Origin: Flavobacteriales bacterium
GTDB taxonomy: Bacteria; Bacteroidota; Bacteroidia; Flavobacteriales_D; Sanyastnellaceae
Length of the DNA: 32,277 nucleotides
Direction of reading: 5' to 3'
NCBI GenBank assembly: GCA_023264155.1
Contig: JALQTD010000010.1
Span: 1-32,277 of the forward strand
Below, one piece after another: positions 1-32,277 of the stretch. Positions within the stretch are counted from its first letter, which is position 1; each line of letters starts with the position of its first letter. The notes beneath the pieces are model-generated. The model was not told the DNA's origin and did not search any database. It saw only the letters and a list, made by a program, of their open reading frames with translations. Made by a program: the position numbers and the translations under genes.

Positions 1-407
1 GCTCGGTTTTGGTCGGCAGCAAGGCCTTCATTCGGCGCGCGCACCGGGTCCGGAAGGTGATGGGCGGGGGGATGCGCCAAATCGGCGGCCTCGCCGCAGC
101 CTGCCTGCACGCCCTCGACCACCACTTGCCTGCCCTGCACCGCGACCACTCCGCCGCGGCGCAGTGGGGGATCGCCGCCGCTGCCCACCCCGACTTCATC
201 GGCTTCGAACCGGTGGAAACGAACATCGTCATCGCGACCTTGCGGCCGGGATTGGCGGCGGAGGCTGCGGTGGAAGCGATGGGCCGGGCGGGCATCCGCT
301 GCATGGCGTTTGGCCCGACGAAAATCCGGTGGGTGTTCCACCGCGACGTGACCGCCGCTCAGTTGGAACGGGGGCTTGAAGTGTTCGCTGGCCTGCGGTT
401 CGCCTGA
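1..407 (+). CDS. ltaE: L-threonine aldolase (low specificity), C-terminal part
   Basis: This is the 3' end of a gene that begins before the window; the reading frame is open from base 3 to the TGA at 405-407. The residues VGSKAFIRRAHRVRKVMGGG followed by MRQIGGLAAA match the conserved segment after the PLP lysine in threonine aldolases of the beta-eliminating lyase family, which cleave threonine or allo-threonine to glycine and acetaldehyde in the cytoplasm. The C-terminal small domain follows (NIVIATL, then the GIRCMAFGPTKIRWVFHRDV stretch). The catalytic lysine lies upstream and cannot be checked. The gene converges with the secreted-protein gene at 418, leaving only 10 bp and no clear terminator. 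The family is fairly certain; substrate preference is not. Confidence 0.85.
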   Translation, partial: SVLVGSKAFIRRAHRVRKVMGGGMRQIGGLAAACLHALDHHLPALHRDHSAAAQWGIAAAAHPDFIGFEPVETNIVIATLRPGLAAEAAVEAMGRAGIRCMAFGPTKIRWVFHRDVTAAQLERGLEVFAGLRFA

Positions 408-417
408 GTGGGCGCGG

Positions 418-2295
418 TCAGTGGGCGACCTGCAGGCGGTGGGTGACCGGGGTGCCTGAAGCCGTGAGGTAGCGGACGAAGTAGATGCCCGCGGGCCATT
501 CCGCGACGCTGGTGTTTCCGGCGCCTTGGTGCAGGTGGTGGATGGTGCGGCCACGGGCGTCCTGGATTTGGCCCGATGTCGCGCCGGCGGGAAGCTGCCA
601 CTGCAGGGTGTTCGATGCGGGATTTGGCGCCAGTTGGAAGGCCAAATCGCCCACCGCCCCCACCGAATTCGTGCACGAACCGATGGTCAAAATGAGCACG
701 TCCGACGCTTCGCAGCCCTCGCCATTCGCGACGGTCAAGTAGAGCGGATACGTGCCCACGCCCCACTCCCCTGCCTCGATGTACAGGAACTGGTTGATCG
801 ACCCATCTTGCCACGTGTAATCCAACCCCGGCGGTCCGTACAGCAAGAGGTGCTCGTCCAAGCAAATCAAGGTATCCCCGCCCAAGCTGAACTGCAAGGC
901 ATCGCTGGCCACCAACTCCGTCCCTCCTGCAAATGTGCAGCCCGCCTCATCGGTCACGAGCAGGTCGTACCAACCGGCAGCCAACCCCGTGAGGTCCTCC
1001 TCCGCAGACGCAAAGCCGGCAGCGTTCGACCACGCAAACTCGTAGGGAGCAGTGCCCCCCGCCAAGGTCACGTCGATGGCACCGTCCAACGCGCCATCGC
1101 AACTGGGGTCGAGGCCGGCTACATCGAGTTGGAACGGTGCCGGCGCCTCGATGGTCACTTCATCGCTGAACTGCACACCGCAAGCGGTCTCGACGTCCAC
1201 CGTGTACGTTCCCGGAAGCAACCCCGAAGCGTAAGCAGCTTCGAAGGTGCCCGAAGGCCCGGCAATGGTGCATGCAAAGTCCGCCCCACTGCCCGCCAAG
1301 GCCGCGAGCACCTCTCCGTCTGCCACGACCTCCTCGCTAAGGGGGCAATCGATGTCACTCGCGAAAGTCACCAAGGCCGGCGTGGGCGCGGGATTCGAAG
1401 CAATCGCTACTTGGGCCTCGCCGGAGCTCCCCGCCCACCCGTCGAGTTGGATGAAGTAGGTGGCGCCCGCCTCGAGGCAATCAGAATACAACAGGGAGGC
1501 GTAGCCGTTTCCCGGTCCGCATCCGCCAGGAATGTCATCCGCAGCGCCCACCAATTCAAAGGTGGTCCAATCGTCACACGTATCCGCGCGGTACAAGGCC
1601 AATTGCGTGTCCATTGTGGTTCCTTCGATGCAGGTGTTGATGATCACAGGATCGGAGCTGGCCGCGGTGAAGGTCAACCAAACCGAGCGGGCAACGTTGC
1701 CTTCCGAACCGCACCACCAGCCCTGCACGCCGCATCCTCCGAAGGGGTTCGCGCCGGGGGACGGTTCTCCGATTTGGGCCGTGGCCCCCTCCGTGGTAAC
1801 GGAAACCGTGTCCCCGTCCACCGCGATGGCCGCAGCACCGCACGGGCTGTCGTGCTCCACGAAACTCGAAACCGAAGGGGAGAACGACCAGGTGTTGCCG
1901 TCGCCCGTACCATTGTAGGAAGCGATCGGGATGCCATCGGCGTGCAGCTCGAACTTGGTTCCGCCATCGCCGTAGGAATCCACGTGGATGAAATCGTAGG
2001 TACCCTCCGACGGCAAGCAAAACGGTCCGTCCGTTATGATCGCGTTCGATGCATAGGTTTCGGATCCACCGCCGTTGCCTGCGCCATCGCACCCCACCTC
2101 CGTTGAATTGCCTCCGAACGCCCAGGTGGACGTTCCACACGCGTCGCCGGCGTCCACGATTTCCCAGTACACCTCGTAGCCCCAACCGTCCGTGTCCACG
2201 GTGATGGTGAGGGCGGATTCGCCTGCTGGGCATTGGCTGATGGCTGTCGTTGCGGCTGCGATGAAGGCTGCAGTTCCGATTCCTTTCCTTAACAT
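418..2295 (-). CDS. Secreted SprB-repeat protein with T9SS type A sorting domain
   Basis: A predicted 625-residue secreted protein. I chose the ATG at 2295 because it gives a signal peptide (MLRKGIGTAAFIAAATTAIS, cut near SQC); the frame stays open upstream but that extension runs into the divergent promoters. In order: an N-terminal beta-rich region rich in Gly/Asp (about 22-145); a region resembling pre-peptidase C-terminal folds (about 150-300, with QLALYRADTC and YFIQLDGW); a SprB-type repeat (about 385-460, with GGTAPYEFAWSN and YDLLVTDEAGC); an Ig-like segment; and a last ~70 residues with the T9SS sorting pattern (APNPASNTLQW, GIYFVRY). T9SS cargo is exported and usually anchored on the outer membrane. 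Probably an adhesin or surface protein; no catalytic motif is visible. Confidence 0.85.
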   Translation of the reverse strand: MLRKGIGTAAFIAAATTAISQCPAGESALTITVDTDGWGYEVYWEIVDAGDACGTSTWAFGGNSTEVGCDGAGNGGGSETYASNAIITDGPFCLPSEGTYDFIHVDSYGDGGTKFELHADGIPIASYNGTGDGNTWSFSPSVSSFVEHDSPCGAAAIAVDGDTVSVTTEGATAQIGEPSPGANPFGGCGVQGWWCGSEGNVARSVWLTFTAASSDPVIINTCIEGTTMDTQLALYRADTCDDWTTFELVGAADDIPGGCGPGNGYASLLYSDCLEAGATYFIQLDGWAGSSGEAQVAIASNPAPTPALVTFASDIDCPLSEEVVADGEVLAALAGSGADFACTIAGPSGTFEAAYASGLLPGTYTVDVETACGVQFSDEVTIEAPAPFQLDVAGLDPSCDGALDGAIDVTLAGGTAPYEFAWSNAAGFASAEEDLTGLAAGWYDLLVTDEAGCTFAGGTELVASDALQFSLGGDTLICLDEHLLLYGPPGLDYTWQDGSINQFLYIEAGEWGVGTYPLYLTVANGEGCEASDVLILTIGSCTNSVGAVGDLAFQLAPNPASNTLQWQLPAGATSGQIQDARGRTIHHLHQGAGNTSVAEWPAGIYFVRYLTASGTPVTHRLQVAH

Positions 2296-2317
2296 GTTTT
2301 TCAAAACTTTTCGGTCG

Positions 2318-2325
2318 GGAAGATA
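2318..2325 (-). promoter_or_regulatory. Possible -7 element for the SprB/T9SS gene
   Basis: On the minus strand this reads TATCTTCC, a partial match to the Bacteroidota -7 consensus TAnnTTTG, 22 bases before the ATG at 2295. The intervening leader is A-rich (GTTTTGAAAAAC before ATG), as usual for efficient starts in this phylum. No TTG is seen at the -33 position. Confidence 0.3.
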
Positions 2326-2333
2326 GGGCAGGA

Positions 2334-2364
2334 TTGGATTGCGGTCTTCGCATTCATAGATTCG
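2334..2364 (+). promoter_or_regulatory. Promoter of yaaA (TTG-N20-TAGATTCG)
   Basis: TTG at 2334-2336 and TAGATTCG at 2357-2364 are separated by 20 bases, close to the Bacteroidota -33/-7 pattern TTG-N19-TAnnTTTG. The element lies 27 bases before the yaaA ATG and back to back with the minus-strand promoter for the SprB gene, so the 96-bp gap serves both directions. Confidence 0.45.
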
Positions 2365-2391
2365 CCGTTTGCTCTGACCAAATCGCGTACC

Positions 2392-3168
2392 ATGCTCGTC
2401 CTGCTCTCTCCTGCCAAAACCATCCAATGCGCTGCCAACGAGCACGCCCCATCGGCATCGCAGCCGGTGTTTTTGGAGGATGCGGCGTACTTAGTGAACA
2501 AGCTCGCCAAGCTGTCCGCGAAAAAGCTCGGGGTGATGATGCACATCAGTGCTGAGCTCGCCGAGCTCAATGCGGAACGCTACGCGGCGTGGTCACTGCC
2601 ATTTCATCCCGGAAATGCGCGGCCTTGCATCACGTGCTTCCAGGGCGAGGTGTACCGCGGGTTGGACGCCGCGACGATGCAGGAACCGGATTTGGCCTTC
2701 GCCCAGCAGCACCTGCGCATTCTCAGTGGCCTGTATGGCATCTTGCGGCCGATGGACCTCATGCAGCCCTACCGGCTGGAGATGGGGACCAAATGGACCA
2801 TCACCCCTTCCAAACCGAACCTCTACGCCTACTGGGGCGACCGGATTGCCCGATCGCTCGAGGAAGAAGGGGCGCAGGCGGTGGTGAATTTGGCTAGCCA
2901 AGAATACAGCAAGGCGGTGCAACGGAAGGTGCTCACGTGCCCGGTCATCGACATCGAATTCAAGGACCTCGTGCGCGGGGAACTCAAGGTGGTCGGGACG
3001 TACGCGAAGCTCGCCCGCGGCCAGATGGCTCGTTTCATTGTCAAAGAACGGATCACCGAACCCGAACAACTCAAGCAATTTACCGGCGGCGGATACGCAT
3101 TCACGCCGGCTGAATCCTCAAATCACACGTGGGTCTTTACACGCGACCCGCATGCTAAATCTACCTGA
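2392..3168 (+). CDS. yaaA: Peroxide stress protein YaaA family (DUF328)
   Basis: A 258-residue cytoplasmic protein that opens with MLVLLSPAKTIQ, the family signature (E. coli YaaA begins MLILISPAKTL). Other conserved stretches are PAMTCF-like RPCITCFQGEVYRGLD, LSGLYGILRPMDLMQPYRLE MG-type residues, VVNLASQEYSKAV and GTYAKLARGQMARFI. E. coli YaaA limits free iron and protects DNA and proteins during hydrogen peroxide stress; a DNA-binding role has been described for the family. Length is normal. Its TGA shares one base with the ATG of the FKBP gene (TGATG at 3166-3170), which suggests translational coupling of the two. Confidence 0.93.
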   Translation: MLVLLSPAKTIQCAANEHAPSASQPVFLEDAAYLVNKLAKLSAKKLGVMMHISAELAELNAERYAAWSLPFHPGNARPCITCFQGEVYRGLDAATMQEPDLAFAQQHLRILSGLYGILRPMDLMQPYRLEMGTKWTITPSKPNLYAYWGDRIARSLEEEGAQAVVNLASQEYSKAVQRKVLTCPVIDIEFKDLVRGELKVVGTYAKLARGQMARFIVKERITEPEQLKQFTGGGYAFTPAESSNHTWVFTRDPHAKST

Positions 3169-3860
3169 TGTTTACATCCAACTTTCCCGCCCTCGCCACT
3201 GTGGCTTTGGGCTTATTCATCATGACGGGCTGCGCGCAATCGCAGGATTCCTCGTCCCAAGAAACCACCACTGAAATGAGTGAATTGAGCTACGCATTCG
3301 GCGTACTGTTTGCCAACAACTTGCAACAAGAGGGCTTGTCCGACATCGACACCGATGCGGTGGCACGCGGATTTGCCGAGCAATTTGGCGGCACCGCGAC
3401 CATGACCATGGAAGAAGTGAACACGGTGTTGAGCGAAGGCATGAAGGCCATGCGCGAGGCCCAAAGCGCTGAATACTTGGCCGAGTGCCAGGCCTTCCTC
3501 GACAACAACGCCAAGCAATCGGGCGTTCAAGTGACCGCCTCTGGACTGCAATACGAGCACTTGGTGGAAGGCGACGGCGCCTCCCCCACGGAGAGCTCGA
3601 CGGTCACGGTTCACTACCGCGGCACGTTGATTGACGGAACCGAGTTCGACTCGAGCTACAAGCGGGGCGAAACCATCAGCTTCCCGCTGAGCGGCGTCAT
3701 CGCTGGCTGGACTGAAGGGCTGCAACTGATGAAGGTCGGGGGCAAGACGCGCTTTGTGATCCCCCATGATTTGGCCTATGGTGCGAACCCGAATCCGAAC
3801 AGCCCCATCCCGCCGTACGCCACCCTCGTATTTGAAGTGGAGCTTTTCGAAGTCAAGTAA
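3168..3860 (+). CDS. FKBP-type peptidyl-prolyl isomerase lipoprotein
   Basis: A 230-residue envelope protein. The N-terminus has a hydrophobic segment and a lipobox (FIMTGC, Cys22), so it is probably lipidated. Residues ~35-120 form a helical FKBP-N/FkpA/Mip-like dimerisation domain starting with ELSYAFGVLFANNL. Residues ~125-230 are the FKBP catalytic domain (VTVHYRGTLIDGTEFDSSY, GVIAGWTEGLQLMKVGGK, IPPYATLVFEVELFEV), with the hydrophobic pocket residues typical of active enzymes. Such proteins isomerise prolyl bonds and help fold periplasmic or outer-membrane proteins. It overlaps yaaA by one base and is followed by a strong terminator. Confidence 0.93.
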   Translation: MFTSNFPALATVALGLFIMTGCAQSQDSSSQETTTEMSELSYAFGVLFANNLQQEGLSDIDTDAVARGFAEQFGGTATMTMEEVNTVLSEGMKAMREAQSAEYLAECQAFLDNNAKQSGVQVTASGLQYEHLVEGDGASPTESSTVTVHYRGTLIDGTEFDSSYKRGETISFPLSGVIAGWTEGLQLMKVGGKTRFVIPHDLAYGANPNPNSPIPPYATLVFEVELFEVK

Positions 3861-3880
3861 TTGACCGCTCACATGAATGA

Positions 3881-3926
3881 AACCTTGATGGATTTCCCGC
3901 GTAAAGGGAGCCATCAAGGTTTTTTT
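3881..3926 (+). terminator. Intrinsic terminator after the FKBP gene, touching the next start codon
   Basis: The arms AACCTTGATGG (3881-3891) and CCATCAAGGTT (3911-3921) pair perfectly over 11 bp; an inner TCCC/GGGA pair is possible in the 19-base loop. A run of T follows to 3926. The ATG of the next gene begins at 3928, so the hairpin and U-tract fill the whole region where a leader would be. Confidence 0.85.
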
Positions 3927-3927
3927 C

Positions 3928-6204
3928 ATGAACCCATTCTACTCCCTCCTTTCCGTTGTTCGCGCCACTGGCGTGATGTTGTGTTTGCTCTGTGCGGTTC
4001 CGCTGCACGGCCAGCTCACTACCGAGGAATCCAAGGCCCCGATCGCTGTGACGCTTGGGGACTACACGCCCGACCGGGGACTCGCCTGTCCGGCGGATGG
4101 CGAATTGCAGTCCCGCGAAGGGGCCGCGCGCCGCTCGTACGAGCGTTTCGAGGCCGCTGTGCACGATCAAATCAATCGCGACCGTTTCCGGGTTTACAGC
4201 GGGACGCGGCCTGCGGAGGCCGTCTTGGAATTGCCCGTGGTGGTGCATGTGCTGCACCGGGGCGAGGCCGTAGGGGAAGCCTTTAACCTGGGATACGACC
4301 AAATCGCGAGCGCCCTCGACGCGCTGAACGCGGACTTTGCGAACGCCTCGGGCATCGACACGGGCATCCGCTTTGCATGGGCCCGCCGGGACCCGGATGG
4401 CCGCCCAACCACCGGCATCGTGCGCCATGCGGTGGAAGATCGCACCGCCTTGAATGCCGCGGAATGGATGCCGGAACTGGGGTGGGACACCAAGCGCTAC
4501 ATCAACATCTACGTGCTGCCAAGCATGGGGGATTTGGAATGGAAAGGCCGGACCATCGGTGCTTCCATGGACCAAGCGCCTTTCGGCATTGCTGTTGCTG
4601 CGCGTGCTTTCGGCACGGAGGGCTGGGTGGATGCGTGGACGGCTGAAAACCGCACCCTGACCCACCAGATGGGGCATTACCTCGGATTGCGGCACGTGTA
4701 CGCGCCGGTTGAAGGGCGTCCGGAAGATTGCTTCCACACAGGAGATGGCGTTTGCGACACGCCGCCATCTGAGCAGCGCACCCAATGCGTTTCCTCCGGG
4801 GACGAAGCGGACCACAACCACATGGATGCGTTGCCCGGTGTATGCCGCAACCACTTCACTCCTGGTCAAAAAGAACGCATGCGCGCAACGGTGATCGCCA
4901 TCTTGCCCGAACTGCTTGAACCGACCACCACGGACCCCCTGGCCTCGCTCGATGGAGCCATTACGGAAGTGGGGGTAGATGATTTGGCCTGCTCCGCAGA
5001 AGGCAAGCCCTGGGTGGAGCTGGCGAACCTCGGTACAACGCCCATCGATTCGGCGGTCGTTCGTGTGCAATTGAACAGCCGCGAGGCCTATCCCGTTTTC
5101 TGGGGTGGCAAGTTGCTGCCGGGCGGGCGCGTGCGCATCTACGCCCCGACCATGGCCATCGGCTACGGGCCTTTTGCCCTCACGGCATCGTTGGAATTGC
5201 CCGTGGAAAACGGGCGGAATGCGGCGGACCGCGAAAACGCCTTTGTCCAACTGGAAGGGTATTTGGCGAACAACGAATCCGTCTACAGCGGGGAAAACCT
5301 GCCGGGCAATCGCTTGGAAATGGCTTTGGCGCCGGATGCCTTCGGCGATGAAGTGCACTGGATTTTGTCGGACCAAGCTGGCACGGAATGGGCGCATTCG
5401 GCCCCTTACCCCATCGGCAAGGCGGGCATTCCCGTCCAGCAAACGGTCTGCGTGCCGGCGGGGTGTTACCGCATCGAATTGTCCGATGCCGGCGGCGATG
5501 GCCTGAATGGCCCCAACACGTGGTACGAATTGCGCTCGGCCGGTGGGGACATCTTGACCTCAGGCCAAGGGGATTACGGGGCAGGCACTTCAGCTTCGTT
5601 CTGTGTGTCCTACGTGGAACCTGAGCGCTGCATGGACGCAAACCTGAACGGGGTCTGCGATGCTGAAGAACGGATGGGCTGCACGGACCCCATGGGCTGC
5701 AATTACGATCCGCAAGCCACTTACCTGACGGAATGCGCGCTGCCCGAATTCGGCCGCGATTGCTCCGGTGAGTGCCTCGGGGATGCCGATGAAGATGGCA
5801 TCTGCGACCAGCTCGAATGGGTGGGATGCCAAGACCCGCGCGCCTGCAATTACGACGACAAAGCCACCGATCCCGGTGCTTGCGACTACGGGGACTGCGA
5901 AGGGTCGGCTGAATCGCTCGGCGATCAGGCCGCAGCCCGCGAAATCAAGTTGTTCCCGAACCCGTCTTATGAACAGCCACCGGTTTGGACCGTGGAGGGC
6001 TTTGAGCGGGATGGCATGCGGGCGCGGTTGTTCTCGCCAAGCGGGGTGCTGGTCTGGGAAGCGGTGACCGAGCGCGAGGCCGATGGGCGCCACCGCTTGC
6101 GGACCAACACCTGGATTGCGAGCGGCGCCTACATCTTGGAACTCTCGGCAGCCGACTACGAATACCCCGTGGCCCCTTCGGTCTTGCACGTCCGGGTGCG
6201 CTAA
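3928..6204 (+). CDS. Secreted M43 (pappalysin/cytophagalysin)-like protein with HQxxH in place of HExxH
   Basis: A 758-residue secreted protein with a signal peptide (cut near LHGQ). Residues ~95-330 match the zinc metallopeptidase family M43, starting at LELPVVVHVLHRGE. The zinc motif reads HQMGHYLGLRH (residues 246-256): the three zinc histidines are kept, but the catalytic Glu is Gln247 (codon CAG at 4666-4668). The Met-turn region is NHMDALPG rather than the usual YMDY. After it come Ig-like and Gly/Asp-rich segments, two Cys-rich repeats (GCTDPMGCNYD, GCQDPRACNYD) separated by a DADEDGICD Ca-binding-like stretch, and a T9SS sorting domain from ~672 (LFPNPSYEQPP, SGAYILEL). Start choice: no other ATG/GTG/TTG lies between the in-frame stop at 3886 and this ATG. 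By analogy with E-to-Q mutants, it is probably catalytically dead and may bind rather than cut. Confidence 0.85.
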   Translation: MNPFYSLLSVVRATGVMLCLLCAVPLHGQLTTEESKAPIAVTLGDYTPDRGLACPADGELQSREGAARRSYERFEAAVHDQINRDRFRVYSGTRPAEAVLELPVVVHVLHRGEAVGEAFNLGYDQIASALDALNADFANASGIDTGIRFAWARRDPDGRPTTGIVRHAVEDRTALNAAEWMPELGWDTKRYINIYVLPSMGDLEWKGRTIGASMDQAPFGIAVAARAFGTEGWVDAWTAENRTLTHQMGHYLGLRHVYAPVEGRPEDCFHTGDGVCDTPPSEQRTQCVSSGDEADHNHMDALPGVCRNHFTPGQKERMRATVIAILPELLEPTTTDPLASLDGAITEVGVDDLACSAEGKPWVELANLGTTPIDSAVVRVQLNSREAYPVFWGGKLLPGGRVRIYAPTMAIGYGPFALTASLELPVENGRNAADRENAFVQLEGYLANNESVYSGENLPGNRLEMALAPDAFGDEVHWILSDQAGTEWAHSAPYPIGKAGIPVQQTVCVPAGCYRIELSDAGGDGLNGPNTWYELRSAGGDILTSGQGDYGAGTSASFCVSYVEPERCMDANLNGVCDAEERMGCTDPMGCNYDPQATYLTECALPEFGRDCSGECLGDADEDGICDQLEWVGCQDPRACNYDDKATDPGACDYGDCEGSAESLGDQAAAREIKLFPNPSYEQPPVWTVEGFERDGMRARLFSPSGVLVWEAVTEREADGRHRLRTNTWIASGAYILELSAADYEYPVAPSVLHVRVR

Positions 6205-6244
6205 GAAAGTCCCCTGCGCCGTGCCAAAAACACGGCTGAATCCG

Positions 6245-6251
6245 TAGTTTG
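6245..6251 (+). promoter_or_regulatory. Possible -7 element of the DUF819 gene
   Basis: TAGTTTG resembles TAnnTTTG with a one-base-shorter spacer. The TA lies 13 bases before the ATG at 6258, one base further than in the five strict cases listed in the findings. Weak -33 region. Confidence 0.35.
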
Positions 6252-6257
6252 CGCCCC

Positions 6258-7535
6258 ATGACTGCTTTGATCACCAACGACGCGGTGGTGCTCGGCTTGC
6301 TCTTGGCCGTTTTGGCCTTGGTCTTCCACACGAGCCGCCTTCCACAATTCGCGAAATTCTACCGCATTGTCCCTTCCTTGCTGCTGTGCTATTTCCTGCC
6401 GGCGCTGTTGAATTCCGCGGGGATCATCGATGGCGAATCTTCGTCCCTTTATTTCGTAGCGTCCCGGTATTTGCTCCCGGCGAGTTTGGTGCTGTTGTGT
6501 TTGAGCATCGACTTGAAGGGCATCTGGAACCTGGGGCCCAAAGCACTGATCATGTTTTTCACCGCCACGGTGGGGATTGTCATCGGTGGCCCCGTGGCCC
6601 TGAAACTTGTCAGCTTCATTGAACCCGCTGTGTTGGGTGGCGACGATCCTGAAGCCTTTTGGCGCGGCCTGTCCACTGTGGCGGGTTCTTGGATTGGCGG
6701 CGGCGCGAACCAAGCGGCCCTGAAAGAAATCTCGCAAACCACGGACGACCAGTTCAGTGCCATGCTCATCGTGGACGTTTTCGTCGCCAACCTGTGGATG
6801 CCGTTCCTCCTCGTCGGAGCCGGAATGAGCGCCGTACTGGACCGCAAGCTGAAGGCGGACGCGAGTGCGGTGACCGCGTTGAAGGAAAAGGTGGAGCAGT
6901 TTTCGATGAGCATCGCTCGGAATCCGTCCTTTGCGGACCTCATGGTCATTTGCGGTTTGGCTTTCGGATCCGTGGCCTTGGCTCACGTGGGCGCGGATGG
7001 ACTGGGGCCGTTGTTCGCGGATTGGTTTGGCCAAATCAAAGCCGCCAACCCTTCCAGCTTCGTGGTCTACCTCTCCAGCTTGGAACAGGGCTTCTTCTGG
7101 ATCGTCGTGCTGGCCACCGCCATCGGCATCGGCCTGAGCTTCACCCCTGCCCGGTCCTATGAAGGCGCTGGCGCGAGTAAAATCGGGAGCGTCTTCTTGT
7201 ACGTCTTGGTGGCCACCATCGGAATGAAAATGAACCTGCGCGAGCTGTATCACCAGTGGGACGTTTACTGGTCGGTCATCTTGATCGGCTTGATTTGGAT
7301 GGCCGTTCACATCATCACGCTGTTGGCGGTGGCCAAATGGATCAAAGCCCCCTTCTTTTTCGTCGCTGTGGGCTCCCAAGCCAATGTGGGCGGGGCCGCA
7401 TCTGCCCCGATTGTGGCCAGTGCATTCTCCCCGGCCTTGGCCCCCGTAGGCGTCCTCTTAGCTGTCCTCGGATACGCGGTCGGTACGGTCGGCGCGATCG
7501 TTTGCATGGAGCTCATGCACGCGATTTCGATGTAG
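6258..7535 (+). CDS. DUF819 family integral membrane protein (putative transporter)
   Basis: A 425-residue inner-membrane protein with about ten to twelve hydrophobic segments (for example LLLAVLALVF, ALIMFFTATVGIVIGGPVAL, SVFLYVLVATIGM, VGVLLAVLGYAVGTVGAIV). Conserved blocks such as GSWIGGGANQAAL and GSQANVGGAASAPIVA are typical of the DUF819 (YjcL-like) family, whose small-residue repeats resemble those of transporters with two inverted halves. Substrate is unknown. I prefer ATG 6258 over the TTG at 6249 because it sits properly behind the promoter-like box. The 3' end overlaps the convergent gene 7458-8777 by 78 bp. Confidence 0.88.
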   Translation: MTALITNDAVVLGLLLAVLALVFHTSRLPQFAKFYRIVPSLLLCYFLPALLNSAGIIDGESSSLYFVASRYLLPASLVLLCLSIDLKGIWNLGPKALIMFFTATVGIVIGGPVALKLVSFIEPAVLGGDDPEAFWRGLSTVAGSWIGGGANQAALKEISQTTDDQFSAMLIVDVFVANLWMPFLLVGAGMSAVLDRKLKADASAVTALKEKVEQFSMSIARNPSFADLMVICGLAFGSVALAHVGADGLGPLFADWFGQIKAANPSSFVVYLSSLEQGFFWIVVLATAIGIGLSFTPARSYEGAGASKIGSVFLYVLVATIGMKMNLRELYHQWDVYWSVILIGLIWMAVHIITLLAVAKWIKAPFFFVAVGSQANVGGAASAPIVASAFSPALAPVGVLLAVLGYAVGTVGAIVCMELMHAISM

Positions 7536-8777
7536 GCCTTTTGCCAATTGCGGTGGCAATCCATTGCGCGTATACAACACCTTGCGGCGGTCGTTTTCAT
7601 CGCGCTTTCGGCGGATGAGGTCGTAACCAAACAACAGGTTGAACTCCGTGTTCACCCCTTGGATCATCCGAGATCGTTTGGCCCGCAAGGTTTCTGGCGA
7701 GGCGATGTCTGCGATGGCAAACAGTTCATCCAGTTCGCCCGCGGTGAACACGGTTTGGTCCGAAAGCACGATGGCCTTCAGGGGCTCCGACCAGTGGGCA
7801 ATGCTGTCCATCGCATCCTTCGAAACCACGGCGTCATACGCAAATCCGCCCACCACGGCCGAGGATGCGGCCTCTCGGCTCATGCCCCGGCTCCGCCACC
7901 ACCACGCTGCAAAAGCCGTCCACGTTCCCAGCAACAGCCAAAAGGCCCAATTCGAAAGAACCCCGCCGTCTTGCTCCTCCACCGAACTCGGGAGCACCCA
8001 GTCAAACGGTGAGGCAAAGCTGGCGTACCGCACTTTTTCATTGAAATCGAACCGGTTCAACGCATCGCTTGACATGCCGAATTCCAGGACATTCGGCGTG
8101 CGCATCCGCAACACCTCAGCCTCCTCGGCCCGCATCAAGTGCGCCGCCCACGCATCGGAAGGAAACGTGGCGAGCTGCTCGGTGCGCTTGTCCAATACGT
8201 GCAAGGTTTGGCCTGCACTTGCCCAAACCACGAACTGGTCCAAATCAAACGGTCCTGCGACCGGCTTCCAATCGGCCGCCGACGAGCGCAAGCGCAAGGT
8301 CCACGTCCCCGAGGTCAAATTCAATTCATGCACCGCCAGCTCGTCCCCCATCGAAACCCGCTGCAACTTGTGCCCCTCGATGAAGTTCGCATGAGGCAAG
8401 GCCAAATCCGGCTGCTCCCCTGTCGTCAGCCGCTCCTGCCATTTCTCGGTTGCAGCATGCCAACTCCACAACGTCCCCGCCAGGGCATCGATCGCTCCAT
8501 CATTGAACACCACCCACCCCTCGGTTCCCGGGAACACGGCACTGTGCCGCACCTCTCCTGAAGCCGGGAAGCCCTTTGGAAACGCAATGGCTCCGTCCTG
8601 AATCACCAATGAATCCTTGCCTTGGTCCCGCCACTTCACCACACGCTGCACCTTCCCTTCCTCATGGACCCGTAGCCAGGAACTCCCCGCAAGCGGCAAG
8701 CCCAACCCGAGCAAGGCAGCTACGCTCAACGCCCTCCATGTCCAACTTCCCCTCCTATTTTCGGTCTTGTACTCCAT
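7458..8777 (-). CDS. Two-TM membrane protein with large periplasmic domain and basic cytoplasmic C-terminus
   Basis: I do not recognise this 439-residue protein with certainty. A short basic N-terminus precedes a first hydrophobic segment (~15-32). A ~240-residue presumably periplasmic domain follows, with repeated W/beta-strand patterns (GWVVFNDGAIDAL, LWSWHAATEKW, TWTLRLRS) that could be an irregular propeller. A second TM lies at ~275-294 (FWLLLGTWTAFAAWWW), then a ~145-residue charged tail (ETLRAKRSRMIQGVNTEF, LIRRKRDENDRR) that looks helical and could bind nucleic acid or protein. This layout would fit a transmembrane sensor or regulator, but that is inference. The ATG at 8777 is chosen because it follows a TATTTTCG box; in-frame starts further upstream would lie across the promoter. 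The last 26 codons overlap the DUF819 gene in antisense. Confidence 0.7.
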   Translation of the reverse strand: MEYKTENRRGSWTWRALSVAALLGLGLPLAGSSWLRVHEEGKVQRVVKWRDQGKDSLVIQDGAIAFPKGFPASGEVRHSAVFPGTEGWVVFNDGAIDALAGTLWSWHAATEKWQERLTTGEQPDLALPHANFIEGHKLQRVSMGDELAVHELNLTSGTWTLRLRSSAADWKPVAGPFDLDQFVVWASAGQTLHVLDKRTEQLATFPSDAWAAHLMRAEEAEVLRMRTPNVLEFGMSSDALNRFDFNEKVRYASFASPFDWVLPSSVEEQDGGVLSNWAFWLLLGTWTAFAAWWWRSRGMSREAASSAVVGGFAYDAVVSKDAMDSIAHWSEPLKAIVLSDQTVFTAGELDELFAIADIASPETLRAKRSRMIQGVNTEFNLLFGYDLIRRKRDENDRRKVLYTRNGLPPQLAKGLHRNRVHELHANDRADRTDRVSEDS

Positions 8778-8796
8778 GCCTGCGCAAACTTGGATT

Positions 8797-8804
8797 CGAA
8801 AATA
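8797..8804 (-). promoter_or_regulatory. -7 element (TATTTTCG) of the two-TM protein gene
   Basis: Minus strand reads TATTTTCG, the same octamer as at the amylase gene, 19 bases before the ATG at 8777. The 157-bp gap to ribA otherwise holds a small hairpin with a T-rich loop at 8854-8872. Confidence 0.5.
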
Positions 8805-8934
8805 AAAGATAATCCATCGCAGCTGCATGTAGAAATTATGTGACAATGCGATTAACGGAAAAAAAGTCCGTTGCAACATATTTCCACGTATTTCTGCGCT
8901 CGATACGGCCTGATTTCAATTGGCCTGCGTTGCC

Positions 8935-9528
8935 TCAACGAAGCGATTGCAGCAAATGCCCCATGCGATCGCGCTTCGTCTTGAGGTAGGCAGCGTTCTC
9001 CGGAACAACGCCCACTTCCAGTGGCACCCGATCCACCACTTCAATGTCCGCATCCAGGAGCGCCTGCACCTTTTCGGGGTTGTTCGAATGCAAACGGACT
9101 CGGTGAATGCCCAATTCCTTCAATAGCCAAATTGCCGCATCATACCCGCGGTCGTCCGCGCCGTGTCCCAACTCCAGGTTCGCGTCCAAGGTGTCCAGGC
9201 CTGTTGCTTGCAACTCATAGGCTTTGACCTTTTCTACCAAACCGATGCCGCGGCCTTCCTGACGCAGATACACGAGCAGCCCGCCGTGTTCACCGAACCG
9301 GTCCAAAGCCGCATTCAATTGCGGGCCGCAGTCGCATTTCACCGAACTGAACACGTCGCCCGTCATGCATTCGCTGTGGATCCGTACGTCCGTGATGTCG
9401 CCGGGCTGGGGACTGTGCAACGCCACATGCGGATGTCCTTGGGAGCCGGCCTCCTCGGCTGAGCCGAATGCCATGAATCGGAAATTTCCGTATTCAGTGG
9501 GAAGCGTCGTGGAAGCCAGTATTTGCAT
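8935..9528 (-). CDS. ribA: GTP cyclohydrolase II (stand-alone)
   Basis: A 197-residue cytoplasmic enzyme that opens the GTP imidazole ring in the first step of riboflavin synthesis, giving 2,5-diamino-6-ribosylamino-pyrimidinone phosphate, formate and pyrophosphate. The zinc site is intact: RIHSECMTGDVFSSVKCDCG places Cys54, Cys65 and Cys67 at the positions known from E. coli RibA. Also seen are the catalytic RQEGRGIGL and the SNNPEK GTP-binding segment; length matches single-domain RibA (~196). The ATG at 9528 lies four bases behind a perfect TAACTTTG box. Its first 35 bases overlap the end of the amylase gene. This intact copy complements the degenerate cyclohydrolase domain fused to RibB at 23723-24853. 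Confidence 0.95.
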   Translation of the reverse strand: MQILASTTLPTEYGNFRFMAFGSAEEAGSQGHPHVALHSPQPGDITDVRIHSECMTGDVFSSVKCDCGPQLNAALDRFGEHGGLLVYLRQEGRGIGLVEKVKAYELQATGLDTLDANLELGHGADDRGYDAAIWLLKELGIHRVRLHSNNPEKVQALLDADIEVVDRVPLEVGVVPENAAYLKTKRDRMGHLLQSLR

Positions 9529-11803
9529 GGGGCAAAGTTAGGCCTTCTCGCAAGGGTTGAAACGCCACCTCTGCACGATCCATCACGGATTCGCCGCCGG
9601 CAGGACCTCCCATGGTGTAGGGGGCCGGTTGCGCGCGCATCGGGCGCCAAACCCCGTTCCCGTCGGCGTCCCACGTATCCACGCGCAACACGCACTCCTG
9701 GCAGTCCGGCACCGCGAAGGACCACGTCAGTTCGCCCGTGGTCCGGACGCCTTTCGAAGACGGCGCGGGCGAGTCCCCCAAGGGCTGCAGCGACCAGCCG
9801 CTGTGCCGCCATGCCAACAATGGCACCCCCGCACCAGCCTCCCAAACGCTGACCTCAAACGCCACGTGGTCGAAGCCGAAGCGCGGTGACCACACGGTGG
9901 ACCACGGGGCGCACATTTCCACCGAAGCGTGGAGGTGACCGCCTTCTTGGTGGAGCTCGACGCGCTGGATGTCCATGCTGTGGGCGAAGCCGGGGGAAGT
10001 TGGGGGCTGGATTTGGCCTGATAAACCGCGGTCATCTCCGCAGGCATCTTCGACGGAGGCCAAATGCACGCGCGGATGCTCAAGTGTGTCCCACCGCGGA
10101 GGCGACAGGGCCACGGCCTCCCCCGTTGCAGAAAGCGCGACGTCCTGCTTCATGTGGCGGCCGCTCAACACGCCCCAGTCGCTCGGGCTCAAGCGGCCAT
10201 CCACCGCCTGCACCGTGTCGGTAGCAGGCCGCGCAATGCCCGATGCGGGGAGCCAAGAAGTCCACGCCATCCAACTGTGCGGGCCCGCGTCAACCAGGGC
10301 GGTGCCCGCCCCGCAGTACAGGGCGGTCACCTCCCCCACCCTGAGCTCCGGCTGGGGCGATCGGGTTGCCATCGCGGAGGAAGTTTCGCTTGCGACGATG
10401 CGTTGGGACGTGGGGTTGCAGAGCACAAAAACCGTGTCGGTCCCGTGGGCCACCTGCCACGTGACGAGCGGGGTTCCGGGGATGGTGGATGCCTTGACGA
10501 GGTGGCCCCGGCGTGCCGTGGGGTGCGCGTGACGCCACGCCACTGCTCGTTGCACCGCCTTGAACGCGGGGGTGGTCGGGTCGAATCGATCGAACAAGTG
10601 GTCGCGTGGGCCGACGTCGCCTTGCTCGGTGCCTTGGTAGATGACGGGAACTCCCGGCAAGGTCAGCATCGAGTACAAGGCCAACAGGGTGGCTTTTTCC
10701 CCTGCTGCGGCGCGGAACCGGGCCATGTCGTGGTTGTCAATGAAGTGCACGAGCTGGCGCCCCGGATCGTCGAACAAGCGCGCTTGCAGGTTCAGGCGGA
10801 AGGCCAGTTCTTCGGAAGGCATGCCTTCGCTGAATACGCGCACGAACGATTCTTGCAGCGGGAAATTCAGCACGGCGTCCACCGCCCCGGGGAGCGAGGT
10901 GGAGAGGTAGGAACGCATTTCGAGTTCACCGCTGGAATCCCCCGGGGCCGAATGGGTCCACACTTCCCCGAAGGTTGGAAAGGACCTGCCGCGAAGCCGT
11001 TCCGCAAAGGCGCGAACGCCCTCATCACCGGATTCCCCTTCGAGGAACGCCGGCCAAAATCCCGGTTCGACGTACTTGTGGGTATCGAACCGGAAGCCGT
11101 CTGCACCGCCCGCTTCGACCCACCACTTGTATATGGAACGCAGCCGATGGCGGACCGCGCGGTCTTCTGTTTTCAGGTCATCCAGACCAGCGAGCTCATA
11201 GGTCACGCGCTGCGTGGAATCGCTGTAATCGGAAATGGCCGGAGTCGTGTGGTAAACGCCGGAGTCGGGGTGCAACCACGGGGCGGCGGGGCGGGCTCTG
11301 ACGTGGGTTTGGCCTTGCTCCCGCTTGACCCAATCCCCCGTGTGGTTCACGACGACGTCCTGGATGAGCAGCATGTTCCGCGCGTGCAGGTCATCCGCGA
11401 GCGCCCGCCAATCCGCGAACGTGCCGAAGTGCGGATCCACTTGCTCGAAGTCCGAAGCCCAATAGCCGTGGTAGCCCGTGTAGGTGTGCTCGGGATTCCA
11501 CCATTGGTTCAAGACCGGAGGCGTCAACCAAAGCCCTGTGGCGCCCAACTGCTGGATGCCGTCCAGCACCGAACGAACCCCAGCCAAGTCGCCGCCCTGA
11601 AAATGCGATTCCCGTTCGGGGTCGAATTCGCCGAGGCCTTGGTCGTCGTTCGACGCATCCCCGTTCGCCAACCGGTCAATCATCGCGAAATAAAGGACCT
11701 CGTCACGCCAGTCCCGCTCCGGCGTGTTGGAATCGGTCGCACGTTGGCATCCAACAGCCAGCAACAGGCATGCTGTTCCCATGGTCCACTTCCATCTCTG
11801 CAT
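9494..11803 (-). CDS. GH13 alpha-amylase family lipoprotein
   Basis: A 769-residue glycoside hydrolase. The ATG at 11803 gives a lipoprotein signal (MQRWKWTMGTACLLLAVGC, Cys19), so the enzyme is probably anchored in the envelope, perhaps on the cell surface. The (beta/alpha)8 domain spans ~30-470 with all four GH13 signatures: DVVVNHTG (region I), DGFRFDTHKY with the nucleophile Asp (II), FGEVW with the acid/base Glu (III) and FIDNHDM (IV). So it is likely active on alpha-glucans; product pattern cannot be read. An amylase C-terminal beta domain follows, then ~220 residues of a beta-rich module (GFDHVAFEVSVWEAG, DTWDADGNGVWRP) that may be a glucodextranase-like accessory domain. Its gene follows the starch-binding-module gene and is part of a sugar locus with the MFS transporter. 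The 3' end overlaps ribA by 35 bp. Confidence 0.92.
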   Translation of the reverse strand: MQRWKWTMGTACLLLAVGCQRATDSNTPERDWRDEVLYFAMIDRLANGDASNDDQGLGEFDPERESHFQGGDLAGVRSVLDGIQQLGATGLWLTPPVLNQWWNPEHTYTGYHGYWASDFEQVDPHFGTFADWRALADDLHARNMLLIQDVVVNHTGDWVKREQGQTHVRARPAAPWLHPDSGVYHTTPAISDYSDSTQRVTYELAGLDDLKTEDRAVRHRLRSIYKWWVEAGGADGFRFDTHKYVEPGFWPAFLEGESGDEGVRAFAERLRGRSFPTFGEVWTHSAPGDSSGELEMRSYLSTSLPGAVDAVLNFPLQESFVRVFSEGMPSEELAFRLNLQARLFDDPGRQLVHFIDNHDMARFRAAAGEKATLLALYSMLTLPGVPVIYQGTEQGDVGPRDHLFDRFDPTTPAFKAVQRAVAWRHAHPTARRGHLVKASTIPGTPLVTWQVAHGTDTVFVLCNPTSQRIVASETSSAMATRSPQPELRVGEVTALYCGAGTALVDAGPHSWMAWTSWLPASGIARPATDTVQAVDGRLSPSDWGVLSGRHMKQDVALSATGEAVALSPPRWDTLEHPRVHLASVEDACGDDRGLSGQIQPPTSPGFAHSMDIQRVELHQEGGHLHASVEMCAPWSTVWSPRFGFDHVAFEVSVWEAGAGVPLLAWRHSGWSLQPLGDSPAPSSKGVRTTGELTWSFAVPDCQECVLRVDTWDADGNGVWRPMRAQPAPYTMGGPAGGESVMDRAEVAFQPLREGLTLPHANTGFHDASH
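9533..9540 (-). promoter_or_regulatory. -7 element (TAACTTTG) of ribA, inside the amylase gene
   Basis: Minus strand shows a perfect TAnnTTTG match, then CCCC, then the ribA ATG. It lies within the last codons of the amylase gene, so ribA can be transcribed independently. A transcript starting at the usual distance would have almost no leader. Confidence 0.65.
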
Positions 11804-11807
11804 GGTG

Positions 11808-11815
11808 CGAAAATA
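11808..11815 (-). promoter_or_regulatory. -7 element (TATTTTCG) of the amylase gene
   Basis: Minus strand reads TATTTTCG, CACC, ATG. The box begins at the last bases of the U-tract of the upstream terminator, so terminator and promoter are fused. Four-base spacing to the ATG predicts a leaderless mRNA. Confidence 0.55.
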
Positions 11816-11842
11816 AAAGGGCGCCCCGAAAGGCGCCCTTTT
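11815..11842 (-). terminator. Intrinsic terminator after the starch-binding-module gene
   Basis: An 11-bp perfect stem (AAAAGGGCGCC at 11815-11825 with GGCGCCCTTTT at 11832-11842, six-base loop) lies 22 bp after the stop of the minus-strand gene. On that strand the stem ends in TTTT followed by A and another TTTT. It would work poorly in the plus direction, where CCCG follows. Confidence 0.85.
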
Positions 11843-11864
11843 CCCGTTCAAATCAATCCAACCC

Positions 11865-13676
11865 TCAGCATTCCACTCCGAAGGCAGCCAAGAAGGCCAG
11901 CAAGTCCGGCGTTCCGATGGCCCCGTTGCCATCCAGGTCAGCCGGGCACGGGTTCACCGCGTCGAAGGTGCACGTGCCATTCTCCACGTTCGCTGCCGCG
12001 TTGAAATTGCTCGCAGCAGAATACGTGCAGCCTTCCACCAACGTTGTGGCGCAAGAACCGTCGTCCGCCCCGGCGAAGGGGTGGTATTCCAAGCTGTAGG
12101 GATCGGTGCATCCCGTGCAAGCTTCACAGCTGTAGAAGCAGTAGGGCTCCGTGGTCATGTCGCTGCCTGCCACCACGAGCACCCGGTTGCCCCCGTTGCC
12201 GCAATCGCCAACTGACTCATCACCGCCCCACTCGTTGCCGTTCACGAATTTGTACTCGTAAGTCCCTTCGGCCAGAACCAATTGCACCTCGTAGACGTCA
12301 TATCCGAGCAACGTCAACTGCGTCGCGCCCGGATCCCAGCCTTGGAAGCTGCCTGCTACGTGCACACCCGCGGCAGAAACGGACTCGTTCGCCATGTTCA
12401 CGCGCAACGTGATCAGGTATTGGCATGAACCGTCGTTCGCGTCCGCCTCAGCGTTGTAATTCTGTGCCCCCATGTCGTCGCAACCGGGGTTGTAATAGCA
12501 CGACCCATCGTCTTCCGTAGCAGCTGAATTGAAATTCACTGCTCCTTCATCCGTGCAGCCGAGGACTGCATCCGAGCATCCCACGCAGCTGTTGAAGCAT
12601 ACCACTTCCAGCACCTCCGCTTCGCCAGAACGCACGTGGGTGCGGTTGAATCCGCCCACCCCATTGTCCACTCCGCAACCCGAGGCCAAGAAATCAGCGG
12701 TTTCTCCGCCTTCCTCCACTTGCACGCCGCCTGCGAACGGATCGCCGATGGAATACTTGAACTGGATTTCATCTGCTCCTTCTACAAACACCGTCGCCGT
12801 CCAAATGCCGTCGGCGTCGTCATCGGCCATGGCCACAGCGCCGGCTTGCCAAGCAGGGTTCGTGAAGGATCCCATGAGGTACACGCCGTTGGCGGCTGCG
12901 GTGTCGATTTGGCTTGCATCCACTTGGAACGTGATGTCCGCTCCCGGTGTGGGCAACGCGCATTCCGCCGTGCACTGACCAAAGCAATATGCCGCGGTCA
13001 TGGCCTCATCCCCTACCGTCACTTCGCGGTTGTTTGAAACCGCACATTCTGAAGGGATGGACTCGTCGGAACCCCAAGCATTTCCGTTCACGAACTTGAA
13101 CTGGTAAGCCGCGGGCTCGATGTCCAAGGTGACGGAATAAACGCCGTCCCCGTCCTCGTCGAGCAATTCGGTGGCTGCGGGATCCCATCCTTGGAAGGCA
13201 CCTGCCACATGGACTCCGAATTCACTGACCTCCTGCAACGACATGTCCACCTCGAACGTAACGGGTGTCGTGGCCACCTCTGTACCACACGCCACACAGG
13301 CGCCGAAGCACACCGGGTCGAGCACCGTGTCCACGTCTGGAGCGGCTTCAATAAACCGGTTGAAGTTGTCGGAAGCGTTGCCGCATGCTGGCGGAACGGT
13401 TTCCTCGAGCCCCCACGTGGGGCCGTTCATGTATTTCCACTGCACGAGTGAACCGACTTCCACTTCCGCAGTTACCGAGTAAACGCCATCGCCGTCGGGG
13501 TCCGACATCTGGGTGCCGCCGGCTTGCCAGCCTTGGAACGTTCCGGCCACGAAAACCCCGGCGGGGTTGGCAGCGGTCTCGTTCATGTCTACTTGGAACG
13601 TGATGTTCACGGTGGCTTGGGACCACGCAGTGGCGGTGAGCAACAAGCCTGAAGCGAAGGAAAGGAAGTGCTTCAT
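11865..13676 (-). CDS. Secreted protein with four starch-binding-like (E-set/CBM) modules and a dockerin-like C-terminus
   Basis: A 603-residue secreted protein; the ATG at 13676 gives the signal peptide MKHFLSFASGLLLTATAWSQ. Four homologous modules lie at ~21-130, 136-236, 246-367 and 420-520. Each has V.VAG.FQGW, DGDGVYSVT, Y.(F/Y)KFVNGN.WG and ends with a Cys cluster such as CFGACVAC or CFYSCEAC. The GxFxGWxP...Y.YKFVNG pattern resembles CBM20/CBM48-like starch-binding E-set folds. Four GCTD...DGSC repeats separate or follow them. The end is CPADLDGNGAIGTPDLLAFL plus AAFGVEC, like half a dockerin (one Ca loop), with no T9SS domain. Position between a sugar transporter and an amylase supports a role in capturing alpha-glucan outside the cell; this is inference. 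Confidence 0.85.
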   Translation of the reverse strand: MKHFLSFASGLLLTATAWSQATVNITFQVDMNETAANPAGVFVAGTFQGWQAGGTQMSDPDGDGVYSVTAEVEVGSLVQWKYMNGPTWGLEETVPPACGNASDNFNRFIEAAPDVDTVLDPVCFGACVACGTEVATTPVTFEVDMSLQEVSEFGVHVAGAFQGWDPAATELLDEDGDGVYSVTLDIEPAAYQFKFVNGNAWGSDESIPSECAVSNNREVTVGDEAMTAAYCFGQCTAECALPTPGADITFQVDASQIDTAAANGVYLMGSFTNPAWQAGAVAMADDDADGIWTATVFVEGADEIQFKYSIGDPFAGGVQVEEGGETADFLASGCGVDNGVGGFNRTHVRSGEAEVLEVVCFNSCVGCSDAVLGCTDEGAVNFNSAATEDDGSCYYNPGCDDMGAQNYNAEADANDGSCQYLITLRVNMANESVSAAGVHVAGSFQGWDPGATQLTLLGYDVYEVQLVLAEGTYEYKFVNGNEWGGDESVGDCGNGGNRVLVVAGSDMTTEPYCFYSCEACTGCTDPYSLEYHPFAGADDGSCATTLVEGCTYSAASNFNAAANVENGTCTFDAVNPCPADLDGNGAIGTPDLLAFLAAFGVEC

Positions 13677-13757
13677 GGTTTTGGTTTTGGTTTGATTCAA
13701 TCCGACCATTCTGCGCCTAACATCGACGAACAGAACAATTGGCTAAACGTAAATATA
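13677..13757 (-). promoter_or_regulatory. Leader of the starch-binding-module gene with ACC-rich tract and TTGA-N-TCAA
   Basis: On the minus strand the leader holds a TATATTTA box (13750-13757, one mismatch to TAnnTTTG), then TTGAATCAA and the tract ACCAAAACCAAAACC directly before ATG. The same arrangement, TTGACTCAA plus an A/C-rich tract, precedes the gene at 15310-18633. The tract lacks G and would stay unstructured, which suits ribosome entry. Confidence 0.4.
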
Positions 13758-13767
13758 CGGCAAAGAT

Positions 13768-13784
13768 GGTGTACTTCTTACACC
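13768..13784 (-). terminator. Weak hairpin after the MFS transporter gene
   Basis: GGTGTA and TACACC form a 6-bp stem with a 5-base loop, 17 bp after the transporter stop on the minus strand. Only a short T-rich stretch (ATCTTTG) follows, so it may be a weak terminator or an operator-like palindrome. Confidence 0.3.
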
Positions 13785-13800
13785 TTCGCTCCCGTCTTTT

Positions 13801-15204
13801 TCATTTCACCGCGCCCAATCCGTCCTTTACGCGTGCGGTGAGCACCGCTGCAACAAGCAACGAAGCGCCTGCGAGCAGCATCGGAGCGATGTCTCCTGTA
13901 CCGAACAACCGCTGCAGCAGGTTGATGCCACCGAGGGCGGCCACGATTTGGGGAATCACGATGAACATGTTGAACAGGCCCATGTACGTGCCCATCTTCT
14001 CTTCAGGAATGCCGCCGGACAGCATGGCGTAAGGCATGGACAGGATGCTGCCCCAGGCCAAACCAATCAACGCAAACGAGGCGTTCAGTGCTCCAGCAGA
14101 TTCAGGTCCCCAAGCGAACATGGTCAAGAATCCCGCTCCCCCGAGCGCAAGCGACACGCCATGCACGGCCTTGCGGTTGATCGGCATGCGCGCTGTGACG
14201 AACGTGAGCAACAAGGCGAACACCATCGAACTCAAGCCATAGGTACCCATGGCCGCACTGACCGCATCGGCTGCGTCGTTGTACTGCCCGTTGAGGACAT
14301 CGAAGGCCGGGTTGTCCTTGCTCGGCATAGGGGAATGGAACACATGCGCCGTCAGGGCTGGAGTGGCCTTCGCCCACATGGTGAAAAAGGCGAACCAGCT
14401 GAAGAATTGCACAGCGCCCAGGCTGAGCATGATGCGCGGCATGGACCGCACATCGGCCAACAACGTTTCCAATCCCCTTCCCCGCGAAGTGCGCTTCATC
14501 TCCTCGAATGCGGCCAAATCTGCGGGCGGCTCTTCGCTCGTGGTGAACACCGTGTAGAGGATGGACAGGAGGAAAACGCCCGCGCCTACGGCGAAGGCGG
14601 CGTAAACGGAAGGCGGGATTTGGCCTGCAGGCGCCTCGTTCGAGAAGGCCAAAAACGCAGGCGCATCCGGCCAATTCGCCTTCACCCACGCCCCGAGACG
14701 GGTCATCGCCAGCGGCAGATTCGAGGCCACCCACGTGCCCACGCCGATGATGAGCGTCTGCATCACGAACCCATACGACCGCTGCTCCTCATTCAACTTG
14801 TCTGCCACCAACGCCCGGAACGGTTCCATGCTGATGTTAATCGAGGCGTCCAGGATCCACAGGAATCCCGCTGCCATCCACAAAGCCGAGCTGTACGGAA
14901 CGAAAAACAACGCCAACGAACTGAGGATGGCCCCCAACAGGAAATACGGCCGGCGGCGTCCCCACCTCGGATGCCACGTCCGGTCGCTCAAGTAACCGAT
15001 GATGGGCTGCACAATCAACCCCGTCAGCGGCGCAGCAATCCACAACATGGGTACATCGTCGGGTTCGGCCCCCAAGGTTTGAAAAATTCGGCTCATGTTC
15101 CCCCCTTGCAGGGCGAAACCAAATTGGATTCCCAAGAACCCAAAACTCATGTTCCAGACCTCCCAGAAGGAAAGCCGGCGCTTCGGCGTAAAGGTGTGCG
15201 ACAT
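13801..15204 (-). CDS. MFS sugar transporter, SLC45/sucrose-maltose symporter-like
   Basis: A 467-residue inner-membrane protein with about twelve TM segments. The loop motif DRTWHPRWGRRRPYFLLGA matches the R-x-GRRRP signature of the SLC45/GPH-like sugar:proton symporters, and the N-terminal SFWEVWNMSFGFLGIQFGFA with NMSRIFQTLGA is typical of bacterial maltose/sucrose carriers in this group. SIN.SMEPFRALVAD is also conserved. It probably imports maltose, maltodextrin or another disaccharide; the nearby amylase and starch-binding protein favour a glucan product. A TAAATTCG box lies four bases before the ATG, so it has its own promoter after the terminator of the gene at 15310. Confidence 0.88.
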   Translation of the reverse strand: MSHTFTPKRRLSFWEVWNMSFGFLGIQFGFALQGGNMSRIFQTLGAEPDDVPMLWIAAPLTGLIVQPIIGYLSDRTWHPRWGRRRPYFLLGAILSSLALFFVPYSSALWMAAGFLWILDASINISMEPFRALVADKLNEEQRSYGFVMQTLIIGVGTWVASNLPLAMTRLGAWVKANWPDAPAFLAFSNEAPAGQIPPSVYAAFAVGAGVFLLSILYTVFTTSEEPPADLAAFEEMKRTSRGRGLETLLADVRSMPRIMLSLGAVQFFSWFAFFTMWAKATPALTAHVFHSPMPSKDNPAFDVLNGQYNDAADAVSAAMGTYGLSSMVFALLLTFVTARMPINRKAVHGVSLALGGAGFLTMFAWGPESAGALNASFALIGLAWGSILSMPYAMLSGGIPEEKMGTYMGLFNMFIVIPQIVAALGGINLLQRLFGTGDIAPMLLAGASLLVAAVLTARVKDGLGAVK

Positions 15205-15208
15205 GCGC

Positions 15209-15216
15209 CGAATTTA
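15209..15216 (-). promoter_or_regulatory. -7 element (TAAATTCG) of the MFS transporter gene
   Basis: Minus strand reads TAAATTCG, GCGC, ATG. A CAA on the plus strand (TTG on the minus) occurs 22 bases further upstream, slightly too far for an ideal -33 element. The spacing to ATG predicts a leaderless mRNA. Confidence 0.6.
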
Positions 15217-15258
15217 GCACAAAGTGTACAATTCACACCAATCCATTCATCCGGACAA

Positions 15259-15288
15259 GAAAAAGGGGGAAGCACCGCTCCCCCCTTT
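15259..15288 (-). terminator. Intrinsic terminator after the large Cys-rich repeat protein gene
   Basis: A 12-bp stem with a single A-C mismatch (AAAGGGGGAAGC at 15262-15273, GCTCCCCCCTTT at 15277-15288, loop ACC). On the minus strand it ends in TTTTT, 21 bp after the stop codon at 15310. Confidence 0.8.
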
Positions 15289-15309
15289 CCCTAACGTTGT
15301 CCTGATGCC

Positions 15310-18300
15310 TTACTCCGGGCAGGCCGTTCCATACGTGGCCAAGAACTCGATCAAATCAGCCGAACCGATCGAACCGTTGCCGTCCACATCGAAGGGGCAG
15401 CTCGCCACACAGTCGAACGTGCACGTGCCATCGTCTTGCGTCGCTGAAGCGTTGTAATTCAGTGCATCCATGTAGGTGCAGCCGACAACGGTGTCCTCGC
15501 ACGAACCGTCGTCGGAAGAGGCCAGCGGGTTGTAGTTCGCAGCGCCCTCATCGGTACATCCCTCCCACACGCAAGAACCGTCATCGTACGTCGTCGCGGC
15601 GTCGTAGTTCGTCGCATTCGCGTAGCCGCATCCTCCGACGATGCACGATCCATCGTCCACATTCGCGGTTGCATCGTAGTTGTCCGCATTCGGGTTGGTG
15701 CAGCCCAAATACGCACAAGACCCGTCATCGTCCGTTGCGGAAGCATCGAAATTCGATGCGCTCGGATCCGTGCAGCCCGGGACCTCCAATTCATCGCAGA
15801 CCCCATCGCCATCCGCGTCGTTGACGCAATTTCCATCGCAATCGTAGTACAGCTCGGGGAACACACACGAACCGTCGTTGGTGTTGGCGCTGGCGTCGTA
15901 ATTGCACGCCCCTGCATCGGTGCACCCTGGGAACTCGCACGAGCCGTCCTCATCGGTCGCCTCGGGATTGTAGTTCGCCGCACCGGCATCCGTGCATCCC
16001 GCGATTTCTTGCTCGTCACACACCCCGTCCCCGTCGGTGTCGTTCAAGCATTCCCCGAAACAATCGCGGAATGGTTCGGGGTAGACGCACGAGCCATCAT
16101 TGGCCTCCGCCTCGAAGTCATAGTTGCAAGCGGTTTCGTCCGTGCAGCCTTGGATGACGATGGGGAACTCCAGCGTCTGCTCGATCTCCTGCGGATTTTC
16201 GCCATTCTCTGCCCGGTATTGGAGGTTGACTGAAAGGTTCACGACCCCGTCCGTCGTCAACTGTGCAATGAGCACACGCCCCTGTTCGTCGGGATAGGCC
16301 AAAGGTTCCAAGCCCGGCAACACAAACCAGCTGCCGCCCAATGCATTGTCGATGGCGAATTCCCCGCCCGCTTCAAACGTAGCCGCTGCGGCGTCCACGC
16401 CGACCGTGGTCAAATTCACTGCATTGTCCTCTCCCCCTACGGTAAACCATGAATCGTAGGCCAAATCAGGGTCCACCATCAGCGCTGTCGGAGAAACGGC
16501 ATTTGCAAATGCGCCACCCAACTCGTTCTGGTAGAACGACGTGGTCGTGGTGATGCTCATCGGATCGCCCTCTTGCGCGAACACCGCCGTGAGTTGGTCG
16601 TCTGGGTTGTCGAAATTCGCATAGACCCGGTACGTGCGCAGGCCTGCAGTCGGCATGTCCTCCGCCACCAACTCATACGTCAAGCCGGTATAGCTCGGCT
16701 CGGGGTATTCGCAAGAACCGTCATCGAACGTCGCTTCCGCATCGTAGTTGTCGGCCAGCGGATCGGTGCAACCGAGGCCCGTGTTCGTTTCCGGGAAGGT
16801 CAGTTCCATGCCCGTTCCTTGGTAGGTCACCAAATCAAAGTCCCGGATTTGGATGTTCCAGTTGACTGACACCACGCCGTCTGACGTGATTTGGCCTAGA
16901 AGTACCCGGCCATCCACCGGCACGGACTGCGTCGAAATCCCCGGGACCAAGTACACCGAACCACCGGTAAAGGTGTTCACGTTGAGTTCATCCGTGGCGT
17001 TGAAATCCAACATGAAATCCTCCATGCCCAATGAAGTTGAATTGTCGGTTTCCCCAGGCGCAGCGCCCAATGCCAACCAAGTATCAAACTCCAACGTCGG
17101 GAAGAACCCGAAGAAAGCGGGGTTCAAATCCGCAGCATAATCACCGCCCATCTCGTCTTGGTAGATGTCACCCGTGGACGAGATGGTCCACGGAGCTGTG
17201 TCGTAGCCAAAGGCCGCCACCACTTCCAAATCCGACGCGGAGAAGTCCGCAAAAATGCGGTAGGTGGTGTATCCGGTCACCCCATCTTCTGCATAGACCT
17301 CGTACGAGAGCCCCTCAATCAATCCTCCTGCCCAGTTGCACGAGCCGTTGTCCGTGGTTGCCTCCGGGTTGTAGTTGTCCGCTGTTTCAGCCGTGCATCC
17401 AAATACTTCCAAGTCATCACACACCCCGTTGTTGTTCACATCGGACAAGCATTCCCCCGCACAATCCTCTCCCGGTGCAGCGAAGGTGCAAGAACCGTCG
17501 TCGTCCGTGGCTTCAGCGTCGTAATTGCATGCCGTTTCGTCGGTGCACCCTTCAATGAAGAGCGTACCTGCGCATTCGCAATCCATGCTGTACACATCGT
17601 TGATGGTGTTCGGGTTGCCGTCATCGCATGGGTTGGTCGGGTAGTAACACACTTCAAGTTGGTTCGCATTCGGAACGTAGTTGCATCCCTCAGGATCGTC
17701 GCAACCACTGACCGCAACTTCTCCAGCGCACGTGCAATCCTCCCCGAACACATCATTCACCGTACCGGGATCCCCGTCATCGCAGGCCGCTCCGATTCCA
17801 AGGCAGATGCCTTCGGTGTTGGCTTCAGGGTTGTAGTTACACGCGAGCGGGTCCATGCATCCCTGGACAATCAACACGCCCGTGCAGTCGCATGCGTCAT
17901 CGACAACGTCCCCGGTCGTGTTCGCGTTGCCGTCATCGCACGCATCTCCGATGGAGAAGCACGAACCGTCGTCCACTTCAGCGGTGCTGCTGTAGTTGCA
18001 GGCTCCAGCGTCCATGCAGCCTGCTTCGAGCACCGGCCACATCATGTCCAGTCCTTCCTCGTTGAAGGTGGTGTTTGCCGCATCGCGGTATTGGATGTTC
18101 CAAATCAAGGACATCACTCCCGTCGTGGTCAGTTGGGCAATCAACACCTTGCCATCGTCGCCGGCCAAGGCGTCTGCTGATGATCCGGGAACGATGTACC
18201 ACGACGCTCCGTTTTGGTTGTTCACTGTGAACCCATTGCCCGAATTGAATCCGTCCATAAATGGCTCAAACCCGAGCGAAGAAACGCCACCGGTGCCGTT

Positions 18301-18633
18301 CGAGTTGGCGGAGCCGATGGTGAACCACGAGTCATAGGCCATGCTCGGAATCGCCGCAAAGAACAGCTCATTGATGCCCTGCCCCAAAAACACCCCTAAA
18401 GGATCCTGGTAGAACGTCGTGGTGGTCGCCACCTTCAGGGGCGCATTCAAAGAGACACTTTGTTCACCGTAAACCGCTACCAATTCGTCCGTAGGGGAGT
18501 CAAAATTCGCATAAAAACGGTACGTGGTGCCGAACTCAGACGTTGCCGTCGTTTCCACCGTAATGCCGGTAAACGAAGCGCTAGCGTTCAGCGAAAGCAG
18601 GCAGGCTGCCATTGCAAGCAGAGAAAATCTCAT
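15310..18633 (-). CDS. Large secreted modular protein: three ~180-residue modules, 14 GCTD repeats, dockerin-like end
   Basis: A 1107-residue secreted protein of unknown function. The ATG at 18633 gives a signal peptide (MRFSLLAMAACLLSLNASA). Three homologous modules lie at ~20-200, 438-614 and 647-824. They share TYR(F/I/V)(Y/F)A(N/D)F, (F/I)YQ(D/N)E(L/M)GG, D(S/T)W(F/L)..G, a (G/S)(S/W)(W/V)(Y/F)..PG motif, GRVLIAQ(L/I)T and NIQYR. Between and after them are 14 Cys-rich repeats of the type GCTD..ACNYD..A..DDGSC, three CDDGNPNTxND segments and three DC.G.CLND.DGDGVCD stretches resembling thrombospondin-3 calcium loops. The C-terminus is CPFDVDGNGSIGSADLIEFL plus ATYGTACPE, dockerin-like, not a T9SS domain. 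Probably an extracellular structural or adhesive protein needing calcium and disulfides. Confidence 0.85.
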   Translation of the reverse strand: MRFSLLAMAACLLSLNASASFTGITVETTATSEFGTTYRFYANFDSPTDELVAVYGEQSVSLNAPLKVATTTTFYQDPLGVFLGQGINELFFAAIPSMAYDSWFTIGSANSNGTGGVSSLGFEPFMDGFNSGNGFTVNNQNGASWYIVPGSSADALAGDDGKVLIAQLTTTGVMSLIWNIQYRDAANTTFNEEGLDMMWPVLEAGCMDAGACNYSSTAEVDDGSCFSIGDACDDGNANTTGDVVDDACDCTGVLIVQGCMDPLACNYNPEANTEGICLGIGAACDDGDPGTVNDVFGEDCTCAGEVAVSGCDDPEGCNYVPNANQLEVCYYPTNPCDDGNPNTINDVYSMDCECAGTLFIEGCTDETACNYDAEATDDDGSCTFAAPGEDCAGECLSDVNNNGVCDDLEVFGCTAETADNYNPEATTDNGSCNWAGGLIEGLSYEVYAEDGVTGYTTYRIFADFSASDLEVVAAFGYDTAPWTISSTGDIYQDEMGGDYAADLNPAFFGFFPTLEFDTWLALGAAPGETDNSTSLGMEDFMLDFNATDELNVNTFTGGSVYLVPGISTQSVPVDGRVLLGQITSDGVVSVNWNIQIRDFDLVTYQGTGMELTFPETNTGLGCTDPLADNYDAEATFDDGSCEYPEPSYTGLTYELVAEDMPTAGLRTYRVYANFDNPDDQLTAVFAQEGDPMSITTTTSFYQNELGGAFANAVSPTALMVDPDLAYDSWFTVGGEDNAVNLTTVGVDAAAATFEAGGEFAIDNALGGSWFVLPGLEPLAYPDEQGRVLIAQLTTDGVVNLSVNLQYRAENGENPQEIEQTLEFPIVIQGCTDETACNYDFEAEANDGSCVYPEPFRDCFGECLNDTDGDGVCDEQEIAGCTDAGAANYNPEATDEDGSCEFPGCTDAGACNYDASANTNDGSCVFPELYYDCDGNCVNDADGDGVCDELEVPGCTDPSASNFDASATDDDGSCAYLGCTNPNADNYDATANVDDGSCIVGGCGYANATNYDAATTYDDGSCVWEGCTDEGAANYNPLASSDDGSCEDTVVGCTYMDALNYNASATQDDGTCTFDCVASCPFDVDGNGSIGSADLIEFLATYGTACPE
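15415..18022 (-). repeat. Fourteen degenerate ~66-bp coding repeats (GCTDxxACNYDxxAxxDDGSC)
   Basis: The repeats are visible at protein level: examples are GCMDAGACNYSSTAEVDDGS, GCTDETACNYDAEATDDDGS, GCTDAGACNYDASANTNDGS and GCTYMDALNYNASATQDDGT. Four lie between modules one and two, followed by a fifth, one lies between modules two and three, and eight follow module three. DNA copies have drifted (CTCGTCATCGT-like pieces recur) so this is an old array, not a recent tandem expansion. Related repeats occur four times in 11865-13676 and twice in 3928-6204. Confidence 0.85.
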
Positions 18634-18664
18634 GGTGAGGGTTTGGGTTGGTTGAGTCAATACA
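18634..18664 (-). promoter_or_regulatory. ACC-rich leader with TTGA-N-TCAA palindrome
   Basis: Minus strand shows TTGACTCAA followed by ACCAACCCAAACCCTCACC and the ATG at 18633. It aligns with the leader at 13677-13705. I see no convincing -7 element; TATTGACT overlaps the palindrome. Confidence 0.35.
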
Positions 18665-18754
18665 AAAGACGGACGAAACCGGATTCGGTTGCCGCAACAT
18701 GCGCTCAAGTTAACGGGAAAGTTCCCCTTTCACAAGCCCCACCCCATCGGCTTC

Positions 18755-20374
18755 TCAACGCCGCGATGTGCACGCCGCGATCAACGCCGTAGTCGATGCG
18801 TCGTGGGTGGAGGCCGGCTCGCCTTCCAATTCCCTCAGCACAGATGAAGCCAGCTCTTTGCCCAACTCTACCCCCCACTGATCAAAGCTCAAAATGTTCC
18901 ACATGACGCCTTGAACGAAAATGCGGTGCTCATGCAATGCAATCAGTTGCCCCAGTGCATGGGGGTCCAACCGATCGAACAAAAAGAATGACGTCGGGCG
19001 GTTGCCCTCAAACACCCGATGAGGGGCGATGCGCGCAATGTCCTCCTCCGGTTTGCCTGCAGCACGCATGCCCGCCTCGACGGCGTCCCGTGACTTGCCC
19101 CGCATGAAGGCCTCAGCTTGTGCGATGGCGTTGGCAAGCAGTTTCCGGTGATGGTCCTCACTTCCCGAAAGCGGTTCCTTGAACGCCACAATGTCCGCAG
19201 GGTGCACCGACGTGCCCTGGTGCAACAGCTGGTAAAATGCGTGCTGTCCATTCGTCCCCGCCTCGCCCCAGACCACCGGCCCGGTAGCATGTTGTACCGG
19301 ACGACCGTCGCGACCGATGTACTTGCCATTGGATTCCATGTCCGCTTGCTGCATGTAGGCCGCGAAACGGGCCAAATCCTGGGCATAGCACAAAATCGCG
19401 TGGCTCGAGAACCCCCACAGATTGACGTTCCAACACCCGATGAGTCCGGCCAGGACGGGTGCGTTTTGGGCGAGCGGCGCCTCTTGAAAATGGCGATCCA
19501 TCTCCCGCGCCCCGCGCAGCAAATCCGCAAACGCCTCGCGCCCCACCGCCACGGCAATCGACAACCCGACCGGCCCCCACAACGAATAACGCCCCCCGAC
19601 CCAATCGCCGAAACCAAACACGCGTTCCGGCAGGATGCCGAAGGCCTGGGCCAACGGCACGTTCGACGAAACCGCAGCAAAATGCGCCTCAACGGCTTCT
19701 TCGCCCAATGCCTTCACCACCCACGCGCGGGCGGCTTGGGCATTCGTCATGGTTTCCTGTGTGGTGAAGGTTTTGCTCACCACAATGAACACCGTCTTCT
19801 TGGGATCCAAATCAGCCAAAACCGATTCCAAGTGGGCCCCATCGACGTTGCTCACGAAGTGCACCCGCGGACCGGATGCATACCGGCGCAGCGCCCGCAC
19901 CACCATGTCCGGCCCCAGGTCGGACCCTCCAATCCCGATGTTGACCACGTCGGTGATGGCAGCATCCGAGCGCAAGGACTCGGCAAATTCTAGCATGCGC
20001 TCCCGCACGGCAAGCACCTCCGGCATGACGTTTTCCCCACCGACTTGAAAGTGGTCGCCGGCATCTCCGCGCAAGGCCATGTGCAGCACCGCACGTCCTT
20101 CGGTGGCGTTGATTTCCTCCCCGGCGAATTGGGCGTTGCGGGCCGCGGGAATCCCCGCCTCCTCCGCCCATTCTACCAAGGCCTGCATGACGTCGGCATC
20201 GAGGCGCTGCTTGGAATAATCGAACAGCATGCCCGGCAACTCCAGGCTCAATTCCTCAAACCGACCGCGGTTCTCCTCGAAGGCTTGGGCAACCGTGCGC
20301 TGCTCCCACGCAGCGCGCAACTCCTGCAACTTGGCGAATGCAGGAAGTCCCGTAGGGTCCTGGGATGCAAGCAT
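18755..20374 (-). CDS. pgi: Glucose-6-phosphate isomerase
   Basis: A 539-residue cytoplasmic enzyme that interconverts glucose 6-phosphate and fructose 6-phosphate. Conserved segments include NIGIGGSDLGPDMV, VSKTFTTQETMTNA, the signature GDWVGGRYSLWGPVGLSIAV, HQGTSVHPADIVAF and QWGVELGKELASSVL; the size fits the long E. coli-like form (~549). The ATG at 20374 lies five bases after the fba stop, so the two genes are one transcription unit, fba first. A longer in-frame extension upstream only reads through fba antiframe sequence and is not homologous. No clear terminator follows. Confidence 0.96.
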   Translation of the reverse strand: MLASQDPTGLPAFAKLQELRAAWEQRTVAQAFEENRGRFEELSLELPGMLFDYSKQRLDADVMQALVEWAEEAGIPAARNAQFAGEEINATEGRAVLHMALRGDAGDHFQVGGENVMPEVLAVRERMLEFAESLRSDAAITDVVNIGIGGSDLGPDMVVRALRRYASGPRVHFVSNVDGAHLESVLADLDPKKTVFIVVSKTFTTQETMTNAQAARAWVVKALGEEAVEAHFAAVSSNVPLAQAFGILPERVFGFGDWVGGRYSLWGPVGLSIAVAVGREAFADLLRGAREMDRHFQEAPLAQNAPVLAGLIGCWNVNLWGFSSHAILCYAQDLARFAAYMQQADMESNGKYIGRDGRPVQHATGPVVWGEAGTNGQHAFYQLLHQGTSVHPADIVAFKEPLSGSEDHHRKLLANAIAQAEAFMRGKSRDAVEAGMRAAGKPEEDIARIAPHRVFEGNRPTSFFLFDRLDPHALGQLIALHEHRIFVQGVMWNILSFDQWGVELGKELASSVLRELEGEPASTHDASTTALIAACTSRR

Positions 20375-20379
20375 GGAAA

Positions 20380-21453
20380 TCAGTTCTGGTTCCGACCGAT
20401 GCAATTCAAATCCGCGAACGCCTGCTCCAAGCGCTCCACGAACGACACCTCCGCAGACCGCAACCAGACGCGTGGATCGTAGTACTTTTTGTTCGGTTTT
20501 TCGGCTCCATCCGGGTTGCCGATTTGGCTTTCCAAATACGCTGCGTTCTCCTGGAAGTAATCGCGCACCCCCGTGGCAAACGCCCACTGCATGTCGGTAT
20601 CGATGTTCATCTTGATGGCCCCGTAGGAAATGGCCTCGCGGATTTCCTCCACGCTCGATCCGCTGCCGCCGTGGAACACAAAATCCACCGGCTTCGGATC
20701 CGTGCCGAACTTGTCCTCGATGTGGCGCTGGCTCGCGTCGAGGATCTTCGGGGTGAGCACGACGTTGCCCGGCTTGTAGACACCGTGCACGTTACCAAAT
20801 GCCGCGGCCACCGTGAACCGATCGCTCACGCGCTTCAACCGCTCGTATGCATAAGCCACTTCCTCAGGCTGGGTGTACAACTTGCTGGAATCGACGTCCG
20901 TGTTGTCCACCCCATCCTCTTCTCCTCCCGTCACGCCGAGCTCGATTTCGAGGAACATGCCCATCTTTTCCATGCGCTCCATGTACTTGACGCACGTGTC
21001 GAGGTTCTCCTCGATGGGCTCCTCGCTGAGGTCAATCATGTGCGAGCTGAACAGCGGCTGCCCTGTCCGTTCGAAATGCGCTTCGCCGGCATCGAGCAAC
21101 CCGTCAATCCAAGGCAGCAGCTTGCGCGCGCAGTGATCGGTGTGCAGGATAACGGGGACCCCGTAAGCCTGTGCCAGGGTATGCACGTGGAGGGCTGCAC
21201 TCACGCTGCCGAGGACCGCACCGTGCTGACCTTCAGCCTTCAAGCCCTTTCCTGCGTAGAAGGCGGCCCCGCCATTCGAAAGTTGAACGATGACGGGAGA
21301 CCCGACTTTCGCCGCGGTTTCCATGACCGCATTGACCGAATCCGTACCGATGATGTTGACAGCCGGCAAGGCATATTGATGGGTCTGGGCGTCCTGAAAA
21401 ACGTGTCGAACTTCGTCGCCCCAAAGGACGCCTGCGCGGAATTTGTTGCTCAT
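20380..21453 (-). CDS. fbaA: Class II fructose-bisphosphate aldolase
   Basis: A 357-residue cytoplasmic zinc enzyme that cleaves or forms fructose 1,6-bisphosphate. Visible motifs: HTDHC (zinc ligand and catalytic Asp region), HMIDLSEEP, EIELGVTGGEEDGV, FGNVHGVYKPGNV, FHGGSGSS and MNIDTDMQWAFATGV, all in the order and spacing of the E. coli FbaA-type (class IIA) enzymes; length is normal. It begins 20 bases after a perfect TAAATTTG promoter box and is followed at five bases by pgi, forming a glycolysis/gluconeogenesis pair. Confidence 0.97.
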   Translation of the reverse strand: MSNKFRAGVLWGDEVRHVFQDAQTHQYALPAVNIIGTDSVNAVMETAAKVGSPVIVQLSNGGAAFYAGKGLKAEGQHGAVLGSVSAALHVHTLAQAYGVPVILHTDHCARKLLPWIDGLLDAGEAHFERTGQPLFSSHMIDLSEEPIEENLDTCVKYMERMEKMGMFLEIELGVTGGEEDGVDNTDVDSSKLYTQPEEVAYAYERLKRVSDRFTVAAAFGNVHGVYKPGNVVLTPKILDASQRHIEDKFGTDPKPVDFVFHGGSGSSVEEIREAISYGAIKMNIDTDMQWAFATGVRDYFQENAAYLESQIGNPDGAEKPNKKYYDPRVWLRSAEVSFVERLEQAFADLNCIGRNQN

Positions 21454-21472
21454 TTGGATGTGGATTTGGGCG

Positions 21473-21480
21473 CAAATTTA
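21473..21480 (-). promoter_or_regulatory. -7 element (TAAATTTG) of the fba-pgi operon
   Basis: Perfect match to TAnnTTTG on the minus strand, followed by a 19-base leader to the fba ATG. No TTG at the ideal -33 spacing. It lies in the 61-bp gap after the alkB-type gene. Confidence 0.65.
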
Positions 21481-21514
21481 CCCCGAAATCCAACGCGAAA
21501 ACCTCCCGCCTCAA

Positions 21515-22573
21515 TTATCGCCGGGCGTTCAACATGGGGTGCATCACGGCAAAATACAACGGCGGCAGCCAGCTCAACAGCATCATGCCCGGGTAACCGG
21601 TCGGCAACTGCGGCGCCTCGTCCAAATGATCGAGCTGGGCGTAGGGCTTCTCAGGCCGCGCATGGTGATCCGAATGCCGGCTGAGCTCGAACAGCACCAG
21701 CCTCCCGAGGGGGTGATTCGAATTCCAGCTGTGGACAGGTTGCACCCGTTCGTACCTGTGCGCGGTCACTTTGTCGCGGGAGAGCCCGTAGTGTTCGATG
21801 TAGTTCACGGTCTCCAACAACAGCCCCCCTATCGCCCCTGCCACCCACCACGCCAAGGCCACTTCGAAGCCGAATGAAGCAAATACCACCCCCCAGGCCA
21901 CGGCTTGCACCACCTGCCACCGGAGCACTTCGTTGTGCCATCCCCAGGGCGAAAGCCCTGCCCGCCGGCATCGTTTGGCCTCCAACTGCAAGCCATGCCA
22001 CCAGCCTCCCCACCATGATTTCAACCAAAACCACCACACCCACTCGCCGCGCTGCGCCGTTGCCGGATCCTCCATGGTGGCCACGTTCCGGTGGTGGCCG
22101 CGGTTGTGTTCCACGTAGAAATGGGTGTAAAACGAGGTCAACAGCAAGGCGTAAGCGCCCCGGGCCGCCCCCCGCCCCGGTCGGTGGCCCAATTCATGGG
22201 CTACGTTGATGCCAAGCACCCCGCACAGCAAACCCATCGCGCTCACCCAACCCCACCACGTCACGCTCCCCAGCTCAACCGCTGACACCGTCCACAGAAA
22301 CCACCCCAACATGCCCCATTGGATGGGAATCATGGCCCAAAGCCAAGCATCGAAGCGCGGATCGTGCTGCACGGCGGCCCGCTCTTGGGTAGACAAATTG
22401 CGTCCATTTGGCACCAAAACCACCTCCATCAGCGGCAAAAAACCAAAGGCATAACCAATTGCAAAGAAGGACCAAGCGCCTTCCAATTGGAACGAAACGG
22501 CGGTCGCAAGCGGAATGGTCAGGGAAAACGCATACCGCGCCCAGCGCCAATTAAGGAGTCGTTGCTGCGTCAT
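21515..22573 (-). CDS. alkB: AlkB-type non-haem diiron alkane 1-monooxygenase / membrane hydroxylase
   Basis: A 352-residue integral membrane protein with the full histidine set of the AlkB/XylM membrane oxygenases: HELGHR (126-131), EHNRGHHRNVATMEDPA (155-171), NYIEHYGLSR (257-266) and RHSDHHARPEKPY (299-311). These bind the diiron centre; the NYxEHYGL box separates AlkB proteins from ordinary fatty acid desaturases. AlkB hydroxylates medium-chain alkanes at the terminal carbon using rubredoxin. It is about 50 residues shorter than well-studied AlkB enzymes. No rubredoxin gene is seen nearby, so substrate remains open. The ATG at 22573 lies inside the TPR gene (23-bp overlap), so it belongs to the def-TPR transcription unit. 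Confidence 0.88.
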   Translation of the reverse strand: MTQQRLLNWRWARYAFSLTIPLATAVSFQLEGAWSFFAIGYAFGFLPLMEVVLVPNGRNLSTQERAAVQHDPRFDAWLWAMIPIQWGMLGWFLWTVSAVELGSVTWWGWVSAMGLLCGVLGINVAHELGHRPGRGAARGAYALLLTSFYTHFYVEHNRGHHRNVATMEDPATAQRGEWVWWFWLKSWWGGWWHGLQLEAKRCRRAGLSPWGWHNEVLRWQVVQAVAWGVVFASFGFEVALAWWVAGAIGGLLLETVNYIEHYGLSRDKVTAHRYERVQPVHSWNSNHPLGRLVLFELSRHSDHHARPEKPYAQLDHLDEAPQLPTGYPGMMLLSWLPPLYFAVMHPMLNARR

Positions 22574-23081
22574 TGCGTTGGAAATTACGGAGCAAATCCT
22601 CTCCGCGCAAATCCAACTGAGCCAACGAGATACGCGCCCACTCCGCTTCTTCAGAACCCGGGTGCACATCCACGACTTGTTGATACGTCAGCCGGGCCTG
22701 CTCCCGGTCCCCCAATTCCGTTTCTGCGATGAACCCGACCAAAAACGCGCAACGCGCCCGATGCGGGTATTGCGGGAAGTGATCGTGCACATCCCGCAAC
22801 TGCGTCATCGCCTCTTCGAACGCCCCCAGCGAACGGAGCAAATCGGCTCGGCGAAACAGCATCTCCGGCGTCTCCAGCTCCCCATTGCACGCGTTAGCAA
22901 AATCGGCATACGCGCGCAACAGCGCCTTGCGCACATCGCCTTCGACGTTTTCCCCCTCAAACAACTGTCCTTCCATGGCGGAAATGGCCTGCAACCGCTC
23001 CCCGCACGTCACCTCCGTTTCCGAAACGGCTCCCGTGCCGCAGCCGAGCGCACACAACGCGATGAACACCAGCCGCTTCAT
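22551..23081 (-). CDS. Small TPR-type lipoprotein
   Basis: A 176-residue envelope protein. The N-terminus MKRLVFIALCALGCG has a plausible lipobox Cys14. The middle (about 85-165) shows helical repeat patterns of the tetratricopeptide kind (MLFRRADLLRSLGAFEEAM, FPQYPHRARCAFLVGFI, DREQARLTYQQVVDVHPGSE). Such proteins usually hold other proteins together; no enzyme motif is present. It starts within the def stop (ATGA overlap) and its end overlaps alkB, so all three are probably cotranslated. Function unknown. Confidence 0.8.
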   Translation of the reverse strand: MKRLVFIALCALGCGTGAVSETEVTCGERLQAISAMEGQLFEGENVEGDVRKALLRAYADFANACNGELETPEMLFRRADLLRSLGAFEEAMTQLRDVHDHFPQYPHRARCAFLVGFIAETELGDREQARLTYQQVVDVHPGSEEAEWARISLAQLDLRGEDLLRNFQRNDAATTP

Positions 23082-23653
23082 CGCCCGCGCACGCCAGGAA
23101 AACGCATCCGGTAATCCACCGAGACCTTGCCGTTGGTGATGTCCCGCAGTTTCCCATGGAGCAAGCGGCGGCGCATCGGGCTGATGTGATCCGTGATCAA
23201 AACGCCCTCAATGTGGTCGTATTCGTGTTGCACGACCCGGGCCGGAATGCCTTCGAGTCGCTCTTCGACAAGTTCCCATTGTTCGTTGTAGTACTCGACA
23301 CCGATGGCCACAGGACGCTGCACATTCTCCCGGATGCCGGGGATGCTCAGGCACCCTTCCTCCATGCCGTCTTCTTCCTCGCTTTCCTCAAAAATCACCG
23401 GGTTGATCATGACCCGCTTGAAATCCTTGCAAGCCAAATCCCCGTTCTCCCCTTCCGCGAACGGACTCGCATCCACAATGAACAGCCGGATGGATTCCCC
23501 GACCTGGGGAGCAGCCAAACCGACGCCTTCCGAAGCGTACATGGTTTCCCACATGTTGGCAATCAACACCTCCAACCCATTTTGGCCTTGCTCAATGTCT
23601 TCGGCTTCCGCCTTCAAAACAGGATCGCCGTACGCAACTACCGGTAAAATCAT
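23078..23653 (-). CDS. def: Peptide deformylase
   Basis: A 191-residue cytoplasmic metalloenzyme that removes the formyl group from new proteins. All three motifs are present: GVGLAAPQVG, EGCLSIPG and QHEYDHIEG, giving the metal ligands Cys and two His plus the catalytic Glu. Size is normal. The ATG at 23653 follows TAAATTTG by four bases. It is divergent from ribBA, with a 69-bp shared gap, and heads a three-gene unit with a TPR lipoprotein and AlkB. Confidence 0.97.
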   Translation of the reverse strand: MILPVVAYGDPVLKAEAEDIEQGQNGLEVLIANMWETMYASEGVGLAAPQVGESIRLFIVDASPFAEGENGDLACKDFKRVMINPVIFEESEEEDGMEEGCLSIPGIRENVQRPVAIGVEYYNEQWELVEERLEGIPARVVQHEYDHIEGVLITDHISPMRRRLLHGKLRDITNGKVSVDYRMRFPGVRGR

Positions 23654-23657
23654 GCGG

Positions 23658-23665
23658 CAAATTTA
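23658..23665 (-). promoter_or_regulatory. -7 element (TAAATTTG) of def
   Basis: Perfect TAnnTTTG on the minus strand, then CCGC, then ATG. No good -33 element. The spacing leaves essentially no room for a leader. Confidence 0.65.
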
Positions 23666-23710
23666 CCACCCAAACCCTTCGCGTCCGACAGCCATCCCTG
23701 CGGTTTAACC

Positions 23711-23718
23711 TACCTTCG
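23711..23718 (+). promoter_or_regulatory. -7 element (TACCTTCG) of ribBA
   Basis: TACCTTCG, CAGC, ATG: a TAnnTT(T/C)G box with the same four-base spacing as def on the other side of this divergent gap. The two boxes are 45 bp apart. Confidence 0.5.
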
Positions 23719-23722
23719 CAGC

Positions 23723-24853
23723 ATGAGCCTGCTCGACCCCATTCAAGACGCCATCGACGCCATCCGCAACGGCGAAATCATCATTGTCGTGGACGACGAA
23801 GACCGCGAAAACGAAGGCGATTTCCTGACCGCTGCGCGCAACGTCACCCCCGAAGTCATCAACTTCATGGCCACCCACGGTCGCGGACTGATTTGCGCCC
23901 CGCTCATCGAGGACCGCTGCGACGAACTCGGACTCGAACTCATGGTGTCGCACAACAACGCAGCTTACGAAACCCCGTTCACGGTTTCTGTCGACCTGAT
24001 TGGCCACGGTTGCACCACCGGCATTTCTGCGAGCGATCGATCAAAAACCGTCGAGGCATTGATTGACCCGGAAACCCGCCCCGAAGAGTTGGGGAAGCCG
24101 GGGCACATCTTCCCCTTGCGCGCAAAACGCGGCGGGGTCTTGCGGCGCGCCGGTCACACGGAGGCCGCCATCGACTTCGCACGGCTCGCCGGATTTGAGC
24201 CCGCCGGGTTAATTGTGGAAATCATGAACGAGGACGGAACGATGGCCCGGCTTCCCGCATGCCGGGAACTCGCGGATCGGTTTGGACTGAAGCTCGTGAG
24301 CATCGCCGATTTAATCGCTTACCGGCTCGAGCACGATACGCTGATCAAGCGGGAACACACGGAGATGCTGGAGACCGATTACGGCACGTTTAACGTTTGT
24401 GCTTTTCGCCAAACCACGAATGACGTCGTGCATTTGGCCGTCAGCATGGGCACTTGGACTGAGGACGAACCCGTCCCCGTGCGGGTGCACCACACCGATG
24501 TGATTGCCGACCTCTTCTTGACGCGCACGGGGGGCCGAGGAAGGGAGTTGCGCGCCTCACTCCAGTTCATCTCCGAACAAGGCAAAGGTGTCGTTGTGGT
24601 CATCAACAAACTCCCGAGCGACAGCGGCGACCTGTTGGCCAGCTTGCGCGCTTTCGGCTCGGAACGAACACCGTCCTCTCCGATGGATTCGAAGGATTAC
24701 GGAATCGGCGCCCAAATCCTGCGGGCCACTGGCGTCACCAAAATGCAGCTGCTCTCCGACCGGCCCCGCAAGCGCGGCATCATCGGTTACGGCCTTGAGA
24801 TTGTGGACACACTTCCCTTGACCCCGCTGATGGAAAAAATCGAAACCGCCTGA
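23723..24853 (+). CDS. ribB: 3,4-dihydroxy-2-butanone 4-phosphate synthase fused to a degenerate GTP cyclohydrolase II domain
   Basis: A 376-residue cytoplasmic protein. Residues ~1-200 are an intact RibB domain, which makes the four-carbon unit of riboflavin from ribulose 5-phosphate: [10 protein letters not shown] (24-33), [22 protein letters not shown] and [17 protein letters not shown]. Residues ~205-376 align with GTP cyclohydrolase II, ending in GYGLEIV, but the zinc site is lost: HSEC is HHTD (256-259) and the CDC pair is GGR (270-272). The GTP-binding NNP region reads SDRP. So only the RibB activity is expected, while the ribA gene at 8935-9528 supplies the other. The remaining domain may be structural or regulatory. 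Confidence 0.93.
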
Positions 24854-24877
24854 AGCATTTCACCCGTGTTGGGACAC

Positions 24878-24911
24878 AAAAAAACCGCCCTGAAATGAGG
24901 GCGGTTTTTTT
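24878..24911. terminator. Bidirectional terminator between ribBA and rpmE2
   Basis: The stem CCGCCCT (24885-24891) / AGGGCGG (24898-24904) with a 6-base loop is flanked by seven A on the left and seven T on the right, so it can stop transcription from both converging genes. Confidence 0.92.
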
Positions 24912-24938
24912 GTCTCTTCAAAGTGTGTTCCGCGGAAC

Positions 24939-25196
24939 TTACTTCTTCTTGAACTTGTCGTACTTCTGGCGGAATTTGTCAATCCGTCCAGCCGTATCCA
25001 CAAACTGCGCCTTTCCGGTGTAGAATGGGTGCGACTTGTGGCTCACCTCCACTTTGATGAGGGGGTATTCGTTGCCGTCCTCCCACACGATGGTTTCTTT
25101 CGTGTTGGCTGCGGACTTGCTCATAAACGCGTAATCGTTGGACATGTCCTTGAAAACGACCATGCGGTAATTATCGGGGTGGATGCCTTGCTTCAT
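24939..25196 (-). CDS. rpmE2: Ribosomal protein L31, type B
   Basis: An 85-residue protein of the large ribosomal subunit. [11 protein letters not shown], the [12 protein letters not shown] segment, [21 protein letters not shown] and the lysine-rich end are typical of bL31. The zinc-binding CxxC pairs of type A L31 are absent, so this is the zinc-independent paralogue, which in many bacteria is the form made when zinc is low; in Bacteroidota it is often the only one. The ATG at 25196 is preferred to a longer frame because the family starts at MK(Q/K)GIHP. It has the best promoter in the window. Confidence 0.96.
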
Positions 25197-25219
25197 AGTG
25201 GTAGCACTGAATTGGTCGG

Positions 25220-25249
25220 CAAAGATAATGCATTTCCGTCCACATCCAA
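25220..25249 (-). promoter_or_regulatory. Promoter of rpmE2 (TTG-N19-TATCTTTG)
   Basis: On the minus strand TTG (25249-25247) is followed after exactly 19 bases by TATCTTTG (25227-25220), a perfect match to the Bacteroidota -33/-7 consensus. The leader to the ATG is about 23 bases minus the distance to the start point. Confidence 0.85.
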
Positions 25250-25351
25250 CACTTTCGTTGCGCAGGCGCGCCAAGCTGCTCCGCAAACAACCCACAACGC
25301 GTTGTGTAAAACATTAACAAGGATATCCAAAAGGCAAGCTAACAACCACTG

Positions 25352-25359
25352 TAACTTGC
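25352..25359 (+). promoter_or_regulatory. Possible -7 element of the candidate small RNA
   Basis: TAACTTGC followed by G resembles TAnnTTTG; the nearly identical TAGCTTGCG occurs before the next gene at 25552. In the 383-bp gap 25197-25579 the remaining sequence (25250-25351 and 25457-25551) shows nothing I can name; 25521-25545 is C-rich. Confidence 0.3.
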
Positions 25360-25363
25360 GCTC

Positions 25364-25456
25364 GGTTTTAAGTGAGTTTAGCACAAGCTAAGCATCAAGT
25401 GATAATTTGGTTAAGTTGGTCCTGTCCCAGAACGCTGGGACAGGGCCCTTTTTTTT
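25364..25456 (+). ncRNA. Candidate small RNA (or attenuated leader) of about 90 nt
   Basis: A very strong plus-strand terminator ends here, yet no plus-strand gene lies before it: ribBA is already stopped at 24911 and rpmE2 is on the other strand. The stretch before it can fold into a hairpin with loop ACAA (TTTAGC at 25377-25382 with GCTAAG at 25387-25392; neighbouring TGAG pairs with CATCA if one A bulges). Together with the terminator this looks like a two-hairpin RNA with an A/U-rich linker. It does not match tmRNA, RNase P, SRP or 6S RNA as I know them. Alternatively it is the leader of the gene at 25580, ended by an attenuator. Confidence 0.4.
25418..25456 (+). terminator. Strong orphan intrinsic terminator
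   Basis: The core stem CCTGTCCCAG (25421-25430) / CTGGGACAGG (25435-25444) with loop AACG extends by GGT/GCC (one G-U pair) to 13 bp, then C and eight T (25449-25456). Confidence 0.9.
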
Positions 25457-25551
25457 GCCCCTGTTTTTCGTTTTCCGAAAACTGCAGAACGTTCACAATT
25501 CGATGTTTGCAAGTGAACGCCCCTCCTCCCCCCTTACCCCTTTCCTACAAG

Positions 25552-25558
25552 TAGCTTG
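25552..25558 (+). promoter_or_regulatory. Possible -7 element of the SPOR-like gene
   Basis: TAGCTTG followed by CG lies 21 bases before the ATG at 25580. It shares the TA(A/G)CTTGCG form with the box at 25352. Confidence 0.3.
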
Positions 25559-25579
25559 CGATGCAGCAATTTTTCATCC

Positions 25580-26836
25580 ATGCACTTGGTCCAAACGTTT
25601 TTGTTTTTCCTGCTCCAACCGTGGTTCGCCTTCATCGGGATCGGCAATCACATCGATGCGGAGAGCCACCTGCCGAGCCAATTGGCCGCAGGAGAATCCG
25701 CCACCGGAACTTGGACCATTCACAAAGGCGACGCGCGGGGATTTGCTCGGCTGCACATGCGGGTACCTGAGCACCTGCACTTGACGCCACTCGAAACCGC
25801 CGGTGCCTCATTCGAGCAGCGCGACGGGGTCGTGAAATTGATTTGGTTGGATGCGCCGGAAACGGAGGTGTTCCAAGTGAAGCTCGGCATGGAAGCGCAA
25901 ATGCATTTCTCCGGAGGAAGTTTCGAACCGCTTTGGTCATTCATCTCCGACGGTCGGCGCCAGGACGTGGCGTTGCCCTCGGCCTACATCGCGTCAGCAG
26001 CTGCCGGACTGGCCGGAAGCCCCTTGATGCCCGCTCCATCCGAGTGGGTCGTGGAAGGCGCGGACGCCGCATCCCTTCCGGATGAGCTTCCACCCTTTGA
26101 CCCGGATCGGTTCGAAGTGCAGCGCCGCATTCAAATCGAAGGGCCCGATGTGGCCCTCGTGACGTTGGAGGTCAGCGGACACCCGAAGCACCGTTTCCTG
26201 CGGTTGGTGGATCGGTTGCCCGAAGGATGCCTCACCGAGCGGGACGTGCTGCAGGGGGCTTCGTTGCGGTTCGAGGACCAGGAGTTGGCCTTCCAATGGC
26301 AAAATGCGCCACGGGCCAACTCGTTCCGGGTGAGTTACCGGATTTCAGGCGACCTGAGCGCTTGTTTGCCCCAAATCCAGGGCATGGCAGAATTCGCGGT
26401 AGGCGAAACCATGCACACCCCCGCCCTCCCCGCCTTTTCATGGGAGCAAGTGGAGGACCCCGAAGGATGGCTTGAGGACTTGACCGTGGCAGAGGAAGTT
26501 CCGGCCAAAACCGAGGAGCCTGTGGCCGTAGAAGTTCCCGCTCCTGACGACGGCATCTCATTCCGCGTTCAGGTTTTGGCCGCGCACACTTACGTAGACG
26601 CTCCCTGGTTCAAAAAGCGCTTCGGATTCCGCTCCACCATCGACGCGGAGCCCCACGAAGACTGGATCAAGTACACCACCGGCAGCTTCGCAGCGTACGA
26701 CGCTGCGCGCAACCACCGCGAAGAACTCACCTCCCAATTCGACTTCCCTGGCCCATTCGTTACGGCCTACGATGAAGGACGCCGCATCACCGTGCAAGAA
26801 GCCCTTGTTCGTGCACAACAACACTGGATACCCTGA
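25580..26836 (+). CDS. Secreted protein with C-terminal SPOR-like domain
   Basis: A 418-residue exported protein of unknown function. The ATG at 25580 gives a signal peptide with a strongly hydrophobic core (MHLVQTFLFFLLQPWFAFIG); the TTG at 25556 is less likely. Residues ~25-300 are beta-rich with no motif I know (WTIHKGDARGFARLHMRVPE, VFQVKLGMEAQMHF, FRVSYRISGDLSACLP). An acidic/Pro linker (EEVPAKTEEPVAVEVPAPDD) leads to ~75 residues resembling the Bacteroidota SPOR-like fold: ISFRVQVLAAHTYVDAPWF, YTTGSFAAYDAARNHREEL, GPFVTAYDEGRRITVQEAL. SPOR domains bind glycan strands at the division site. Its stop overlaps the xerD start by one base (TGATG), which suggests coupled translation. Confidence 0.75.
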   Translation: MHLVQTFLFFLLQPWFAFIGIGNHIDAESHLPSQLAAGESATGTWTIHKGDARGFARLHMRVPEHLHLTPLETAGASFEQRDGVVKLIWLDAPETEVFQVKLGMEAQMHFSGGSFEPLWSFISDGRRQDVALPSAYIASAAAGLAGSPLMPAPSEWVVEGADAASLPDELPPFDPDRFEVQRRIQIEGPDVALVTLEVSGHPKHRFLRLVDRLPEGCLTERDVLQGASLRFEDQELAFQWQNAPRANSFRVSYRISGDLSACLPQIQGMAEFAVGETMHTPALPAFSWEQVEDPEGWLEDLTVAEEVPAKTEEPVAVEVPAPDDGISFRVQVLAAHTYVDAPWFKKRFGFRSTIDAEPHEDWIKYTTGSFAAYDAARNHREELTSQFDFPGPFVTAYDEGRRITVQEALVRAQQHWIP

Positions 26837-27786
26837 TGGCTGAAAATCACACCGACTGGAAATCAGCCATCAACGGCTTTCGCAACTACCTCGAACTGGA
26901 ACGGGGGTTGAGTCGCAATTCCGTGCAGGCATACATCCGCGACATCGAGCAGTTCTCCGCCTTTGCCGAACGCCATGAAGCGGTGAAACGGCCAGAGGAC
27001 ATCACGTTGGATACCGTGGAGCAGTTCATGGGGAACTTGTACGACCGGGGATTGGCACGAAACAGCCAGGCACGCATGCTCAGCGGGGTCCGCAGTTTCT
27101 GCAAGTACCTCCGGCTGGAAGGGCTGATGGAAGGCGATCCGGTCGAATTGGTCGAATCGCCCCGGGCCCAGCGCAAGCTCCCGGATGTATTGAGTGTGGA
27201 AGAGGTGTCGCGGTTGATTGAGAGCGTGGATTTGTCCCGGAGAGAAGGTGTGCGGAACAAGGCCATGCTCGAAACCATGTACAGCTGTGGTTTGCGGGTC
27301 ACTGAACTGGTCGAACTGAAGCTTTCACAAGTGGACCTGATTGACGGCCAGGTCCGCGTCATCGGGAAGGGCAACAAGGAGCGCATTGTGCCCATCGGCA
27401 CCACGGCCATCCACGCCATCGACGACTACTTGAGCTACTACCGGTCGGGGCTGCAACCTGCCGCAGGGCATGAAGACACGCTGTTTTTGGGACGGCAAGG
27501 CCGTGGCATGAGCCGACAAATGGCCTTTACCATGATCCGGCGTTTGGCCATTCAAGCCGGCATTCGGAAAAACGTGAGCCCGCATACGTTCCGCCACAGC
27601 TTCGCCACCCATTTGGTGGAAGCCGGGGCCGATTTGCGAGCCGTCCAAGTGATGCTGGGCCATGCCCAAATCGCCACCACTGAAATTTACACCCACCTCG
27701 ATCGCCGTTTCCTGCGCGATCAGGTCACGCAGTTCCACCCGCGCAGCGGCTCAGCCGCCCCGCCGAAGGAACGGTCGAAGCGTTAA
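26836..27786 (+). CDS. xerD: Tyrosine recombinase XerD (chromosome dimer resolution)
   Basis: A 316-residue cytoplasmic recombinase. Residues ~8-110 are the SAM-like N-terminal DNA-binding core (YLELERGLSRNSVQAY); the catalytic domain carries Arg154 (CGLRVTE), Lys178 (GKGNKER), His250 and Arg253 (HTFRHSF), His276 (LGH) and nucleophile Tyr285 (EIYTHLD). All are intact and the size is normal. XerD with XerC resolves chromosome dimers at dif under FtsK control. It is not part of a mobile element: no attachment repeats or phage genes are nearby. The last 15 residues are basic and Pro-rich. The stop overlaps that of the TonB gene by three bases. Confidence 0.93.
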   Translation: MAENHTDWKSAINGFRNYLELERGLSRNSVQAYIRDIEQFSAFAERHEAVKRPEDITLDTVEQFMGNLYDRGLARNSQARMLSGVRSFCKYLRLEGLMEGDPVELVESPRAQRKLPDVLSVEEVSRLIESVDLSRREGVRNKAMLETMYSCGLRVTELVELKLSQVDLIDGQVRVIGKGNKERIVPIGTTAIHAIDDYLSYYRSGLQPAAGHEDTLFLGRQGRGMSRQMAFTMIRRLAIQAGIRKNVSPHTFRHSFATHLVEAGADLRAVQVMLGHAQIATTEIYTHLDRRFLRDQVTQFHPRSGSAAPPKERSKR

Positions 27787-30224
27787 AAATCCACCCGGTA
27801 GAAGAAAATCGGCAAGAACCCCAGCTGGTATTCCTCGCGAATGCTGCTCGCTGGGTCCCCTGATTCATCCGGAGCGTAGGTCAACTTCAAGACGTTTTCT
27901 TGGCCGGTGACGTTGACGAAGTCGATGCCCAATTGGTGGGTGGATTCCGGTCGGTTCCACGTCACGTTCGTCTTGACATCCAAGCGGAAGTACGGGTCGA
28001 ATTGGTTCTCGTTGAATCCTTCGTCCAAGTAAATCAGCTCCCGCGCGGCGTTGCTTGCGGCAATGTCCGGGGTTCCATACCGCCGGCCGCCGGCCATGGT
28101 GACCTTCAGGCCGGTGACGAGGCTCCAAGCTGAATTGAAGCGCCAATCCTTGCTCGCGAGGGCGTTCCAGGCGTAGCCCCCGTTGAAATCGGTGTTGCGT
28201 TCCACGCCATCGCTGCCCACGAATTTGGACTCGAACAAGCTGCCTGTGAGCAGGACGAACCAGCGGTCGCGGAAGGCGCGAGAGACCGTCAGCTCCACCC
28301 CGCGGTTGCGCGCCGTGCCCTCGTTGACGAGCGTATCCGGGAACAACCGGCTGAAGCCCGCCCCGGAGTTGATGAGCGAGAACGCGCTCGGTTCCAAACT
28401 CACCGGGATGTTCCACAATTCCTGGGCGTACACTTCGGCCTTCATCGACCACACCTCGCCCAGCGGCCGGCTCCAACCGAGGACCGCGTGCGCACTGCGG
28501 GTCATGCCCATCTCCGCGTTGGGCATGCGCAGCGTTCCGTCCGGCAACTCGCCGTTGCTCGCCGCGTAGAGGTAGCTCGCTTGGACTTGGCTGTGAACGC
28601 CGAGACCGGCCGTGAACCGGTTGAGGCCGCGGGTGTACTGCGCGCCGAGGCGCGGCTCGAACCACGAGAAGTCCCCCGAAATGCTTTGGTATTGCAGGTG
28701 CCAGCCGGCGGAGAGGGTCCAGTCGGGATTTGGCCTGAATTTCCATTGGACAAAGGGCTGCACCAACGCCGAAAACTGGCGGGCATCCCACCGGCGCTCC
28801 CATCCCTGCAAGGCCGCGAGCGAATCGACCTCGATGCGGATGCTGTCCGCGAACACGCCCACCCGGGCGTCCACGTTCAGCCCGTAGCGCCAAGTCGTGC
28901 GGGCATCGCGCTTGGTCGTCGCATGCAGCGCCGCGCTGAGGCGGTTGTTGTGGAAATGATACCGCATGTAGTCCACCACGCTGTCCAGCCGGTAGGTGCT
29001 GTCCGCTTGCAGTTCCCGGTAGACCAAATTGTGTTCGCTGTCCTGCCGATCGCGGCTCGCGGCCAAGGTCGCCTTCAAGTACGTCGATTCGTTGATGGGC
29101 CGGGTGTAGGTCACCCCCGCGATGCCCGTTCCCGAGCCAAACAACTGGTCGCGGTCGTTGTCCCCGTAAATGTTGCGCTCCGGACGCACCTGCTCGCTGA
29201 TCATGATGTCGACTTGGCTCACCCCACCGATGCCCCAGAACGCGAGGGCCCCGCCGTTGGCTTGCGGGAAGAACAGCCGGAACGAACCATCTTGGTAGTA
29301 AGGAACGGCCGATGTGCCGATGTCAATGCCCAGTTTGGAGAAAATCACCGCGCTGCTGTAGCGGTAATTGACGAGGAAACTCGAGCGTTTCTCCCGGCTG
29401 ATGGGCCCTTCCAACATGGCTTCCGCGCCGAGGAACCCGAACTGCGCACTCCGTACCATGCGGTCGGTGCTGCCGTTGCGCATCCGCAAATCGAACACCG
29501 CCGCCGTGGAATTTCCGAACTCGGCGGGAAAGGCTGCGGTGAAGAAGTCGCTGTTCGCCAGCACCTTGTTGTTCAGGATGGCCACCGGTCCGCCGCCCGT
29601 GCCCGGGATGCTGAAGTGGTTTGGGTTGGGCAAATCGACGCCTTCGACGCGCCAAAGCACCCCGCTCGGGCTGTTTCCGCGCACCACAATGTCGTTCCGG
29701 CTGTCATCGGCGCCCTGCACGCCGGCAAAGTTGCTCGCCATCCGGGCGGGGTCACCACGCGAGCCGGCGTAACGATCCGTCTCCTCGACGGTGAACGAAC
29801 GCGCACTGACGGTCGCCATTTCATTCATCAACCCATCGGTGTCCTCGGTCGCCGTCACTTCGGCGGCCTCGAGCGCCACCAGCGACTCCTGCAAAGGGAT
29901 TTCCACCTGCACCGGGCGCCCACTGTTCACCTCGACGGCGTCCTGCACAAAGGGCGTGTAGCCGACAAAGCCCACGCGCAAGGACCACCGCCCCACCGGC
30001 ACGTCCGTGAATTCAAAACGTCCCATCGCGTCGGAGGAAGCAAAGCGCACGTTTTCAGCTGACTGGAACAATTCAACGGTCGCACCGGGCAGGGGGAAGC
30101 GCGCATCGATGTCGAGGACGACGCCGGCGACGGACGAGGTTTGGCCTGCAGCAGACAGGGTTCCCATCAGCGCGAGCAACAGCCAAATCGCGTGGCATTT
30201 GTGTAACTTGAGCAGCATGTTCAT
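27783..30224 (-). CDS. TonB-dependent outer-membrane receptor with carboxypeptidase-like N-terminal domain
   Basis: A protein of 813 residues (ATG 30224) or 811 (ATG 30218). The signal peptide (CHAIWLLLALMGTLSAAGQ) is followed by a CarboxypepD_reg-like beta sandwich (~25-110: SVAGVVLDIDARFPLPGATV, GRFEFTDVPVGRWSLRVGFV), a plug domain (~120-250: NDIVVRGNSPSGVLWRVEGV, FPAEFGNSTAAVFDLRMRNG) and a 22-strand-like barrel ending in the aromatic terminal strand FLPIFFYRVDF. It imports some ligand using TonB energy. No SusD-like partner is adjacent, so it is not a classic SusCD pair; ligand unknown. It converges with xerD and starts head-to-head with the hydrolase gene. Confidence 0.92.
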   Translation of the reverse strand: MNMLLKLHKCHAIWLLLALMGTLSAAGQTSSVAGVVLDIDARFPLPGATVELFQSAENVRFASSDAMGRFEFTDVPVGRWSLRVGFVGYTPFVQDAVEVNSGRPVQVEIPLQESLVALEAAEVTATEDTDGLMNEMATVSARSFTVEETDRYAGSRGDPARMASNFAGVQGADDSRNDIVVRGNSPSGVLWRVEGVDLPNPNHFSIPGTGGGPVAILNNKVLANSDFFTAAFPAEFGNSTAAVFDLRMRNGSTDRMVRSAQFGFLGAEAMLEGPISREKRSSFLVNYRYSSAVIFSKLGIDIGTSAVPYYQDGSFRLFFPQANGGALAFWGIGGVSQVDIMISEQVRPERNIYGDNDRDQLFGSGTGIAGVTYTRPINESTYLKATLAASRDRQDSEHNLVYRELQADSTYRLDSVVDYMRYHFHNNRLSAALHATTKRDARTTWRYGLNVDARVGVFADSIRIEVDSLAALQGWERRWDARQFSALVQPFVQWKFRPNPDWTLSAGWHLQYQSISGDFSWFEPRLGAQYTRGLNRFTAGLGVHSQVQASYLYAASNGELPDGTLRMPNAEMGMTRSAHAVLGWSRPLGEVWSMKAEVYAQELWNIPVSLEPSAFSLINSGAGFSRLFPDTLVNEGTARNRGVELTVSRAFRDRWFVLLTGSLFESKFVGSDGVERNTDFNGGYAWNALASKDWRFNSAWSLVTGLKVTMAGGRRYGTPDIAASNAARELIYLDEGFNENQFDPYFRLDVKTNVTWNRPESTHQLGIDFVNVTGQENVLKLTYAPDESGDPASSIREEYQLGFLPIFFYRVDF

Positions 30225-30236
30225 GTGGCCAAAGTA
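30204..30236. promoter_or_regulatory. Interlocked divergent promoters and start codons
   Basis: Two CATG palindromes (30216-30219 and 30222-30225) supply ATG codons on both strands. The minus-strand box TACTTTG (30236-30230) lies 12 bases from the ATG at 30224 and sits inside the hydrolase coding start. The plus-strand box TAACTTGA (30204-30211) lies 13 bases from the ATG at 30217 and sits inside the TonB gene. Confidence 0.45.
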
Positions 30237-31059
30237 CGTGCTAATTGCGTTCCTCTGCCTCAGCGGCGTCGAGGTCGAGCGGGGCGTGCCGTTTGCTGAG
30301 CGGGGCAAGGAGGTGCTGCGCATGGACTTGTATGCGGCGGAGGACGTGGATGCGCCGTGGTTGGTGTTTGCGCACGGTGGGGGCTTCAGTGCGGGGCGGC
30401 GCGACGTTCCGCAGGTGGTGGCCTTGGCGGAGGGACTAGCCGAACGCGGGGTATCGGTGGCGGCGATTTCGTACCGGTTGCGGCAGGTGGGCGTGGGGTT
30501 CGGGTGCGACGTGCCGGTGGACGACAAGCGAGAGGCGATCGCGTGGGCTGCCGAGGACCTCGGTGCGGCGTGCGCGGCGTTGACCCACCGGGGGGCGCGG
30601 TGGTTGGCCGTCGGGGGCTCCTCCGCGGGGGCCGAGGCGGCCTTGCATTGGGCGGTGCGCCAGCCGGTCGGTGCGGTCGTCAGTTTCTCCGGGGCGGTGG
30701 AGCCCGGAGGGGCCTTGCACCCGCCGTTGTTCGCGTTCCACGGCACGTGTGATGCCGTCGTGCCGTTCGACGAATCGGTCCACCGGGAATGCGACCGCGA
30801 TGCGCCCGGCGCCTTCATCTTGCAGGGCGGCGGCGCCTTGCAAGGGTGCTGGGAGCAGGCGGGCAGTCCGGCGGTGGTCTGGGCTTTTGAAGGGGCAGGC
30901 CACGAAGTGTGCAACAGCGCCATGCTGGACGAGGAAGCGCTCGACGCCGTGGCCGAATTCATCTTAACCGCTGCTTACGGGGGCTGCATGTCATCCGAAT
31001 TCCGTTCCATTGGAGCCCCGGCCCCGTGTTCACGCGAACCTTACTTCCCATGCGAGTGA
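30217..31059 (+). CDS. Alpha/beta hydrolase (esterase/lipase-like)
   Basis: A 280-residue protein (278 if the ATG at 30223 is used). The HGGG oxyanion motif (53-56), the nucleophile elbow GSSAG (Ser136), Asp179 in HGTCDAVVPFD and His229 in GAGHEVC form a complete catalytic triad of the HSL/BD-FAE-like carboxylesterases. The first ~18 residues are hydrophobic (YVLIAFLCLSG), so it may be exported or membrane-tethered. Natural ester unknown. The gene is more GC-rich than its neighbours, with many GTG/GCG codons. The final ~25 residues (after EFILTAAYGG) extend beyond the fold and overlap the next gene by 10 bp. Confidence 0.82.
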   Translation: MFMWPKYVLIAFLCLSGVEVERGVPFAERGKEVLRMDLYAAEDVDAPWLVFAHGGGFSAGRRDVPQVVALAEGLAERGVSVAAISYRLRQVGVGFGCDVPVDDKREAIAWAAEDLGAACAALTHRGARWLAVGGSSAGAEAALHWAVRQPVGAVVSFSGAVEPGGALHPPLFAFHGTCDAVVPFDESVHRECDRDAPGAFILQGGGALQGCWEQAGSPAVVWAFEGAGHEVCNSAMLDEEALDAVAEFILTAAYGGCMSSEFRSIGAPAPCSREPYFPCE

Positions 31060-31565
31060 TTCCATTTTTGGCCCTGCTCATGCCCTGTTTCCTATCGGCC
31101 CAAACCCCGGACGACCGGGGCTACATCGTCCAAGTCGGCGATCCCATGCCTCCGTTTGAACTCACCGCCACCGACGGCACCGTGTACACGAACGCTTCCG
31201 TCGAAGGGCAGGTCGTGGTCCTGCAATTCACGGCCTCGTGGTGCAGCGTTTGCCGCAAGGAGATGCCGGAACTCGAAACGCAGGTGCACCAGGCCTTCCA
31301 AGGCCCGGACTTCCTCCTGTTGGGCGTGGACCTCGATGAGCCGTTGGCAAAAGTTGAAGCCTTCGCCACACAAATGGGCATCTCCTACCCCATCGCTCCG
31401 GATCCAGCGGGCAGCGTGTTCTATTCCATCGCCGGGCCCAAATCCGGTGTCACCCGCAACGTGGTCTTGGACCGGACTGGGACCATCCGCTTTTTAACCC
31501 GGTTGTACGACCCGGAAGAATTTGAAGCGATGATTGCGGCCATCGAAGGGTTGCTCGCGGAGTGA
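31050..31565 (+). CDS. Periplasmic TlpA/AhpC-TSA-like thioredoxin
   Basis: A 171-residue exported protein; the ATG at 31050 gives a signal peptide (MRVIPFLALLMPCFLSAQ). The thioredoxin fold follows, with GDPMPPFELTATDG, VVLQFTASWCSVCRKEMPEL (active-site Cys65 and Cys68), FLLLGVDLDEP and the cis-Pro region GVTRNVVLDRTGTI. Instead of cis-Pro the loop reads SGVTRN, which departs from the usual (V/T)P. Likely a disulfide reductase of the TlpA/ResA type that keeps exported or haem proteins reduced. It overlaps the hydrolase gene by 10 bp and ends one base before the convergent FISUMP gene. Confidence 0.88.
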   Translation: MRVIPFLALLMPCFLSAQTPDDRGYIVQVGDPMPPFELTATDGTVYTNASVEGQVVVLQFTASWCSVCRKEMPELETQVHQAFQGPDFLLLGVDLDEPLAKVEAFATQMGISYPIAPDPAGSVFYSIAGPKSGVTRNVVLDRTGTIRFLTRLYDPEEFEAMIAAIEGLLAE

Positions 31566-31566
31566 T

Positions 31567-32268
31567 TCAGCCCTTGACGCAACGGATGGAGCAGCCCTCG
31601 GCGAGATCCTTCTCCGAGCTGTACATGTCCTCCCGTTGGCCCGTCAATCCCCGCACATAAAGCGAGCGAGCTGAACGCGGCGTGGAGGACCAATAATAGG
31701 AGCTGTCCCCGAGGTTGAAATCCTCCCCGTCCGCCGTCCGGAACCCGCCCGGCAACGCCGCCCAGCCGAACGCGTCCACCCCCACCCATTGCTCCAAATC
31801 GGGATCGGTTATGCGCAGCTGCGTACCTTGGGTTCCTCCGCGGAAGCCGAAGCCGCGCGCCACCTCCTCACCGCAGCCGAGTGCCACTTCCAGGCGGATC
31901 CAGTCCTCGTGGGTGGGCACCCGCCACCCCACCGGGCACACCCCGCGGGCATCGATGGCCACGTGGCCGTTGTAATACAGCCCATACCGTTCGAGGTGCT
32001 CGGGCTTGCGCCGGGGCGTGCCCGCGCGCACGACCGCGGGAGAATTTGCCGGCCAACCGGCATTCCACATCCCCGTGCCATCGACAACGGGGATGGGGTC
32101 GCCGTTCGAAAAATGAGTCGCACGCAGGTTTTGGGCAAACCAACATTGCCCCCCCACCGCTGTGACGGCGTAGGTGTGCAGGTCGTAGCGGACGGTACCC
32201 TCAACCGGACATTGCGCAACCACCGCGCCGGCCGAAAGCACTCCGCACAGGAAAAGCATGGCTCTCAT
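31567..32268 (-). CDS. Secreted FISUMP-domain protein
   Basis: A 233-residue exported protein; the ATG at 32268 gives MRAMLFLCGVLSAGAVVAQ as signal peptide, so the gene is probably complete although close to the window edge. The rest matches the Fibrobacter succinogenes major paralogous domain: TAVGGQCWFAQNLRATHFSN, GLYYNGHVAI, CPVGWRVPTHEDWIRLE, ALPGGFR, YYWSST and SIRCVKG at the end. These domains occur in many secreted proteins of Bacteroidota and Fibrobacteres; the fold resembles C-type lectin/SUMF-like sheets and its role is unknown, perhaps surface binding. Confidence 0.88.
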   Translation of the reverse strand: MRAMLFLCGVLSAGAVVAQCPVEGTVRYDLHTYAVTAVGGQCWFAQNLRATHFSNGDPIPVVDGTGMWNAGWPANSPAVVRAGTPRRKPEHLERYGLYYNGHVAIDARGVCPVGWRVPTHEDWIRLEVALGCGEEVARGFGFRGGTQGTQLRITDPDLEQWVGVDAFGWAALPGGFRTADGEDFNLGDSSYYWSSTPRSARSLYVRGLTGQREDMYSSEKDLAEGCSIRCVKG

Positions 32269-32277
32269 GGGCACGCA

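What the first reader, a model, noticed from the sequence alone, without database searches (positions are those of the whole stretch)
4663..4695. Pseudo-metalloprotease: HQMGH instead of HEMGH in an otherwise conserved M43 zinc site
The codon CAG at 4666-4668 puts Gln where the general-base Glu of HExxHxxGxxH must be. All three zinc histidines remain, and the Met-turn is also altered (NHMDA). E-to-Q is the classic inactivating change in this class, so the protein may bind zinc and peptide without cutting. The protein still keeps a signal peptide and T9SS domain, so it seems maintained for another role.
Basis: partly seen in the sequence, partly recalled or inferred. Interest (0 to 1): 0.6.

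Follow-up and report, generated by a model that had tools for sequence, protein, structure and literature searches.

The report
Conserved secreted pseudo-protease of M43 family
A secreted protein that looks like a zinc protease has lost two of the residues it needs to cut proteins, yet a related species keeps the same dead-looking site, so the gene was probably put to a non-cutting job such as binding.

Summary
Window 4663-4695 encodes HQMGHYLGLRH (H246-H256) in an intact 758-aa M43/pappalysin ORF, and codon 4666-4668 is CAG (Gln247). It is not a read error: the only other genome held of the genus has the same site (CAA) at the same syntenic locus. Across 87 M43 homologues, 85 have Glu there. 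The exceptions are the same-genus copy and a truncated Brumimicrobium remnant. Zinc histidines, Met-turn Met299 and the disulphide cysteines are kept.

What changed around the Met-turn is the "tyrosine switch" (mirolysin Tyr286): Ala here, Gly in the sister species, Tyr in 86 of 87 homologues. The gene is the positional orthologue (YaaA-FKBP-M43-GltS) of a family-wide HE/Tyr protease, so catalysis was lost in place. The domain diverged on the stem (38-41% to orthologues that share 64-72%, while GltS shows no such gap) and is now constrained (dN/dS about 0.13).

Best reading: a maintained, zinc-binding, catalytically dead pseudo-pappalysin, probably acting by binding. Its actual role is inferred. 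The same double loss recurs in other Gln-M43 proteins of Bacteroidota. The T9SS tail is only sub-threshold by profile. The kind (zinc-retaining metzincin pseudopeptidase, e.g. ADAM7) is known; I found no M43 case described.

The parts
3928..6204 (+). Pseudo-M43 gene, 758 aa secreted multidomain protein
   Evidence: Open ORF; Pfam M43 1.6e-10; orthologue in G001, 67% identical over 756 codons
3928..4011 (+). Putative signal peptide, residues 1-28
   Evidence: Read from sequence (MNPFYSLLSVVRATGVMLCLLCAVPLHG); no signal-peptide program was run
4012..4221 (+). Pro-segment, residues 29-98, with Cys54 (4087-4089) aligned to the cysteine-switch Cys of pappalysins; Cys-Pro here instead of Cys-Gly
   Evidence: Alignment with 29 homologues covering it, Cys in all; Cys23 switch of mirolysin (PMC6949598)
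4222..4893 (+). M43/pappalysin catalytic-type domain, residues 99-322
   Evidence: model pLDDT 82, pTM 0.81, Z 25.2 to promirolysin
4663..4695 (+). Zinc-site motif H246-Q247-M-G-H250-Y-L-G-L-R-H256: three zinc His kept, general-base Glu replaced by Gln (codon 4666-4668)
4816..4830 (+). Met-turn NHMDA (297-301): Met299 kept, tyrosine-switch Tyr replaced by Ala301
   Evidence: Tyr in 86 of 87 homologues, Gly in the same-genus orthologue; role of mirolysin Tyr286 (PMC6949598)
4837..4839 (+). Gly304 at the position of mirolysin S1' specificity Asp289 (variable in homologues, so weak evidence)
   Evidence: PMC6949598
4930..5292 (+). CARDB-like beta domain
5293..5613 (+). Second beta domain shared with the active orthologues (D.FG.E..W...D..G motif)
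   Evidence: Alignments
5620..5907 (+). Cys-rich GCTD..ACNYDP.AT repeats
   Evidence: About 150 matches elsewhere in the same genome
5950..6201 (+). C-terminal domain resembling a divergent T9SS type A sorting domain; 90% identical between the two species
   Evidence: Sub-threshold Por_Secre_tail: Pfam 0.17, TIGR04183 0.093; identity

Best explanation
This is a catalytically dead pappalysin (family M43) that is kept as a working protein. SHOWN by sequence: it is the positional orthologue of a protease gene found across the family, and in this genus it lost both the general-base Glu (now Gln247) and the intermediate-stabilising switch Tyr (now Ala or Gly), while keeping the three zinc His, the Met-turn Met, the four cysteines of the two disulphides and the pro-segment Cys. 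After a burst of change on the stem of the genus it is under purifying selection. INFERRED: it is exported, folds like pro-mirolysin and binds zinc, but cannot activate the zinc-bound water or stabilise the tetrahedral intermediate, so it does not cut peptide bonds. Because pappalysins remove their pro-segment by their own activity, the cysteine switch may stay closed unless another protease trims it. Most likely role, inferred only: a secreted or cell-surface binding module that holds peptide or protein ligands, or shields substrates from the genome's HE-type M43 paralogues.
For: Gln shared with the same-genus genome through a synonymous codon (CAG/CAA); in the 19-codon run NRTLTHQMGHYLGLRHVYA, 10 codons differ and all are silent. 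85 of 87 homologues have Glu, 86 of 87 have Tyr; all have the three His. Synteny YaaA-FKBP-M43-GltS in G001, G042 and G002; M43 next to GltS also in G012, G031 and G006. Catalytic domain 38-41% identical to HE orthologues that share 64-72%, while GltS is about 70-75% in all these comparisons; stem 2.44 against tips 0.55 and 0.35. dN/dS 0.145 over the gene, 0.13 in the domain, similar to YaaA and FKBP. Fold Z 25 to promirolysin. PAPP-A E483Q inactive (PMC6498606); mirolysin Glu225 and Tyr286 roles (PMC6949598). The same double loss is seen in other Gln-M43 proteins.
Against: Only two genomes of the genus are held, both draft assemblies. Synonymous sites are near saturation (pS 0.68), so dN/dS is approximate. 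No activity, zinc or expression data. The long stem places the pair poorly in the tree; synteny carries the orthology claim. G000 is 87.6% complete, so an active copy of this orthologue cannot be excluded there, although G001 is 99% complete and shows none. No evidence identifies a ligand.
Confidence: 0.82

Rival explanations
1. The M43 domain is only a structural spacer or a permanently latent zymogen plug: the cleft stays closed by Cys54 and the useful work is done by the downstream beta domains, the Cys-rich repeats or surface anchoring. (This shares the dead-enzyme premise of the best explanation and differs on what the domain does.)
For: Pro-segment Cys kept; the C-terminal domain and second beta domain are more conserved (90% and 77%) than the catalytic-type domain (65%); auto-activation needs activity (PMC6949598).
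Against: The 19 residues around the zinc site are fully conserved while the rest of the domain is about 65% identical, which suggests that the site itself matters. Structural zinc could also explain this.
Confidence: 0.3
2. It is still a protease, with weak activity through Gln-polarised water, another acidic residue or a new substrate chemistry.
For: All zinc ligands kept; no assay exists.
Against: Second catalytic residue also lost; PAPP-A E483Q reported inactive in IGFBP-5 cleavage (PMC6498606); mirolysin E225A lacks activity (PMC6949598).
Confidence: 0.1
3. Gln247 is deamidated to Glu after export, making a slow-activating protease.
For: Not excluded by sequence.
Against: The switch Tyr is missing too; Gln deamidation without an enzyme is slow (general knowledge); no precedent was found here.
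Confidence: 0.03
4. The gene is decaying.
For: Accelerated stem; a decayed Gln copy does exist in Brumimicrobium glaciale, where the N-terminal half is gone.
Against: Intact ORF and domains in both species, dN/dS about 0.13-0.15, silent-only changes round the site.
Confidence: 0.03
5. Sequencing or assembly error at base 4666.
For: No reads are available; the window is a draft contig.
Against: Independent genome with Gln encoded by CAA plus matching loss of the Tyr.
Confidence: 0.01

Closest known systems
Mirolysin (Tannerella forsythia) and ulilysin, unicellular pappalysins (M43)
   Same: Fold (Z 25), three zinc His, Met-turn Met, two disulphides, pro-segment with switch Cys
   Different: Glu225>Gln247, Tyr286>Ala301, Asp289>Gly304 and Cys-Gly>Cys-Pro in the pro-segment; extra C-terminal domains
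Positional orthologues in the same family (e.g. L201, 1379 aa) and cytophagalysin CPL1 type multidomain pappalysins
   Same: Genomic position (orthologues); pro-segment, catalytic-type domain, CARDB-like and following beta domain
   Different: Orthologues have HE and NYMDY; L201 also has PKD and SprB repeats, a clear T9SS tail and about twice the length
ADAM7 and other ADAM pseudopeptidases (M12B)
   Same: HQLGHNLGMQHD in ADAM7: Glu replaced by Gln with zinc ligands kept (PMC11266112)
   Different: Another metzincin family, animal membrane proteins; that review names no M43 case
PAPP-A E483Q laboratory mutant
   Same: The same single change in the same family, reported inactive (PMC6498606)
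   Different: Man-made; here it is natural, shared by two species and joined by loss of the Tyr
Short Gln-M43 proteins of Bacteroidota (L083, L085, L087, L089, L090, L094-L096, L100)
   Same: Gln in place of Glu, non-Tyr at Met+2, three His kept
   Different: About 260-330 aa, no long C-terminal part, a separate clade (SH-aLRT 99)

Membership tests
M43 / pappalysin family (sequence family) | Significant match to Peptidase_M43 | tested here: met
   1.6e-10, 41.6 bits against cut-off 23
M43 / pappalysin family (sequence family) | Metzincin fold of the pappalysin type | tested here: met
   Model pLDDT 82; the top nine entries are mirolysin and ulilysin, Z 23.5-25.2, then PAPP-A/PAPP-A2
Active M43 peptidase | General-base Glu in HExxHxxGxxH | tested here: not met
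   Gln247; Glu in 85 of 87 homologues
Active M43 peptidase | Three zinc-binding His | tested here: met
   H246, H250, H256; invariant in 87 of 87
Active M43 peptidase | Met-turn methionine | tested here: met
   Met299
Active M43 peptidase | Tyrosine switch two residues after the Met | tested here: not met
   Ala301; Gly in G001; Tyr in 86 of 87
Active M43 peptidase | Measured proteolysis | not testable with these tools
   Needs protein
Zinc-retaining pseudopeptidase | Catalytic residues lost, ligands kept, conserved across species | tested here: met
   only two species available
Zinc-retaining pseudopeptidase | Binds zinc, no turnover | not testable with these tools
   Needs protein
T9SS type A cargo | Por_Secre_tail domain above curated cut-off | tested here: not met
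   12.6 bits against 27 (Pfam) and 12.7 against 23 (TIGR04183), aligned over most of the model; orthologue L201 matches at 2.3e-13. Likely divergent, not formally a member
Pappalysin zymogen with cysteine switch | Cys in a Cys-Gly motif of the pro-segment | tested here: inconclusive
   Cys54 aligned and invariant, but followed by Pro (Ala in 10, Gly in 10 and Pro in 4 of the 29 homologues with data)

The most novel reading that the evidence does not exclude
Gln-pappalysins are a recurrent class of secreted pseudoproteases in Bacteroidota. In several separate lineages (this genus, a nine-member clade of short secreted proteins, and others) the general base became Gln and the switch Tyr was lost together while the zinc site was kept, giving dedicated zinc/peptide-binding proteins.
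Probability: 0.55. Interest if true: 0.55.

Novelty: new variant of a known kind. Interest (0 to 1): 0.42.

Why it matters
Pseudopeptidases are well studied in animals but hardly in bacterial metzincins. This locus is a clean natural experiment: same position, active-looking orthologues in sister genera, the two catalytic residues lost in place, then renewed constraint. It makes the question of what an exported protease does after losing catalysis directly testable. It also warns that annotating such genes as metalloproteases from Pfam alone can be wrong. The linked loss of Glu and Tyr gives a simple sequence rule for finding more.

Tried and rejected
Read error: rejected, because G001 carries Gln by another codon. 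Decaying gene: rejected by dN/dS and the intact ORF. First-pass pattern HQ.GH..G..H was too loose (204 of 399 genomes, mostly an unrelated HQTGHNSGVIH motif) and was narrowed. The search for related loci with the target alone found nothing in genome contigs, so a codon pattern was used instead. The first structure job, with 26 sequences, left the C-terminal subdomain under pLDDT 50; it was repeated with 69 sequences. Tree placement of the target pair among family genera is not usable (long stem, deepest fork support 14). Literature searches for an M43 pseudoenzyme found none; the library holds open-licence papers only. A check of read support for base 4666 was not possible.

Full report
OBSERVATION. 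The ORF runs 3928-6204 on the + strand, 758 aa from ATG. Nucleotides 4663-4695 read CAC CAG ATG GGG CAT TAC CTC GGA TTG CGG CAC, i.e. H246-Q247-M-G-H250-Y-L-G253-L-R-H256, with Gln247 = CAG at 4666-4668. Pfam Peptidase_M43 matches at 1.6e-10, and the nearest solved chains by sequence are mirolysin (4e-20) and ulilysin.

IS GLN REAL AND CONSERVED? At the same locus it has the same gene (67% identity over 756 codons) with HQMGHYLGLRH and NHMDG. Its Gln codon is CAA. In the 19-codon run NRTLTHQMGHYLGLRHVYA, 10 codons differ between the species and all 10 differences are silent. A sequencing error is therefore excluded for practical purposes, and the Gln appears to be held by selection on the protein.

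HOW UNUSUAL IS IT? I aligned 87 homologues from the family and order and read the catalytic columns. Glu is found in 85 of 87. The two with Gln are G001 and a Brumimicrobium glaciale copy whose N-terminal half is absent, so that copy is a remnant. The three zinc His are invariant. The residue two after the Met-turn Met is Tyr in 86 of 87, Gly in G001, and Ala in the window. A codon pattern for HQ.GH.[LF]G..H matched 4 of 399 genomes of the order. The HE version of the same pattern matched 108 of 114 genomes of the family (that pattern also admits other metzincins).

WHAT WAS LOST. In mirolysin Glu225 is the general base/acid, Tyr286 approaches the zinc and is proposed to stabilise the tetrahedral intermediate, Asp289 sets S1' specificity, and pro-segment Cys23 blocks the zinc (PMC6949598). 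The window has Gln247, Ala301, Gly304 and Cys54 in these positions. Gly304 is weak evidence because that column varies among homologues. The same Glu>Gln change in PAPP-A (E483Q) failed to cleave IGFBP-5 (PMC6498606).

HISTORY OF THE LOCUS. Gene order YaaA-FKBP-M43-GltS, with the divergent gene at 421-2490, is the same in G001, G042 and G002, and the M43-GltS pair is also found in G012, G031 and G006. In those other genera the M43 gene has HE; in the ones whose full ORF was read (G012, G031, G042, G002) it is about 1380-1390 aa long, and the Tyr is intact. So the window gene is the positional orthologue, and catalysis was lost in place. Catalytic-domain identity between the window and these orthologues is 38-41%, while the orthologues of different genera share 64-72% among themselves. 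The neighbouring GltS is 70-75% in both kinds of comparison. The burst of change is therefore specific to this gene. The tree agrees: a stem of 2.44 changes per site against tips of 0.55 and 0.35, although the long stem makes the exact placement unreliable.

CURRENT CONSTRAINT. Window against G001: dN 0.26, dS about 1.8 (pS 0.68, near saturation), ratio 0.145; catalytic-type domain 0.13; C-terminal domain 0.05. Neighbours give 0.205 (YaaA), 0.131 (FKBP) and 0.035 (GltS). This is an ordinary, maintained gene.

STRUCTURE. AlphaFold2 on residues 29-330 with 69 own-session homologues gave pLDDT 82 and pTM 0.81. The best solved matches are promirolysin (Z 25.2, 247 aligned), proulilysin, ulilysin and mirolysin, then PAPP-A and PAPP-A2 (Z about 18). 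The model carries no zinc and says nothing about activity.

ACTIVE PARALOGUES. The same genome has at least two other M43 ORFs with HE motifs: G000:C44 (HEAGHWMNLRH, NYMDYS) and G000:C419 (HEIGHYLLLDH, TYMEY). No HE copy of this orthologue was found in either genome of the genus. A regulatory or substrate-shielding role towards the paralogues is possible but untested.

SECRETION. The N-terminus reads as a signal peptide (by eye). The C-terminal domain aligns with most of the T9SS sorting-domain models but stays below their cut-offs; the orthologue L201 has a clear one (2.3e-13). T9SS export is likely, not proven.

RECURRENCE. One scan of about 85,000 genomes for the tighter HQ pattern gave 19 loci, most of them M43-like by eye. 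Nine short proteins from several Bacteroidota lineages form one clade (SH-aLRT 99). Their nearest relatives found in a 395-genome sample of the phylum have HE. Wherever the Met-turn of an intact Gln protein could be read (14 rows, some closely related), the residue at Met+2 is not Tyr. In HE relatives it is Tyr in nearly all that could be read (two exceptions, L112 and L125). The parsimony count on a small tree is five changes, with some long branches. The Gln set was picked by its Gln, so its uniformity is not evidence by itself; the linked loss of the Tyr was not selected for.

VERDICT. A maintained, zinc-site-retaining, catalytically dead pappalysin is strongly supported; what it binds or does is open. 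Zinc-retaining metzincin pseudopeptidases with HQ are known (ADAM7, PMC11266112), and Glu>Gln is the commonest replacement of this Glu in zincins (PMC3650047). The kind is therefore known; the M43 instance and the linked loss of Tyr were not found described in the papers searched.

Noticed in passing
window 3881-3926: A terminator-like hairpin (AACCTTGATGG...CCATCAAGGTT plus T-run) ends one base before the ATG at 3928, and it is conserved in G001 (L022 about 1455-1500) with a wobble change. Either the FKBP terminator abuts a leaderless start, or it is an attenuator of the pseudo-M43 gene.
   Followed up: partly
L083, L085, L087, L089, L090, L094, L095, L096, L100: A second, separate clade of short secreted-looking M43-like proteins with HQ[LIMF]GH[FY][FL]GL and no Tyr at Met+2, spread over Bacteroidota draft genomes.
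   Followed up: partly
L097 about 5913-6722 (-), Brumimicrobium glaciale: M43 remnant with HQVGH but intact NYMDY, lacking its N-terminal half: probably a true pseudogene.
   Followed up: partly
L051-L072 and many other genomes: Motif HQTGHNSGVIH is conserved in an unidentified protein in about half of the order's genomes.
   Followed up: no
window 5620-5907 and 15310-18708 (-), plus G000 C111, C210, C99: Cys-rich GCTD..ACNYDP.AT repeats occur about 150 times in this genome, within large open frames.
   Followed up: no
window 7458-8879 (-): Neighbouring ORF is only 39% identical to its G001 counterpart (dN/dS about 0.4), the fastest-changing of the genes compared in this stretch.
   Followed up: no
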